In this document: piece by piece, positions 1-64,000 of the stretch | Numbering within the stretch: the stretch's first letter is position 1 | How the letters are laid out: every line of letters starts with the position of its first letter | Origin: Paraflavitalea pollutisoli | Lineage (GTDB): Bacteria > Bacteroidota > Bacteroidia > Chitinophagales > Chitinophagaceae | DNA: 64,000 nt | Reading direction: 5' to 3' | NCBI RefSeq assembly: GCF_029360705.1 | Contig: NZ_JARKMX010000003.1 | Span: 434,001-498,000 of the forward strand | The notes under the pieces: generated by a model | What the model was told of the DNA's origin: nothing | Seen by the model: only the letters and a program-made list of their open reading frames with translations | Databases searched by the model: none | Program-made: the position numbers and the translations under genes

Positions 1-1
1 G

Positions 2-109
2 CATGGTGAGCTGGTATGGGTGCATATGGACACACAAAAGGAAAGTGAGTTAAGTCATATTGTGGGTAAAGCTATTGATGACCATTTGGGCGATTCTTCT
101 GTTGAATAA
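2..109 (+). CDS. C-terminal end of an unidentified protein (partial)
   Basis: An open frame enters from the left edge and ends at TAA (107-109), giving 35 residues that end in HLGDSSVE. No start is visible. A rho-independent terminator follows at 163-193, which supports this as the real 3' end of a plus-strand gene. The fragment is too short and has no recognisable motif, so no function is assigned. Confidence 0.55.
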   Translation, partial: HGELVWVHMDTQKESELSHIVGKAIDDHLGDSSVE

Positions 110-162
110 TCGTATGCCTACCATACTCCTATGAGCAGCTGGCTATAAGCTGGCGAACCGGG

Positions 163-193
163 CCGGAAGCAATTATGAGCTTCCGGTTTTTTT
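163..193 (+). terminator. Rho-independent terminator
   Basis: Perfect 8-bp stem CCGGAAGC/GCTTCCGG with an 8-nt loop, followed directly by seven T. It ends the partial gene at the left edge. Confidence 0.85.
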
Positions 194-246
194 ATGGCGC
201 TAATATGGCGCTAATGAGGCATGCCGGTGTGCCTGGTGGGCAGATA

Positions 247-726
247 TTATTCTCCATGTTGGTAGTCATCGATGTTTTCCAGGGGTTCGTCTTTCAGGAA
301 CTCTTTGCATACGCAATATTCTCCCAGGGGGCAAGAGGGGGGATCGACGCTGCAAAGTTCAAAGGTCATGAGGCTATTGCTAATCTCGGTTTTGATGTCG
401 AGTGTACTGATGAGTAACTGGTATTTTTTGCTCAGGGGTACCTGGTCGGGGATATCGGTATCGAGGTTCCAGGTGAACATCATTTTACTGAAGGCCTGGC
501 AAATGTTGTCTAACTGCAGAGAGCTCAGCAGGTGTGCCGGCGGAAACAGCTCTTTCTGCAGGCCACAGTAATAACTGAAAGTATGTGTTGGCTCAGTTTC
601 GGACCAGCGGTCATCCTCCTCTGCGCCATCGTCCAGCATTTCAGGAAATACATATTGTATACCGGGTTCTTCGGGCCTTTCCGCTTCCTGAATGTCCGAG
701 ATGAGGTGTCTTACATAGGCTTCCAT
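247..726 (-). CDS. Conserved-looking hypothetical protein with C-terminal Cys cluster
   Basis: 159 residues, acidic, without signal peptide or membrane segment, so probably cytoplasmic. The C-terminal third carries four cysteines: one in ELCSVDPPSC, another closing that segment, then two in GEYCVCKEF. This spacing could bind a metal, but no named family is recognised. ATG start; the gene stands alone on the minus strand, its 3' end facing the terminator of the preceding plus-strand gene. The real-gene call rests on the length of the frame and its ordinary composition. Function unknown. Confidence 0.7.
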   Translation of the reverse strand: MEAYVRHLISDIQEAERPEEPGIQYVFPEMLDDGAEEDDRWSETEPTHTFSYYCGLQKELFPPAHLLSSLQLDNICQAFSKMMFTWNLDTDIPDQVPLSKKYQLLISTLDIKTEISNSLMTFELCSVDPPSCPLGEYCVCKEFLKDEPLENIDDYQHGE

Positions 727-1340
727 ACGCTAAAACATTTAGGTTGTTCCTACACTCATATACGATAAATCGCGCCAAAGGATTTCGATAGTCATGCATT
801 TGAGCAAGATTGTTGCACAAATAACGAAATCCGGTCATTCAGGCTGCTTTAGATATGGCGATATCTATCATACCGGGCAGTTTGGTGGCGTTGTGGGGAA
901 GATGATTTTAAAAGGTTGATTTTAATTGGGGAGAATCCTTCCCCGGAGGATGCCCTGCAGGGCAACAGGGTCACCTGACCGCAAGAAAAACCCCGCCCTA
1001 AAAAAGGCGGGGGCTCCCATTCATATGCGTTAACCATTAAACCTTATCCTATGGAGTTAGTTACTAACAATCATGCCGCATAGTTTTATTATATGACTGC
1101 TTTGATATTCTGTGTTGCCAATTGGCCATGTTTCTACAGATTAAGCGCCTATCTATAATGGTTGTGATCTGGTTTGGGTATGCTTTGGCCGATTGTGTGC
1201 ATAGATATTTCTTTTGTTCAATTGTGGCTTGCGGTACTAGTCCCCATACAGGCTGTTAGTATGTAGACGGTTTGTCACAATAGAGGCTGGCACGGGTTTG
1301 TTCGGGCCGGGGCGCTGTTTTAAAGCAGCCCTAAACATAA
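727..1340. other. 614-bp intergenic region, no convincing gene
   Basis: No credible coding frame on either strand. The only clear structure is a terminator-like hairpin read on the minus strand (985-1012). A minus-strand frame runs through that hairpin and is not accepted as a gene. A short untranslated minus-strand RNA ending near 985 is possible, but no promoter box could be matched. Confidence 0.5.
985..1012 (-). terminator. Orphan minus-strand terminator
   Basis: On the minus strand the stem CCCCGCC/GGCGGGG (991-997 with 1006-1012) is followed by TTTTTCTT, a good intrinsic terminator. glnN has its own terminator at 1341-1374, so this second one has no obvious gene to serve. Confidence 0.6.
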
Positions 1341-1374
1341 AGAACCCCTCTGCTTGCGCAGAAGGGCTCTTTTG
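1341..1374 (-). terminator. Terminator behind glnN (possibly bidirectional)
   Basis: Hairpin with stem CCTCTGC/GCAGAAGG and loop TTGC, flanked by T/A-rich sequence on both sides. It lies 40-70 bp behind the glnN stop codon. The T tract is better on the plus strand than on the minus strand. Confidence 0.6.
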
Positions 1375-1413
1375 CTTGTCATGTCAGTGTACCTATTTGT
1401 GGGTACCTGCTTT

Positions 1414-3606
<2,193 letters not shown>

Positions 3607-3628
3607 TTCTTAGTTTTTTGCGTGTTGT

Positions 3629-3637
3629 GCAAATAAA
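3629..3637 (-). promoter_or_regulatory. Candidate glnN promoter, -7 box
   Basis: On the minus strand the box TTTATTTGC (consensus TAnnTTTG with one mismatch) lies 22 bp before the glnN ATG, with T-rich sequence about 20 bp further upstream. The rest of 3638-3846 is AT-rich and holds nothing else that can be named. Confidence 0.4.
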
Positions 3638-3846
3638 CAATAAATGGCGGGTAATAAAAAGTTTTTGGCCTCGTTGTGGTTTTTTTTAAACAAAATGTGG
3701 AAAAGGGCCTAGTGTTATTGAATAAATCATCAGAATTTAACCTTGGATAGCCTCTAATTTAGATATTTTTCTTTTTACTAATTTGATGCCAGCTCAGCGT
3801 TGATCATTACAAGATCTGGAACTAATAATTGATATGATCATTTACT

Positions 3847-5118
3847 TCAAGGCGTAACGTTTGCAGTGCTGTTGCTGGCTTTTTCAGTGTTGCTTGCTGT
3901 GCTTAGTCTGGATACCATCAACACAAGCAACAATAGTTCGGGGATCGCTTTGTAACGCACGATGGCTCCCGGAAAAGGAACTACAAAACCAATCAGGAGG
4001 TAGTAGAGCACGCTGAAAAACAACGCCAGCCAATGCCATCGGGGCCCGGGGGCCTGCCATCTGTTTTTATTTCGCCTCACCAGCATGGCCACCAGCAACC
4101 CCCAAAAGAAGAGCACCTCCAATGCTGACAGGATTTGTAACGGTCCACGGGCTTCCCATACAAAAGGCCGCAGGAAGGCATTGGTGAATGCCTGGGGCAG
4201 CACCTGCAGGAAGCTGCCTGCATGGGGTGTTAGTTCCGACAGTGCGAACCGCGTATTACCTGTCAGCGACAGGAATGCCTGCTGCCGGTTGACGACGAGC
4301 TGCAAGGCATTGGGGATGCCCGTTATGTATGTACTGGCAACAACCAACAAGAGGGCGGCTCCATAGACGATCAGAAATGCGCGTACCGGACGATGTTGGC
4401 GCTTTGCAGACAGGTACCAGGCAAGCAGCCCCGGCAGGAGTACCAACAGCAATTCGTTTCTGAAAATAAAAATGCCCGTCAGGCAGATCAAGGCATAGAC
4501 CAATGATGCCGGCCGTTTCTCCTTCATCCATTTATCGCCCTGGTACAACAGGCCGGCGAAGCACAGGAATAACCATCCATCGGACCGGATGCCACTTAGC
4601 CAAAACAACACCGGCGGAAAGCCGAAAATGATGAAGAGTAGCCAGTTCCTGTTGCCGGCATATTCGCGCGTTGCTAACCGGTAAAGCAGGAAATGCCCCC
4701 AAAAGGTCAGGAAGCTGAAGAAAACCGCGTTGGCGTAATAGTTACCGCGTGTGAACAGGTTGGCGATCGCCAGCGTCTTTACCTGCAGGTGCCATTCGAG
4801 TTTGTCGATGTAGTAAGGCGCTGCGGAGGACAGGTTACCACCTGACTGTTTCCAGGCATTAATGGGTAACAAGTCTAGGAAGAACTGAACCGGTGTGGTG
4901 GTCAGTATCTTCCATTCTTCGAGTCCACCTGCATGGATCTCCCAGGTATCGTCGCCGTGGTAATACCGCAAAAAGATGTAGCCGTAGGCGCAGGCCAGCA
5001 GTGCCTTCAGGCCAAAGGCCAGCGTCACCTCGCCGATTGACAGGGTAGGGGTTGATCGCCGGGTTAACCGGACAATCAGGAAGGTAAACAGTAAAAAAAA
5101 CAATAACGTAATGACCAT
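3847..5118 (-). CDS. Polytopic membrane protein, probably surface-glycan assembly
   Basis: 423 residues with about ten hydrophobic segments, starting with an N-terminal one (MVITLLFFLLFTFLIVRL). An extracytoplasmic-looking loop near residues 55-65 holds acidic residues (YYHGDDTWEIH), reminiscent of the acidic first loop of GT-C-fold glycosyltransferases, but the family is not recognised with certainty. It lies divergently next to a glycosyltransferase and near hldD, so a role in lipopolysaccharide or other surface polysaccharide is inferred from context. ATG start. Alternatives are a polymerase-like or flippase-like membrane protein. Confidence 0.75.
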   Translation of the reverse strand: MVITLLFFLLFTFLIVRLTRRSTPTLSIGEVTLAFGLKALLACAYGYIFLRYYHGDDTWEIHAGGLEEWKILTTTPVQFFLDLLPINAWKQSGGNLSSAAPYYIDKLEWHLQVKTLAIANLFTRGNYYANAVFFSFLTFWGHFLLYRLATREYAGNRNWLLFIIFGFPPVLFWLSGIRSDGWLFLCFAGLLYQGDKWMKEKRPASLVYALICLTGIFIFRNELLLVLLPGLLAWYLSAKRQHRPVRAFLIVYGAALLLVVASTYITGIPNALQLVVNRQQAFLSLTGNTRFALSELTPHAGSFLQVLPQAFTNAFLRPFVWEARGPLQILSALEVLFFWGLLVAMLVRRNKNRWQAPGPRWHWLALFFSVLYYLLIGFVVPFPGAIVRYKAIPELLLLVLMVSRLSTASNTEKASNSTANVTP

Positions 5119-5180
5119 GAATTCGAAAGCCAGTTATGGCAATTGCTATCAAATCTATACATTTGATGCAATATTTGCCA

Positions 5181-6326
5181 ATGTCCGGATATTCAGCGTA
5201 TCATAAAAAATGTATCGCTTTTGTCTCCAACAGCGCGTGGTCGGTCTATAATTTCCGGCTGGATGTGATCAATAACCTGCTGTCGCAGGGATATGAGGTG
5301 ATCGTTATGGCGCCTGATGATACCTTTTCTGCAGCATTACAAGAACTTGGCTGCCGCTTTATTCCCATTAAATTCGATAACAAGACCAAGAACCCTTTTC
5401 GCGATCTGGCTTTTTACTGGCAGTTGAAAAAACTGTACCGTACGCTTCGCCCTGATTTCATTTTCCACTACGTCGCGAAACCGAATATTTATGGTTCATT
5501 GGCGGCTTCTGCTACCGGCATCCCCTCTGTAGCTGTCATTACTGGCCTGGGGTATGCGTTTGCCAAAAAGAACTGGTTATACCGCATCATTCGTTTGCTG
5601 TACAAACGGGGATTGCGAAAGGCCAGGGAGGTTTGGTTCCTGAACAATGAAGATGCTCGTGTATTTATCGATGAGAAGATCGTCAATATCGAGAAGGTAA
5701 AAGTATTGCCGGGTGAAGGGGTGAATACGAAACATTTTTCACCTTTCCGGACTTCGCGAAATCATGACCATGCCTTTACTTTTCTGATGAGCACCCGCTT
5801 GTTGAAAAGTAAGGGGATCGGGTTATATGCGGATGCGGCGCGTATTCTGCGTAAAAAGAACTATGATGTACGGTTTGAGTTGATCGGCTTTTTCGAGAAT
5901 CACCATCCCGATTCGATCTCCCAGGAGGAGCTGACAAGGTGGGAAAAGGAAGGGCTGATCCATTATGGTGGTTTTGCGCAGGACGTACGTCCATTTCTGG
6001 CCAAGGCAGATTGCTTTGTATTTCCCTCTTTTTATAATGAAGGCATTCCGCGCTGCCTGATGGAAGCGGCGGCCATGGAACTACCGGTTATCACCTCGAT
6101 GAACCGTGGTTGTAAGGAAGTGGTACTGAACAATTCGACCGGTTATATCTGCAACAGGCATGATCCCTTCGACCTGGCGGATAAGATGGAAAAAATGATC
6201 AACCTGTTACCAGACGAGCGCGCCCGCATGGGAAAGAATGGCCGGTCGCTGGTGTTACGAAAATTCAGTATCGATCAGGTGATCGATGAATACATCGACA
6301 CGCTTCAGCAAGATCTTCCCGATTAA
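5181..6326 (+). CDS. Glycosyltransferase family 4 (GT-B fold)
   Basis: Transfers a sugar from a nucleotide donor, probably during lipopolysaccharide or other surface-glycan synthesis at the inner membrane. The N-terminal domain opens with CIAFVSNSAWSVYNFRLDVI, and a Gly-rich acceptor stretch VITGLGYAF follows. The C-terminal donor-binding domain carries PSFYNEGIPRCLMEAAAM and PVITS, with the conserved Glu pair of retaining GT4 enzymes. The start at 5181 (MSGYSAYHKK) is preferred because upstream ATGs at 5136 and 5166 would leave almost no space to the divergent gene starting at 5118. Its last 4 bp overlap tail to tail with the next gene. Confidence 0.9.
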   Translation: MSGYSAYHKKCIAFVSNSAWSVYNFRLDVINNLLSQGYEVIVMAPDDTFSAALQELGCRFIPIKFDNKTKNPFRDLAFYWQLKKLYRTLRPDFIFHYVAKPNIYGSLAASATGIPSVAVITGLGYAFAKKNWLYRIIRLLYKRGLRKAREVWFLNNEDARVFIDEKIVNIEKVKVLPGEGVNTKHFSPFRTSRNHDHAFTFLMSTRLLKSKGIGLYADAARILRKKNYDVRFELIGFFENHHPDSISQEELTRWEKEGLIHYGGFAQDVRPFLAKADCFVFPSFYNEGIPRCLMEAAAMELPVITSMNRGCKEVVLNNSTGYICNRHDPFDLADKMEKMINLLPDERARMGKNGRSLVLRKFSIDQVIDEYIDTLQQDLPD

Positions 6327-7264
6327 TCTTCTTTAGTGTAAATGGGCCACCGGATGTTCGTGTAAAGCGGACGCAGGTATTCCAGGATGCCCGATCGTTT
6401 GATCTGATGGCCCCAGGTCCAGTCGGACATGGCGGGTGTGTGGTAGTTGAAATCTGTGACCCGTTGCCAGGTGAGGTCGTGCAAGTCGGGTGAAAGGTAG
6501 AGATAGTTGCCGCCGTATTGTTGCTGAAACTGACGAACCCAGGGATAGCTGGTGGATAGGATGGGCACTCCACAGGCAGCGTATTCCAGCATTTTCGTGG
6601 CGGGGAGTTGGTTGAAGGGTTCGCGGTCGGGAATGTAGTTGATCGCAAACCGCGATCTAAGTATATGGTCTTTTACACCAGCCTTGTCTACCGGCCCTTT
6701 GAACAGGATATTAGGGTGGCTGGCATATTGCCGTTGCCATTGCTCATAATTACGGCTTAATAACAACAGCGTTCGTTCGCGCAAATCCCCTTGCGTGAAC
6801 CTATCCAGTAAAATATTTGTTTGCCTGGCTGCCGACAATTCGCCGATATAGATGAAGTCGAAGGATTTTTCCGGCCTTTGGCCTGTGGTCTGCAACCATT
6901 CATCGGCAATACCCATGTTCATCAGGAGTTCGGGAATAGCATCGGAAAAGCCGAAGCATTGCCGTGTATAATGATTTTTGAATATGCGGAGATCGGGCCG
7001 GGCGTTGATCCATCGTTTGCCCCAGTCTTTGAGACGTCGTGCGGGTGGTGTTGACGGGGATAGATAGTCATGGATCCGGAATATTCCGGGAATGGGGTGG
7101 CTTCGGTCGACTCCCATAAAGTACCAGTCTATTTTTCTTTTTAGTAATGGCAGTTCTTTGGGCGTTACTACCTCACAGGGGATCCCGATGCCGGCAAAAA
7201 AATGGCTGTAGCCATGTAATTCTGACAAAAAAGCTTTGTTATGATGGATCAGTGCGATGGACAT
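6323..7264 (-). CDS. Glycosyltransferase, GT1/GT4-like
   Basis: 313 residues. The C-terminal half has the GT-B donor-domain pattern: FDFIYIGELSAAR, then NILFKGPVDK, then LPATKMLEYAACGVPILSTS, where the Glu of the KMLEYAACG motif is the expected nucleotide-sugar ligand. The N-terminal half is divergent. The enzyme is cytoplasmic and its sugar and acceptor are unknown. It is convergent with the preceding glycosyltransferase (4-bp overlap at 6323-6326) and divergent from hldD, whose product makes the heptose unit of lipopolysaccharide core, so a core-glycan role is inferred from position. Confidence 0.82.
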   Translation of the reverse strand: MSIALIHHNKAFLSELHGYSHFFAGIGIPCEVVTPKELPLLKRKIDWYFMGVDRSHPIPGIFRIHDYLSPSTPPARRLKDWGKRWINARPDLRIFKNHYTRQCFGFSDAIPELLMNMGIADEWLQTTGQRPEKSFDFIYIGELSAARQTNILLDRFTQGDLRERTLLLLSRNYEQWQRQYASHPNILFKGPVDKAGVKDHILRSRFAINYIPDREPFNQLPATKMLEYAACGVPILSTSYPWVRQFQQQYGGNYLYLSPDLHDLTWQRVTDFNYHTPAMSDWTWGHQIKRSGILEYLRPLYTNIRWPIYTKED

Positions 7265-7401
7265 GGCTTTGCAGGGATAGGCGTAAAAATAATACTTTCC
7301 TGGTGGATGCCAGGGCGATCGATAACGCCCCTCTTTTTACCTGATTGGAAAAAGGAGCGGAAAGGTTTTGCGACTCGTACTGTCAAATCGGAAAACCGTG
7401 C

Positions 7402-7409
7402 TATTTTTG
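7402..7409 (+). promoter_or_regulatory. -7 box in front of hldD
   Basis: TATTTTTG followed by C, a full match to the Bacteroidota -7 consensus TAnnTTTG. It ends only 7 nt before the ATG at 7417, so the transcript would be nearly leaderless. No TTG was found at the usual 19-21 bp upstream. Confidence 0.5.
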
Positions 7410-7416
7410 CGGCATC

Positions 7417-8415
7417 ATGTACAAGCAAGCAACCATCGTCGTAACGGGGGCAGCCGGATTCATCGGCAGTTGCCTCGCCGGATTCCTGAATAAGCACGGT
7501 TTTATCAACCTGATCCTCGTGGATGAATTTAGCCGCATCGATAAGGACCCGAATTTGGAAGGGAAAATATTCCTGGAAAAAGTAGAGCGTGATCATTTCT
7601 TTGAATGGCTGGAGGGGCAATCGAGGCCAGTAGACTTTATTTTTCACATCGGGGCACGTACGGATACGACCGAGTTCGATTATTCGGTACACCAGCGGTT
7701 GAATGTTGAATACTCACAGCAAGTGTGGAATTATTGTGTAGCCCACCAGGTGCCGGTAGTGTACGCATCTTCTGCTGCCACGTATGGGGCGGGAGAACTT
7801 GGCTACAATGATGATCATGAAGTGCCTTTTCAATTGAAGCCGTTGAATCCCTACGGTGTTTCCAAGAACGAGTTCGATAAATGGGCGTTGCAGCAGACCA
7901 AGCAGCCGCCATTCTGGGCTGGCTTGAAATTCTTCAATGTATATGGTCCCAATGAGTACCATAAGGCCCGTATGGCCAGCGTGATCTGGCACTCCTTCAA
8001 CCAGATCAAAAAAGATGGTGTGGTGAAATTGTTCCGTTCACACAGGCCGGATTTCAAAGACGGTCAGCAACTGCGTGACTTTGTGTATGTAAAAGATCTG
8101 TTGAATGTTTGTTACTGGTTGATGGAAGAGTATGACGAAAATATTAAAACGGTGGCGAGCGGCTTGTATAACCTGGGTACGGGTAAAGCGCGGAGCTTTG
8201 AAGACCTTGTCAAAGCGACTTTTGCCGGGCTCGATAAGGAACCGAATATCCAATTCATCGATATGCCGGAAGATATCCGCGACAAGTACCAGTATTTTAC
8301 GGAAGCCAATATGAAGAAACTTGTCGATGCCGGCTATACCACGCCTTTTCATACGCTGGAAGCTGGTGTAGAAGATTATGTGCGTAATTATCTGGCCTCC
8401 GGCCGGCATTATTAG
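7417..8415 (+). CDS. hldD: ADP-L-glycero-D-manno-heptose 6-epimerase
   Basis: Epimerises ADP-D-glycero- to ADP-L-glycero-D-manno-heptose, the last step of heptose precursor synthesis for lipopolysaccharide core. It is an extended SDR protein with N-terminal Rossmann motif VVTGAAGFIGS (about residues 8-18), the HIGARTDTTE segment, the catalytic-type YGVSKNEFD (Tyr and Lys), KFFNVYGPNEYHK, and the downstream RDFVYVKDL. The ATG at 7417 is chosen because the glycine motif then sits at the normal distance; the open frame extends upstream but reads through the promoter box. It gives 332 residues, about the family length. Confidence 0.93.
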   Translation: MYKQATIVVTGAAGFIGSCLAGFLNKHGFINLILVDEFSRIDKDPNLEGKIFLEKVERDHFFEWLEGQSRPVDFIFHIGARTDTTEFDYSVHQRLNVEYSQQVWNYCVAHQVPVVYASSAATYGAGELGYNDDHEVPFQLKPLNPYGVSKNEFDKWALQQTKQPPFWAGLKFFNVYGPNEYHKARMASVIWHSFNQIKKDGVVKLFRSHRPDFKDGQQLRDFVYVKDLLNVCYWLMEEYDENIKTVASGLYNLGTGKARSFEDLVKATFAGLDKEPNIQFIDMPEDIRDKYQYFTEANMKKLVDAGYTTPFHTLEAGVEDYVRNYLASGRHY

Positions 8416-8470
8416 AAAACAACTGTTGCCAGGCAGCACCTATGCGTAATCCCCATTCTAAACTTTGTTT

Positions 8471-9268
8471 ATGAGTAAGAAGATAGCGATCATCGGCGGC
8501 GGTAATCTTGGAACCGCGATTGCAGAAGGATTGATCAATAGTGGATTTTCGAAACCTGAAAACATACTGATCACCAAACGGAATATCAAGACGCTGCAAC
8601 CACTGGAGCAACGTGGTGTTCTGGTTGGTGACGACAATACAGAGGCTATTCGCTTTGCCGACCTGGTGATTCTGGCCGTGAAGCCTTTCCAAGTGAGTGA
8701 GGTGCTGGGTAAACTGAAGGAGGTCATCGATCCGGCTAGGCATGTGCTGATGTCGGTGGTGACGGGTGTTACGATCAGCCAGTTGCTGGAGGCGGTGGGA
8801 AAGAAAGTGGCGGTGATCAGGGCCATGCCCAATACGGCCATTGCGATCCAGGAGAGCATGACCTGCCTGGCGGCTCATGAGGTGACGAAGGACCAGGTGA
8901 GCTATACCGAAGAGCTTTTCAATCAATTGGGGCGTGTGGCTTGGATCGATGAAAAGCTGATGGATGCTGCTACGGTATTGGGCGCTTGTGGTACGGCCTA
9001 TGCCATGCGGTATATCCGCGCGAATATACAGGGCGGCATCGAGATCGGGTTTGATGCGGCTACGGCCAACCTGATCGCTGCGCAAACGGTGAAAGGTGCT
9101 GCTGAGTTATTGCTGAAAAAGGGTACGCACCCCGAGCAGGAGATCGATAAAGTGACTACCCCCAAGGGCTGTACCATCGCCGGGCTCAATGAAATGGAGC
9201 ACCAGGGGTTCAGTTCTTCGCTGATCAAGGGTATTGTTGCCAGTTATGACAAGATTGCGAAAGATTAA
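8471..9268 (+). CDS. proC: Pyrroline-5-carboxylate reductase
   Basis: Reduces 1-pyrroline-5-carboxylate to proline with NAD(P)H, the last step of proline synthesis in the cytoplasm. 265 residues, the family size. Visible features are the Rossmann motif IIGGGNLGTAIAEGL at residues 7-21, VKPFQVSEVL, the family segment VIRAMPNTAIAIQES, and the C-terminal signature with ELLLKKG and VTTPKGCTIAGLNEMEHQG. The start MSKKIAII (ATG 8471) is preferred over a TTG two codons earlier. It lies 55 bp behind hldD on the same strand with no terminator between, so the two may be cotranscribed. Confidence 0.96.
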   Translation: MSKKIAIIGGGNLGTAIAEGLINSGFSKPENILITKRNIKTLQPLEQRGVLVGDDNTEAIRFADLVILAVKPFQVSEVLGKLKEVIDPARHVLMSVVTGVTISQLLEAVGKKVAVIRAMPNTAIAIQESMTCLAAHEVTKDQVSYTEELFNQLGRVAWIDEKLMDAATVLGACGTAYAMRYIRANIQGGIEIGFDAATANLIAAQTVKGAAELLLKKGTHPEQEIDKVTTPKGCTIAGLNEMEHQGFSSSLIKGIVASYDKIAKD

Positions 9269-9286
9269 TAATATAGTACGCTATAA

Positions 9287-9324
9287 AAAACGGTGAAGTG
9301 CAAAAGCACTTCACCGTTTTCTTT
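9287..9324. terminator. Bidirectional terminator between proC and a convergent gene
   Basis: Perfect 15-bp stem (AAAACGGTGAAGTGC with its complement) around an AAAA loop. T-rich sequence follows on both strands, so it can stop proC (plus) and the 9324-10400 gene (minus). Confidence 0.9.
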
Positions 9325-10400
9325 TAATAGAATTTACCGTTTTCTACATCCACCTGAAATGCGCGCAGGTTGATGAGGCGCTTTTCGTACTGTGTTATTT
9401 CGGTGGCGCCAGCCGCTGCCAATAAAAAGGGCCAGCCAGCTCCGGCCAAAACGGGCATACGGGGGGCTTTGAACTCCATGGCAGCTGTACCATAAAACTC
9501 CCAGGTGTTTTGGTGGTTGTACAACGGGAAGAAGTTGGACCCCATGCGAATAAATACCGTTTGGCCGTCTGAAAAACCCCAGATGTCTTTACGGGCATAG
9601 GTATTACCGTCTTGTTCTTTTACGTATACGATATCGGTCAGCGTTTCAAATCTTACTTCGTACTCGGTTGCTGAAGGTTTTCCTTTTTTGAAGTCAGTGA
9701 AAGAGCTGTAAATGCCTTTAACGGGTACGTGGGCAGACGGGGTTGTTGTAGTATGCTTATTGTAGGCATCAACCTGACTCGGGCTCAGTGTTTTTCTGGA
9801 GACGATCTGTGAAAAATCCGCCTGTTCCAATCGCTGCAAGGCGTCGACGAGCATTTGGGTGATGAACCCTCCTGAAGTATATCCATTTTGTTTGCGTGCG
9901 TAGAGGATCGAATCGATGCGAAAAACAGGGTGATAAGCGGCGGGAGTGCGGAGATAAACTTCTGCTTTTACATGCAGCCAGGCGTTCCTTAGGTGCGTAT
10001 TATGCAGGTTGAGTTCTGCCGAGTCGAATTCCGATAGCCATAATTTCTTGACAAAGATCTCCAGTTGATTGGGTGAACCCAATGTCAGGTTTTTGTTATA
10101 ATGCGCTGTCAGATAGGCGGTCAATTCCTGGGCAGTGTTGCCGGTGAATCTGTATTTATACGAGTGGCGGTCTTTGGTGGATCGGTAGAAGCCAAGTTTG
10201 GTGGTGTCTGGACGTATGTCATGTATCACCAGGCTCGAAAATGGTACAGAGATATTTAGTCCGTTGCCGGTTGCCACCGGATAGATGATCTTATACAGGC
10301 TTTTGTTGGAGGGGGCGAGTTGGTAGGACAGGGGAGACTGGCTCCATGCAGCCTGACCAACGGATAAGAAGGCGATAAAAAGAAGAAGATACCGGTTCAT
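9324..10400 (-). CDS. Secreted protein of unknown function
   Basis: 358 residues with an N-terminal signal peptide (MNRYLLLFIAFLSVGQAAWS, likely cleaved before QSPL), so exported to the periplasm or beyond. No T9SS sorting domain and no lipobox. The body is beta-rich and moderately charged, with no motif that I recognise. ATG start. Single-gene unit with a shared terminator at its 3' end. The call as a real gene is firm; the function is unknown. Confidence 0.78.
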   Translation of the reverse strand: MNRYLLLFIAFLSVGQAAWSQSPLSYQLAPSNKSLYKIIYPVATGNGLNISVPFSSLVIHDIRPDTTKLGFYRSTKDRHSYKYRFTGNTAQELTAYLTAHYNKNLTLGSPNQLEIFVKKLWLSEFDSAELNLHNTHLRNAWLHVKAEVYLRTPAAYHPVFRIDSILYARKQNGYTSGGFITQMLVDALQRLEQADFSQIVSRKTLSPSQVDAYNKHTTTTPSAHVPVKGIYSSFTDFKKGKPSATEYEVRFETLTDIVYVKEQDGNTYARKDIWGFSDGQTVFIRMGSNFFPLYNHQNTWEFYGTAAMEFKAPRMPVLAGAGWPFLLAAAGATEITQYEKRLINLRAFQVDVENGKFY

Positions 10401-10780
10401 GTAATATGCTTAGGCAGTTAGAAAATGAGCTCGTGGCGTCATTCACAGGTTATGATCTTGAATGGGGGGAATTAAAAGGGGCTGATCTGTGTGGGCGGTG
10501 AAGTATAAGTGCCACCGTTGGAGCTACTAAAATAGTAAAAAGCCAGATATGGAATGAAATTATTTGATCCTTTCAGGGCATTAAATATAAAGGTTGGAGC
10601 AGATATCTGAAGAGTGGGAAGAAAATACCCATAAAAATTCATCGCTATTCATAAAAATAAGGTCTACAGGCAGGTAATCGTACGAATACGTCAATAAATC
10701 GTTGATCTACGCTTGCAAATGAAATAAAAAATGCCAACCTTCGTTTAAGAAATACTTTAATATCCCTGATCCAATTGACT
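10401..10780. other. 380-bp intergenic region
   Basis: AT-rich, without a coding frame of note. It must hold the promoter of the minus-strand gene starting at 10400, but no clean TTG/TAnnTTTG pair was found. Confidence 0.4.
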
Positions 10781-10969
10781 ATGAAAAGTGAGAGGTCTAC
10801 GTTTATCATCTTACTGGTTGAAATCGTCGTGATTGGTTATCTACATTCCGCGAAAAGCAACCAACAACTACCTGCTACTGCCCGGCAATCGAGCATTGCT
10901 CCGCAGCACACGTCCACCCAAATTCCTTACCAATGGAATAATAATTTTACATTGATCCGCCTGAAATAA
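10781..10969 (+). CDS. Possible small membrane-anchored protein
   Basis: 62 residues from ATG 10781. A hydrophobic N-terminus (TFIILLVEIVVIGYL) could be a membrane anchor or uncleaved signal; the rest is polar and rich in Gln, Ser and Thr. No family recognised and no clear promoter. It lies alone in a gene-poor kilobase, so it may also be a chance frame. Confidence 0.35.
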   Translation: MKSERSTFIILLVEIVVIGYLHSAKSNQQLPATARQSSIAPQHTSTQIPYQWNNNFTLIRLK

Positions 10970-11107
10970 AATATCGTCTCTGTTCCTCACTCGTTTACTG
11001 GCAGGATTTGCCGGGCAGCGTTGCCTGGTAAAACGTGTGCGAACTGTACCATTTACGGTTAGTGGCCAGGTCATTTCCGAATATAGTATTCGCTGCCTGC
11101 ATTCAGT

Positions 11108-11162
11108 TTTTCCACATTACTTTTTTGTGATTTTTTATCCCCCGGAAATTCGTGTATCTTTG
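11108..11162 (+). promoter_or_regulatory. pyrG promoter region with upstream element
   Basis: A -7 box TATCTTTG at 11155-11162 is preceded 47 bp upstream by TTTTCCACATT (11108-11118), an element also found before the rpsL and fusA promoters. The -33 TTG is not at standard spacing. The transcript would have a leader of about 220 nt (to 11386), long for this window, in which no small frame or strong hairpin was recognised. Confidence 0.55.
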
Positions 11163-11386
11163 CATGACCTTCAGGAAATTTTATTCCCCTAATGTGGTTT
11201 TCCGCTGGTCATTAGCCGGACTGGTTCATTCATCAAAGTAAAAAAGTTCGCCAGATAATACAGACGTCCATGTACCCCTGTTCATTCAATTTTGGCAGGG
11301 CGCTCAGGCGATGTTTGTGTGGCTTCTTGTTTTGTACCTAAAGCCGTGTTAAGCTGAGCATTGTAAACTGATTTAACGAATATATT

Positions 11387-13036
11387 ATGGCCAAGTACAT
11401 TTTTGTTACGGGAGGCGTAACTTCTTCATTAGGAAAAGGGATTATTGCCGCGTCATTAGCGAAGCTATTGCAGGCAAGAGGATTGAGGGTGACGATTCAG
11501 AAATTTGACCCTTATATTAATGTGGATCCGGGTACGCTCAACCCTTACGAACATGGTGAATGTTATGTAACCGAGGATGGTGCCGAAACGGATCTCGATC
11601 TGGGGCATTATGAGCGTTTTTTGAACATTTTTACCTCCCAGGCCAATAACGTTACGACTGGCCGTATTTATCAAACAGTCATCAACAAAGAGCGGGAAGG
11701 CGCCTTTCTCGGAAAGACGGTACAGGTCATTCCCCATATTACCGACGAGATCAAGCGCAGGATGCTGCTGCTGGGCAAGAACAACGAGTATGATGTGATT
11801 ATCACCGAATTAGGTGGTACTGTCGGTGATATTGAAAGTCTTCCTTTTATCGAAGCGCTCCGTCAGTTGCAGTGGGAACTTCCGGAAGAAGACACGGTGG
11901 TGGTCCACCTTACCTTGATTCCTTACCTGAAGGCTGCCAAGGAATTGAAAACCAAACCTACGCAACACAGTGTAAAGATGCTGAGCCAGGAAGGTGTGCA
12001 CCCTGATATTATCGTTTGCCGTACCGAGCGGTCTTTATCGCCCGATCTGCGTCGTAAAATTGCCCAGTTCTGTAATGTAAAACCGGAAGCGGTGATCGAG
12101 GCGGCTGATGCACCTACGATCTATGAAGTGCCCCTGGCCATGATGCGCGAGAAACTGGATCTGATCTGTATGAAGAAGTTGAATATCATTCAACAGAATG
12201 AGCCGGATCTTCATCGCTGGAAAGAGTTTCTCGACAAACTGAAATATCCCAAGAGTCAGGTAACGATCGGCCTGATCGGAAAATACATCGAGCTGCAGGA
12301 TGCTTACAAATCTATCCTGGAAGCTTTTGTGCATGCAGGCGCCATCAATGAGTGCAAGGTACAGGTGGTGAATGTGCACAGTGAATTTATTACTGATGAT
12401 AATGTTGGTGAAAAGCTGGCCAATCTCGACGGTTTGCTGGTAGCACCTGGTTTTGGACATCGTGGTGTAGAAGGTAAGATCATTGCTGTGAAGTATGCCC
12501 GTGAAAACAAGCTCCCCTTCTTTGGCATTTGCCTGGGTATGCAGATGTCGGTGATCGAATATGCCCGTGATGTACTCGGTCTGTCGAAGGCTCACTCTAC
12601 GGAAATGGACCTGCAAACGCCCGATCCGGTGATCGACCTGATGGAAGAGCAAAAGAATGTTACTGCCAAGGGGGGCACCATGCGTTTGGGCTCGTATTCC
12701 TGCCAAACGCTCGAAGGAAGTCTCGCACGCCGTATCTATGGCAAAGAAATGATCACTGAACGGCACCGTCATCGCTGGGAATTCAACAACAAGTATCTCG
12801 GCCGTTTTGAAGAGTCGGGTATGGTGGCCAGCGGAAAGAACCCTGAAAGTGGTCTGGTGGAGATCGTGGAGTTGCCCAAACATCCTTTCTTTATCGGGGT
12901 TCAGTACCATCCTGAGCTGAAAAGTACGGTGGAGAATCCTCATCCGCTGTTTGTACACTTTATCAAGGCTGCAAAAGAATATACCGAGCAAAAGACAGTG
13001 GTAAAGAATCCTTTGTTGCAAAGTGAGATGATCTAG
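11387..13036 (+). CDS. pyrG: CTP synthase
   Basis: Converts UTP, ATP and glutamine to CTP in the cytoplasm. The N-terminal amidoligase domain opens with [15 protein letters not shown] (ATP loop) and contains [20 protein letters not shown]. The C-terminal class I glutamine amidotransferase has its nucleophile Cys in [10 protein letters not shown] (about residue 380) and the His/Glu pair in GVQYHPEL near residue 505. 549 residues is full length, with a normal short tail behind the amidotransferase domain. ATG start. Monocistronic, with its own promoter region and a long hairpin terminator behind it. Confidence 0.98.
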
Positions 13037-13071
13037 GCCTGCCCGCCAGGGAGTTATGGCCATTTTGATAG

Positions 13072-13140
13072 AAAACATGCTGATCGATGTAACAGACCGG
13101 GCTGTGGCCCGACTAATACGTTGATCAGCATGTTTTTATT
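13072..13140 (+). terminator. Long nested hairpin terminator behind pyrG
   Basis: Perfect 14-bp outer stem (AAAACATGCTGATC at 13072-13085 with its complement at 13123-13136) enclosing a smaller hairpin CGGGC...GCCCG, followed by T residues. Unusually large for an intrinsic terminator, but clearly positioned as one. Confidence 0.75.
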
Positions 13141-13201
13141 TATCAATAAGTTACATCTGAATAATCCTTTATGGTAAAACCCTAAATCCGGAATTACCCG
13201 C

Positions 13202-13209
13202 TATCTTTG
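13202..13209 (+). promoter_or_regulatory. -7 box of yidC promoter
   Basis: TATCTTTG followed by C, a full match to the Bacteroidota -7 consensus, 23 bp before the first ATG of yidC. No clear TTG at the -33 position. Confidence 0.55.
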
Positions 13210-13232
13210 CACCTCCTTTAAATTTTGTACTA

Positions 13233-15056
13233 ATGAACATGGACCGCAATACGGTGATCGGCTTTATATTATTGGCTGGATTACTGTTTGTTTACCTCTT
13301 TATCTCGACCAAGAATACCCACGAATTGCAGGGACAACGCCAGCATTACGAAGATTCTGTGGCCCGGGTAAACAGAGCACTTGATTCTGCAAAGGCTGTA
13401 GCTTTGCGCGATACCGCTATCAAATCTGCCCTCGTTGGCGACAGTACCCTGCAAAGCACACAGGGTGTAGAAAAGCTGGTGGTTGTAGAAAACGAAGTCA
13501 TTAAGATCAGTTTTACCAACAAGGGCGGCCAGCCCGGTAAAGTGGAACTGAAGCAGTATAAGTCGAGCGACAGTAACCTGGTGGTGTTGAACGGCACCAA
13601 TTTCGACAAGATCTCTTATCCCGTCAATGCTGCGTCCAACCAGGCCCTGCAGGTAGCAGATTTGTATTTTGCAGGTGGCGAAGTGGTGAAGAATGCCGAT
13701 AACAGTCAATCTATCGTATTCCGGGCACCTGTAGCCAATGGTGTGTTGACCCACCGGTTTACCATCAGACCCAATGATTACCTGATCGATTTCACCGTAC
13801 AGATGTCGGGTGCAGACCGCCTGCTCACACAAGGAGCTTTTAACCTGACCTGGCAAAACCAGCCGGTACAGCATGAAAGCGATGTGAAGTATGAGCGCCT
13901 GCAATCGAATATCTGCTATTATACCAACCAGGATTTTGATTATATCATGGCCAAGACCGAAAGAAAGTTTGAGGGGCAAACCCAGTGGGTAGCTGTTTCT
14001 CAGCAGTTCTTCAACTCGGCCCTGTACTATAAAGGTGGGTTCTCTTCCGGCGAAACCCGTTGGTTGAAGCATACCGATACGACCAACAAGATCGCCGATG
14101 TAACTACTACGCTGCAGGCCAAAGTGCCCTTGGGCAGTGATGCAATGATCCCCATGCAGCTGTACTACGGTCCCAACGATTTTCGCATCCTGAAGAGCCA
14201 GCCTGTTCCCGAAATGGATAAGGTGATCAACCTCGGCAGGGACATGTATGCATTTGTACGCCCGATCAACAAGTACATTGTGATGCCGGTATTCAACTTC
14301 TTCGATAGCTTTATCGGCAGCATGGGTATCGTAATCCTGTTGCTGACGTTGTTCATCCGTTTGGCGACATCGCCGCTGATGTATCCCGGATACCTGACCA
14401 GCGCGAAGATGAAGATCCTGCGTCCTGATCTGGCTAAGCTGAAAGAAAAGTACCCCGACCAACAGCAATTTGCCATGGAGCAGATGAAGTTCATGCGGGA
14501 GGCAGGGGTTAACCAGTTTGCCGGTTGTTTGCCGAGCTTGCTGCAGATCCCGATCTTCTTTGCTTTGTATAGCTTCTTTAACTCGAACATCTCTCTACGT
14601 GGCGAGTCTTTCCTGTGGGCCAAGAACCTCGCTTCCTATGATGTACTGGTACAATTCCCCTTTGAGATCTGGGGCCTGGGCAATCACCTCAGCTTGTTTA
14701 CGCTGACTGCCTGTGCTACCAGCTTCCTGATCTCCTTCTACAATATGGCTTCTACGCCCGACCAGGGTAACCCGGCGCTGAAGTATATGCCATACATTTT
14801 CCCTTTCATTCTCTTGTTCGTATTCAATAAGCTGCCTGCGGCGTTGACCTGGTACTATACCGTGTCGAATATCATTACGCTGGTGCTGCAGTTTGTGATC
14901 CAGCATTACATTATCAACCACGATAAACTGGTGGCAACGATCGAGACTGCGCGCAAGAAACCTAAGGTAAAATCCAAATGGGCCGAGCGCCTGGAGCAAA
15001 TGCAGGAACAACAAAAGAAACTGCAAGACGAGCGAGCGAAGCAGGGCAAGAAATAG
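13233..15056 (+). CDS. yidC: Membrane protein insertase YidC
   Basis: Inserts and folds inner-membrane proteins, alone or with SecYEG. 607 residues. The N-terminal transmembrane segment (TVIGFILLAGLLFVYLFI) is followed by a large periplasmic beta domain (about residues 60-340). The conserved five-helix core is C-terminal (about 360-580), with the YPGYLTSAKMK cytoplasmic loop and QIPIFFALYSFF. The tail is strongly basic (KKPKVKSKW onwards), as expected for ribosome contact. Start at 13233 (MNMDRN); an ATG two codons later is equally possible. It is separated from pyrG by a terminator. Confidence 0.97.
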   Translation: MNMDRNTVIGFILLAGLLFVYLFISTKNTHELQGQRQHYEDSVARVNRALDSAKAVALRDTAIKSALVGDSTLQSTQGVEKLVVVENEVIKISFTNKGGQPGKVELKQYKSSDSNLVVLNGTNFDKISYPVNAASNQALQVADLYFAGGEVVKNADNSQSIVFRAPVANGVLTHRFTIRPNDYLIDFTVQMSGADRLLTQGAFNLTWQNQPVQHESDVKYERLQSNICYYTNQDFDYIMAKTERKFEGQTQWVAVSQQFFNSALYYKGGFSSGETRWLKHTDTTNKIADVTTTLQAKVPLGSDAMIPMQLYYGPNDFRILKSQPVPEMDKVINLGRDMYAFVRPINKYIVMPVFNFFDSFIGSMGIVILLLTLFIRLATSPLMYPGYLTSAKMKILRPDLAKLKEKYPDQQQFAMEQMKFMREAGVNQFAGCLPSLLQIPIFFALYSFFNSNISLRGESFLWAKNLASYDVLVQFPFEIWGLGNHLSLFTLTACATSFLISFYNMASTPDQGNPALKYMPYIFPFILLFVFNKLPAALTWYYTVSNIITLVLQFVIQHYIINHDKLVATIETARKKPKVKSKWAERLEQMQEQQKKLQDERAKQGKK

Positions 15057-15087
15057 TCCATCGTTATCTACCTTATATTTTATAGAA

Positions 15088-15120
15088 AGGGCCGTCTCTG
15101 CAAGGAGACAGCCCTTTTTG
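15088..15120 (+). terminator. Terminator behind yidC
   Basis: Stem GGGC-GTCTC/GAGAC-GCCC followed by five T, 30 bp behind the yidC stop. Confidence 0.85.
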
Positions 15121-15331
15121 CTTTTGCACCGGATGGCTATTGGCGATCAATGACTCTATTGCGTCTATAGGTTGCCAAAATGTGGTCATTCGCCTCGCTT
15201 GTGTACGATAACTGAAAGTATTTCGTTAAAAATCAAGTCAATAGTTCAAAAAATTGGCGGGTAGTTGTTATTTTAGGCAACGGTTATTCGCAGTTATTCG
15301 TCTTACAGTCAACTCAACAACCCGGGTTAAC

Positions 15332-15985
15332 ATGAAAAAACACATTGGTCTCTTCTTTGTCAATTTGCTGCTGGTGCTTTCGGTAGTAGCGCAAAAGAAA
15401 GTTTCTGAGCTGACCCTCGTGTATGATGCTTCTATTTCTTCTGGTAGTGCGGAGCCTAAAATGGCAGATGCGCTGGATGGTGCTACCACCACTGTTTACC
15501 TGAAAGGGGCCATGAGCCGCACGGAAATGGTGAGTGCTTTGTTTTCATCGACGACAATCCACGATTCGAAAGCGGGTACTGCTGTTGTTTTGAAGGAGGT
15601 AAGCGGACAAAAATTGCTGATCCGGATGACCGCGGAAAACTGGGTGGAGAAAAACAAGCGATACAATGGAATGACATTCACCGATACGAAGGAAACGAAG
15701 ACCATTGCCGGTTATAACTGTACGAAAGCCGTGGCCAAGCTGGCAGACGGGACCACTTTTACAGTGTTTTATACTTCTGATATCATACCTGAGAACAAGG
15801 ATTACGACTCCCAATTCAAGAACCTCAACGGACTTCCGCTGGAATATGAATTGGTACAGGGGAAGCTGACTATCAAGTACACGGTATCTAGGATCAACCT
15901 CAATCCTGTACCTGCCTCAAGGTTCGACATCCCCAAAGCGGGCTATAGAGAGCTTACCTACGAAGAAAGCAGGAAAGTAAACTAA
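15332..15985 (+). CDS. Secreted protein, GLPGLI/DUF4412-like
   Basis: 217 residues from ATG 15332, with signal peptide MKKHIGLFFVNLLLVLSVVAQ, so exported. The body (LTLVYDASIS, then the phrase TIAGYNCTKAVAKLADG, then TVFYTSDI and LNGLPLEYEL) follows the pattern of secreted Bacteroidota proteins in which an 'i.Gy.c.ka' strand precedes 'v.vwyt..i' and 'l.GlPle'. The role of that family is not established. A longer in-frame reading from 15254 would bury the signal peptide and is rejected. A terminator-like hairpin overlaps the 3' flank. Confidence 0.8.
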   Translation: MKKHIGLFFVNLLLVLSVVAQKKVSELTLVYDASISSGSAEPKMADALDGATTTVYLKGAMSRTEMVSALFSSTTIHDSKAGTAVVLKEVSGQKLLIRMTAENWVEKNKRYNGMTFTDTKETKTIAGYNCTKAVAKLADGTTFTVFYTSDIIPENKDYDSQFKNLNGLPLEYELVQGKLTIKYTVSRINLNPVPASRFDIPKAGYRELTYEESRKVN

Positions 15986-16013
15986 ATCAGTATTTTAATG
16001 GGATTTTAACCAG

Positions 16014-16040
16014 TAAAGCTTACTTATGAAGCTTTATTTT
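16014..16040 (+). terminator. Terminator behind the secreted protein gene
   Basis: Perfect 8-bp stem TAAAGCTT/AAGCTTTA followed by TTTT. It overlaps the last codons of the convergent minus-strand gene. Confidence 0.6.
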
Positions 16041-16364
16041 AAGGTCTAACAGGTTGAAATTAGACCTGAACGTCGGTTTTGTAATCATCCTGACCTGCTG
16101 TGGCATGATGTAAACTGTGTTACCTTTTTGGTAGGTCACCACGGCGCCCAGGGTTACCGTATTCCGGTTGCGTTCAGTACTAAAAATATGACTACCTGTG
16201 TAGGCCGGACCGGCTTTCAGCGTGAAGCCATTGGTCGTTCTGATTGGTGTGTAGACGGGCTTTAGCGGCTCCTCAGACTTCTTTTTACCACCACCGCTGC
16301 TGGCAACAGCAGCAAGTGCAACCGCCCCGATCATCGCACAACTGATGAGGGTCTTTTTAAACAT
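16020..16364 (-). CDS. Small secreted protein of unknown function
   Basis: 114 residues from ATG 16364: signal-peptide-like N-terminus (MFKKTLISCAMIGAVALAAV), a Gly/Lys stretch SSGGGKKKSEEP, then a beta-rich tail without recognised motifs. An upstream in-frame ATG at 16397 would put 11 polar residues before the signal and lies 8 nt from the -7 box at 16406-16413, so 16364 is preferred. Function unknown. Confidence 0.65.
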   Translation of the reverse strand: MFKKTLISCAMIGAVALAAVASSGGGKKKSEEPLKPVYTPIRTTNGFTLKAGPAYTGSHIFSTERNRNTVTLGAVVTYQKGNTVYIMPQQVRMITKPTFRSNFNLLDLKIKLHK

Positions 16365-16405
16365 GTGGTTAAATTTAAGAGTAGAGTTTGCCTTCATAAC
16401 TAACG

Positions 16406-16413
16406 CAAAAATA
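16406..16413 (-). promoter_or_regulatory. -7 box, minus-strand secreted protein gene
   Basis: TATTTTTG followed by C on the minus strand, a full match to TAnnTTTG, about 40 bp before the preferred ATG at 16364. No TTG at standard distance. Confidence 0.5.
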
Positions 16414-16606
16414 TTGAAAAAATTTTAGAAACCTTTAACCGATTGTCACAAATCTTAGTATCTCTTTAACGATTAGAGATGCAGAAAGGTTACAGTTTCC
16501 ATAAAATTGACACCGTAATTTTAACAAATGTTGCAAGGCGCTGTTAAAATATTCAGGTTCAGTCTCTTTCAAGGGCAGTTATCAACAGGCTGTCGATAAG
16601 AAAAAA

Positions 16607-16637
16607 TTGGCGTGCATCCACTAAAAAGGTATTTTAC
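16607..16637 (+). promoter_or_regulatory. Candidate promoter of the TPR gene
   Basis: TTG (16607-16609), 20 bp spacer, then TATTTTAC (16630-16637), which deviates from TAnnTTTG at two positions, 20 bp before the ATG at 16658. The spacing is right and the box is weak. Confidence 0.35.
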
Positions 16638-16657
16638 ATAAACCATTGCTGAAATAC

Positions 16658-18079
16658 ATGAGAGATAATCCATCACGTAATGATAATGAGGAACTTAGGG
16701 AGTTGGTGAAGCAATTTCAGAATCTAAAATCAGGTCGCAGTCACTCCTTCCTGGACGAAGAATCCTTCGAACGGATCATCGATTATTTCGATGACCGGGA
16801 GGACCTGCCACAAGCCCTGGAGGCGGCGGAAATTGGTATTGAGCAATATCCCTATTCGGCCATGTTGCAGATCAAGAAAGCGGATCTGCTAATTGCCACC
16901 CGGCATTACCAGGAGGCCCTGACCATATTGGAGCATGCGGAACTACTGGATAGTAACGATATCAACCTGTACATACTGAAAACCGACGCCTACCTGGCGC
17001 TCGATCAACAGGAAAAGGCGGTGGCATTGCTGGAAAACGCCCTGCAGCTTTTTGAAGGACAGGAGCGTATTGAGCTTTTGTTTGAGCTGGCGGACGTTTA
17101 TGATGATTATGAGGAGTTCGACAAAATATTCGATTGCCTGAAGCTGATCCTTGGGCAGGAACCCAATAATGAAGAGGCCTTGTACAAGATCTGTTTCTGG
17201 ACGGATTTCACCGGGCGCAACGAGGAAAGCATTCAGCTGCACCAGCAGATCATCGATGAATACCCTTACAGTGAGTTAGCCTGGTTCAACCTGGCTGCCG
17301 CCTTCCAGGGGTTGAAGCTCTATGAGAAGGCCATCGATGCCTACAATTATGCCATCGTGATCGACGAGAAGTTCGACTACGCTTATCGTAATATGGGTGA
17401 CGCGTTCATCCGGATGCGCAAGTACAAAGACGCCATTGAAGTGCTGGAAAAGGTGCTGGAGTTGTCACGTCCCGAAGACGTGATTTACGAGGCGATCGGT
17501 CATTGCTATGATCGTATGAAGAACTATGCGCAGGCCAGGTTCTACTACCGCAAAGCGTCGCACCTGAATGTGGAAGACAGCAAGCTGCACTACAAGATCG
17601 CCTATACGTATATCAACGAGGCCCAATGGCCTACTGCCATTAAGCACCTGGAAACTGCCTTGCAGATACACCGCATGCAACCGGAGTACAATATGGCCAT
17701 GGGTGAATGTAAAATGCAGCTGGGTGAATACAAGGAGGCTATCCAGTATTTCTCGAATGTAGTACGTCAACGTCCGCGAAATATTTCCAGTTGGGAAGCT
17801 CTGATCCGTTGCCTCTACAATGGTGAGTTCTATGAAGAGGCGCTGGAGCAGGTCAAGGCTGCCATCAAGATGACCGATGGAAAGCCGTTGTTCTTATTTT
17901 ACCTGGTTGGTGTATACTTTGCCCTGGGCAGGGTCAAGGAAGCTCTTTTGCAATTGGAGCAGGCCATGCATGTGGCACCCCGGATGGTCAAGAAGCTGGT
18001 ACAACTTAACCCAGCCCTGCTACAGCACCAGCTGGTAGTAGATGTGGTGGCGCGTTTCAAGAAAAACAAGTCCCAATAA
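16658..18079 (+). CDS. Tetratricopeptide-repeat protein
   Basis: 473 residues from ATG 16658. No signal peptide. After an N-terminal segment of about 30 residues almost the whole chain is made of 34-residue TPR units, for example AWFNLAAAFQGLKLYEKAID, followed by YAYRNMGDAFIRMRKYKDAI, with the usual small-residue and Tyr/Ala positions, roughly eleven repeats. TPR arrays form a superhelix that binds other proteins; the partner is not evident. The protein is predicted cytoplasmic. It lies alone in front of the aroE pair, whose promoter box is at 18227-18234. Confidence 0.88.
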   Translation: MRDNPSRNDNEELRELVKQFQNLKSGRSHSFLDEESFERIIDYFDDREDLPQALEAAEIGIEQYPYSAMLQIKKADLLIATRHYQEALTILEHAELLDSNDINLYILKTDAYLALDQQEKAVALLENALQLFEGQERIELLFELADVYDDYEEFDKIFDCLKLILGQEPNNEEALYKICFWTDFTGRNEESIQLHQQIIDEYPYSELAWFNLAAAFQGLKLYEKAIDAYNYAIVIDEKFDYAYRNMGDAFIRMRKYKDAIEVLEKVLELSRPEDVIYEAIGHCYDRMKNYAQARFYYRKASHLNVEDSKLHYKIAYTYINEAQWPTAIKHLETALQIHRMQPEYNMAMGECKMQLGEYKEAIQYFSNVVRQRPRNISSWEALIRCLYNGEFYEEALEQVKAAIKMTDGKPLFLFYLVGVYFALGRVKEALLQLEQAMHVAPRMVKKLVQLNPALLQHQLVVDVVARFKKNKSQ

Positions 18080-18226
18080 ATGATGCCAGGTATACCCTGG
18101 TTTGCGTAAGCAAAGGCACGCAACCTTTGTAGCAGCAACCTGTTGTATAAGACAATTAATTGTCTTATACGGGTTTAATATAATATACGAGGAATGGCTG
18201 TATGCGCTTTTTGTCTGTTTCTTCCC

Positions 18227-18234
18227 TATTTTTG
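18227..18234 (+). promoter_or_regulatory. -7 box before the phosphosulfolactate synthase-aroE pair
   Basis: TATTTTTG followed by C, a full match to TAnnTTTG, 38 bp before the ATG at 18273. The -33 element is not clear. Confidence 0.5.
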
Positions 18235-18272
18235 CGCCGGCTTTAGAAAACCGTAATTGTAAAATCCAGCGA

Positions 18273-19043
18273 ATGAATTTTAATCTCACACAGATTCCTG
18301 ATAGAAACCTTAAGCCCCGTACCAATGGAATCACCATGGTGATGGATAAGGGTCTGAGTATCCCGGAAGTGCATAATTTCCTGAGTGTATCGGGTCCACA
18401 TGTGGACATCGTAAAACTGGGATTCGGAACCTCTTTCGTCACACCCAACCTGCGCGAAAAGATCGAAGTATATCAGTCTTATAACATTCCCATTTATTTT
18501 GGCGGCACGTTGTTCGAAGCGTTCCTCGTTCGCAACCAGTTCAACGATTATATCGCTGTTTGTAAAGATTATGGTATCGAATACATGGAAGTGAGTGATG
18601 GATCCATCACGATACCCCATGCGGAAAAGTGTGGCTACATAGAAAAGCTTACCAAACATGGAACCATCCTGAGTGAAGTGGGCAGCAAAGATGCGGCTCA
18701 TATCATCCCTCCCTATAAATGGATTGAACTGATGCGTGCGGAACTCAATGCCGGCGCTACCTATGTGATCGCTGAAGCACGCGAAGCCGGCAACGTTGGT
18801 ATTTACCGCGGCAGCGGTGAAGTACGGGAAGGTCTGGTGCAGGAGATCCTCACCCAGATACCAGGTGAAAAGATCCTTTGGGAAGCTCCGCAAAAAGCAC
18901 AGCAATTGTATTTCATCGAGCTGTTGGGGTGCAATGTGAACCTCGGCAATATTGCTCCCACAGAAATGATCTCGCTGGAAGCTATGCGGGTGGGGCTGCG
19001 TGGAGATACTTTCAGCTTGTTCCTCAATAAAGAAGAAGCTTAA
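18273..19043 (+). CDS. comA: Phosphosulfolactate synthase homologue (ComA family)
   Basis: The family adds sulfite to phosphoenolpyruvate to give (R)-phosphosulfolactate; it was first described in methanogen coenzyme M synthesis, and homologues occur in Bacteroidota. 256 residues, TIM-barrel size. Visible segments are TMVMDKGLS, VDIVKLGFGTS, IYFGGTLFEAF, YMEVSDGSI, EVGSKDA, VIAEAREAGNVGIY and LWEAPQKAQQ, in the order expected for the barrel. The ATG at 18273 is chosen because the -7 box lies in the longer open frame. Its stop overlaps the aroE start by one base (TAATG), so the two are cotranslated. Possible roles are sulfolactate or sulfonolipid precursors; this is inference. Confidence 0.85.
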   Translation: MNFNLTQIPDRNLKPRTNGITMVMDKGLSIPEVHNFLSVSGPHVDIVKLGFGTSFVTPNLREKIEVYQSYNIPIYFGGTLFEAFLVRNQFNDYIAVCKDYGIEYMEVSDGSITIPHAEKCGYIEKLTKHGTILSEVGSKDAAHIIPPYKWIELMRAELNAGATYVIAEAREAGNVGIYRGSGEVREGLVQEILTQIPGEKILWEAPQKAQQLYFIELLGCNVNLGNIAPTEMISLEAMRVGLRGDTFSLFLNKEEA

Positions 19044-19777
19044 TGAAACAATACGGCCTGATCGGTTATCCGTTGAGTCATTCTTTCTCTCAACGGTTCT
19101 TTACTGACAAGTTCAGCAAAGAGCAGATCGAGGGCTGCGTGTACGACAATTTTCCCCTGGAGAATATTGACGTTTTACGGGAAGTGTTGGCCAGATATCC
19201 CAACCTGGCTGGCCTCAATGTTACCATTCCCTATAAGGAAAAGGTGATCGCCTACCTGGATCACCAAAGCGATGTGGTGAAAAAGATCGGCGCCTGTAAC
19301 TGTATCAAGTTTGTTCAGGGAAAACTGCACGGATACAATACCGACGTAACGGGCTTTGAAGAGTCGCTTCGCCCGTTACTGGCCGCCCATCACCAGAAGG
19401 CGTTGGTACTGGGAACCGGTGGTGCTGCCAAGGCGGTTCATTTTGTGCTGGAAAAACTCGGTATCATCTTTCTGGAAGTATCGCGTACTCCTTTTACTGG
19501 CCGGCAGATCAGCTATGAAGACCTGTCGACGGAGGTAATTGCGCAGCATTCGCTGATCATCAATACGACACCGGTGGGCACTTACCCCAAGGTAGACGAA
19601 TGTCCGCCATTGCCCTACGGGTTGTTCACCAGTCAGCATTATCTGTTTGACCTGGTATACAATCCGGCTAAAACCCTGTTCCTGCAAAAAGGGGAGGAGC
19701 GTGGCGCTGTGATCAAGAATGGCGCCGATATGCTGGTGATCCAGGCAGAAGAAAGCTGGCGGATCTGGAACAGCTAA
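19043..19777 (+). CDS. aroE: Shikimate dehydrogenase
   Basis: Reduces 3-dehydroshikimate to shikimate with NADPH in aromatic amino acid synthesis. 244 residues, slightly short but complete. Substrate-binding part: YGLIGYPLSHSFSQ at the N-terminus, NVTIPYKEKV with the catalytic Lys, and GYNTDVTGF with the catalytic Asp. Cofactor part: LGTGGAAKAV, then INTTPVG. ATG overlaps the stop of the preceding ComA-family gene by one base. Its 3' end overlaps the convergent thioesterase gene by 4 bp. Confidence 0.96.
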   Translation: MKQYGLIGYPLSHSFSQRFFTDKFSKEQIEGCVYDNFPLENIDVLREVLARYPNLAGLNVTIPYKEKVIAYLDHQSDVVKKIGACNCIKFVQGKLHGYNTDVTGFEESLRPLLAAHHQKALVLGTGGAAKAVHFVLEKLGIIFLEVSRTPFTGRQISYEDLSTEVIAQHSLIINTTPVGTYPKVDECPPLPYGLFTSQHYLFDLVYNPAKTLFLQKGEERGAVIKNGADMLVIQAEESWRIWNS

Positions 19778-20205
19778 AGTCCAAACTTTTCTATTACTTC
19801 CCCGGGAACGGCAGCTACTTTTTTCTTCTCATAATCAAAGCAAACCATACCGGTCTTAGCGGCTGCTACCAGTATAGTCTTTCCTTCCACTATTTTCTCC
19901 AGTTTGTAATACAGGTCAAAAGACACTTTGGTGAGGTCGCCTGCAGTTACAGAAGCCCTGATGTTATCGGGGTAAAATAATTCCTGTTTAAACTCGATAG
20001 CGACGTCACTCATGATCAATCCTACGCCTGCAAGTTTCAACTCGGTATAACCATGGTGTTGTATGAACTGCACGCGTGCTTCGTGGAGGATGGATAGTAT
20101 TGTATCATTGCCTACATGTCCGCCATAATTGAGGTCGGTAATGCGAACCGGGATCTGGGTGGTAAAAGCAAATTCGGCTGGTAGGTCTACTTTTATTCTT
20201 GCCAT
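19774..20205 (-). CDS. Acyl-CoA thioesterase (hotdog fold, YbgC/4HBT type)
   Basis: 143 residues, single hotdog domain. The catalytic-region pattern is RITDLNYGGHVGNDTIL with the Asp of the 4-hydroxybenzoyl-CoA thioesterase family, followed by the long central helix (SILHEARVQFI) and beta strands such as IEFKQELFYPDNI. It hydrolyses a thioester, substrate unknown, in the cytoplasm. ATG start. It is convergent with aroE (4-bp overlap) and lies 22 bp behind the anti-sigma gene on the same strand, so it may share that transcript. Confidence 0.85.
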   Translation of the reverse strand: MARIKVDLPAEFAFTTQIPVRITDLNYGGHVGNDTILSILHEARVQFIQHHGYTELKLAGVGLIMSDVAIEFKQELFYPDNIRASVTAGDLTKVSFDLYYKLEKIVEGKTILVAAAKTGMVCFDYEKKKVAAVPGEVIEKFGL

Positions 20206-20227
20206 ACGATGGGGGCCTCCGGGGAGT

Positions 20228-21151
20228 CTATTGTTCTTCGATGAGTTCTTTCAGTGCGATGATGTCGAGGAAGTTGGTGGCGGTTGGCATAAAAGAGGCT
20301 TCCTGCATCAGTTTGTACCTCCATTGCGTGAACTTACCTTTCCAGATACTGCTTTCCCGGATCACCGCATCGAAGTACTCTGTGGGATCTGCGGCGGCAT
20401 TGAGATCGGTGAGTACCGGCAGGAACTTGGCCGATATCCTGGTTTGCTCGCCATTGGGACAGGTAATGATTATGTAGTTCTTGTCGCGGGAGATAATGAG
20501 GTTTTTGTCCAGTATGATATTACCATTGGCATCTTTGATCAGTGGCGCTTTGATGCCGGTTCTGTGTGTGGTGGTCTGTGCCCGCATATCTTTTACCGCG
20601 GCATATTGTATATCATTGAAAGGATCTTCCTCTATGACGGCAGCGCTATAGCCGGGTATCAGCCTGGCGTCGCTGCTGACCCTGCGGGCTACATCGATAC
20701 GTTGCCGGGGCCGAATGGCGATCGATGCATCCACGGCAGGTAAGGAAGGTTGTACTTTGGTATTGTCGGTGTCGGCAACGGCGGCGGGTATCTGTGGTCC
20801 GCCCTGTGCTGTGGTGGCTTGTTCCTGATTCAGAAAACTCCAGGTAACCAGGCCTGCTACGATGAGCACAATGGCAGCTACTGCGATCTGCCGAAACGGG
20901 AGGCGAATGACTTTTGCCGGAGCGGCTGATGACTGGGCCGTTTCACGGGCTGCTTCGTTTACTTCCAGGGCCAGGTGGATCTGCTGCCATACAGCAGGTG
21001 GTGGGGTGGCTTCCCAAGCATAAAGTTTGTCGGTTATTCTTCCTTCACGGGCATCATATTCTGTATCCAGACGGGCGCTAATAGTGTCCCAAACGCCTGC
21101 TGGTGGAGGTGTCTCGTAGTCGTGAAGAATATGTTTGTTGTTGGCGGACAT
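20228..21151 (-). CDS. Putative anti-sigma factor, single membrane span
   Basis: 307 residues. The N-terminal cytoplasmic part has two similar segments, DYETPPPAGVWDTISARLD and AWEATPPPAVWQQIHLALE, followed by one membrane span (IAVAAIVLIVAGLVTWSFL, about residues 92-110) and a periplasmic C-terminal domain of about 190 residues. This layout fits Bacteroidota anti-sigma proteins. The ATG lies 1 bp after the stop of the upstream ECF sigma gene, so they are cotranscribed and probably act together. The call rests on topology and context; the zinc-type anti-sigma motif is absent. Confidence 0.75.
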   Translation of the reverse strand: MSANNKHILHDYETPPPAGVWDTISARLDTEYDAREGRITDKLYAWEATPPPAVWQQIHLALEVNEAARETAQSSAAPAKVIRLPFRQIAVAAIVLIVAGLVTWSFLNQEQATTAQGGPQIPAAVADTDNTKVQPSLPAVDASIAIRPRQRIDVARRVSSDARLIPGYSAAVIEEDPFNDIQYAAVKDMRAQTTTHRTGIKAPLIKDANGNIILDKNLIISRDKNYIIITCPNGEQTRISAKFLPVLTDLNAAADPTEYFDAVIRESSIWKGKFTQWRYKLMQEASFMPTATNFLDIIALKELIEEQ

Positions 21152-21152
21152 A

Positions 21153-21731
21153 TCAGCGGGTAAAGGATTTTTTCGTGTCGCTTAAATACTGTGCTACTTT
21201 CTTTTGCAGGATCGACTTGGCGCGGGCCAGTTGTGATTTACTGGTTCCTTCACTGATGCCGAGCATTTCGCCGATCTCTTTGTGCGAATATCCTTCTATC
21301 ACATACAGGTTAAATACGGTTCGGTATCCGGGTGATAACTCCTGTACGATGTTGATGATATCCTTTTCTGCCAGGCTATCGAGTGCGGTAATATCTGCGT
21401 CTTCGATGGTATTCTCTTCCTTCTCACTGACGCTCGATAACTGAGCCGATTTTTTACGAAAGTGTTCTATTGACGTATTGACAAAAACTCTCCTGACCCA
21501 TCCTTCAAACGAGCCTTCCGAACGGAAGCGATGAAGGTTTTTGTACACTTTGATAAATCCCTCCTGAAGCAGGTCCTGGGCATCGTCGGCATTATTGGCA
21601 TAACGCAGGCATACAGCATACATCTTTGGTGCGAAACGTTTATACAGTTCTTCCTGCATGCGCCGGTCGCCCGCAATACTGCCTCTTATCAAGTCGGATT
21701 CAGAAATGTTATAGTTGCTTAGTTGATCCAA
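21153..21731 (-). CDS. ECF-type RNA polymerase sigma factor
   Basis: Directs RNA polymerase to a specific promoter set. 192 residues. Region 2 (about 24-90) holds the ELYKRFAPKMYAVCLRY helix, the DAQDLLQEGFIKVYKNL segment and WVRRVFVN; region 4 (about 125-180) holds YRTVFNLYVIEGYSHKEIGE and the helix-turn-helix GISEGTSKSQLARAK. The start codon is TTG at 21729-21731, because a stop lies six codons upstream and no ATG precedes region 2. It is coupled to a membrane anti-sigma gene. Its regulon is unknown. Confidence 0.93.
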   Translation of the reverse strand: MDQLSNYNISESDLIRGSIAGDRRMQEELYKRFAPKMYAVCLRYANNADDAQDLLQEGFIKVYKNLHRFRSEGSFEGWVRRVFVNTSIEHFRKKSAQLSSVSEKEENTIEDADITALDSLAEKDIINIVQELSPGYRTVFNLYVIEGYSHKEIGEMLGISEGTSKSQLARAKSILQKKVAQYLSDTKKSFTR

Positions 21732-21805
21732 ATTTTTAAATAAATATTATGAAGTGGTGTCGTGGGGTGATCTTTCAACAGAATCCGCAGCATTCACCAG
21801 GGTGG

Positions 21806-22396
21806 TCAGGTATGCAGTACCATTTCCTGCAAAAAGGAAACCAGCTTGTCGGCCGCTTTGCGGCGGTGACTCATCCGGCCCTTTTCTTCCAGGCTCATTT
21901 CTCCAAAAGTAAGGTTACTTCCTGCAGGAACAAAGACGGGGTCATATCCAAATCCACCGCTTCCTTTCCTTTCTGGTATTATGGTCCCTTCGCAGATGCC
22001 TTCAAACTGGTATTCCTGGCCCTCCCAGATGAGGGAAATGACCGTACGGAACCTGGCCCGGCGATTGGGATTATTACCCAGTTTATGCAATAATTTGTCG
22101 ATGTTATTGTCAAAGGCTTGGTCACCATCGGCATAGCGGGCGCTTTTTACGCCCGGTTCGCCCTGCAGGGCTTCCACCTCGAGACCGGTATCTTCGCTGA
22201 AACAATTGACCCTGGTAAGCCCCCAGATGGTGCGTGATTTCTCGGTGGCGTTGGCCTCGAGGGTATCGTGGGGTTCGGGGATGTCGATGTCGATACCGGC
22301 GTCTTTCAGGCTGATCACGGTGATCTTTGTGCCGATCGTTTGTTGTATCTCTTCTACTTTGTGTGCGTTGTTGGTCGCGAATATGAGTCTTATCAT
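21806..22396 (-). CDS. rdgB: Non-canonical purine NTP pyrophosphatase (Ham1/RdgB)
   Basis: Hydrolyses ITP, dITP and XTP to monophosphates and so keeps them out of nucleic acids. 196 residues, family length. Signatures are LIFATNNAHKVEEI at the N-terminus, CFSEDTGLEVEAL with the active-site acidic residues, the loop around GVKSARYA, GSGGFGYDPVFVP, and the C-terminal MSHRRKA with the conserved His-Arg. ATG start. It lies 19 bp behind the 22416-23138 gene on the same strand, probably one transcript. Confidence 0.96.
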   Translation of the reverse strand: MIRLIFATNNAHKVEEIQQTIGTKITVISLKDAGIDIDIPEPHDTLEANATEKSRTIWGLTRVNCFSEDTGLEVEALQGEPGVKSARYADGDQAFDNNIDKLLHKLGNNPNRRARFRTVISLIWEGQEYQFEGICEGTIIPERKGSGGFGYDPVFVPAGSNLTFGEMSLEEKGRMSHRRKAADKLVSFLQEMVLHT

Positions 22397-22415
22397 CGAT
22401 TTGGTTTATGGGTCA

Positions 22416-23138
22416 TCAAACGCCAAATATCTTCTTCAGGCTATCCCACAAACGACGTTTCAGCAATTTACCATCGTCTGTTTCTGTATTCAGTTCATCG
22501 AGCGACGGGGTATAGAGGTAGGTGGTGCCTGCATATTCCTGGTCTTTGAATAGCGGGAAGGAGAGGGGCAGGCCGGCCTCTTCGGGCTTAACGCCAAACA
22601 GCAGTACGCGTCTGGGCGTAAGCTGTTCTTTCAGTATCTGTATATCTACCCGTTGGGCGGCATCGTTGATAATGGCGACATCGCCCAGGTTGAGTTTACA
22701 GGCGCCCAGCATTTTAGTCAGCATTTGCAGGTGATGTTCGGGCAGGAAGGCTTCGCCGGGGCAGCGAACCACGACGGCTACCTGTTGCCGGTTATTACCC
22801 AGCATTTTATAGAGATGGCCGGCCGCTGGTGGAGGTGCGGCGGCTGCGGGCTGTGGCGTCGCTGGTATTTCCAATGGTGCGGCGGCTGCGGTAACAGGGG
22901 CAGGCATTGGTGTGACCAGGGCAACCGGTGCTGGTGTCGGGGTTGCGGCGCTGGCGGACATGGCTGGTGCAACGGGTTGCTGGGCCTCGACGGTCGGAGC
23001 GACCACTGTGGCCGGCTTTTCTTCCACTACGGCTGGTCTGCCTCCTTCGAGTACAGCTTTGCCTTCTCCCTGCACGATGGTTTTTTTGTAAAGCCCGGCC
23101 AGCACAACTCCCGGTAATTCTATGTTATACGCCGACAT
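22416..23138 (-). CDS. Protein with Pro/Ala linker and psi-like C-terminal domain (hypothetical)
   Basis: 240 residues in three parts: a short N-terminal segment (MSAYNIELPGVVLAGLYKKT), a long Pro/Ala/Val-rich linker (about 30-105), and a C-terminal globular domain (about 106-240) with LYKMLGNNRQQVAVVV, RRVLLFGVKPEEAGLPLSFP and LYTPSLDELN before a final helix (RLWDSLKKIF). No named family is certain. The C-terminal pattern (buried strand, short linker, 'P-x-L-x-x-L', then 'R-x-x-L-W' helix) resembles the DNA polymerase III psi subunit HolD; this is a speculative reading discussed in the findings. It is probably cotranscribed with rdgB. Confidence 0.7.
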   Translation of the reverse strand: MSAYNIELPGVVLAGLYKKTIVQGEGKAVLEGGRPAVVEEKPATVVAPTVEAQQPVAPAMSASAATPTPAPVALVTPMPAPVTAAAAPLEIPATPQPAAAAPPPAAGHLYKMLGNNRQQVAVVVRCPGEAFLPEHHLQMLTKMLGACKLNLGDVAIINDAAQRVDIQILKEQLTPRRVLLFGVKPEEAGLPLSFPLFKDQEYAGTTYLYTPSLDELNTETDDGKLLKRRLWDSLKKIFGV

Positions 23139-23187
23139 ACAATTGATTATGGGTCATTTTGACGATGGATGGAAAACTGATCATGAT

Positions 23188-23203
23188 GCTAACAATTGTT
23201 AGC
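23188..23203. promoter_or_regulatory. Perfect 16-bp palindrome, candidate operator
   Basis: GCTAACAATTGTTAGC is fully self-complementary and lies between the divergent psi-like gene (start 23138) and ilvE (start 23272), just upstream of the ilvE promoter. It could bind a dimeric repressor. A second hairpin (CTGCCTG/CAGGCAG, 23209-23230) follows and overlaps the -33 element. Confidence 0.45.
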
Positions 23204-23221
23204 AAAAACTGCCTGGATTTT

Positions 23222-23251
23222 TTGCAGGCAGCCAGTTTAATTGTTTCTTTG
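23222..23251 (+). promoter_or_regulatory. ilvE promoter
   Basis: TTG (23222-23224), 19-bp spacer, TTTCTTTG (23244-23251). Spacing fits the Bacteroidota consensus; the -7 box has one mismatch. The ATG follows 20 bp downstream. Confidence 0.6.
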
Positions 23252-23271
23252 CGGTTCAAAAATACTGGATT

Positions 23272-24339
23272 ATGATTGATGCATACAGCATACCTGTTAC
23301 AAAAATTGAAAGGAGTAAGTTGAACGATATTTCGTTGGAAAACATCCCCTTTGGCAGGTATTTTACGGACCACATGCTGGAAGCCGATTACATCGATGGT
23401 GAGTGGAAGAATGTGGAGATCAAGCCCTATCAGCCCCTGGTACTGAGCCCTTCGCTCGCGTCGCTGCACTACGGTCAGGCCATTTTCGAAGGCATCAAGG
23501 CTTACCGGAATGAGGCAGGTGAAGCATTTATTTTCCGTCCTTACGATAATTACCAGCGTTTCAATGTTTCAGCTCGCCGCATGCAAATGCCTGAAGTGCC
23601 TGAAGATCTGTTCATTGAGGGTATGCGCCAGTTGATCAACCTGGACAAGAGCTGGATTCCCAATAAGGAAAATCATTCTCTGTATATCCGTCCCTTCATG
23701 TTCTCTTCCGATGAAGTGATTGGTGTAAAAGCATCTGATACTTACAAGTTTATGATCATCCTGAGCCCTACCGGGCCTTATTACGCGGCGCCGGCACGGA
23801 TCTACGTGGAAGAGACCTACACGCGGGCTGCTCCGGGCGGCGTTGGGTTTGCCAAGGTGGCCGGTAACTATGGTGCCAGTATGATGGTTACCGCTGAGGC
23901 CCGGAGCAAGGGGTTTGACCAGGTATTGTGGATGGATGCAGCTGAGCATAAATATGTACAGGAGATCGGTACGATGAATGTATTCTTCATCCTGGACGAT
24001 AATAAGGCCATCACACCCGGACTTGAATCCGGAACGATCCTGGCGGGCATCACGCGCGATAGTGCGATCACCATTTTGAAAGAAATGGGACTTACGGTGG
24101 AAGAAAGGCCGGTGAACATCGATGAGGTGATCGAGGCTTACAAAGCCGGAAAACTGAAGGAAGTATTCGGTACCGGTACGGCTGCGACGATTTCTCCGAT
24201 CCGGGAACTGACTTACAAAGACTTTGTAATGAGCTTCGATGTAGAGGGCTGGAAAACGGCTCCGGAGATGAAACGCCGGCTGGACAGCATCCGCGAAGGA
24301 AAAACTACTGACAATCATGGCTGGATGTTCAAAATTTAA
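23272..24339 (+). CDS. ilvE: Branched-chain amino acid aminotransferase
   Basis: PLP enzyme that interconverts valine, leucine and isoleucine with their 2-oxo acids. 355 residues, matching the longer (eukaryote-like) BCAT class. Recognisable parts are LHYGQAIFEGIKAYR, FNVSARRMQMP, the PLP lysine in FAKVAGNYGASM (Lys195), WMDAAEHKYVQEIGTMNVFF and VFGTGTAATISPI, the phosphate-binding segment. ATG start with its own promoter. It is followed by about 180 bp containing the rpsL promoter, with no obvious terminator seen. Confidence 0.96.
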   Translation: MIDAYSIPVTKIERSKLNDISLENIPFGRYFTDHMLEADYIDGEWKNVEIKPYQPLVLSPSLASLHYGQAIFEGIKAYRNEAGEAFIFRPYDNYQRFNVSARRMQMPEVPEDLFIEGMRQLINLDKSWIPNKENHSLYIRPFMFSSDEVIGVKASDTYKFMIILSPTGPYYAAPARIYVEETYTRAAPGGVGFAKVAGNYGASMMVTAEARSKGFDQVLWMDAAEHKYVQEIGTMNVFFILDDNKAITPGLESGTILAGITRDSAITILKEMGLTVEERPVNIDEVIEAYKAGKLKEVFGTGTAATISPIRELTYKDFVMSFDVEGWKTAPEMKRRLDSIREGKTTDNHGWMFKI

Positions 24340-24416
24340 CACCGGGCGTGTTAGCCATTAACTGTGAATGTATTACAGCGGTTATAGGCAGCATTTGGCG
24401 GGCCTTAATTCAGAGT

Positions 24417-24493
24417 TTATCCACATTCGGCCCGATAATTACGTAAAATGGTAGATTAAGATTTGGTATTTAATTGGCTGGGTTTTACCTTTG
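24417..24493 (+). promoter_or_regulatory. rpsL-rpsG promoter with upstream element
   Basis: TTTG (24462-24465), exactly 20 bp, TACCTTTG (24486-24493): the best Bacteroidota-type promoter in the window. Upstream lies TTATCCACATT (24417-24427), which contains a perfect DnaA-box 9-mer and recurs before the pyrG and fusA promoters. Confidence 0.75.
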
Positions 24494-24518
24494 CCGTCCC
24501 AAAAATAAAAGGTTCAGA

Positions 24519-24899
24519 ATGCCTACAATTCAACAATTGGTAAGAAAAGGAAGAGAGATCATCAAGGCCAAGAGCAAGTCAAGGGCTTTGGATAGCTGTC
24601 CGTTCCGTCGCGGTGTTTGCACCCGTGTATATACAACTACTCCCAAGAAGCCTAACTCGGCTTTGCGTAAGGTAGCGAAGGTACGTTTAACGAATAAAGT
24701 AGAGGTGATTGCCTATATACCCGGTGAAGGTCATAACCTGCAGGAGCACTCCATTGTGTTGGTTCGTGGCGGTCGTGTAAAGGATTTACCTGGTGTTCGT
24801 TACCATATCGTTCGCGGTAGCCTTGATACAGCTGGTGTGAAGGATCGTAAGAAGAGCCGTTCTAAATACGGTACTAAACGCGAGAAAGCCAAGAAATAG
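24519..24899 (+). CDS. rpsL: 30S ribosomal protein S12
   Basis: Decoding-centre protein of the small subunit. 126 residues from ATG 24519 ([13 protein letters not shown]); an upstream in-frame reading overlaps the promoter. The streptomycin-site loops [19 protein letters not shown] and [17 protein letters not shown] are present with Lys at the usual resistance position (wild-type sequence, TPKKPNS). First gene of a two-gene unit with rpsG. Confidence 0.98.
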
Positions 24900-25007
24900 T
24901 AACTGGCGGTCCCCGTTTGTGTACATACACCCGCTTCCGCGGATAACAACATAGTAAGATAAAACCGGATCGGCAAGGCTGGTCCAACTTATAAACAAGC
25001 GATAACA

Positions 25008-25475
25008 ATGAGGAAGACTAAAGCCAAAAAAATTGCCCCGGCTCCAGACGCAAAATACAATGATGCTCTGGTTACCCGTTTCGTCAACAACCTGATGTGG
25101 GAGGGGAAAAAGAATACAGCATTCACCATTTTTTATGATGCTATGGATCGTATTTCCAAGCAGACTAACGAAAATGGTTATGAAATTTGGAAGAAAGCAT
25201 TATCTAACGTTACCCCGGCTGTAGAAGTACGTAGCCGTCGTATCGGTGGTGCTACTTTCCAGATCCCTGCTGAAGTTCGTGCAGACAGAAAGATCTCCCT
25301 GAGCATCAAGTGGCTCATCCGTTACAGCCGTGAAAGAAACGGTCGTAGCATGGCTGAAAAGCTGGCTAACGAAGTGGTAGCTGCTGCAAAGGGTGAAGGT
25401 GGTGCATTCAAGAAGAAGGAAGATACGCACCGTATGGCTGAAGCCAACAAGGCTTTCGCTCACTTCAAGGTTTAA
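25008..25475 (+). CDS. rpsG: 30S ribosomal protein S7
   Basis: Primary binder of the 16S 3' domain and nucleator of the small-subunit head. 155 residues, bacterial length; contains [15 protein letters not shown] and the segment [15 protein letters not shown]. It follows rpsL by 108 bp on the same transcript. Unlike the usual str operon, a strong terminator comes directly after it instead of fusA. Confidence 0.98.
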
Positions 25476-25500
25476 TCTCCTCCAGGATCAATATATTCAA

Positions 25501-25530
25501 GCCATTCCGGTATCCGGAATGGCTTTTTTT
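25501..25530 (+). terminator. Terminator behind rpsG
   Basis: Perfect 10-bp stem GCCATTCCGG/CCGGAATGGC with loop TAT and seven T. It separates rpsL-rpsG from fusA. Confidence 0.92.
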
Positions 25531-25914
25531 GTTCTGCTCTCCTAAATCTATCCATTAAAGCAGTTCAGGAAGCGGTTAATCCCCGTTGACTTCGTCGCAG
25601 GAATGCCCAAAGACCCGCCTGTTCTGCACAACGTTTCGCCAAGGCGACATAATAATTATCCACATTTACCCGTTCCGCACCCAAATTTAATACTGCCCGG
25701 CTGCCATTCTCAATACCCCTTCAATAGGCTGTCTATCAGCTTTCCTGTACATGTTTATTAATTGCCATGCAATCTTCCCGCTTCCATGATAGCATGCTTT
25801 TCCTTAATAAGTTATCCAGAGACACTTGCATTAATGGCCAAAAGCTATTTATTTTATTCTCGTATTTCAATAAGAGCCTATATCCTATAGAAAAATAATC
25901 CGAAATCGTACCCC
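25531..25914. other. 384-bp intergenic region with two DnaA-box-like sites
   Basis: No coding frame. TTATCCACA occurs at 25656-25664 and a one-mismatch copy TTATCCAGA at 25812-25820. The region is AT-rich towards 25850. The promoter of the downstream repeat protein could not be matched to consensus. Confidence 0.4.
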
Positions 25915-28900
25915 ATGAAGAGCCTGTTGAAATTGATGCGTATTGGGCTTCTTGTGCCCCTGCTGTACCTGCCCCCCCTCCTTGGAGTGGCCCAGGACTG
26001 TACCAAGTTGAATTTTACCACGACTACCCGGGAATCCCGGTGTATCGCCACCGGTAGTATGACGGTCAACGTCACCGGAGGATCGGGTAATTACAACATT
26101 AAAGTAACCGGGCCGGTATCCACGGCCTACACTTCATCCACCAGCATTACCGGATTGTCTGCCGGCACTTATACAGTGAGTGTTAAGGACATTACTACAA
26201 ATTGTGTTACCGAAAAATACAATATCGTAGTACCTGGTTCTTATAGTGAGCCCAGGTTTGTACTGAACAAGACCGACGTGACCTGTATGAATGGTAACGA
26301 CGGAACGGTAACGGTAGCCAACCTGCTCGGTGGACGTTCTCCCTTCAGCTATACCATCGTGGCCCCTTCGCCATCGAAAGTGGGTACTACCAATACCACC
26401 GGACAGTTTACCGGATTGGTAGCCGGCGAGTATGCTATTCAACTAAAAGATTCCTGCGGCGGTCAACAAACCCGCCGCATCACCATTTTGAACTACCAAT
26501 GGTGGGTAGATGGTGTTACCATCTCCAAAGTTGGTTGCGATAGTGCGCAGGTAAGCGTTAGATTGGGAGATAGTAAAGGCAATACGACCGTGTTCAATAA
26601 CTTCAAATTTGGAGTTGTAAGAAGTGCCGGCGATACCGTATGGTCTACCAATAGTACGTTCCGTTTCCTGATCGGGAAAAAGCGCTCCGTTACGGTAGTA
26701 GTCAAGGATCCTTGCGGTACTACACAGGTAAAAACCTGGGTTGACCCCAACGTGCCTTCGGTAAATGCGAGTGTCACCACCAGTGACCTTACCTGTGATA
26801 ATTTCAAGGCCACAGTAACTGGTCAGGCTAACCTGACGAATCCTACCTACAACTGGTATACCGCAGCGGGTGCTTACCTGGGTAATAATACTACCGGGGT
26901 AATGCCGGGATTGGCCTATGGTAACTATTATGTGGATATCCGCGATAATTGTTATGATACCACGATCCGCCGGCCCTTCTCCGCAACACGCGCTAAGCCT
27001 ACGGCGGCTGACTGGATCAATACCTACGAGAAAGCTTGTGCTACCTTCAGTGCTTCGGTGGTCTATATGTCGAATATGACCAACCCGACTTTCACGCTGC
27101 ATAAAACGGCAACTGGTCCACAGATAGCTACCAGTACTGATGGTGTATTTACGAATATTCCTTACGGATCTTATTGTATAAAAATTAAAGATGGATGCTA
27201 TGATACTACGCTTACACGTTGTTTTACTGAAAAAGCGCCCGTTCCGTCCGTGTCGTTAGATGTATCGACCAATAGTTCTTCCTGTGCCAACTTCTCGGCA
27301 TCAATAAAAGGACAGAGTAACTTAACCAATCCGGAGTATTGTCTCTATAAAGGCAATGTTAAAGTGGACTGTAACAACACTGGCACTTTCAACAACCTGC
27401 AATTCGACACACGGTATTGCATCAGGATCAAAAATGATGTATGTTATGATACGACGATCGAGCGTTGCATTACCGTGCCTCGTACCCGGCCGAGTATAAA
27501 CGCTGCTCCCGACTTTACCTACAATTGTAACAACTTCAATATTCGTGTCACTGGCCAGACCGGCCTGGAGAATCCCCGTTATTGCCTCTACGCACCGAAT
27601 GGAAGCGAGATCAGCTGTAACAACGATGGGATTTTCAATAATCTTCCTTATATCACGACTGGTACGTATTGTGTAAAAGTCAAGAATGGGGCTGGCTGTT
27701 ATGATACCACCATTACACAATGTTTTACTCCCAACAGACCCAAACCTTCTCTGTCCAGCGTGATCAATATCAGTGGTAAAGGTTGCGATGGTTTTACGGC
27801 TAAAGTGTCGGGATCGAACCTCGGAACTGCCAAGTATATTTTATACAACGCATCCAGTGTAGCCATCGATAGTAATAGCACAGGTACTTTCAATAATGTG
27901 CCTTATGGCAACTTCTGTATTCGTGTAAAACCCAATTGTTACGATACTGTCATCGAAAGATGTAACACGGTGAAAAGGGATGTACCCAGCGGTGGAAGCG
28001 TCTCCGTTAGCGCAATCGCCTGTGGCGATTTTACCGCTAAGGTGAACAACCCTAACAATATCAAGAATCCAGAATATCTGATTTACGATACCCTGGGTAA
28101 CTTTATCGTCAAGAACAGTAACGGTACTTTCACCAAACTACCGTTGGGTTACTATGAGGCACGGATCAAAGATACCTGTTACGATACGATCATTGTACGT
28201 CGCTTCAATGCAAACCCTGTATCGATCACTATCTCCGTTTCTGCCAAGGAGTCGTGTACTTTCGGGACGACAGATCTCAGCGTTACTTTCAGTAGTGGCA
28301 ATGCGCCGTACAAAGTACAGGTGTTGAACCCGGTTGGTGTAACGGTGATAAATACCACGTCTGCCACCAGCCCCGTGTTGATCAGCGCACTTCAGCCGTT
28401 GACCGGTGGCCAGCAATATACGGTGATCGGTATCGACAATTGCGGTGGCCGTGATACAGTCCTGGTAACGCCGAAGCCCAGTATCATCAACAAGACAAAG
28501 TTTGTGAAATCGAAATGTCCTTCTGGCGTATGGGAAAACGGCGCCACGGATATCGATATCGATGTTAGTTCTAACATGGGCGTGGTGAAACCCGTGATCA
28601 TCAAGAAGAACAATACCAACACAACCATTAACTACGCTTCCAATGTTGGTACACAATTTAAGTTTGTAGACCTGGAGCCGGCCAGCTACATTGTGCAGTA
28701 CACTGTACCCAACTGTACGGGAAAGATCTATGATACCATCGAAGTGGTGCCCTACTCATTCCCGGGTCTGCAGCAATCGGCGGCTTATCAGTGTGATAAT
28801 AATAACTTTAGCGTGGGCGCCGTGGTGACAGGTGGTACTGGTCCTTTCGCTTATGAGATCATTGGTAGCATACCGGCTTCGCCGAGCATCAATGCCACCG

Positions 28901-29823
28901 GACAAACAAGCCCCGTATTTACCATCACCAATGGTGTGCAATACTCGCTAGTTCGTTTGCGCGCAGTGGATGCCTGTGGTAATGCTACGCTTAATGACGT
29001 CAACATCCTGCCACTGGCCAACACCCTGATTTACGCCAGTTCGGATTGTTACTACAATGAAGTGAACCTGCAAGTCGACTCTACAGCCAATGCCAGCTAC
29101 AAATGGTACAAGAAAAAGAGTGCTACGGATAGCGTACTGGTCAGCAATACCACTTCTTACCGGATACCTTACCTGCTGCCATCGGATATCGGTACCTATG
29201 TATGTCATATGAGTGTGAACAATGGTTGTCTTTCAAAGCTTTCTTACTTTGAAGTAACTGGTATGTGTGGCGGAACCCTGCCCACTGAAGTAAAGCTTTC
29301 CGGCAGGCAGATCAATGGCATCAATCACCTCAACTGGGGTACGCAACGTGACCTCGACACCAGGTCTTATGTGGTAGAGCGAAGTACTGCTGCCGACGGT
29401 TCCTTTACGACACTCGGTACGGTGAGTTCACGGCAGCTCAATGCCCAGAGCATCTATGCTTTTGCCGACGAATCACCCCTGTCTTTGGGTTACTATAGGC
29501 TGCGCATTGTGAGCAATGATGGAAAAATAACCTACAGCAATGTCATCAGCATGAAGACAGCGGTAGTGAATTCGATCGGATTGTATCCCAACCCGGTCAA
29601 GCAGGTGCTCAACATTGCCATCTCTGCTACCCAGCAGGAAACGTACAAGTTGACACTGATGACTTCTACCGGTCAAACCGTGCAGGAGCAAATCATGCAG
29701 AAAGGCCCGCAGGGTGTACTGCAATTGCACCGCGGCCCGGGGGTAGTGAGTGGTGTGTATGTGTTGCGGATACTGGCCATCAATAGCCAGGAGTCGTATG
29801 TCTACAAAGTCATTTATGAATAA
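25915..29823 (+). CDS. Giant T9SS-exported repeat protein (SprB-like N-terminus)
   Basis: 1302 residues. Signal peptide (LLVPLLYLPPLLGVAQ) at the N-terminus. Residues 30-185 contain two SprB-type repeats, seen in TVNVTGGSGNYNIKVTGP and VTCMNGNDGTVTVANLLGG. Residues about 288-768 are six tandem units of roughly 78 residues, each ending in CYDTTI/CYDTVI and most with a Gly-x-Phe-x-Asn-Leu/Val-Pro motif; paired Cys suggest disulfides. The C-terminus (VNSIGLYPNPVKQVLNIAI to the end) is a type A T9SS sorting domain, so the protein is sent to the cell surface. An adhesin or gliding-type role is inferred. It lies alone between rpsG and a convergent protease gene. Confidence 0.88.
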   Translation: MKSLLKLMRIGLLVPLLYLPPLLGVAQDCTKLNFTTTTRESRCIATGSMTVNVTGGSGNYNIKVTGPVSTAYTSSTSITGLSAGTYTVSVKDITTNCVTEKYNIVVPGSYSEPRFVLNKTDVTCMNGNDGTVTVANLLGGRSPFSYTIVAPSPSKVGTTNTTGQFTGLVAGEYAIQLKDSCGGQQTRRITILNYQWWVDGVTISKVGCDSAQVSVRLGDSKGNTTVFNNFKFGVVRSAGDTVWSTNSTFRFLIGKKRSVTVVVKDPCGTTQVKTWVDPNVPSVNASVTTSDLTCDNFKATVTGQANLTNPTYNWYTAAGAYLGNNTTGVMPGLAYGNYYVDIRDNCYDTTIRRPFSATRAKPTAADWINTYEKACATFSASVVYMSNMTNPTFTLHKTATGPQIATSTDGVFTNIPYGSYCIKIKDGCYDTTLTRCFTEKAPVPSVSLDVSTNSSSCANFSASIKGQSNLTNPEYCLYKGNVKVDCNNTGTFNNLQFDTRYCIRIKNDVCYDTTIERCITVPRTRPSINAAPDFTYNCNNFNIRVTGQTGLENPRYCLYAPNGSEISCNNDGIFNNLPYITTGTYCVKVKNGAGCYDTTITQCFTPNRPKPSLSSVINISGKGCDGFTAKVSGSNLGTAKYILYNASSVAIDSNSTGTFNNVPYGNFCIRVKPNCYDTVIERCNTVKRDVPSGGSVSVSAIACGDFTAKVNNPNNIKNPEYLIYDTLGNFIVKNSNGTFTKLPLGYYEARIKDTCYDTIIVRRFNANPVSITISVSAKESCTFGTTDLSVTFSSGNAPYKVQVLNPVGVTVINTTSATSPVLISALQPLTGGQQYTVIGIDNCGGRDTVLVTPKPSIINKTKFVKSKCPSGVWENGATDIDIDVSSNMGVVKPVIIKKNNTNTTINYASNVGTQFKFVDLEPASYIVQYTVPNCTGKIYDTIEVVPYSFPGLQQSAAYQCDNNNFSVGAVVTGGTGPFAYEIIGSIPASPSINATGQTSPVFTITNGVQYSLVRLRAVDACGNATLNDVNILPLANTLIYASSDCYYNEVNLQVDSTANASYKWYKKKSATDSVLVSNTTSYRIPYLLPSDIGTYVCHMSVNNGCLSKLSYFEVTGMCGGTLPTEVKLSGRQINGINHLNWGTQRDLDTRSYVVERSTAADGSFTTLGTVSSRQLNAQSIYAFADESPLSLGYYRLRIVSNDGKITYSNVISMKTAVVNSIGLYPNPVKQVLNIAISATQQETYKLTLMTSTGQTVQEQIMQKGPQGVLQLHRGPGVVSGVYVLRILAINSQESYVYKVIYE

Positions 29824-29847
29824 ACGTTTTTTTGAGGTTTAAGAACA

Positions 29848-29874
29848 AAGAGGCCGCCTTCGTGCGGCTTTTTT
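29848..29874. terminator. Bidirectional terminator between the repeat protein and the protease
   Basis: Stem AAGAGGCCGC/GCGGCTTTTTT around CTTCGT, with T runs on the plus strand and a CTCTTTGTTCTT run on the minus strand; it serves both convergent genes. Confidence 0.8.
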
Positions 29875-29926
29875 GTTGCCTATGCTCCAACCGGCCAGCG
29901 AGGCGGTCTTGCCCGTTGCCAGTCGC

Positions 29927-32536
29927 CTAGTTGATCACCAGTTTGCCGGTTTGAACCTTATTGCCTGCCTGGCGGATCTGATAGATATACAGACCTCTTT
30001 GCAGTCTTTGCAAGGAGATCTGTTCGTGCAGGTTGAGCAGCTTGTATTGCAGTACCTGCTGACCGATCGCATTGTACAGAACGATACTGCCGCTGCCGGG
30101 TTCGGCAGATAGCACCTGCAGGTAGCCAGCAGCTGCGGCGGGATTGGGAAAGACCAGGTAGGCTGCATCCTGGAAATGGTATACGGTTTCCGGTTGGCTA
30201 TAGATCTCTACTCCGTCCGTTCGGCGTATTTTAAGCCGATAACTGTTGAGGCCCCTCGTCAGTACAGGATCGGTTAAAGTGTATTGTAATTGGTTCACTG
30301 GCGTCACGATTTGCAGGTCGGTATAGCCGGACGCTCCTTTTTTTTCCAGGGTCAAGGTTTGTATGCCATAGAAAGTGCCCAGTTCTATCGACAGGCGGCT
30401 TGAATGATCTACCTGATCTGCCAGAAACTGTTTGATATAACAGCCTACTCCCTGCGCCTCATAATTGAAGGTATAGGCTTTCCTGCCGTAGGCTCCATTG
30501 GGCAACATGGGGGCCACCGTATAATGTACAGCCTGGTTGGTTGCCTTGCTCAGGATGAGGTTGGTATCGGTAGTGGTTGTTAATAACCGGAGATATTTTT
30601 CTCCTAACACAAATACAGAAAATTGCGGTATACCAGCGGGCCTGTTCCAGCTCAGCAGAAAGGAGTCCGGGCAGTTGAAGCCTGTAGTGGCCTTCAGCTG
30701 GTTGGTCAGCAGGAAGGTATCTGTCGGGAAGGCTTGTTGGGCCGTGGTCATACGCAACAAAGCGCTGGCCAAGGTATCTGGTGGCAGCCATTGAAAATAG
30801 CCCCGGGCAAGATCGACCTGTGTTTCGATCGGGTGCCAGCGTATACCGTCGGTCGTGTAGGCTATCGATGCCGTGCCGGTGAGCGTGCTCTTCCAGCGCA
30901 GTATGTTCGCCTCTCCGCTGGGCAGCAGATCGCCTTTGGCCGGATAGTACCATTGAAATTTATTGACGGTGTCTAATTGCCAGGACAAGGAGAAGGATTG
31001 TATCGCCTCATCGAGTTGGTGCCCCCTCACGTTGATCTGGTAGTTGCCGGGCAAGGGCTGTTCGATCGTGACCTGTTCCTGGTTGTTGAGGCTGTCGCGG
31101 CTTCTCACAGGCAGTTTTGCCAGTGAGTCGGGATGTGCTGTGTGGTTGAGCACCCAAGGGAGCCAGACCTGCCCCGTGGTGGTATTGACGATCGACAGGT
31201 CGAGGTCGTGAACCAGGGCTTTGGCGGCATTAGGGGTGGCGGGCGGGTCGTTCCAGCAGAGGGTTACTTTCAGTTGGTGGATACCGGCTGGTAGGGTGAG
31301 CGGGGTGGTATGGGAGTTTGCTTCGGAGACAACGCCTGTTGTTACTCTGCCTTGCTGTATGGCCTGTAAGGCCGCCCAGGCATTGAGGTTGCCGTAGCCA
31401 GTCTGGTAATCGATGCCTGGTGTTCCAGCGTCATCGGCGCTGTTGAGCAATACTGCTTTGATGACGGTGGCAAGGGGCAATTGTCCATGGATGGAGCGGT
31501 AAGCCTGTTGAAGTAGCAAAGTAGTGCCACTGGTTATGGCGGCTGCTCCGGAGCTGCCATCTTCGCCAAAAGCTACCAGTTCGGGTTTCACGCGTCCGTC
31601 GTAGCCAGGTCCTTTCGATCCCAGTACTTCTGGTGCCAGGAGTTTGTTGGCGGCACCCACCGTCAAAATGTTTTTAGCCATTTTAAAGCTACCGGTCAGG
31701 TTGGCGTAGCCAGGAATGCCGGCATAGGCGCCGATCGTACTCGTTTGGTTACCGGCATTGCCGGCGGAAAAAATATGCAGGAGGGTAGGGTTGTCGACAC
31801 AACTGGCGTCATATGCGGCCGCATCGGCCCCGTAGTAATACTCGATACCCGTGCCATAGGAATGATTTTGAACGGCGATCTGGTATTGCTGGTACGCCTG
31901 GTTGGCATCGGGCAAGAGCGATGCAAAATTGGAGGAGGTCAAACTGCTGGCCCGGGCTGCACCGGTTGCCGTCAGGTCGCTGTTACCGGCGCCGCTGATG
32001 ATGGTACTCATGATGCCGGCGTGCTGCGAGATGTTGGGGGAGGCGAGGGGGGTAGTTATGTACCTGCCCTTTAAGTCGATGTCCGTGGTGTCGGGCTTGT
32101 TTTCTTTGACGGATACGGTGAGGCCTTGTCCGTCGAGGGTCGGAAAGTGGCTGTGTATCAGGTTGATCTGGTTACTGGAAAGGTCGTGGTTATTGATGAT
32201 GAGTTCTTCCCGCGGGGTACGTGGCAGGTCGGCAAAGACGACGTCCGGGAGGGGCAGCAGGAGGGAATCGAGTATGCGTCGGGAACAGTAAATTGCCAGG
32301 AGGCGAACGGGGGTATATTCCTGTCGTATCCGTTCTTGCAGGCCGTGGTGGGCCAGGTAATTTTTGAAACGGGGAAGGTCGGTGCAGACGATCCAGTACA
32401 GGCTTTCCTGGCTGTAGGGCCTGGTTTGTATCCGCAACAGGGGCGATTGCTTCGCCAGGATTGCTTTGGCACTTTCCTGGGCTATTGCAATGGCCGACCC
32501 GCATAGGAATAAGGTTAATAACAGGTAGATTCTCAT
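29927..32536 (-). CDS. Subtilisin-like (S8) serine protease with T9SS sorting domain
   Basis: 869 residues from ATG 32536 (MRIYLLLTLFLCGSAIAIAQ is a signal peptide); an ATG ten codons upstream is less likely. Secreted protease. The S8 domain (about 120-400) shows the His in SQHAGIMSTI, the oxyanion Asn in HIFSAGNAGN and the nucleophile Ser in EDGSSGAAAITSG. At the place of the catalytic Asp the motif reads LTVSVKENKPD, so Asp is replaced by Glu (about residue 145). A P-domain-like beta region follows, and the C-terminus (YLVFPNPAAAAGYLQ onwards) is a T9SS type A sorting domain. Start-to-start it faces away from nothing coding for 360 bp before fusA. Confidence 0.88.
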   Translation of the reverse strand: MRIYLLLTLFLCGSAIAIAQESAKAILAKQSPLLRIQTRPYSQESLYWIVCTDLPRFKNYLAHHGLQERIRQEYTPVRLLAIYCSRRILDSLLLPLPDVVFADLPRTPREELIINNHDLSSNQINLIHSHFPTLDGQGLTVSVKENKPDTTDIDLKGRYITTPLASPNISQHAGIMSTIISGAGNSDLTATGAARASSLTSSNFASLLPDANQAYQQYQIAVQNHSYGTGIEYYYGADAAAYDASCVDNPTLLHIFSAGNAGNQTSTIGAYAGIPGYANLTGSFKMAKNILTVGAANKLLAPEVLGSKGPGYDGRVKPELVAFGEDGSSGAAAITSGTTLLLQQAYRSIHGQLPLATVIKAVLLNSADDAGTPGIDYQTGYGNLNAWAALQAIQQGRVTTGVVSEANSHTTPLTLPAGIHQLKVTLCWNDPPATPNAAKALVHDLDLSIVNTTTGQVWLPWVLNHTAHPDSLAKLPVRSRDSLNNQEQVTIEQPLPGNYQINVRGHQLDEAIQSFSLSWQLDTVNKFQWYYPAKGDLLPSGEANILRWKSTLTGTASIAYTTDGIRWHPIETQVDLARGYFQWLPPDTLASALLRMTTAQQAFPTDTFLLTNQLKATTGFNCPDSFLLSWNRPAGIPQFSVFVLGEKYLRLLTTTTDTNLILSKATNQAVHYTVAPMLPNGAYGRKAYTFNYEAQGVGCYIKQFLADQVDHSSRLSIELGTFYGIQTLTLEKKGASGYTDLQIVTPVNQLQYTLTDPVLTRGLNSYRLKIRRTDGVEIYSQPETVYHFQDAAYLVFPNPAAAAGYLQVLSAEPGSGSIVLYNAIGQQVLQYKLLNLHEQISLQRLQRGLYIYQIRQAGNKVQTGKLVIN

Positions 32537-32566
32537 AAGCATTAGCAGGTTACCCAATTTAGGCAA

Positions 32567-32803
32567 TCGGGCGCTGATATATAATTTTTTTTGTGTGCGG
32601 CCGCGGGGCGTCGGCTGCCTTCCGGGCAGGGAATCTCGCGGTTGAAGGCTAGTGAGGGGCTTATGGTGCTGATAATGAATTAAATATTGATCTTCTGGCG
32701 AGAAGGAACCAGCCAGCAGGCCCTCTTTTTGCTGCGATAGGATGATCCGATCGGCGTGGGCAAAGAACAGGCGGAAAGGCGCATTAGGTATGGATTTGGC
32801 TGG
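32567..32803. other. Intergenic region upstream of fusA
   Basis: About 360 bp lie between the protease start and fusA; the left part shown here is GC-rich near 32600 and then neutral, with no coding frame or hairpin of note. The right part holds the fusA promoter. Confidence 0.4.
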
Positions 32804-32868
32804 TTTTCCACATTTAATCTTTTGTTCTTATCCAATCTGATTTTTACGGGAGATTTTGTATACCTTTG
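32804..32868 (+). promoter_or_regulatory. fusA promoter with upstream element
   Basis: -7 box TACCTTTG at 32861-32868, 60 bp before the ATG. The element TTTTCCACATT at 32804-32814 lies 57 bp upstream of the box, matching the elements before rpsL and pyrG. A -33 TTG at standard spacing is not seen. Confidence 0.6.
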
Positions 32869-32928
32869 CGCACTTATTTTCAGGGAGTTTCCCTGCAATA
32901 CAATTAAAAAGAAAACAACAACAAAGTC

Positions 32929-35079
32929 ATGGCAGACTTACGATTACAGAGAAACTTTGGTATTGCGGCACACATCGATGCCGGCAAAACCACCACTACG
33001 GAGCGTATCCTGCGCTACACCGGTATGATCCATAAAATTGGTGAGGTGCATGATGGTGCTGCTACCACTGACTGGATGGAGCAGGAAAAAGAAAGAGGTA
33101 TCACGATTACCTCTGCTGCAGTTAGCTGCCAGTGGAATTTCCCTACCGATAAAGGTAAGGCCGACGCTAACACTAAGAAATATTACTTCAACATCATTGA
33201 TACTCCAGGTCACGTTGACTTCACTGTAGAGGTGGAGCGTTCTATGCGTGTACTGGACGGTCTGATCGCCCTGTTCTCTGCAGTGGATGGCGTAGAGCCC
33301 CAATCTGAGACTGTATGGCGCCAGGCCAACCGTTATAAAGTACCCCGAATCGGTTTCGTTAACAAAATGGACCGTTCCGGTGCTGACTTCCTGATGGTGG
33401 TTAAGCAGGTGAAGGAAATGCTCGGTGCTAAAGCCGTTCCCCTTCAATTGCCCATCGGCGCTGAAGATGATTTCAAAGGCGTAGTGGATCTGATCAAGAT
33501 GAAAGGTATCATCTGGCATATGGAAACAGAAGGTATGACCTTCGACGAAATCCCAGTGCCTGCTGATATGGAAGCTGAAGTAGCTGAGTGGAGACAAAAT
33601 CTGATCGAGGCTGTTGCTGAATACGACGACAAGTTGCTCGAGAAGTTCTTCGAAAACCCCGATTCAATTTCTGAAGAGGAAGTACACGAAGCGATCCGCA
33701 AGGCGACTATTGACCTGAGCATCGTTCCGATGATGTGTGGTTCTTCTTTCAAGAACAAGGGCGTACAAACTGCACTCGATGCTGTTTGCCGTTACCTGCC
33801 TTCTCCTGTTGATATCGAAGATACTGTAGGTACCAATCCTGATTCCGGTGAACCAGAAACGCGTAAGCCCGATCCTAAGGAGCCGTTCGCAGCCCTGGCC
33901 TTCAAGATCATGACCGATCCTTTCGTAGGTCGTCTGGCATTCTTCCGGTGTTATAGCGGCCACCTCGATGCTGGTTCTTATGTATTGAATGTAAGAAGCG
34001 GTAAGAAAGAGCGTATCAGCCGTATCATGAAGATGTTTGCCAACAAGCAAAACCCGATCGACTTCATCGAAGCCGGTGATATCGGTGCAGCTGTTGGTTT
34101 CAAGGAAATCAAGACTGGTGATACCCTCTGTGATGAAAATCACCCGATCACCCTCGAGAACATGTTCATCCCTGAGCCTGTAATCGCGATCGCTGTTGAG
34201 CCTAAAACACAGGCCGACGTTGATAAGATGGGTATGGCTATCGCCAAGCTGGTGGAAGAAGATCCTACGCTCCGCGTAAATACAGATGAAGATACCGGAC
34301 AAACCATCCTCCGTGGAATGGGTGAGTTGCACCTGGAAATCATCATCGACCGTATGCGTCGTGAGTTCAAAGTAGAAGTTAACCAGGGTGCTCCCCAGGT
34401 TGCTTATAAAGAAGCGTTCCGCAAAACTGTTGAACACCGTGAAACGCTGAAGAAGCAAACCGGTGGTCGTGGTAAGTTCGCGGATATCGTGTTCGAGCTC
34501 GGACCTGCCGACGAAGAGTGGCTGGCAGCAAACCCCAAGGATAACCTGCAGTTCGTGAATGATATCTTCGGTGGTTCTATCCCCCGTGAGTTCATTCAGC
34601 CGATCCAGAAAGGTTTCCAATCTGCACTGGGTACCGGTGTACTGGCTAACTACCCTGTAGAGAATGTGAAGGTTCGTATTTTCGACGGTAGCTTCCACCA
34701 GGTTGACTCTGACGGTATGTCGTTCGAACTTTGCGCAAGAGCCGGTTTCCGGGAAGCTGGTCGCAAGGCCCAACCTGTACTGCTCGAGCCGATCATGAAA
34801 GTAGAAGTGATCACGCCTGATCAATACATGGGTGATGTAACAGGTGACCTCAACCGTCGTCGTGGTATGCTGGAAGGCATGGACAGCCGCGGTGGTGCAC
34901 AGGTTATCAAGGCGAAAGTGCCTTTGAGCGAAATGTTTGGTTACGTAACACAATTGCGTAGCTTGAGCTCTGGCCGCGCTACTTCTACCATGGAGTTCAG
35001 CCACTACAATCCTGCTCCCAACAACATCGCTGAAGAAGTGATCGCGAAGGTGAAAGGAAAGCTGAAAGTGAGCGAATAA
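32929..35079 (+). CDS. fusA: Elongation factor G
   Basis: GTPase that drives translocation of tRNA and mRNA and, with RRF, ribosome recycling. 716 residues, full length. G motifs: [15 protein letters not shown] (P-loop), [18 protein letters not shown] and NKMDRSGAD. Domains II-V follow, including the domain IV segment [11 protein letters not shown]. Unlike the standard str operon it stands alone: own promoter region, own terminator at 35103-35130, and T9SS-type genes on both sides. Codon usage is that of a highly expressed gene. It is the usual drug-target fusA type rather than a mitochondrial-type second copy. Confidence 0.98.
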
Positions 35080-35102
35080 GTATTCTAGTTAATCGCTATA
35101 CA

Positions 35103-35130
35103 AGCCCCGCCATTTGGCGGGGCTTTTTTT
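35103..35130 (+). terminator. fusA terminator, insertion target of the intron
   Basis: Perfect stem AGCCCCGCC/GGCGGGGCT with loop ATTT and seven T. The group IIC intron begins 1-2 nt behind the T run. Confidence 0.93.
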
Positions 35131-35671
35131 GGTATGTCAGGCATGCCCTGTTTCTCTAGGGTGCAAGTCCCGAATGCGCGGTTACAGCCCGAAGCATTAG
35201 CCAATAGCAAGGGTGTCCATCGCGAGTTGGAATCTGAAAGAAGCTGGCGGCAAAAGTTCGAACCTACGAATAGAAACTGCATATAAGGCCATTTAAGCGC
35301 GGGCGATGTTGCCATAGAAACAAAAGCCCAATGCTGTGCGGAGCGCTTATAGGTAGATGCAGAGGTTACATGAGCTGAAAGAGACAGAGCTTATCATGAG
35401 AGGTCTGTAGTCGATTCTTCGACTAAGCAGAAGTCAGCAGAGGCCATAGTAGCTTGTTGTTGTTTTTTTTTCGAGAAAGAAGACTTGGCAAGCGAAGGGC
35501 TGAATGTCAGAGTAAGGCGTATGATCTACAACTGATTTATTGTAAGGCTATGACAGCCGAAACCCGTAAGAGAACTCCGGGATTGAGCCGTAGGCCGGAA
35601 GCCGAAAGTCATGCCGGAGGTGCTGAGCCTAACGATGCAATCTAGTAGAAACAAGCCGTGTATAAAAGTTA

Positions 35672-36969
35672 GTGGACAGCGTAGTTATGCTAGAAGATAT
35701 TTTAGACCGACGTAATATTGAAAAATCCCTTGTTCAGGTTGAAAAGAACAAGGGCGCCAGTGGCATCGACGAGATGACCTGGGATAGCTTACGTACCTAC
35801 GTCAGTAAAAACTGGCAGGTGTTACGGTCTGAGATTCTGGACGGCAAATATGTTTCCATGGCCGTAAAGGAAGTTGAGATTGACAAACCCCAGGGCGGTA
35901 AGAGAATTTTAGGGATACCTACGGTAGTAGACCGGATGATAGGTCAGGCTGTAGCGCAGTGGTTGACTTACCAGTTCGATAAAAACTTCTCGGAGCGAAG
36001 CTATGGCTTCCGCCCCCATCGCAGTGCTCATCACGCCGTTCTGCAGGCATATGAATATGTGAAGGAGGGAAAGGAATGGGTCATAGAGCTGGATCTGGAA
36101 AGCTTTTTCAACCGGATCAACCACGACAGGCTAATGAGCAGGCTGGCAAGCACTATTACGGACAAGCGAATACTTAAGCTAATCCGGGGGTTTCTCAGGA
36201 GCGGTATCATGGCGGGTGGAGTAATTAGTCCACGCCGTGAGGGTCCCCCCAAGGCTCCCCCTTAAGTCCGATACTTTCAAATATCGTATTGGACGAATTG
36301 GACAAGGAACTGGAGGGGCGAGGGTTATCATTTGTCAGATATGCAGACGATATAAGTATCTATGCAAGGAGTGAGACTGCCGCCAGGCGCATTCTAAGTA
36401 GCGTGACCCGTTACATTGAAAGAAAGCTACTGCTAAAGGTGAATCCGAAAAAGACCCGCCTTAGCCGCCCCGAAGATAGCAACCTGTTAGGCTTTTGCTT
36501 CCGCAAACCTAAAGGCGGATCCCAACAGTGGACAATAGTCATCGCCAGGGATAGTATCGTACGTGTAAAAGCTAAATGCAAGGAAATTACGCGACGCAAC
36601 AAAGCTTACTCTTTGGAGGAGCGTATCAGTAAACTGAACCAGTTACTTATAGGCTGGGTCAACTACTTCCTGATAGCTAGAGACTACCCGCCATTGGATC
36701 AACTAGATGGTACAGTCCGCTTCCGGCTGCGAATGTGTATATGGAAGGACTGGAAAACGCCCAGAACAAGAATGCAAAGACTTCTAAGGCTGGGTGCCAA
36801 CCGTCGCTCCGCTGCAGGGCACGGCCATAGTTACAAAAGCTATCACAGGATCGTCAATGGATGGACCGTTAAAATGGCCCTATCCAACGAATACTTCCAA
36901 AAAAACGGATACATAGGGTTCCGAAACCACCGCTATCATCAAACCGGAAAGCAGAAAAGTTTATTCTGA
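35672..36969 (+). pseudogene. Group II intron reverse transcriptase/maturase, one-base frameshift
   Basis: The first part (35672-36265, GTG start; ATG at 35687 also possible) contains VEKNKGASGIDEMTWDSL, the RT palm segment QGGKRILGIPTVVDRMIGQA, and ELDLESFFNRINHDRLM with the first catalytic Asp. The frame then breaks in a run of six C (36245-36250). Adding one C restores QGSPLSP and continues into the second part: VLDELDKELE, the catalytic YADD (36340-36351), and the maturase X domain and C-terminal region. There is no separate endonuclease domain, as usual for class C. The break is either a real inactivating deletion or a homopolymer base-call error; the rest looks undegraded. Confidence 0.88.
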
Positions 36970-36972
36970 CAA

Positions 36973-37048
36973 ACCGCCGTATGCCCGAAGGCACGTACGG
37001 TGGTGTGAGAGGACGGACCATCAAATAATGGTGGTCCTCCTACTCGAT
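36973..37048 (+). ncRNA. Group II intron domains V and VI
   Basis: Domain V: stem ACCGCCGTATGCC with GGCACGTACGGTGGT around a CGAA loop (36973-37004), the catalytic core hairpin. Domain VI: AGGAC-GACCAT pairs with ATGGT-GTCCT (37010-37038), then CCTACTCGAT as the 3' end. Confidence 0.9.
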
Positions 37049-37126
37049 TTTTTGGCAGCCGCAGGCTAATCGTGTGCGCGGCGGTTTGTAAAATTGATCC
37101 GGTCTGCTGCTTTTCCCGACAATTGC

Positions 37127-37157
37127 CTGCACAGTTATCAGCCAAAACTGCACGGTT
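37127..37157 (+). repeat. Two direct repeats CTGCACRGTT, 21-bp period (candidate LytTR sites)
   Basis: CTGCACAGTT at 37127-37136 and CTGCACGGTT at 37148-37157, start to start exactly 21 bp, 126 bp upstream of the first FG-GAP gene. The same decamer occurs three times before the second FG-GAP gene. The -7 box of this gene is not clear (TATCTTGA at 37213-37220 is the nearest). Confidence 0.75.
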
Positions 37158-37282
37158 ATGCCCCGTTTCTACACGACGGCCAGTTCGGTCGGAAGGGTGT
37201 TGGTCGGTATAGTATCTTGAGTATGCTCCCGCTCTATTTTTCTTGGAACGGTGACGTATATAAAAGAATATCAAACTGACTT

Positions 37283-40200
37283 ATGAAGAAATTCTACCCC
37301 TTGATCCTGGTGCTGCTGTTGGCAGCACCCTGCTCTTTGCAAGCACAGCGTGCTACCCTGCATAGGCAGCAACGATGGAATGGTTCCAGCGCTTACCTGG
37401 CGGGATCGTTAGCCGTACAATTTTTCGCCGACAGCAAGCTGGTGAAACCGGTCGTCAACCAAAGCGGCATCGTAGATCGGGTTAAGCCTTCGAATACCCC
37501 TGCCAATCACTCCGATAGCAGGAATACCAGTAGCGGCAACGCTGTGTCGTCCATTGATCCGATGGATCCCGTGATCACTTCTTTTTCTCCAATGGCTGCG
37601 GCTTACCGTGACACGGTGATCATCAATGGCAGGAACTTTGTCAATGTAACAGACGTTATGTTTGCCGGACAATCCCCCATTTACCTAAAGGTTGTGAACG
37701 ACTCTACCATCATCACGGTGGTACCTACCACTACGTCTGGTAGCGTGATCGTGCAGACCGCCACAGGCTTTACCACGGCACCAGGCTTCACCTATATTCC
37801 TTACATTACTTTCGCACACCAACCATCATATGGACCTCCGGGCACGATCGTTACCATATCGGGTGGTCCTTTTAACCCAGATCCTGCTGCCAATAAAGTG
37901 TATTTCGGTGGGGTAGCAGCGGCAATACCTCTTACTGCCACAGGAGCAAAATTGACAGTAGCAGTACCTGTAGGGGCTGTGAGTGGAGAGATCAATGTAC
38001 GCGCAAATGGCTCCAGCGGCTATTCCTATCGTCATTTCTTAGTGACGGAATCTGGTGAAACGCCCGTTGAGCGGTTTAGATTTGCAAAAGCCACGGCTAT
38101 CGATTCCAGTAGTGACGCAAGAGGAGGTGTGGCTGCTGCTGATTTTGATGGTGACGGAAAAACGGATGTGGTATCCATTAATCGCCACACCAGTAAAGTA
38201 GCTATCTATCGGAATATCAGTGCCACCGCGCAAGTTGGCTTTGCTCCCAAACTCGAATTGCCGGTTGGCGGCTATCCGGTGGAGCTGATTGCTGGCGATG
38301 TTGATATGGACGGTAAGCCGGATATTATTGTTAAAACCATGCTGCCCGGCCAGATAGTTGTTTTTCGCAATACGAGCAGCGGAACCGCCATGTCTTTTGG
38401 TGCCGGGGTTTCCGTGGCGGCTTTTGTCAACAATACAGGCTTTCCCCCCTACTACGGCAGAAGAATGGCTATGAAAGATGTGGATGGTGATAGTAAACCT
38501 GATATTGTTTCCGTTAATGGCCAGCAGCGCTTTTCTGTGTTCAGGAATACCAGCTCACCGGGAGCTGTGAGTTTGGCTACCGGTATCGATATGCCTTGTG
38601 ACGCCTATGCCAGTACTGTGATCATGGAAGATTTGGATGGCGACCAAAAAGTAGACTTAGCAATCCTGAGCTCAGGAGCATTCTTTACCACCTTCAGAAA
38701 CAATGGCCTACCCGGTAGTATTTCATTCGTTGATCCCAAACATATCTCAGCGAGTGCGACCATTTTTAGTCTTACTGCTGGTGATTTCGATGGCGATGGT
38801 CAACTCGATCTGGCTGCCGCGACCATTGTCACCAGACGACTTACCTTATTTGCCAATACGTCGGTTGCCGGAAACATAACCTTTGCCCCAAAGATCGAGC
38901 GATCGTTGATCGACTACCCATTGTATATTGATAAGGGCGATTTTGACAACGATGGCAAACCCGATTGGTTGGTTCTGAATAGTCACAGTACCAAGAGCAT
39001 GGCTGTTTCTGCCAATCTGAGCACCCCCGGCAATATAGTCACATCGTTTGCCCAGGATGTGGAAGTGGGGTTAATATCGGAACAGTCGTTCATTGCCGAC
39101 CTAAATGGCGATGGGTTGCCAGACATATTGGCTGCAGATTATAATGGTAATGGATTGTTTTACATAAAAAATAACCTACAGGATCCGGTTATCAGTTCAT
39201 TTCATCCCTCCGCAGCAGAGACCGGTGATACCCTCACCATCAAGGGGCGGCATTTCGCAGGCGTAACGGGTGTACAATTCGGCGGTGTAACCGCAAGTAG
39301 CTTTATAGTGCTCAACGATACCACTATCCGCGCGGTGCTAGGCAATGGGGCATCTGGAAATGTGGTGGTATTTACTAACCAGGCACAGGCCGAAAAAGAC
39401 GGTTTTATTTTTGGGTTGCCACCGATGATCACTTCGTATACTCCAATAGCCGGACCTGCCGGCACCCCGGTTGCCATTGCAGGCAAAAGGTTTAGCCCGG
39501 TAACGACAGGAAACATTGTATACTTTGGAAGTGTACGGGCAACCGTTACAAACGCCACCGATTCCCTGTTACAGGTGATTGTGCCTGCCGGTGCTACCAA
39601 TCAATCGGTTACCGTGACGACAGGCGGAAAAACAGCCTATGCCACTCGTGGCTTCACCCTGACTTTTGCAGGGGGTAGTACCATCAGTCACCAATTATTC
39701 TCTGTGGATACTTCGATTGATTCTTATAGAGACCCCGGGCATGTCCTGATGGGCGACTTCAATAGCGACGGATTGAACGACCTCGTGACAACCAATAATA
39801 AAAACCAGGTTATGACGATGTTTACCAATCGGAGCAAACCTGATTATTCTTCTTTGATGTTGACGAACCTCCATTTATCAAGTGGTTACCCGACCAGCGT
39901 GGCTTTGGGTGACATGGACGGCGATGGTAAAATTGATGTTGTTTTTGGTACTACTCATTTTAAATCGATTGGTGTGTTGCGAAACAATACCACCCAGGAG
40001 TGGGTTGAATTTAATAATTCCGTTTTTGAACTGGAAGCTGGTACGGAGCCCTCGGCTGTCGCGGTTGCCGATCTGAACGGCGATGGTCGACCGGATATCG
40101 TAACGGCTTGCCCACAGGATAAGAAATTATTTATTCTGCTGAATAAGTCAACCATTGGTAAAATCTCTTTTCAACCAGCCATCACCCTCAATACCGGTTA

Positions 40201-41761
40201 CAGCCCCCGGATAGTAGCCGCCAGAGATATCAATGGCGATGGGATCACCGATCTGGTTGCAGCTGGTGACCAAGGTCATCTTACTTCATTCATCAATATT
40301 GTGAATGATAATGAACTGACTTTTGAAACACAGACTGCTCAATTCCCTGGGGGTAATATTACAAGTCTGACCGTTGGCGACATCGATGGTGATGGTAAAC
40401 CCGATATGTCGATCGGTAGGGATTCTTCAAATATCGTTACGATCCTGAAAAATAACAGTACCACCACACCAGTAGTACTGGCTGCCGCTTTACATATTCC
40501 TGTAACCGGTTGGGTCACTGCTATCACTATGGGCGATCTGAATGGAGATGCCAAAGAAGACCTGATAGTAAGTACAGGTAGCAAAGCCCTGGTATTGCTG
40601 GAAAATGCCAGCAGCCAGGCGTCGATCCAATACCTGGCGGCCGACACCCTGTTGTGTGGCGATAGTTCCCTTTATTGCACGGCTATCGGTGATTTCGACG
40701 GCGACGCGATCCCGGACATCGTGGCCGCCGATGGCGTGGCCAGGCGTTTGGTTATTATAAAGAACCGTATGGCACAAGGGCTTATTGTGGCATCGGGTAG
40801 CCATCCGGTCTCGGGCGCCATCATGAATTTCGTTACCATCGATCCTGTGGTGCAAACGCACCTGGGACAGGCTTATGTACAACGTCATTACGATATCACC
40901 CCGGTTAACAATGCTGCGACTGCCACGGCAACAATTACCTTGTATTTCACACAACAGGATTTTGACAACTACAATGCTCATACCGCTCATGGTTTGGACC
41001 TGCCGCATGGGCCAGCAGATGCCTTCAACAAAGCCAACTTGCGCGTATACAAATATCATGGTTTTAGCACGACGGGTAAACCTGCTAGTTATTCCGGCAA
41101 CGGTATCGAGATCGATCCGGATGATGCGAAGATTGTTTGGAATACGGTCACACAACAGTGGGAGGTGACCTTTGATGTCAATGGCTTCAGTGGCTTCTTT
41201 GTGTCTTCGGTCAACAGCGCCATGCTGCCCGTTACGCTGTTGTCTTTCACCGGCCAGGTAAAAGACGAGCAAGTATTGCTGCAATGGAAAACAACCGACC
41301 AGCTCAATGTGGCCAGGTTTGAACTGCAGCGGCGTGATCAGCATAGTGAGTTTGTGACCATTGCCCAGGTGAAACCGATCGGTAATCAGTTTGTCGTTGA
41401 CTACGATTATACCGACGCTCCACGAGAGGCTCCGGTCTATCAATACCGGTTGAAAATTGTCGACGAAGACCAGAGCGTGACCTACAGCCAGATCGTAACC
41501 GTGCGCAAAACTGGGGGCAGCCTGCCCCTCTCGCTGAGGCCCAATCCGGCTACCGATTTTGTGGTTGTACAACATGCTGTTTCGGATGGCAAGGCAATGA
41601 TCCGGATCGTTGACATGCACGGCAAAACCATTCGTTCGGTACGCATCGGCGCCAACCAGCTTCAAACCCGCTTGCCCCTGGCTGGCATTCCCAAGGGCCC
41701 CTATACTTTGGCCCTGGAGCAGGGTGGAGAAAGGTTGAGCCAGCTGTTGATCGTCCGCTAA
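37283..41761 (+). CDS. Giant FG-GAP/IPT surface protein with T9SS sorting domain (paralogue 1)
   Basis: 1492 residues. Signal peptide MKKFYPLILVLLLAAPCSLQ, cleaved after AQ. Domain order: two IPT/TIG domains (about 93-255), FG-GAP/VCBS beta-propeller repeats with calcium-type motifs such as DFDGDGKTD and DVDMDGKPD (about 270-630), two further IPT domains (633-800), a second FG-GAP block (815-1170), a module of about 120 residues beginning GQAYVQRHYDITP and ending FSGFFVSS (1191-1309), a fibronectin-like part and a T9SS type A sorting domain (from about 1415, SLRPNPATDF). It is exported to the cell surface; ligand unknown, calcium-stabilised adhesion or glycan binding is inferred. The next gene is a close paralogue. 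Confidence 0.9.
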   Translation: MKKFYPLILVLLLAAPCSLQAQRATLHRQQRWNGSSAYLAGSLAVQFFADSKLVKPVVNQSGIVDRVKPSNTPANHSDSRNTSSGNAVSSIDPMDPVITSFSPMAAAYRDTVIINGRNFVNVTDVMFAGQSPIYLKVVNDSTIITVVPTTTSGSVIVQTATGFTTAPGFTYIPYITFAHQPSYGPPGTIVTISGGPFNPDPAANKVYFGGVAAAIPLTATGAKLTVAVPVGAVSGEINVRANGSSGYSYRHFLVTESGETPVERFRFAKATAIDSSSDARGGVAAADFDGDGKTDVVSINRHTSKVAIYRNISATAQVGFAPKLELPVGGYPVELIAGDVDMDGKPDIIVKTMLPGQIVVFRNTSSGTAMSFGAGVSVAAFVNNTGFPPYYGRRMAMKDVDGDSKPDIVSVNGQQRFSVFRNTSSPGAVSLATGIDMPCDAYASTVIMEDLDGDQKVDLAILSSGAFFTTFRNNGLPGSISFVDPKHISASATIFSLTAGDFDGDGQLDLAAATIVTRRLTLFANTSVAGNITFAPKIERSLIDYPLYIDKGDFDNDGKPDWLVLNSHSTKSMAVSANLSTPGNIVTSFAQDVEVGLISEQSFIADLNGDGLPDILAADYNGNGLFYIKNNLQDPVISSFHPSAAETGDTLTIKGRHFAGVTGVQFGGVTASSFIVLNDTTIRAVLGNGASGNVVVFTNQAQAEKDGFIFGLPPMITSYTPIAGPAGTPVAIAGKRFSPVTTGNIVYFGSVRATVTNATDSLLQVIVPAGATNQSVTVTTGGKTAYATRGFTLTFAGGSTISHQLFSVDTSIDSYRDPGHVLMGDFNSDGLNDLVTTNNKNQVMTMFTNRSKPDYSSLMLTNLHLSSGYPTSVALGDMDGDGKIDVVFGTTHFKSIGVLRNNTTQEWVEFNNSVFELEAGTEPSAVAVADLNGDGRPDIVTACPQDKKLFILLNKSTIGKISFQPAITLNTGYSPRIVAARDINGDGITDLVAAGDQGHLTSFINIVNDNELTFETQTAQFPGGNITSLTVGDIDGDGKPDMSIGRDSSNIVTILKNNSTTTPVVLAAALHIPVTGWVTAITMGDLNGDAKEDLIVSTGSKALVLLENASSQASIQYLAADTLLCGDSSLYCTAIGDFDGDAIPDIVAADGVARRLVIIKNRMAQGLIVASGSHPVSGAIMNFVTIDPVVQTHLGQAYVQRHYDITPVNNAATATATITLYFTQQDFDNYNAHTAHGLDLPHGPADAFNKANLRVYKYHGFSTTGKPASYSGNGIEIDPDDAKIVWNTVTQQWEVTFDVNGFSGFFVSSVNSAMLPVTLLSFTGQVKDEQVLLQWKTTDQLNVARFELQRRDQHSEFVTIAQVKPIGNQFVVDYDYTDAPREAPVYQYRLKIVDEDQSVTYSQIVTVRKTGGSLPLSLRPNPATDFVVVQHAVSDGKAMIRIVDMHGKTIRSVRIGANQLQTRLPLAGIPKGPYTLALEQGGERLSQLLIVR

Positions 41762-41777
41762 AAAAATACCATATTTT

Positions 41778-41818
41778 AAAGCCCCGTTCTGCAAACCTCC
41801 AGGAAGGGGCTTTTTTTG
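41778..41818 (+). terminator. Terminator behind FG-GAP gene 1
   Basis: Stem AAAGCCCC (41778-41785) with GGGGCTTT (41806-41813), then T run. It separates the two paralogues, so each has its own transcript. Confidence 0.85.
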
Positions 41819-41884
41819 TTGACCAAGCGATCGTGCATACCGCCGCGCTTAAGTGGCCTCTGTGTGATGTTTTTCACGCGATGT

Positions 41885-41936
41885 CTGCACGGTTAACCAC
41901 CAAAACTGCACAGTTTTGCCTCAATTCTGCACAGTT
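41885..41936 (+). repeat. Three direct repeats CTGCACRGTT, 21-bp period (candidate LytTR sites)
   Basis: CTGCACGGTT at 41885-41894, CTGCACAGTT at 41906-41915 and 41927-41936; both steps are exactly 21 bp. The last copy ends 10 bp before the -33 TTG of the promoter at 41947-41977, a normal activator position. Confidence 0.8.
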
Positions 41937-41946
41937 GTCGGTTTGC

Positions 41947-41977
41947 TTGCATGAAAAGCTGCTGATTTTTATATTTG
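41947..41977 (+). promoter_or_regulatory. Promoter of FG-GAP gene 2
   Basis: TTG (41947-41949), 20-bp spacer, TATATTTG (41970-41977): a full match to the Bacteroidota consensus, 43 bp before the ATG. Confidence 0.7.
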
Positions 41978-42020
41978 ACCTCATTGATTGGCCGGCTATT
42001 AGCCCAACCCCGACTTAAAT

Positions 42021-45000
42021 ATGATGAAAAACTTTTACGCTGTTCTGCTTTTGAGTGTCCCCCTTATACCAAGCGCCGCTCGGGCACAATCTGCTCCACG
42101 GATCGATTCCATAAAACCTTTATTGGGAAAAAGCGGTACAACCGTTAAACTGTTTGGCCAGCACTTCAGTACCACACCGGCTGGCAATGCCGTGTATTTT
42201 GGTGGCATGAAGGCCAGCGTAGCTGGTGCCTGGACAGATAGTTTATTAGTTACGGTACCTGCCGGAGCTGCCTATGGCCCCTTATCAGTGAGCTCCGGTG
42301 GATTGGTCGCAGTGAGCCAGCTCCCCTTTCAACCTACCTACCAGGGATATGATACGTTGAGCTCCTCCACCCTGACCACCAGCGTCGAACTTTCCGCCGG
42401 CTGGCAGCCCTACGGGCTTGTCAATGCGGATTTTGATGGCGATGGCCGCAATGACCTGATCGCTGTCAATTCAGCCTCCAATACGGTTACTGTACTTCGC
42501 AACAATGGCAACGGAAATGGTGATGCCTTTACGGTCTCCACGTATTTCCCTGTCGGCTTTTACTGCAATAGCATTATTGCTGGCGACATCAATGGAGATG
42601 GCAAAGCTGATCTGGTCCTTACTGCCGGAAACGATAATAAGCTATTGGTGATGCGTAATACAAGCATTGCCGGAACGATAGCTTTTGACGCTCCGCTCTC
42701 CTTAACGACGGCCTCGTTGCCCAGGCAGGCCGCCATCGCCGATCTGGACGGAGACGGCAAACCGGATATCGTTACTGCCAATTTCCTGGACAGGAGTTTA
42801 TCGGTTTTTCGAAATAATGGTATCGCCGGTAACCTTCTCTTTGGCGCCAAATTAGATTTCCCGGTAGGATCACTGTTTCCCAATTCAGTGGTGGCAACCG
42901 ACCTGAACGGCGACAACCGTCCGGACCTGGCCGTGTCGGTAACCAATCCGACAGGCATCGACTCGCTGACCATCTTATTAAATGCCGGAAGTCCGTCCTT
43001 TGTTTTCGAAAGCGGCAATAGCTGGGCCGTTGCCGATAGTGTCACCATGATTTCTACTGCCGACGTCGATCTGGATGGCCGGAATGACCTGTTGCTTGGC
43101 AGCTTTAGTCCTGGTTATATAACGATTTTCAGAAATACAACCACCGGCAATGTATTATCACTAGCTCCGAAATTGCAGCTACCAGCTTCTACAGAATCGG
43201 AGAAAGTGGCCATTGGCGATATTGATGGAGACGGCAAGCCGGAACTGGCCGTGACAACAAAAGCAGCCGGCACCATCTCTGTATACCGCAACCGGAGTAC
43301 ACCCGGTTTGGTACGATTCAATGAACGCCAGGTTTTTAACGCCGGATCTAGCCCCGCCGACCTGGTCATTACCGATCTCAACCTGGATGGGAAGACAGAT
43401 ATTGCCGTGACCAACCAGGTGGGCAGTAAGGTGGTAGTGCTGCGGAATGTGAGTAGCGAACCGCTCATCAAGTCCTTTACACCGACTGCCGGAAACACGA
43501 ATACGGTGGTAACGATCAAAGGTCAACGACTTTCCGGCATCAATGCGGTGAGCTTTGGTGGCGTGCCGGCACAGGTTTTTACCGTGGTCAATGATTCTAC
43601 CATTCAGGCAACGGTGGGCAGTGGCGCTACGGGTAATGTACGCGTGAGTTCACCGGCCGGTAGTTATGAAAGATCCCTGTTCCTATTTGGCAGCCGCCCG
43701 GCGATTGCAGGCTTCTCGCCTGCATTAGGAGCCGCTGGTACGTCGGTCGTTATTACGGGAGGCAATTTCAGCAGTTACGCCGATAGCAACATCGTATATT
43801 TTGGAGGCGGCAAAGCCACCATCACGGCGGCATCGCCCACCAGCCTCACGGTAAATGTTCCTACCACGGCTACTTATGCGCCTGTTACCGTTACGACAGG
43901 ATTATATACTGCCTATAGCCACCAGCCATTCCTGCCTTCCTTCTCGGGCATGTCGCAGCTTCACGATACCTCTTTTACGCAACCTGTGAATTTCAGTACC
44001 GGCGGAAGAGCACGCAGTGTAACCCTGGCCGACCTCGATGCCGATGGTAAACTGGATGCAGTGGTCCTGGATAATACCGGTAAACTGGTGTCGATACTCA
44101 GGAATACCGGAGTGGTCGGCGGATGGGCTTTTGGTCAACGCATCGATTCTGTTACAGGGTCCAATCCGTTCATGGTGGTCACAGAAGACCTGGATGGTGA
44201 CGGGCGCAAGGACATCGTCATTGCCGAGCTGGATGGCAGCCACATCAGCGTGCACAAGAATAATTCAGTACCGGGTACATTGTCATTCGGCCCGAGAAAG
44301 ACTTTTAACACGGGCGAGAATCCGGTAGACCTGGCTGTACGCGATATGAACAATGACGGCAAGCCCGATGTGGTGACCGTCAATAGCAATGGACATAGTA
44401 TTTCCGTATTGCAAAACCTGAGTACTGCCAGCACGATCTCCTTTGCTGCAAAAGTTGATTTTGCGACGGGACAATGGCCACATGGCCTCAGCATCGATGA
44501 TCTTACCGGCGATGGTAAACCGGATGTGGTGGTGGCCAATCACGATGGAAAGTCCATCTCACTGCTCCGCAATACCAGCCAGGGTGGGGCATTGTCCTTT
44601 GCACCGAAAATCGATCAGGGAGTGGGCGGTATTGTTTATTGTGCCGTCACGGCCGACTTCAATGGCGATGGGTTGATCGATATTGCCGCCACCAACGCCA
44701 GTACCGGTAGGGTACTCGTATTCCGTAACCTCGGCGTTACCTCCGATACCGTTCGCCTGGCGCCACCAAAGGAGATCGTAACGACCGGCCAGCCTCTCTA
44801 TATAGCTGCAGCCGATCTGAATGGTGATGGTAAACCCGACCTGGCCATCGCTGAGATGGGTAGCTTCCTGAGTATGTATGAAAATACCAGCAGTGTCGAC
44901 AGCATTTCCTGGGACCCCCGGACGAGCTCGCCGGTTGAGAACTTCGCGCAGACCCTGGCCATTGGTGACCTTACCGGCGATGGTAAGCCCGATATCGTAG

Positions 45001-46346
45001 CTGCCAAACCGCTTTCAGGCGCCATATCGGTGATCGTTAACAAGAGCAGTCATGCAGGCATTGTTGCTTCCGGATCTAATCCGGTGTCGGGGCCTGTCAA
45101 TAACCAGATATTTTGTGATACCATTGTCAATACTTACCAGGGCGTTCCGTTTGTGCAAAGACACTATGACCTATCGCCCGCTAATAACGCGGCCACGGCC
45201 ACGGGAACAGTCACCCTTTATTTCACACAAGCAGATTTTGATCAGTATAACCTCCATCCGGCACATGGTAAAAAACTGCCTGTCGGTCCAGCTGACCAGG
45301 TCAACAAAGCCAATTTGGTCATCTTCCAATTTCACGGAACGAGTGTTACAGGATTACCTGGGAGTTATACTTCTGCCGGTAATTTGATCGATCCTGATGA
45401 TAGTAAGATCGTTTGGAATACAGCTGCCAAACGTTGGGAGGTCACTTTCGATGTTACAGGTTTCAGTGGCTTCTTTGTCACCAGTGCCGGCAATAGCTTG
45501 CTTACGCTTGCTCCTGCAACACCGGCTATTGGAGGCATTACCAATTCTTATTGCAGTACTGCAGGGATACAGACGGCCAAACTGACGAACCTACCCGTTA
45601 TCAAAGAAGGAACGAAGGTGTTGATTACCCTCGACGGCAAACTGCTGTCCTTGGTGCAGGACAGCCTATTCCGGTTTAATCCGGATACACTTTCAGGCGG
45701 TAGTCATCTCCTGAAGGCAACCTACAGCAACGTTGCGGCAGCAAAAGTGACCGAGCAATCTTTCGAGGTTGTAAAAGCTATCTTGCCGGCAGTAGATCTT
45801 TCGGCCAATATCACGAATATAATGAGCCTCACGTCGGAAGTAGTCGTAACGGCCAGCCATACCGGCGGTGGTACCACTCCGCTGTTCACCTTTGCCCGCG
45901 ATAAAGCGTTCACCAGTATCCTGCAGGCAGAAAGCAGTAGCCAGGTGCTCAGGATCGATCCTGCCTTGCTTACGATTGGCGATAACAAGGTCTTCGTGAA
46001 GATGAAGACCAGCCTAACCTGTTATACTTTACAAACCGATGTGGACAGCCTGCTGCTGCGCAGGGATGCGACAACAGGCATCGCCGATCCCAATGCACCC
46101 GGCCAGCTTATTCGCTTGTTCCCCAATCCGTTTACCGAAACCATGTATGTCAGCGGATTGAATAGCGGTAAAGCCTACCAGGTAGTGTTGTATGATAGCC
46201 GAGGTACCATTGCCTACCGTGCGGTAGTGAAAAACAGGTCGGTACTGGAGATACCGGCTGCCGGATTGAGATCTGGTATCTATTGGCTCAGTGTTTATGA
46301 CGACAAACGACAGCTGATCGGTAGTGAAAAGATCCTAAAACAGTAA
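42021..46346 (+). CDS. Giant FG-GAP/IPT surface protein with T9SS sorting domain (paralogue 2)
   Basis: 1441 residues. Signal peptide (NFYAVLLLSVPLIPSAARAQ). One IPT/TIG domain (about 24-105), FG-GAP/VCBS repeats (125-480, for example DFDGDGRNDLIAV and DLDGDGKPDIVTA), two IPT domains (481-640), a second FG-GAP block (655-1020), the same 120-residue module as in paralogue 1 (1036-1155, PFVQRHYDLSPANNAATATG), an extra beta-rich region (1160-1360) absent from paralogue 1, and a T9SS type A sorting domain (from about 1365, RLFPNPFTETMYV). The layout shows an old tandem duplication. Surface-exposed; function inferred as adhesion or carbohydrate binding. Confidence 0.9.
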   Translation: MMKNFYAVLLLSVPLIPSAARAQSAPRIDSIKPLLGKSGTTVKLFGQHFSTTPAGNAVYFGGMKASVAGAWTDSLLVTVPAGAAYGPLSVSSGGLVAVSQLPFQPTYQGYDTLSSSTLTTSVELSAGWQPYGLVNADFDGDGRNDLIAVNSASNTVTVLRNNGNGNGDAFTVSTYFPVGFYCNSIIAGDINGDGKADLVLTAGNDNKLLVMRNTSIAGTIAFDAPLSLTTASLPRQAAIADLDGDGKPDIVTANFLDRSLSVFRNNGIAGNLLFGAKLDFPVGSLFPNSVVATDLNGDNRPDLAVSVTNPTGIDSLTILLNAGSPSFVFESGNSWAVADSVTMISTADVDLDGRNDLLLGSFSPGYITIFRNTTTGNVLSLAPKLQLPASTESEKVAIGDIDGDGKPELAVTTKAAGTISVYRNRSTPGLVRFNERQVFNAGSSPADLVITDLNLDGKTDIAVTNQVGSKVVVLRNVSSEPLIKSFTPTAGNTNTVVTIKGQRLSGINAVSFGGVPAQVFTVVNDSTIQATVGSGATGNVRVSSPAGSYERSLFLFGSRPAIAGFSPALGAAGTSVVITGGNFSSYADSNIVYFGGGKATITAASPTSLTVNVPTTATYAPVTVTTGLYTAYSHQPFLPSFSGMSQLHDTSFTQPVNFSTGGRARSVTLADLDADGKLDAVVLDNTGKLVSILRNTGVVGGWAFGQRIDSVTGSNPFMVVTEDLDGDGRKDIVIAELDGSHISVHKNNSVPGTLSFGPRKTFNTGENPVDLAVRDMNNDGKPDVVTVNSNGHSISVLQNLSTASTISFAAKVDFATGQWPHGLSIDDLTGDGKPDVVVANHDGKSISLLRNTSQGGALSFAPKIDQGVGGIVYCAVTADFNGDGLIDIAATNASTGRVLVFRNLGVTSDTVRLAPPKEIVTTGQPLYIAAADLNGDGKPDLAIAEMGSFLSMYENTSSVDSISWDPRTSSPVENFAQTLAIGDLTGDGKPDIVAAKPLSGAISVIVNKSSHAGIVASGSNPVSGPVNNQIFCDTIVNTYQGVPFVQRHYDLSPANNAATATGTVTLYFTQADFDQYNLHPAHGKKLPVGPADQVNKANLVIFQFHGTSVTGLPGSYTSAGNLIDPDDSKIVWNTAAKRWEVTFDVTGFSGFFVTSAGNSLLTLAPATPAIGGITNSYCSTAGIQTAKLTNLPVIKEGTKVLITLDGKLLSLVQDSLFRFNPDTLSGGSHLLKATYSNVAAAKVTEQSFEVVKAILPAVDLSANITNIMSLTSEVVVTASHTGGGTTPLFTFARDKAFTSILQAESSSQVLRIDPALLTIGDNKVFVKMKTSLTCYTLQTDVDSLLLRRDATTGIADPNAPGQLIRLFPNPFTETMYVSGLNSGKAYQVVLYDSRGTIAYRAVVKNRSVLEIPAAGLRSGIYWLSVYDDKRQLIGSEKILKQ

Positions 46347-46365
46347 ATCGACAATTTATACCTCA

Positions 46366-46393
46366 AGCCCCGCCTTCCGGCGGGGTTATTTTT
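46366..46393 (+). terminator. Terminator behind FG-GAP gene 2
   Basis: Stem CCCCGCC/GGCGGGG with loop TTCC, then TTATTTTTTTT. Confidence 0.88.
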
Positions 46394-46556
46394 TTGCCTG
46401 GGTTGGTGCGTACAACGCCTGGGGCACCGGATGTATGCCCGCTTACGGGTAGATAACCCCTTTCATCCTTACGGGCAATGCCACTTCCGTAATGGTTAAT
46501 ACTCGTTTACCCGGATTCAGGGTTTTGCCTTAATTTCCCGCCCTAAATTTTTACGC

Positions 46557-48758
46557 ATGAAATGTAGATCTGCATGCTTTGCAAGATTGCTCTTCTTATG
46601 CCTGGGTATCCTCGCAGCGCAATGGCTGCATGCCCAGGGAGCCGTCAGGTGGGCCAAAGACGGTAATGGCTATTACAGCGCCCAGGGCGGTGAACTATTG
46701 TTGTTCTCCCTGCCTCAGAACACCAAGACCGTTTTGCTCTCTAAAGAGCAGCTGACCCCGGCGGGTCAGAAACCATTAACCTTCCGGAATTTTTCCTTTT
46801 CCGACAACGATACCAAAGTGCTGTTGTTTACCAATACCAAAAAAGTTTGGCGCCTGCATACCCGCGGCGACTACTGGGTGTATGATCGCACGGCAAAAAC
46901 TTTGCAGCAGGTCGGTAAAGGGCGCCCCGTGTCATCTCTCATGTTTGCCAAATTCTCGCCCGATGGCAGCAAGGTGGCTTACGTGAGTGAATTTAACCTG
47001 TATGTTGAAGACCTCGCTTCCGGGGCGATCAAGCAACTCACGACCGATGGTACCCGCAAACTCATCAATGGCACCTTCGACTGGGCGTATGAAGAAGAGT
47101 TTTTCTGCCGCGACGGTTTCCGCTGGAGCCCCGATAGCAAGCAGATCGCTTACTGGCAGATCGACGCAAAAAATACCAAGGACTATCTGATGGTGAACAA
47201 TACGGATTCCATCTATCCCCAAGCCATACCTGTTGAGTATCCGGTAGCCGGAGAAACCGTGTCTCCCTATAAGATCGGGGTAGTGGACATCAGCAATGCG
47301 CAAACCAAATGGATGAACGTGCCTACCGATCCGGTATGGCAGAGTTATGTGCCCCGCCTCGAATGGGCCGGCAATGGCAACGAGCTCATCCTGCAACACC
47401 TCAACCGCAAGCAAAACGAAAGCAAGGTGATGTTGTGTAATGTACAAACGGGTACCGCACAAACGATCTATGCAGAAAAGGATTCAGCCTGGATCGATAT
47501 CCTGCCTTTGTGGGACAATGATTATATCTGGGGTGGATGGGATTGGCTCAACGGCGGTAAAGAATTCATCTGGCCTTCTGAAAAGGATGGCTGGCGCCAC
47601 CTGTACCGGGTTAGCCGCGATGGTAAAAAAGAAACATTGATCACGGTAGGTAACTACGATGTCATGGAAATTACCTGCATAGATGAAAAAGGCGGTTTTG
47701 TGTATTTCATGGCATCTCCGGAGAATGCCACACAGAAATACCTGTACCGTATCAAGCTCGACGGGAAAGGCAAAGCAGAAAGACTGTCGCCTGCCGCCCA
47801 GCAAGGCACGCACGACTACGATGTATCGCCTAATGCAAAGTATGCACAACATACCTTCTCGAACTATTACACTTCCTATGCCAACGAAATGATCACCCTG
47901 GCCGACCACAAAGGCCTTAATGGCGACAACAAGGTGGCTGATGCCGTGGCGAAGGCCAACAAGGCTTCGTCCAGGACCGAATTCTTCAAGGTAACCACCT
48001 CCGAAGGGGTGACTATGGACGCCTGGATGGTGAAGCCCGAGCATTTCGATGAGAAGAAAAAATACCCGGTGGTGTTCTATGTGTACACGGAGCCCTGGGG
48101 ACAAAATGTAAAGGATCAGTATGGTGTAGAAGGCAATTTCCTGTACCAGGGTAGTATGGCTAAAGATGGCTATATCTATATTTCCATCGACAACCGAGGT
48201 ACACCGGTCCCCAAGGGAAGGGCCTGGCGCAAGTCTGTTTACCGGAAAATCGGTTTGGTCAATATCCGTGATCAGGCGCTGGCAACTACAGAGATCCTGA
48301 AATGGCCATTTGTTGATACCAGCCGGGTGGCGGTTTGGGGATGGAGCGGTGGTGGATCTGCTACCCTCAACCTGATGTTCCAGTATCCCGAGATCTACAA
48401 AACAGGTATTGCTGTGGCTGCGGTGGCCAACCAGTTGACCTACGATAATATCTACCAGGAGCGTTACATGGGCCTGCCCCAGGAAAACCGGGAAGATTTT
48501 GTGAAGGGTTCGCCGCTCACCTATGCGAAGAACCTGAAGGGTAACCTGCTGTTCATCCATGGTACCGGCGATGACAATGTTCACTACAATAACGTGGAAA
48601 TGTTGCTGAATGAACTGATCCGGCATAACCGCCAGTTCCAGATCATGCCGTATCCCAACCGGACGCACAGTATTTCTGAAGGTCCTGGTACTTTCCAGCA
48701 CCTGTCAACTTTATATACCAATTACCTGCGGCAACATTGCCCTCCTGGTGGCCGATAA
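46557..48758 (+). CDS. Dipeptidyl peptidase IV-like S9 peptidase
   Basis: Exported serine peptidase that removes dipeptides, typically after Pro or Ala. 733 residues with signal peptide (FARLLFLCLGILAAQWLHAQ). The N-terminal eight-blade propeller carries the Glu motif WAYEEEFFCRDGFRWSPDS, which in DPP-IV binds the substrate amino terminus. The C-terminal alpha/beta-hydrolase has nucleophile Ser597 (GWSGGGSA), Asp672 (GTGDDNVHYNN) and His704 (NRTHSIS). No T9SS sorting domain, so periplasmic is likely. Monocistronic, with a terminator behind it. Its place between FG-GAP proteins and rpsJ suggests peptide use next to surface adhesion, but this is only context. Confidence 0.93.
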   Translation: MKCRSACFARLLFLCLGILAAQWLHAQGAVRWAKDGNGYYSAQGGELLLFSLPQNTKTVLLSKEQLTPAGQKPLTFRNFSFSDNDTKVLLFTNTKKVWRLHTRGDYWVYDRTAKTLQQVGKGRPVSSLMFAKFSPDGSKVAYVSEFNLYVEDLASGAIKQLTTDGTRKLINGTFDWAYEEEFFCRDGFRWSPDSKQIAYWQIDAKNTKDYLMVNNTDSIYPQAIPVEYPVAGETVSPYKIGVVDISNAQTKWMNVPTDPVWQSYVPRLEWAGNGNELILQHLNRKQNESKVMLCNVQTGTAQTIYAEKDSAWIDILPLWDNDYIWGGWDWLNGGKEFIWPSEKDGWRHLYRVSRDGKKETLITVGNYDVMEITCIDEKGGFVYFMASPENATQKYLYRIKLDGKGKAERLSPAAQQGTHDYDVSPNAKYAQHTFSNYYTSYANEMITLADHKGLNGDNKVADAVAKANKASSRTEFFKVTTSEGVTMDAWMVKPEHFDEKKKYPVVFYVYTEPWGQNVKDQYGVEGNFLYQGSMAKDGYIYISIDNRGTPVPKGRAWRKSVYRKIGLVNIRDQALATTEILKWPFVDTSRVAVWGWSGGGSATLNLMFQYPEIYKTGIAVAAVANQLTYDNIYQERYMGLPQENREDFVKGSPLTYAKNLKGNLLFIHGTGDDNVHYNNVEMLLNELIRHNRQFQIMPYPNRTHSISEGPGTFQHLSTLYTNYLRQHCPPGGR

Positions 48759-48781
48759 TCCGGCGTTGAATAAAGCTTCGT

Positions 48782-48820
48782 GAAACGGGGCAGGCCAAAT
48801 TGGCCGCCCCGTTTCTTTTT
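48782..48820 (+). terminator. Terminator behind the S9 peptidase gene
   Basis: Stem GAAACGGGGC/GCCCCGTTTC enclosing an inner GGCC/GGCC hairpin, followed by five T. Confidence 0.88.
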
Positions 48821-49072
48821 AGGTTGCTACGGCCCTTAAATCAGTAAGGGCTGCCCTCGAACTAACGGCGTTCGGTAGGCAACGCCAGGTGGACACAGAC
48901 GGGGACAGGTCTGAAAAAAGTATGGCTGTAAGCGGTGTTAACTACCTTAAAAAGGTTTTTTGGAGGCGTCATGTACTCAGCGCTTTGCACCGAATTATTT
49001 GAAGTCATCTAAATAAAATATTATATTTGGATATAAACTACTTCTTTTCAGTAGGTTAACCTTGGGCGCCCG

Positions 49073-49179
49073 ATTGCCTGCATTATGCCTGCACATTGCC
49101 TACACACTAAGGAAATATTGCCTCCGCTCATTGACAAGCCAGGCAATGTGTAGGCAATCCGTAGGCAAAGCGTAGGCAA
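49073..49179. repeat. Opposed arrays of an 11-bp repeat (NATTGCCTACN)
   Basis: On the plus strand TGCCT starts at 49075, 49086, 49097 and 49119 (steps 11, 11, 22). After an 18-bp centre the reverse complement AGGCA starts at 49141, 49152, 49163 and 49174 (steps of 11). The fuller unit is ATTGCCTACAC with variation. The two halves could form an imperfect hairpin or bind proteins on one face of the helix. Confidence 0.8.
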
Positions 49180-49275
49180 TGTGGTGTAAGGTACCGGCGG
49201 CCGGGTTTTACTGTATTGAAACTTGCCGGGGCTGCCTCATAACTGCTTCTAAAGAGGCCGGGAACTCCTAGCGAA

Positions 49276-49331
49276 CTGGTACTGCTATATAGAGGATCCT
49301 TACCAGTGTGATACCAGTAGTATACCAGTAG
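49276..49331 (+). repeat. 11-bp repeat TACCAGTRNNN with one inverted copy
   Basis: ACCAG starts at 49302, 49313 and 49324, period 11. One inverted copy CTGGT lies at 49276-49280. Same period as the array 120 bp upstream, but a different sequence. Confidence 0.7.
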
Positions 49332-49569
49332 GGGAGGAGTTGTACCGCTATCAGGTTACCCGTTTGGGGCAGGTGCCTGGGAACCCGAGAGTGTAGCGGG
49401 TGTCAGATTGGGACGGACCTGGCAGGAATGCCTGTCAAATTGAGAGCTGCGCTGGCTTGTTCATCGGCCACTAAATCGGGAGGGAGCTGACCGTCTAAGC
49501 TTTTGCGAATTGTAGAATTCTTAACATAAGTGATTGACAGGGAGCGGTAAATTGGAGAAAAACCGGTCC

Positions 49570-50355
49570 ATGAAACATCTTCTACCTATTTCCATCCTAT
49601 TATTCCTTTCGTCTTGCACCGCCTACCAAGTGATGACAGTATCCAGCAACGAGATCCGGCAGAATAATGCCAATGAGTTTGTGATCGAGAATGACAGCCT
49701 GGAATTGTGTTACAATTTCAATGGGCAGAATGGCCCGATCAATGTCAAGATAACCAACAAGCTGCAGCAGCCACTGTATATTGACTGGCAACGATCGGCA
49801 TTGATTATCAATAACCAGGCGATCAGCTACGTTCCCAATACGGTAGCGATCAATGGTTCGCTCGGTACCTATTCTTTTGACTGGACCCGGGATTTCTCTA
49901 GTACTTCCGGTCGTTTCAAGGCGACGGCGACCCTGCCAACGGAGATAGATTTCGTTCCACCACAAACTTATGTTACCCGGCAGCTGATGGGTATTACCAA
50001 CCAGGGTATCGACAAGCTGCCCGACAGTATTTTCAAGAAAAAGAGAATTCCCGCGATGGGCGATGGGGTGGAAGTGGTGAAAGAAGCCTGGTTTACCTCG
50101 GCGACGTCTCCGCTTGTTTTTACCAGTTACCTGACCCTGATGGTGGGTAAGGCAGATCCCCAACCTGTTGTTTGTCAGCACCATTTCTATGTCTCTCAAC
50201 TTGTTAAGATGAATAATTTGCCGCAACTGCTGAATGGCGACCGGCGCGGTGATCGGTTTTACGTGGTACAGGGCACTCCGATCGACAGTGTCAGCTATGG
50301 CTACGGTATTGTGGGCGGGCGGGCAGTTTACCAACAGCTCCGGCGAGCGCGATAG
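49570..50355 (+). CDS. Lipoprotein of unknown function
   Basis: 261 residues from ATG 49570: MKHLLPISILLFLSSCTAYQ is a lipoprotein signal with lipobox LSSC, so the mature protein is membrane-anchored through Cys16. The body is beta-rich, with LYIDWQRSALIINNQ and VPPQTYVTRQ; no family recognised. A frame start 12 codons earlier would precede the signal and is rejected. It is the last gene before the rpsJ promoter. Confidence 0.78.
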   Translation: MKHLLPISILLFLSSCTAYQVMTVSSNEIRQNNANEFVIENDSLELCYNFNGQNGPINVKITNKLQQPLYIDWQRSALIINNQAISYVPNTVAINGSLGTYSFDWTRDFSSTSGRFKATATLPTEIDFVPPQTYVTRQLMGITNQGIDKLPDSIFKKKRIPAMGDGVEVVKEAWFTSATSPLVFTSYLTLMVGKADPQPVVCQHHFYVSQLVKMNNLPQLLNGDRRGDRFYVVQGTPIDSVSYGYGIVGGRAVYQQLRRAR

Positions 50356-50358
50356 TTG

Positions 50359-50541
50359 ATGGCGATCGAACTTTTTGAAGTTACACTGGCCTTTATGATG
50401 GGAAACTCATTGGCCAACTTCCGCTTGGCCTCATTTTCATCCTGGCAGGGGCGGGGAGGGGCATTGGCGCTATTGTGGTTGGGTTCGGTTGTGCTGGTGG
50501 GGCCAGGTATCGGCGTATTTTTCCTGGTTAATTTGCTGTAA
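50359..50541 (+). CDS. Possible small membrane protein
   Basis: 60 residues from ATG 50359, three bases behind the stop of the lipoprotein gene. The C-terminal half is one strong hydrophobic segment (ALLWLGSVVLVGPGIGVFFL). Translational coupling to the lipoprotein gene would fit. An opposite-strand frame covers the same bases; neither has independent support, so this is tentative. Confidence 0.35.
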   Translation: MAIELFEVTLAFMMGNSLANFRLASFSSWQGRGGALALLWLGSVVLVGPGIGVFFLVNLL

Positions 50542-50596
50542 TTGGAATTCTGGTGTAGTGAGGCCAAGTTGATTTTTATTGTTTCGGATCTTGTAC

Positions 50597-50817
50597 TAAA
50601 TTTGCAGCCCCTTAGAAAAATTAAATATACATTATCAATAAGTTAATGGGGCGCGACAGGTAAAACGGGGGAAGACGGAGAGAAATGAAGCTGGAAACGA
50701 GGGTAGGAAACAGGCGGCAATCAAACGCTGGCACGGGATTTTTTAGTGTTGTGGGGCAAAATTTCTTTCCAAATCTTTTGTAAGTATTCAAACTACTCTT
50801 ACCTTTGCATCCCCATT
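50597..50817 (+). promoter_or_regulatory. rpsJ promoter region, two -7 boxes
   Basis: TAAATTTG (50597-50604) and TACCTTTG (50810-50817). Both are followed by closely similar bases (CAGCCCCTTAGAAAAA and CATCCCCATTAGAAAAA), as if the start region had been duplicated. The second is 20 bp before the rpsJ ATG. About 45 bp upstream of it lies CTTTCCAAATC, a weak relative of the element before fusA and rpsL. Confidence 0.6.
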
Positions 50818-50837
50818 AGAAAAATGGGAATAGAACT

Positions 50838-51143
50838 ATGTCTCAACGAATCAGAATCAAATTACAGTCTTACGATCACAACCTGGTAGATAAATCTGCA
50901 GAGAAAATCGTGAAGACAGTGCGCAGCACAGGAGCGGTAGTAACAGGTCCTATTCCTTTACCTACCCGTAAGAAAATCTTTACTGTATTACGCTCTCCTC
51001 ACGTAAATAAGAAGAGCCGTGAGCAGTTTCAGTTGTGCACGCACAAGCGTTTGCTGGATATTTATACTTCTTCCAGCCGCACTGTGGATGCCCTGAGTAA
51101 GCTGGATCTGCCCAGTGGTGTGGAAGTTGAGATCAAAGCATGA
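50838..51143 (+). CDS. rpsJ: 30S ribosomal protein S10
   Basis: Small-subunit head protein, also the NusG/NusB-linked antitermination factor NusE. 101 residues, complete; contains the loop [20 protein letters not shown] and the end segment [15 protein letters not shown]. It is first in the S10 operon in most bacteria, but here it has a terminator 14 bp behind its stop and a 400-bp gap to rplC. Confidence 0.98.
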
Positions 51144-51156
51144 TAGATCATAGATG

Positions 51157-51194
51157 AACCCTGTCAGGGTTCTAAAATCCTGACAGGGTTTTTT
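51157..51194 (+). terminator. Terminator (or attenuator) between rpsJ and rplC
   Basis: Perfect 12-bp stem AACCCTGTCAGG/CCTGACAGGGTT with a 10-nt loop, followed by TTTT. Full intrinsic-terminator form. Confidence 0.85.
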
Positions 51195-51552
51195 CGTATA
51201 TCACTACGTCAAGTAGTAAAGTTCTTTCAAACCTATCTGTAAACTTTGTTGCCGTTGGTGACGAATAAAGCAGCGCTGGGTAAATAACAATTGAATAAGC
51301 TGGAGGGGGCAACCCTGACAGTTTCTATAAACATTAAATATGAACTGACCCTTCGAGGTTAGTTTACTATCGGTACTTCGAATTCTGCGGTTTTCATGTA
51401 AGATGGAATAAAGCAGATAATAAAAGAAAAGGTCGGTAGCAAACGGGGATTGAAGTTGCCATGGTTGTGCCTTCACTGTCCGCCCGGACAGCAGGTATTA
51501 GACAATCATACTGCAAATGTCTCTTTAACCGAGAAGGCAAAAAAGAACAACG
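51195..51552 (+). promoter_or_regulatory. 358-bp leader region of the rplC operon
   Basis: No coding frame. Because a terminator precedes it and 20 genes follow, a promoter or readthrough control must lie here. The nearest promoter-like sequence is TAAACTTTG near 51240 (one base too long to fit TAnnTTTG). A GTCCG-CGGAC hairpin (GTCCGCCCGGAC, 51479-51490) lies 60 bp before rplC. An L4-type autoregulatory leader is possible but not recognised. Confidence 0.4.
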
Positions 51553-52170
51553 ATGAAAGGAATTATTGGCAAAAAAATCGGGATGACCAGCATCTTCAGC
51601 CCTGATGGTAAACAAACAAGTGTTACCATCATCGAGGCCGGTCCCTGTGTTGTAACCCAGGTCAAAACAAAAGACACTGATGGTTATAATGCTGTGCAGT
51701 TAGGATTCGGCGACAAAAAAGAGAAGCAAACCCTCGCTTCTGAAAAGAACCACTTCGCAAAGGCCAATACAGCCGCAAAAAAGTTTGTAAAAGAATTTCG
51801 TGATTACTCCATAGAGAAAGCTCTTGGAGAGACTATTACTGTCGACATTTTCGCTGAAGGCGATAAAGTTGAAGTAGTAGGTACTACCAAGGGTAAAGGT
51901 TTCCAGGGTGTTGTAAAACGCCATGGATTCAGTGGCGTTGGTGAGCAGTCTCACGGTCAACACGATCGTCAGCGTGCTCCGGGTTCAATTGGTAACTCAT
52001 CTGATGCTTCGCGTGTATTCAAGGGTATGCGCATGGCAGGCCGGATGGGTCAGGACCGTGTAAAGGTGAAAGGCTTGAAGGTGGTGAAGATCTTCGCTGA
52101 GAAGAACTACATCCTGGTAAGCGGATCAGTACCTGGACACATCGGATCAATTGTCTTAATTCAAAAATAA
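51553..52170 (+). CDS. rplC: 50S ribosomal protein L3
   Basis: Early-assembly large-subunit protein near the peptidyl-transferase centre. 205 residues, starts [15 protein letters not shown]; the conserved loop [20 protein letters not shown], with the Gln that is methylated in many bacteria, is present. First gene of the long S10-spc unit here. Confidence 0.98.
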
Positions 52171-52231
52171 CATCAGTAGATCGACAGCTTGAATAAAGTG
52201 GTCTTCTTTCTGAACTGAAAAATAGCGTACA

Positions 52232-52870
52232 ATGCAAGTAGAGGTATTAAATATAAGCGGTAAGAAAACAGGTCGCTCGGTTGAGTTGCCCGATGAGATC
52301 TTTGGTGCTGAACCAAACGATCACGTGATCTACCTGGCTGTAAAACAATTTTTGGCTGCACAGCGTCAGGGTACTCACAAAGTGAAAACCCGTGCTGAAG
52401 TACAAGGTTCCAGCAAAAAGCTGCACCGTCAAAAGGGTACCGGTGGTTCCCGTAAAGGTAACCTGCGTGCTCCTATCTTCAAAGGTGGTGGTACTATCTT
52501 CGGACCTAAGCCCCACGGTTATGATTTCAAACTGAACCGTAAAGTAAAGGACCTGGCTAAGATCAGCGCACTGTCTTACAAAGCAAAAGAAAATGCAATC
52601 GTAGTTATTGAAGATATCAACCTGGATGCTCCCAAAACAAAGACTGTTGTTGGTGCACTGAAGGCGCTCGGTATCGATAATAAGAAATCACTGGTGATTC
52701 TGCCCGAGTACAACGACAACCTGTACCTGAGCCTGCGTAACGTGCCTGGTGTAATCGGTGCACTGATCGCTGATGTGAACACTTATGATGTCGTAAATGC
52801 GAACGTGCTGGTGTTTACCGAAAGCGCTGCCAAGATCTTCGCAGAAGACGAAGCAGAAGTAACTGCATAG
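52232..52870 (+). CDS. rplD: 50S ribosomal protein L4
   Basis: Lines the peptide exit tunnel; in gamma-proteobacteria it also represses its own operon. 212 residues. The tunnel loop KLHRQKGTGGSRKGNLRAP and the segment FKGGGTIFGPKPH are present. 61 bp behind rplC. Confidence 0.98.
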   Translation: MQVEVLNISGKKTGRSVELPDEIFGAEPNDHVIYLAVKQFLAAQRQGTHKVKTRAEVQGSSKKLHRQKGTGGSRKGNLRAPIFKGGGTIFGPKPHGYDFKLNRKVKDLAKISALSYKAKENAIVVIEDINLDAPKTKTVVGALKALGIDNKKSLVILPEYNDNLYLSLRNVPGVIGALIADVNTYDVVNANVLVFTESAAKIFAEDEAEVTA

Positions 52871-52938
52871 TATATGCGGTTGGAGAATGCTCCGGTATTC
52901 TCAGCATTAAACATTTTAAATTTTCAAATTAGAGTTAT

Positions 52939-53238
52939 ATGAGACTCGCAGAAGTATTGATAAAGCCGATCGTAACCGAGAAGAGCAATAAGCTCTCTGA
53001 CAAGAGCAGAACTTATGCTTTCAAAGTTGGTCGCAAAGCCAATAAGCTGGAAATCAAAAAGGCAGTAGAAAGTTTCTACAGTGTGAATGTAATCGATGTG
53101 AATACTGTCGTTGTTCCAGGAAAGGCTAAGAGCCGTTTCACTAAAGCTGGATTCATTTCCGGTGTTAAGCCCGCTTACAAGAAAGCGTATGTAACCGTAG
53201 CTGAAGGTGAAACCATCGATCTGTACGGTAACATTTAA
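52939..53238 (+). CDS. rplW: 50S ribosomal protein L23
   Basis: Exit-tunnel rim protein, docking site for trigger factor and signal recognition particle. 99 residues, contains LIKPIVTEKSNKL and VGRKANKLEIKKAVE. The spacer before it carries a TTTTAAATTTTCAAATT repeat. Confidence 0.97.
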   Translation: MRLAEVLIKPIVTEKSNKLSDKSRTYAFKVGRKANKLEIKKAVESFYSVNVIDVNTVVVPGKAKSRFTKAGFISGVKPAYKKAYVTVAEGETIDLYGNI

Positions 53239-53339
53239 TAACTAAGTCGCTGAGGCGACAGGGTTATTAAGAAGAATGGCGCGTCAAACGCCGCTAAGCA
53301 TTGACAAAACGATTTTTAAAAAAGAATAAGAATTAAAAC

Positions 53340-54179
53340 ATGGCACTGAAAAAGTATAAACCAATTACGGCCGGAACTCGCTGGAGAATTGGCAATGCAT
53401 ATGAAGAAGTGACGACGAATGTTCCTGAAAAGAGCCTGGTAGAGAAAGTAAAGTCTACCGGTGGTCGTAACGTACAGGGACGCCGCGCAATGCGCTACAT
53501 CGGTGGCGGTCACAAGAAGATGTACCGTATCGTTGATTTCAAGAGAAACAAGAAAGATATCGAAGCAACTGTAGCTTCTATCGAATATGATCCGAACCGT
53601 ACTGCATTCATCGCTCTGCTGCACTACGTAGACGGTGAAAAAAGATATATCATCGCTCCCCAGGGTTTACAGGTAGGTGCTACCGTAATTGCTGGTGATG
53701 CTGTTGTGCCTGAGATCGGTAACGCTCTTCAGATGAAGAACATGCCGCTCGGTACCAACATCCACAATATCGAAATGCAGCCTGGTCAGGGTGGTAAGCT
53801 GGTGCGTAGCGCTGGTACTTCCGCTCAACTGGCGAACAAGGAAGAAAGATATGCAGTATTGAAGATGCCTTCCGGTGAGCTGAGAAAGGTACTGATCAAT
53901 TGCTACGCTACCGTAGGTATCGTGAGCAATGGTGATCATAACCTCGAGATGATGGGTAAGGCTGGCCGTAACCGTTGGAAAGGTATTCGTCCCCGCACTC
54001 GTGGTGTTGCGATGAACCCTGTAGATCACCCGATGGGTGGTGGTGAAGGTAGAGCTTCTGGTGGTCACCCACGTTCAAGGACTGGTAAGTACGCTAAAGG
54101 TCTGAAGACACGTACACGTGGCAAGGGAAGCGATAAGCTGATCATCCAACGTAAGAACGGTAAAAAATTAGCTAAGTAA
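53340..54179 (+). CDS. rplB: 50S ribosomal protein L2
   Basis: Largest conserved 50S protein, needed for subunit joining and peptidyl transfer. 279 residues, normal length; signature segments [15 protein letters not shown] and the C-terminal [17 protein letters not shown] with the essential His. 101-bp spacer before it. Confidence 0.98.
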
Positions 54180-54223
54180 TCATACGCTGATTTTAAAACT
54201 TCAAATACTCAAATTAAGATATC

Positions 54224-54496
54224 ATGGCTCGTTCGATAAAAAAAGGTCCTTATGTAGCTGCGAAACTGGAGCATAAAGTCCTGGCTGTAAACGAAGGCAA
54301 AGCAAAGAAGGGTGTTATCAAAACCTGGAGCCGTCGTTCTACCATTACTCCGGACTTTGTAGGTCATACCTTCGCCGTGCACAACGGTAATAAATTCATC
54401 CCTGTTTATGTGACTGAATTTATGGTTGGCCATAAGCTGGGTGAGTTTGCGCCCACGCGTAACTTTAAAGGACACTCAAGTAAAAAAGTATCGTAA
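54224..54496 (+). CDS. rpsS: 30S ribosomal protein S19
   Basis: Head protein that with S13 contacts A-site tRNA. 90 residues; [28 protein letters not shown] and [15 protein letters not shown] are the family signature. Confidence 0.98.
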
Positions 54497-54576
54497 TTAA
54501 CTGGTGAGGAGATTGGAGCGGGCGGCTCGCTGAAACGACTACCGGCTCCGGACTCTGAACTTGAAAATTAATAAAA

Positions 54577-54924
54577 ATGGAAGCAGTAGCTAAACTGAGA
54601 AATTATCCCACATCACCCCGCAGAATGCGTTTGCTGGCTGATGAGATCCGCGGTGTAGAAGTGGAGAAAGCCCTGGCTTTGCTGGAACACCATCCGCAAC
54701 ATTCCGCGACTCCTTTGTACAAGCTGTTGAAGAGTGCTATCAACAACTGGGAGCAAAAGAATGAAGGAAAGAGTGCTGCTGACGCTGCACTGGTGGTGAA
54801 AACAATTTTCGTTGACGGTGCACGTACCCTGAAAAGGATGTTGCCTGCTCCTCAGGGAAGAGCGTATCGCTTGCGGAAACGTAGCAATCACGTAACCATC
54901 ATCGTTGATTCGAAAACAAATTAA
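54577..54924 (+). CDS. rplV: 50S ribosomal protein L22
   Basis: Exit-tunnel protein and macrolide-resistance site. 115 residues; [19 protein letters not shown] at the start and the beta-hairpin [20 protein letters not shown]. Confidence 0.97.
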
Positions 54925-55006
54925 AGCGAACAATCTGAAGGGTGCGGATGATCGTGTCGGCATGAACTTCGGGTTTTCAAATATTCAAATTTTCAAATTC
55001 TAATAA

Positions 55007-55864
55007 ATGGGTCAGAAATCAAATCCTATTGGTGCCAGGTTGGGGATTATCCGTGGTTGGGAATCTAACTGGTATGGTAACAAAAAAGATTTTTCTACCA
55101 AGTTGATCGAGGATAACAAGATCAGGACCTACCTGAACGCCCGTATCAACAAAGGTGGTATCTCTAAGATCGTTATTGAGCGTACGCTGAATAAACTGAT
55201 CGTTACCATTCATACCTCTAAACCCGGTATCATCATAGGTAAAGGCGGTGGCGAAGTAGACCGTATCAAGGAAGAGTTGAAGAAGCTGACTGGTAAAGAA
55301 GACGTACAGATCAACATCCTCGAGATTCGCCGTCCGGAACTGGATGCGATGATCGTAGGTGACACCATTGCCCGCCAGATCGAAAATCGTATCAACTACA
55401 AGCGTGCTATCAAGATGGCGATCGCTTCTGCGCTCCGTATGGGTGCTGAAGGTATCAAGATCAAGGTGAGCGGTCGTTTGGGTGGTGCTGAAATTGCCCG
55501 TACTGAAGAGATCAAACAAGGCCGTACTCCTCTGCACACCCTGCGTATGGATATCGACTACGCTAACGTGTTTGCACTGACAGTATATGGTAAAATAGGT
55601 ATCAAGGTATGGATCTGTAAAGGTGAAGTACTTGGTAAGCGTGACCTGAACCCCAACTTCGTTGGTGGTAAGAGTGATGTAAGTGACCGTCGTGACCGTC
55701 AAGGTGATGACCAGCGCGGTGGAGATCGTCGTGATGACCGCAGAGGTGGTGGTGACCGTCGTGGTGGCGGTGGTGGTGGTGATCGTCGCGGTGGCGGCGG
55801 TGGTGGTGACCGCAGAGGCGGTGGTGGCGGTGGATTCCGCGGTGGAAACAACAGAGGCCGTTAA
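55007..55864 (+). CDS. rpsC: 30S ribosomal protein S3 with long Gly/Arg tail
   Basis: Head protein with KH domain, part of the mRNA entry helicase. The conserved part (1-222) has [19 protein letters not shown], the KH motif [19 protein letters not shown] and [13 protein letters not shown]. It is followed by an unusual tail of about 60 residues made of Asp/Arg and RGG-like repeats (units of GDRRGGGGG, three in tandem) ending NNRGR. The DNA shows a 27-bp tandem repeat behind 55740. Most bacterial S3 proteins end near residue 220-240 without such a tail. Confidence 0.97.
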
Positions 55865-55930
55865 TTGGATCCGGTTTGTACCGGAACTGAATTAATGCTT
55901 CAAATTATCAAATTTTCAAATTGTCAATAG

Positions 55931-56350
55931 ATGTTACAGCCTAAAAGATCGAAACACAGGAAAGCGCAGAAAGGCCGCATCCGGGAAGTAGCAAAACGCG
56001 GTACGACCATTTCTTTTGGTTCTTTCGGTCTGAAAGCCCTTGAGCCAATCTGGTTGAATAACCGTCAGATCGAAGCTGCCCGTCAGGCGCTGACCCGTTC
56101 CATGAAACGTGAAGGTAATGTGTGGATCCGCATTTTCCCTGATAAACCAATTACCCGCAAGCCTCTTGAAGTGCGTATGGGTAAAGGTAAAGGTAACCCC
56201 GAGTTCTGGGCTGCTGTAGTTGAACCAGGTCGTATCATTTTCGAATGCGACGGTGTAAGTGAAGCAACTGCCAAGCAAGCGCTTGAGCTGGCTGCACAGA
56301 AGCTGCCGATCAAGACCAAGTTCATCGTTCGCCGGGATTATCAAGCGTAA
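55931..56350 (+). CDS. rplP: 50S ribosomal protein L16
   Basis: Central-protuberance protein that organises the A-site tRNA region. 139 residues; [16 protein letters not shown] and the stretch [17 protein letters not shown] are diagnostic, with the ArgGln substrate region for hydroxylation in WIRIFPDKP. Confidence 0.98.
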
Positions 56351-56443
56351 AACATACAGTAAGGTGATTATTTGAAAAGTGGGAGAGAAGCGTAGCAGAT
56401 AGTTTTCAAATTTTCAAATTGCCAAACTTTCAAATTGTATATC

Positions 56444-56653
56444 ATGTCTAAGAAAATCGATTTCGTAAAAAGCCTGAAAGATCTGAGCGTTGCTGATCTG
56501 AAAGCCAGGATCCAGGAAGACGAACTGCGCTTGAAGAAGCTGGAGTTTGCTCATGCTATTTCTCCCCTGGAGAATCCTATGAGCATCCGTAGCGTTCGCA
56601 AGGACCTCGCTCGTCTGAAGACTGAGCTGAAGCAAAAACAACAGGCTGTATAA
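56444..56653 (+). CDS. rpmC: 50S ribosomal protein L29
   Basis: Two-helix protein at the exit tunnel rim. 69 residues from ATG 56444; a start three codons earlier is possible but less typical. Contains KSLKDLSVADLKARIQEDE and the second helix SVRKDLARLKTELKQK. Confidence 0.95.
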   Translation: MSKKIDFVKSLKDLSVADLKARIQEDELRLKKLEFAHAISPLENPMSIRSVRKDLARLKTELKQKQQAV

Positions 56654-56750
56654 ATGCCAACGCGGAAATTTGAAAAAATGCAAATGTTAGTGGTCGGAAG
56701 GCCGGGCATGTTTCAAATTTTCAAATTTTCAAATTCACAAATTAAGAACA

Positions 56751-57008
56751 ATGTTAGATAGAAATTTGCGTAAAACTAGAACTGGTGTTGTTACCAGCAA
56801 TAAGATGGCCAAGACCATTACTGTTGCTGTAGAAAGAAAGGTAAAACACCCGATCTATGGTAAGTTCGTAAAAAAGACCACCAAATTCCACGCTCACGAT
56901 GAGAAGGATGAGTGCACGATCGGTGATGTTGTGAAGATCATGGAAACCCGTCCGCTGAGCAAAACAAAGCGCTGGAGACTGGTTGAAGTGGTTGAGAAGG
57001 CGAAGTAA
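56751..57008 (+). CDS. rpsQ: 30S ribosomal protein S17
   Basis: Early 16S rRNA-binding protein. 85 residues; [19 protein letters not shown] and [19 protein letters not shown] are the family signature. Spacer before it consists of CAAATTTT octamers. Confidence 0.97.
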
Positions 57009-57110
57009 TTCGGAGAGCTGTGGGCTACGAGCGAGGAGCTACGAGCCACGGAATAAATATAATTGTATCAATGCTCGAAGCTCGCAGCTAAGAGCTCAAA
57101 GCTTAAGAAA

Positions 57111-57479
57111 ATGATTCAGCAAGAAAGCAGATTAAACGTAGCTGATAATAGTGGCGCCAAAGAAGTACTGTGTATCCGCGTGCTGGGTAACAGCGGCCAG
57201 GATTACGCGAAGATCGGCGATAAGATTGTTGTAACCGTTAAGGATGCAATCCCTGCCGGTGGTATTAAAAAAGGTACCGTTGCGAAAGCCGTTATCGTTC
57301 GTACCAAGAACAAGCTGCGTCGTAAAGACGGATCTTATATCCGTTTCGACGACAATGCGGTGGTACTGTTGAACGCATCTGATGAGCCCCGTGGTACCCG
57401 TATCTTCGGACCAGTTGCACGTGAACTCCGTGACAAGGGTTATATGAAGATCATCTCTCTGGCACCTGAGGTTCTCTAG
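57111..57479 (+). CDS. rplN: 50S ribosomal protein L14
   Basis: Forms intersubunit bridges with 16S rRNA and is the RsfS binding site. 122 residues from ATG 57111 ([19 protein letters not shown]); the longer frame from 57063 runs through the spacer repeat and is rejected. The stretch [20 protein letters not shown] is the family end. Confidence 0.98.
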
Positions 57480-57586
57480 AATATGCAACGAGCAACGAGC
57501 CCTTGCGCTACGAGCCCGTCTCCAAATAGATTTTTTATAACGCTATTAGCTCGCCGCTCGCAGCTCATAGCTCAAAGCTTAAAAAG

Positions 57587-57925
57587 ATGAGCAATCGTTT
57601 TAAACCGAAGTTCAATATTAAAAAAGGCGACACCGTGGTAGTGATCACTGGTGACGATAAGGATGTAACAAAGCCCCGCAAAGTGCTGGAAGTATTTCCA
57701 GACAAGGAAAAAGTGCTGGTTGAAGGAGCGAACATCATTACCCGTCATACCAAGCCTTCTGCCCGCGATACCAAAGGTGGTATTGTAAAGAAGGAAGCTC
57801 CTATTCACATCTCCAACGTAATGCTGTGGGATGCGAAGAAGGGCGAAGCCACCAAGGTTAAGCGTACCCGCGAGAGTGGAAAGCTGGTGCGTGTTTCCAA
57901 AGTGTCTGGTGAAGTAATCAAGTAA
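57587..57925 (+). CDS. rplX: 50S ribosomal protein L24
   Basis: Assembly-initiating protein with KOW motif. 112 residues; KKGDTVVVITGDDKDVT is the KOW segment, then VEGANIITRHTKPS. Spacer before it is a GAGC-type repeat. Confidence 0.97.
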   Translation: MSNRFKPKFNIKKGDTVVVITGDDKDVTKPRKVLEVFPDKEKVLVEGANIITRHTKPSARDTKGGIVKKEAPIHISNVMLWDAKKGEATKVKRTRESGKLVRVSKVSGEVIK

Positions 57926-58035
57926 TTCCAACTGCGGCAACGGTCTTCAAAAGGGAGATACGGCCGGCAGACATAGATAGATCATTGCAAAACGCTGTAG
58001 GCCGCTAAGGCGGTTGTCAGCAAAAGTTTTTAAAA

Positions 58036-58599
58036 ATGAGCACAACAAAATATTCTCCGAGATTAGCAGACAAGTATAAAAAGGACGTAGTACCTGCCCT
58101 GATGAAGCGTTTCAGCTACGGTAGTGTAATGCAGGTTCCCCGTCTGGAAAAGATCTGCCTGAACCGTGGTGTAAACGGTGCAGTAACTGACAAGAAGCTG
58201 GTTGATGTAGCAGTTGATGAACTGACTACCATCACTGGTCAGAAAGCGGTTACTACTTTGTCTAAGAAGGACATTTCTAACTTCAAACTGCGTAAGGCGA
58301 TGCCTATCGGCGCTCGTGTTACACTGCGTGGAGAGAAAATGTACGAATTCCTGGACAGGTTGATCTCTACTGCTTTACCTCGTGTACGTGACTTCAAAGG
58401 TATCAGCGACAAGGCTTTCGACGGCCGTGGCAACTATACCCTGGGTGTTACCGAGCAGATTATCTTCCCGGAGATCGATATCGACAAGGTAAACAAGATC
58501 ACTGGTCTTGATATCACTTTCGTAACAACTGCAGGTACCAACGAAGAAGCTTTCGAGCTGCTGAAAGAGTTGGGCATGCCGTTCAAGAAGAAAGACTAA
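58036..58599 (+). CDS. rplE: 50S ribosomal protein L5
   Basis: Binds 5S rRNA and contacts P-site tRNA. 187 residues; contains [38 protein letters not shown] and the end segment GMPFKK. Confidence 0.98.
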
Positions 58600-58700
58600 G
58601 TACCAACAGTACTTTCAAACGAAGTAAAAAATACAAATCCGGGATCGCGTAGCTAATTCCTCCGGGGTTCCGACATTCAAAATTCGAATTTGTAATTATT

Positions 58701-58970
58701 ATGGCAAAAGAGTCAGTTAAAGCCAGACAAAGGAAAAGAGAACGTATGGTAGCTCAGTATGCTGAGAAGCGTGCTGCACTGAAAGCTGCCGGAGAATGGC
58801 AAGCGCTGGATGAGCTGCCGAAGAATTCTTCTTCAGTTCGTCTCAAGAACCGCTGTCAATTGACCGGTCGTCCCAAGGGATATATCCGTTATTTCGGACT
58901 TTCCCGTGTAACGTTCCGTGAAATGGCCCTGAATGGCAAGATCCCGGGAGTACGCAAGGCTTCCTGGTAA
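58701..58970 (+). CDS. rpsN: 30S ribosomal protein S14 (zinc-free type)
   Basis: Head protein. 89 residues, the longer C-minus type without the CxxC zinc knuckle (the region reads [19 protein letters not shown]). [16 protein letters not shown] at the start. Confidence 0.97.
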
Positions 58971-59075
58971 GACACTGCTGCAGGATATGAGGTACGGTAA
59001 TAATCAGTCCCGTATCAGTGCATCCTGTAGATAAGATATAATCATATTTAGAACTGATACATAACTTCTATACAA

Positions 59076-59474
59076 ATGGTAACAGATCCCATTGCAGATT
59101 TTCTGACCAGAGTTCGTAACGCACAAATGGCAGGCCACCGTATCGTTGAGATCCCGGCTTCTAACCTGAAAAAGCGTATTACAGAAATTCTGTACGATCA
59201 AGGCTACATCCTGAAATACAAATTTGAGGATGACAGCAAACAAGGTGTGATCAAGATCGCCTTGAAATATGATGCTCAGTCCAAAGAGCCTGCTATCAGG
59301 TCACTGGAAAGAGTAAGCCGCCCCGGTCTGCGTCAGTACGCCAGCCCTGCTGAGTTCAAACGTGTGAAGAATGGTTTGGGTGTTGCAATCGTGAGCACTT
59401 CCAAAGGAGTGATGACCGATAAGCAAGCGAAGCTGCAGAATGTAGGTGGCGAAGTACTTTGCTACATCTATTAA
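59076..59474 (+). CDS. rpsH: 30S ribosomal protein S8
   Basis: Central-domain 16S rRNA binder. 132 residues; DPIADFLTRVRNAQMAGH at the start and GLGVAIVSTSKGVMTDKQA near the end. A G/C-rich hairpin of about 28 bp (59478-59505) follows without T run, perhaps for processing. Confidence 0.98.
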   Translation: MVTDPIADFLTRVRNAQMAGHRIVEIPASNLKKRITEILYDQGYILKYKFEDDSKQGVIKIALKYDAQSKEPAIRSLERVSRPGLRQYASPAEFKRVKNGLGVAIVSTSKGVMTDKQAKLQNVGGEVLCYIY

Positions 59475-59602
59475 TATAATAGCGAGGGCCCCTGGCCCCC
59501 GCTATTCGATATATATAAGTTTCCGGTACCTTAAGCCCGACCTATAGAGGCTGACCGACCGGAGGCAATCAACAAGAATCAGAACAGTTTAAATTAATTT
59601 TT

Positions 59603-60157
59603 ATGTCACGTATAGGTAAACAACCCGTCGTTCTGCCCAGTGGTGTTACTGCTGCTATCAGCAAGGACAATGTGCTGACTGTTAAAGGCCCCAAGGGCGA
59701 ATTGAAGCAAGAGATCGACCGCGATATCACTGTAGAAGTGAAGGACAATGCGGTTAATTTTACACGTCCTACTGATCAGATCCGCCACCGCGCTATGCAC
59801 GGCTTGTACCGTGCGCTGGTAGCTAACCTGGTTAAGGGTGTTACTGAAGGTTTCAAGAGAAACCTGGAGCTGGTGGGTGTAGGTTACAAAGCCTCTAACC
59901 AAGGCAACCTGCTCGACCTGTCGCTCGGTTACTCTCACAATATTATTTTCGAAGTTCCCAAAGAACTGAAAGTGGCTACTTCCCAGGAAAAGGGTGAAAA
60001 CCCCAAGATCATGCTGGAAGGTATCGACAAGCAACTGATCGGACAGGTAGCAGCAAAACTGCGCAGCCTGCGTAAGCCCGAGCCGTACAAAGGTAAAGGT
60101 GTTAAATACGCTGGTGAAGTTATCCGTCGTAAAGCTGGTAAGGCTGCTGGTAAATAA
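59603..60157 (+). CDS. rplF: 50S ribosomal protein L6
   Basis: GTPase-centre protein of the large subunit. 184 residues; MSRIGKQPVVLPSGV at the start, then the KYAGEVIRRKAGKAAGK end. Confidence 0.98.
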   Translation: MSRIGKQPVVLPSGVTAAISKDNVLTVKGPKGELKQEIDRDITVEVKDNAVNFTRPTDQIRHRAMHGLYRALVANLVKGVTEGFKRNLELVGVGYKASNQGNLLDLSLGYSHNIIFEVPKELKVATSQEKGENPKIMLEGIDKQLIGQVAAKLRSLRKPEPYKGKGVKYAGEVIRRKAGKAAGK

Positions 60158-60209
60158 TTTGATTAAAAAGGCCGCCCGGCAGTATCGGGTGGCCATAAAA
60201 TAAAGAGCA

Positions 60210-60560
60210 ATGAGCAAAGTTGATAAGAAACAGAAAATCCGCTACCGGATTCGTAAAAAAATCGGCGGTACAAGCCAAAAACCCAGGCTGGCTGTTTTCA
60301 GGAGCAATACAGCAATTTATGTGCAACTGATTGACGACGTTACTGGTACTACACTGGCTGCGGCTTCTTCTAAGGATAAAGAAATTGCTGCCCAAAAAGT
60401 AACAAGGGTTGAACAGAGTAAGTTGGTAGGTCAGGCAATTGCCCGCAAGGCAACTGAACTGGGTCTTACTACTGTTATCTTTGACCGTGGTGGCAACCTG
60501 TACCATGGCCGCGTGAAAAGCGTAGCTGATGGTGCCCGTGAAGGTGGTCTCCAATTCTAA
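60210..60560 (+). CDS. rplR: 50S ribosomal protein L18
   Basis: 5S rRNA-binding protein. 116 residues; [20 protein letters not shown], then [20 protein letters not shown] at the end. Confidence 0.98.
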
Positions 60561-60598
60561 TCCTTAGCGTAATTATTAAAAATCGTCAATTCGAAATA

Positions 60599-61117
60599 AT
60601 GGCAAAAGTTAATTTAAACAGAGTTAAAGCCGGCGATCTTGAGCTGAAAGAGAAAGTGGTTGCCATCAACCGTGTGGTAAAAACCACTAAAGGCGGTCGC
60701 GCTTTCAGTTTTTCTGCCCTGGTGGTGGTTGGTAATGATAATGGTGTGGTAGGACACGGTCTCGGAAAAGCCAAAGAAGTACAGGAAGCAATTACCAAAG
60801 GCATCGAAGATGCTAAGAAGAACCTCATAAAAGTTCCCATCATGCACGGTACTATTCCGCACGATCAGTGGGCGAAAGTGGGTGCTGCTAAAGTGTTGAT
60901 CAAGCCAGCCGCTCATGGTACTGGTGTGATCGCCGGAGGTAGCATGCGTGCAGTACTGGAAGCCGCCGGTGTAACCGACGTACTCGCCAAGTCACTGGGT
61001 TCTGCTAACCCGCACAACGTGGTGAAGGCTACAGTAGCAGCCCTGGCCCTGTTGCGTGAGCCAATTACTGTTGCCAAGCAACGTAAATTGAACCTGAAGA
61101 AAGTATTTAACGGATAA
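60599..61117 (+). CDS. rpsE: 30S ribosomal protein S5
   Basis: Fidelity and mRNA-helicase protein of the body. 172 residues; contains [20 protein letters not shown] and the loop [19 protein letters not shown]. Confidence 0.98.
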
Positions 61118-61190
61118 CTATTGGCTTTGGCCGGAAGCTGCTGCTGCAAACAGGAGCTGCCGGCTGATGGCTAATCATAAAGATTATAGT

Positions 61191-61370
61191 ATGAGCAAGA
61201 TCAAGATCACTTTAGTTAAGAGTGCTATCGACAGACCCGAGCGTCAGAAATTAACGCTCCAGGCGCTCGGCCTGAACAAGCTGAATTCTACTAAAGAAGT
61301 AGAAGCTACGCCACAGATACTGGGTATGGTTCGTGCTGTAACCCACCTGGTAAAAGTAGAGCAGGCTTAA
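61191..61370 (+). CDS. rpmD: 50S ribosomal protein L30
   Basis: 59 residues from ATG 61191 (MSKIKITLVKSAIDRPERQK); a longer frame from 61167 has no family support. The LGLNKLNSTKEVEATPQILG segment is the family core. Confidence 0.96.
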   Translation: MSKIKITLVKSAIDRPERQKLTLQALGLNKLNSTKEVEATPQILGMVRAVTHLVKVEQA

Positions 61371-61512
61371 TAATTTGAATATTTGAGTGTAGCTAACCTG
61401 AAAATGATTAGTTTAGCGGCCCTTTTGGGCTAAAACTCAAAAATTCGGATCGATAATTATCAGTATTTATTAACGCGAGGGGAGATTCCCCGTTGAGTAA
61501 AAATCAAAGAAC

Positions 61513-61962
61513 ATGAAGTTACATCAGATTAAGCCCGCAGAAGGCGCAACGCACAGAGAGAAAAGATTAGGTCGTGGTGAAGCATCCGGTAAGGGTGGTA
61601 CATCTACAAAAGGTAACAAGGGTGGTCAAAGCCGTGCCGGTTACCAACGTAAGAATGCCCACGAAGGTGGCCAGATGCCTATCCAGCGTCGTTTGCCCAA
61701 GCGCGGTTTCAAAAATATTAACAGGGTTGAGTATAAAGTATTTAACCTCGGTCAGGTAGATCACCTGGTAGAGAAATACGATCTCAAGGAATTCTCCCTG
61801 GAGAACCTGTACATCAACGGATTGGTTAGCCGTACTGACCTGGTGAAAGTACTGGGTAATGGCGAGCTGAAAAGCAAAATCACTTTCAAGGTGAATGCGG
61901 TGAGTGATAAAGCCAAGGCCGCGATCGAAGCAGCCGGCGGCACAGTGGAAGTTGTAAAGTAA
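61513..61962 (+). CDS. rplO: 50S ribosomal protein L15
   Basis: Late-assembly 23S rRNA binder. 149 residues; MKLHQIKPAEGATHREKRLG, then the Gly-rich GRGEASGKGGTSTKGNKGGQ. The spacer before it (142 bp) holds the reverse-complement form of the AATTTGAA repeat. Confidence 0.98.
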   Translation: MKLHQIKPAEGATHREKRLGRGEASGKGGTSTKGNKGGQSRAGYQRKNAHEGGQMPIQRRLPKRGFKNINRVEYKVFNLGQVDHLVEKYDLKEFSLENLYINGLVSRTDLVKVLGNGELKSKITFKVNAVSDKAKAAIEAAGGTVEVVK

Positions 61963-62142
61963 TTTTCCGTAACTTGCAAGGACGCATGGCAGCATGCGTC
62001 TTTTTTGCATAACACAGCTTTTAAGTTAACCAAGCTACATAACTGTACAGCAGGTTTGCGATAAGGGATTGAAACGGTCTTTTAAGCAAACCTGTTTTGT
62101 GGTTTTCAAAACAGAGGCCATCATAAAAAATTTCTGGATTCC

Positions 62143-63474
62143 GTGAAAAAATTCATACAGACCCTGAAGAATATCTGGAGTATTGAGGAACTGAAGAGTA
62201 AGATCCTGGTGACCATTACCCTGATAGCCGTCTATCGCCTCGGTACACACATTGTATTGCCCGGTATCAACCCCAACCTGATCAATACTTCTGCATCCGG
62301 TGGTGGTATCCTCGGGTTGATCGATGCTTTTGCCGGTGGTGCCTTCTCACAGGCTTCTATCCTGGCCCTTGGTATCATGCCTTACATCTCTGCTTCGATC
62401 TTCATGCAGTTGATGACCATTCTCTATCCGCCATTCCAGAAAATGCAAAAAGAGGGTGAGAGTGGCCGTAAAAAGATCAACCAGTATACCCGCTACCTCA
62501 CTGTAGCCGTGGCAATACTTCAGGCCAGCGCTTATGTGGCCTACCTGCACCAAACGAACAAAGATGCGATGATCGACGCCTATTCTTCTTTCTTCTGGCT
62601 GTCGACCACCGTTATCCTCACTGCCGGTACACTCTTCGTGATGTGGCTGGGTGAGAAAATTACTGATAAAGGTCTGGGTAACGGTAGCTCCGTGATCATC
62701 ATGGTAGGTATCCTTGCCCGTCTCCCGCAGTCTATTATGCAGGAGTGGACAGCGAAAACAACTGGCGGCAGCGGCCGTGGTTTGTTGCTGTTCGTGATCG
62801 AAATCGCCGTACTGGTAGCTATCATCATGGGCCTGATCATCCTGATCCAGGGTGTACGTAAAATACCGGTTCAATACGCTAAGCAGATTGTCGGTAACCG
62901 CCAGTTTGGTGGCGCCCGCCAGTTCCTGCCTATTAAAGTGAACAGTGCTGGTGTAATGCCGATCATCTTCGCCCAGGCGATCATGTTCCTGCCCACCTTG
63001 TTGTCCAACTTCGACTCTACCCGTGGTTTAGCCAAGATCTTCGGTGATCATAGCAACTTCTGGTATATGTTGATCTATGCAGTCATGGTAATTGGTTTTA
63101 CCTTCCTGTATACTGCCTTGATCTTCAACCCCAAGCAAATCGCTGATGACCTGAAACGCAACAACGGTTTCATTCCTGGTGTAAAACCAGGACAGCCCAC
63201 AGCCGATTATATTGGTGCAGTTATGGACAAGATCACCCTCCCCGGCGCTGTATTACTCGCTGTAGTGGGTATTCTGCCAGGTTTTGCACAACGTCTAGGT
63301 ATACAGCAACAATTCTCTTCCTTCTTCGGTGGTACATCGCTGCTGATCATGGTGGGAGTAATTCTGGATACCTTGCAACAAATTGAAACTCAACTTTTGA
63401 TGCGTCAATACGATGGTTTGATGAAGAGCGGACGCGTACAAGGTCGCCAGACAGTATCGCCTGCCTCCTTGTAA
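62143..63474 (+). CDS. secY: Protein translocase subunit SecY
   Basis: Channel-forming subunit of the Sec translocon in the inner membrane. 443 residues, ten membrane spans; TM2 region with GGILGLIDAFAGGAFSQAS, the plug and pore motifs and the C5 loop IPVQYAKQIVGNRQFGGAR are visible. The start is a GTG (62143), 15 bp behind no better ATG. 180 bp behind rplO, same transcript. Confidence 0.97.
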   Translation: MKKFIQTLKNIWSIEELKSKILVTITLIAVYRLGTHIVLPGINPNLINTSASGGGILGLIDAFAGGAFSQASILALGIMPYISASIFMQLMTILYPPFQKMQKEGESGRKKINQYTRYLTVAVAILQASAYVAYLHQTNKDAMIDAYSSFFWLSTTVILTAGTLFVMWLGEKITDKGLGNGSSVIIMVGILARLPQSIMQEWTAKTTGGSGRGLLLFVIEIAVLVAIIMGLIILIQGVRKIPVQYAKQIVGNRQFGGARQFLPIKVNSAGVMPIIFAQAIMFLPTLLSNFDSTRGLAKIFGDHSNFWYMLIYAVMVIGFTFLYTALIFNPKQIADDLKRNNGFIPGVKPGQPTADYIGAVMDKITLPGAVLLAVVGILPGFAQRLGIQQQFSSFFGGTSLLIMVGVILDTLQQIETQLLMRQYDGLMKSGRVQGRQTVSPASL

Positions 63475-63494
63475 GAAAATCATTATAGAACTTT

Positions 63495-63534
63495 AAAACC
63501 TGGCAGCTGTTATATAGCTGTCAGGTTTTGTTTT
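63495..63534 (+). terminator. Terminator-like hairpin between secY and map
   Basis: 14-bp stem AAAACCTGGCAGCT with AGCTGTCAGGTTTT (one G-T pair) and a TTTTAAAA flank. It may end the operon or reduce readthrough into map. Confidence 0.7.
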
Positions 63535-63555
63535 AAAAATAAGATACTAAAGAAC

Positions 63556-64000
63556 ATGGTTCATCTCAAGAATGCGGCAGAAATAGAGCTTATGCGCATT
63601 AGTGCGACATTGGTAAGCGCTACACTGACCGAAATTGCCAAGGTACTTCGTCCCGGTATTAATACCCTCTCGCTCGACAAAACGATCGGCGAGATGATCC
63701 GAGACCACGGCGGTATACCTTCTTTCCTCAATTTTCATGGCTATCCCTATAACTCCTGTATTTCGGTCAATGACGTCGTAGTACACGGCTTTCCCAATAA
63801 CCGGGAGCTAAAAGACGGGGATATCATCTCTGTAGATATCGGTATCATCAAGAATGGCTGGCATGGCGACCACGCCTATACATTTGCTATCGGCGATGTA
63901 AAACCAGAAGTGCTTCAGCTGATCCGTGTGACAAAGGAGTCCTTGTATAAAGGCATTGAGAAAGCCACTGCCGGCAACCGGATTGGTGATATCGGCTCTG
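63556..64000 (+). CDS. map: Methionine aminopeptidase type I (partial, runs off the right edge)
   Basis: Removes the N-terminal Met from nascent proteins. 148 residues are visible, no stop before the edge. The start MVHLKNAAEIELMRISATLV is the usual N-terminus. The substrate loop FHGYPYNSCISVNDVVVHGF includes the His, and the first metal-binding Asp residues lie in DIISVDIGII and WHGDHAYTF. It follows secY as in many spc operons. Confidence 0.96.
   Translation, partial: MVHLKNAAEIELMRISATLVSATLTEIAKVLRPGINTLSLDKTIGEMIRDHGGIPSFLNFHGYPYNSCISVNDVVVHGFPNNRELKDGDIISVDIGIIKNGWHGDHAYTFAIGDVKPEVLQLIRVTKESLYKGIEKATAGNRIGDIGS

Follow-up and report, generated by a model that had tools for sequence, protein, structure and literature searches.

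In the 64,000-nt stretch of Paraflavitalea pollutisoli DNA analysed here (the window; G000:C11:434001-498000 of a genome of 8.76 Mb in 16 contigs), two neighbouring genes for FG-GAP proteins are each preceded by short direct repeats, which raises the question of what these repeats are and which regulator might read them. Each set of repeats is one copy of a three-unit switch that recurs before genes for secreted proteins and putative small RNAs in the family Chitinophagaceae. We propose, with a probability of roughly 0.78, that they are the operators of a regulon and that its regulator is a LytTR response regulator of one particular clade (clade X), encoded with its sensor kinase elsewhere in the genome.

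Three-unit arrays before the two FG-GAP genes

The first-pass annotation had reported five copies of CTGCACRGTT in exact 21-bp steps before both FG-GAP genes, and all five are present (Table 1). The window has seven exact copies in total, and the other two, on the minus strand at 2723 and 29676, stand singly. Before the first paralogue, where only two copies had been described, a degenerate third unit completes the array; its profile match comes from a model for which the array 1 site was among the training sites. Moreover, the real unit is not the decamer but the full 21 bp, including a conserved GCCAAA(A/T)-like spacer; arrays mostly have three such units, and GGTTTG usually closes the final one.

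Table 1. Features of the FG-GAP locus and the two clade X genes of P. pollutisoli (window positions unless a contig is given).
Feature	Position	Strand	Basis or remark
Array 1, unit 1, CTGCACAGTTATCAGCCAAAA	37127..37147	+	exact decamer, register alignment
Array 1, unit 2, CTGCACGGTTATGCCCCGTTT	37148..37168	+	exact decamer, register alignment
Array 1, degenerate unit 3, CTACACGACGGCCAGTTCGGT (begins CTACACGACG)	37169..37189	+	register and profile, model positions 2-67
Candidate -7 element TATCTTG, paralogue 1	37213..37219	+	by eye; at the position of the -7-like peak of other arrays
Target 1, FG-GAP/TIG protein with type IX secretion tail (Por_Secre_tail), 1492 aa	37283..41761	+	Pfam
Array 2, unit 1, CTGCACGGTTAACCACCAAAA	41885..41905	+	exact decamer, register alignment
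Array 2, unit 2, CTGCACAGTTTTGCCTCAATT	41906..41926	+	exact decamer, register alignment
Array 2, unit 3, CTGCACAGTTGTCGGTTTGCT	41927..41947	+	decamer, register; conserved GGTTTG at 41940-41945
Candidate -7 element TATATTTG, paralogue 2	41970..41977	+	TTG at 41947-41949, then N20
Target 2, FG-GAP/TIG protein with type IX secretion tail, 1441 aa	42021..46346	+	Pfam
Clade X member 1	C1:485532-486275		outside the window; beside lpxD gene
Clade X member 2	C15:123039-123809		outside the window; beside another array

The two target proteins share 36% identity across 1144 aligned positions, and their type IX tails score above the Pfam cut-off. An EF-G-type gene (fusA) and a gene for a DPP IV-like peptidase, both assigned by Pfam, flank the pair, and the locus lies upstream of the gene for ribosomal protein S10. 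In the four other genomes of the genus the same flanks enclose an array with different cargo, namely a 191-residue protein together with a small-RNA-like stretch (sRNA-B) in G003 and sRNA-B only in G001, G002 and G004. The position of the operator is therefore common to these genomes while its payload varies.

Genome-wide, the decamer pair with up to two mismatches gave 10 matches and the pattern read backwards none. For the degenerate pattern CTGCACRSTT-N11-CTGCACRSTT with up to three mismatches there were 36 matches versus 0 for its reverse, and when the gap was left free between 2 and 32 bases, 7 of 9 TGCACNNTT pairs showed the exact 21-bp period, the reversed control yielding one pair. Chance pairing of decamers, which the first-pass annotation had named as a result that would speak against its reading, was rejected on these reversed-pattern and free-gap controls. 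By eye, several of the three-mismatch pairs among the 36 resemble chance matches. A profile built from 15 sites of this genome (A1, array model R1) recovered 19 arrays with scores of 29-66 bits, 15 of which had themselves trained the profile, while the next match reached 16.9 bits; scoring covered 150 of the 1813 candidates from the first look.

All five genomes of the genus that were searched contain arrays, with 62 matches down to 19 bits (19 in P. pollutisoli and 43 in the others). The consensus of the 49 arrays of at least 40 bits from these five genomes reads CTGCACAcTTATcg.CcAAAA / CTGCACACTTAT.ggccaAAa / CTGCACAcTTAt.GGTTTG and is followed, about 23 bases downstream of the array, by a -7-like ttTatTT peak. 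Such a box can be seen by eye at most of the 16 register-aligned sites, L008 being without it, and the arrays are thus placed just upstream of a predicted promoter, as is expected of LytTR operators. In the family, arrays were detected in 22 of 294 genomes and in 11 of 101 genera, which overturned the idea of a genus-only system suggested by the first search within the genus. Five of the 22 array-positive genomes (G031, G110, G218, G242 and G282) rest on a single match below 25 bits, and per-genome counts are lower bounds, with 17 candidates scored per genome.

A LytTR clade as candidate regulator

The genome of P. pollutisoli encodes 66 LytTR domains. According to PMC4847170, LytTR sites consist of repeats of 9-11 nt and spacers of 11-13 nt, as do those of the Escherichia coli response regulators YpdB and BtsR/YehT, and the 21-bp period found here, 9 + 12, agrees with this published spacing. 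A matrix of 38 published half-sites (19 of 25 rows) preferred unit positions 4-12 (CACACTTAT) as the best of 21 registers, with a mean score of 1.38 versus -5.98 for the next register and a column-shuffle P of 0.052; with all 25 rows the scores were 2.03 and -4.62 (P 0.059). The rows dropped from the smaller matrix were SMU_294, Roseburia, one Chlamydia, Thermoplasmatales and both Bacteroides rows, and for the larger one an 8-letter half was omitted and 11-letter halves were trimmed to 9. The assignment to the LytTR type made in the first-pass annotation is supported by this geometry, moderately by a half-site likeness that is borderline in the shuffles, and by the co-occurrence with one clade and the arrays behind its genes, both described below.

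LytTR genes near other sites, which the first-pass annotation had suggested looking for, are not in excess within the genus: such a gene occurs at 4 of the 62 array loci, compared with about 6 expected by chance (a rough estimate), and all four are the same orthologue, the only LytTR orthologue group near these arrays, present there in 4 of the 5 genomes. Closeness within the genus was rejected as proof and, since there was no such excess, co-occurrence was tested instead. In G180 and G178 the sole array adjoins a LytTR gene, and among 65 P. pollutisoli relatives of the encoded proteins the best two are C15:123039 and C1:485532. A tree with 74 LytTR proteins, of which P. pollutisoli supplied 63, unites these proteins in a single clade, clade X, with a support of 100/99 and only two members from this organism (2 of 76 rows had been omitted by length, and the bootstrap was incompletely settled). 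Each of the five genomes of the genus has a clade X gene of the C1:485532 kind, the tree covering its orthology for G000 and G001.

A clade X profile (A4) built from 11 members was run over 294 family genomes, judged from equal counts and shared handles to be the same as those of the array search. At 330 bits or more, clade X is found in 40 of the 294 genomes and in 20 of the 22 array-positive ones (Fisher p 5.6e-18). This and the other Fisher values take no account of kinship, and members of the same genus are not independent samples; counted by genus, clade X is present in 9 of 11 array-positive genera versus 16 of 101 overall (p 2.6e-7). With the genomes that had supplied profile rows excluded, it occurs, by our own tally, in 14 of 15 array-positive genomes. 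The cut-off is a choice at which the scores show no sharp gap, values from 320 to 380 bits giving 14-20 of the 22, and per-genome counts are again lower bounds (nine candidates scored per genome). A putative cognate LytTR protein thus tracks the sites with two kinds of exception. The two misses among the 22 are G178, where the clade X gene is cut by the contig end, and G242, which has a weak array (24.2 bits) and no clade X member; conversely, our model detects no array in 20 of the 40 clade X genomes. A partner kinase is indicated by the Pfam assignments of the C15 genes and the C1 regulator of P. pollutisoli and of the G180 pair, and homologues of the C15 kinase were located by tblastn beside nine further clade X genes and at L214.

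In addition, 7 of 31 clade X loci have an array immediately behind the LytTR gene, compared with 0 of 64 control LytTR loci, all of the latter from P. pollutisoli (Fisher p 2.4e-4, kinship ignored). Two-unit matches above the control maximum of 6.8 occur at 8 of the 31 loci, and seven of them share the strand of the LytTR gene and begin no more than about 120 bp past it (L309, L315, L308, L305, L304, L322 and L319, the last scoring 7.6 and barely exceeding the controls); the eighth, in L324, is located elsewhere, and L317 and L326 have a weaker match behind the gene. Three of these loci, L304, L305 and L317, were known before the adjacency scan, the first two being within the seven, and three of the seven belong to a single genus (g122). 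Codirectional frames between array and hairpin reach at most about 70 codons in L309, L315, L308, L305, L304 and L317, the L305 hairpin being flagged as a terminator on the other strand only, and a 266-codon frame follows the L322 array. The stretch behind the array shows conservation across the three g122 genomes, where it stops short of a convergent lpxD gene. This lpxD gene is likewise next to the clade X gene at 10 of 12 additional loci, among them the C1 locus of P. pollutisoli and loci of the array-rich genera g3 and g94.

These sequence comparisons support one half of the co-control predicted in the first-pass annotation, namely that both FG-GAP genes would be controlled by LytTR regulation encoded outside the window, which is the most plausible reading. 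The other half, that one single regulator serves both, is no more than a possibility, the genome having two clade X members. The two paralogues might share out the arrays among themselves, and the FG-GAP genes need not then have one regulator; two clade X genes occur in each of G000, G002, G003 and G004, and the arrays show two half-site flavours, CACAGTTAT and CACACTTAT. We regard such a division as unlikely, though worth keeping in mind, because G001 (93% complete) has the same arrays yet no orthologue of C15:123039, its best match reaching only 52% and grouping with C1:485532, and because all five good units in the window have one flavour, CACRGTT.

Genes and small-RNA-like stretches behind the arrays

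The enrichment of sites before genes expected by the first-pass annotation is seen: 41 of the 49 strong arrays (at least 40 bits, five genomes) are followed by a codirectional gene that has 100 codons or more and starts within 400 bp downstream, versus 9 of 49 with a divergent gene within 400 bp upstream, the mirror case. Eight of the 49 lie inside a reading frame called by our crude gene finder, a simple longest-frame rule. Under a stricter definition, which asks for 60 codons or more at a distance of at most 400 bp, 39 arrays have a first gene, and 26 of these 39 genes are signal-peptide-like by a crude hydrophobicity test, compared with 104 of 335 other genes at the same loci (Fisher p 2.4e-5, kinship ignored). 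Across the five genomes the first genes are thus enriched for exported proteins, which bears on the question of surface-protein targets raised in the first-pass annotation, whereas in P. pollutisoli alone only 7 of 15 first genes satisfy the rule. Several of the first genes of this genome that fail the rule look exported by eye.

Recurrent first genes encode a laminin-G-like protein (Pfam for one member, blastp for the others), a protein of about 780 residues, at the head of operons whose third gene is giant, and another of about 490 residues; among the operons of the latter, one ends with a DUF6443/RHS-repeat gene. Other first genes encode a CBM96/PKD protein, whose type IX tail scores slightly below the cut-off, and a SUKH immunity-like protein. 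Among the remaining 10 of the 49 arrays, five stand before copies of a stretch termed sRNA-A and two before sRNA-B, and at the last three the first gene lies farther off or was misread.

Some arrays precede a conserved, terminator-ended stretch that has no long reading frame, rather than a protein gene, and these stretches are probably small RNAs. One of them is sRNA-A: in all five genomes of the genus its array points towards the 3' end of a convergently oriented gene for RNase E/G (Pfam assignment for the P. pollutisoli copy). In these genomes sRNA-A is about 80 nt long, with 31 identical bases in a row and a terminator-like hairpin, its flanks are mostly unalignable, and no conserved reading frame was found between the array and the RNase E/G gene. 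Model R2 detects sRNA-A once in each of the five genomes and in 0 of 34 others searched; diverged copies lie behind arrays at the RNase E/G gene in G200 (found by pattern) and G311 (by eye, missed by the pattern), which belong to two other genera outside that search of 34 genomes. The exact 20-base core of sRNA-A was found in two collection records, Paraflavitalea sp. CAU 1676 and a Niastella MAG, in a collection from which records close to the P. pollutisoli genome may have been excluded.

For sRNA-B, strong matches (134-160 bits) are confined to G001-G004 among 39 genomes searched; 18 of the 39 match overall, the weaker matches of at most 36 bits being scattered over unrelated genomes, and the best one in P. 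pollutisoli, at 32 bits, is not strong. The stretch stands behind an array in three genomes, and in G003 it follows a gene and, by eye, an apparent promoter of its own, for which reason sRNA-B was rejected as a regular target.

The noncoding stretches might instead be short leaders or decayed genes rather than regulatory RNAs. They are known from sequence, and several searches for signs of an RNA gave nothing: the alignments contain zero base pairs kept via changes on both sides, the predicted pairing of sRNA-A with the starts of the 49 first genes shows no excess (mean z 0.03), and Rfam returned 0 matches for eight loci at the gathering score and, at E <=0.05 for 11 loci, only a 16S rRNA fragment. 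Against this stand the 31 identical bases and terminator-like hairpin kept in five genomes between mostly unalignable flanks, the constant position facing the RNase E/G gene and the diverged copies in two other genera, and we consider leaders or decay improbable.

A proposed circuit and its known counterparts

A repeat period of 21 bp is found for AraC-family half-sites too, and Bacteroidota frequently have hybrid sensors that carry AraC domains. A regulator of AraC type, or another helix-turn-helix protein, could in principle bind the arrays, and the 21-bp period alone does not separate it from the LytTR class. The GCCAAA-like spacer is more conserved than a bare LytTR half-site requires, the LytTR half-site match is borderline by column shuffle, and an AraC-type gene lies 690 bp from one array (C15:2819648). 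The arrays are, however, linked to one LytTR clade and also occur directly behind its genes, which makes an AraC-type regulator a quite improbable choice. That the arrays are part of a mobile or repetitive element landing before genes by chance, with no regulator at all, is hardly credible: there are many copies per genome and the distribution in the family is patchy, but in the 500 bp downstream of arrays the matches between loci are nearly all among related targets, the orientation is biased towards the next gene (41 vs 9 of 49), the -7-like peak lies at a near-constant distance, and five genomes retain arrays at both the RNase E/G and the fusA-DPP IV position despite diverged flanks.

The evidence for the clade X reading is in the sequences, namely the arrays, their positions, the co-occurrence, the adjacency and the terminator-ended stretches, and from it we infer binding, activation, a signal and the transcription and function of the RNAs. 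A sensor of the Reg_prop/Y_Y_Y/His_kinase type would phosphorylate the clade X regulator, which would then bind the sites in a row and activate at the -7 box. The operator would comprise three head-to-tail 21-bp sites, and since these lie on one helix face at a near-constant distance from the -7-like box, the bound protein could contact RNA polymerase and activate. Besides operons for secreted or surface proteins (type IX tails, laminin-G-like, FG-GAP, RHS-related), the predicted targets include one or more conserved small RNAs, so that the circuit would probably work both at promoters and via an sRNA.

VirR and RgaR are regulators of the LytTR class. Known systems offer close parallels: PMC10602386 describes how RgaR of C. 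difficile switches on spoZ, an sRNA gene, through direct repeats whose critical bases at -51 and -72 are 21 bp apart, the period of the arrays here, and AgrA and VirR are likewise described there as controlling sRNAs. As in AgrA-RNAIII, VirR-VR-RNA and RgaR-spoZ, there would be a response regulator with a partner kinase, direct repeats and a predicted sRNA among the direct targets, in some genera here directly behind the LytTR gene. The differences are the bacterial group (Bacteroidota), the TAnnTTTG-like -7 box, the three-unit operator, the Reg_prop kinase and the secreted or surface-protein targets.

Other LytTR systems show both likenesses and differences. YpdB has two sites and one target gene (PMC4847170), whereas here there are usually three sites per array and 19 arrays in P. 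pollutisoli. Triple direct repeats with 12-13 bp spacing, comparable to our three units, are described for RcoM and CoxC (PMC11347149), but CoxC senses carbon monoxide by a sensor domain of its own, and the half-site TTNNNGCN is unrelated to the arrays. The LytTR Regulatory Systems (LRS), for example BrsRM and HdrRM, have half-sites such as ACCACTTAT and ACCGCTTAT with a mostly 12-bp spacer upstream of the promoter (PMC6193735), and CACACTTAT matches ACCACTTAT at 7 of 9 positions; they employ a membrane inhibitor partner and autoregulation, in contrast to the response regulator and kinase here, and the two Bacteroides rows of PMC6193735 are unlike, with half-sites of the TCCGGTATTCA type.

LytTR regulons of Bacteroidota seem hardly described, and no paper on one in Chitinophagaceae was found in a literature search covering few subscription papers. 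The present circuit would be the Bacteroidota counterpart of the sRNA control by AgrA, VirR and RgaR. At slightly better than even odds, in our judgement, Chitinophagaceae possess a LytTR two-component circuit resembling AgrA-RNAIII or VirR in which a three-site operator drives one or more sRNAs, among them one next to RNase E/G and, elsewhere in the family, one immediately following the LytTR gene, together with variable surface, type IX-secreted and RHS-related proteins that are swapped behind fixed operators. With a defined operator, candidate regulators and an sRNA-like target, the whole circuit would become testable, and the arrays would serve to flag surface-protein regulons in a genome that encodes 66 LytTR domains.

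sRNA-like stretches near arrays

In all five genomes of the genus that were searched, an array (the putative operator of usually three head-to-tail 21-bp units) immediately precedes the conserved sRNA-like unit of the RNase E/G locus. A second conserved stretch of this kind, the putative sRNA-B, occupies the locus where the window carries the FG-GAP genes, and a search of the organism's own genome for sRNA-B gave no strong match. In three genomes of one genus, a further conserved, terminator-ended stretch is located between the LytTR-array and lpxD.

Features near arrays (G000, own genome; C, contig; L, locus extract)
Feature	Position	Remark
sRNA-like unit (putative)	L097:7146-7227 = G000:C1:643145-643226	adjoins RNase E/G gene
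sRNA-B (putative)	L149:4197-4327; L162:7896-8025; L166:7869-7997; L177 near 4820-4950	conserved
Terminator-ended stretch	L308, L309, L315	3' of LytTR gene
SUKH/SMI1 immunity-like gene	L098:10238-10834	own array 58 bp upstream
Reverse transcriptase/maturase of group II intron-like element	window 35672-36265 + 36289-36969	split, two reading frames
Two array-headed operons	G000:C15:2039084 and 2049423	10 kb apart

Surroundings of individual arrays

Upstream of array 1, which precedes FG-GAP paralogue 1, a group II intron-like element extends from window position 35672 to about 37047 and, with its end set by eye, apparently stops about 80 bp before the array. A second array was found about 3 kb from the SUKH/SMI1 immunity-like gene.

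Paired operons on contig C15

The two array-headed operons, which are separated by a DUF6443/RHS-repeat gene, share 92% identity across 497 bases 3' of their arrays, and the pair looks like a recent tandem duplication.
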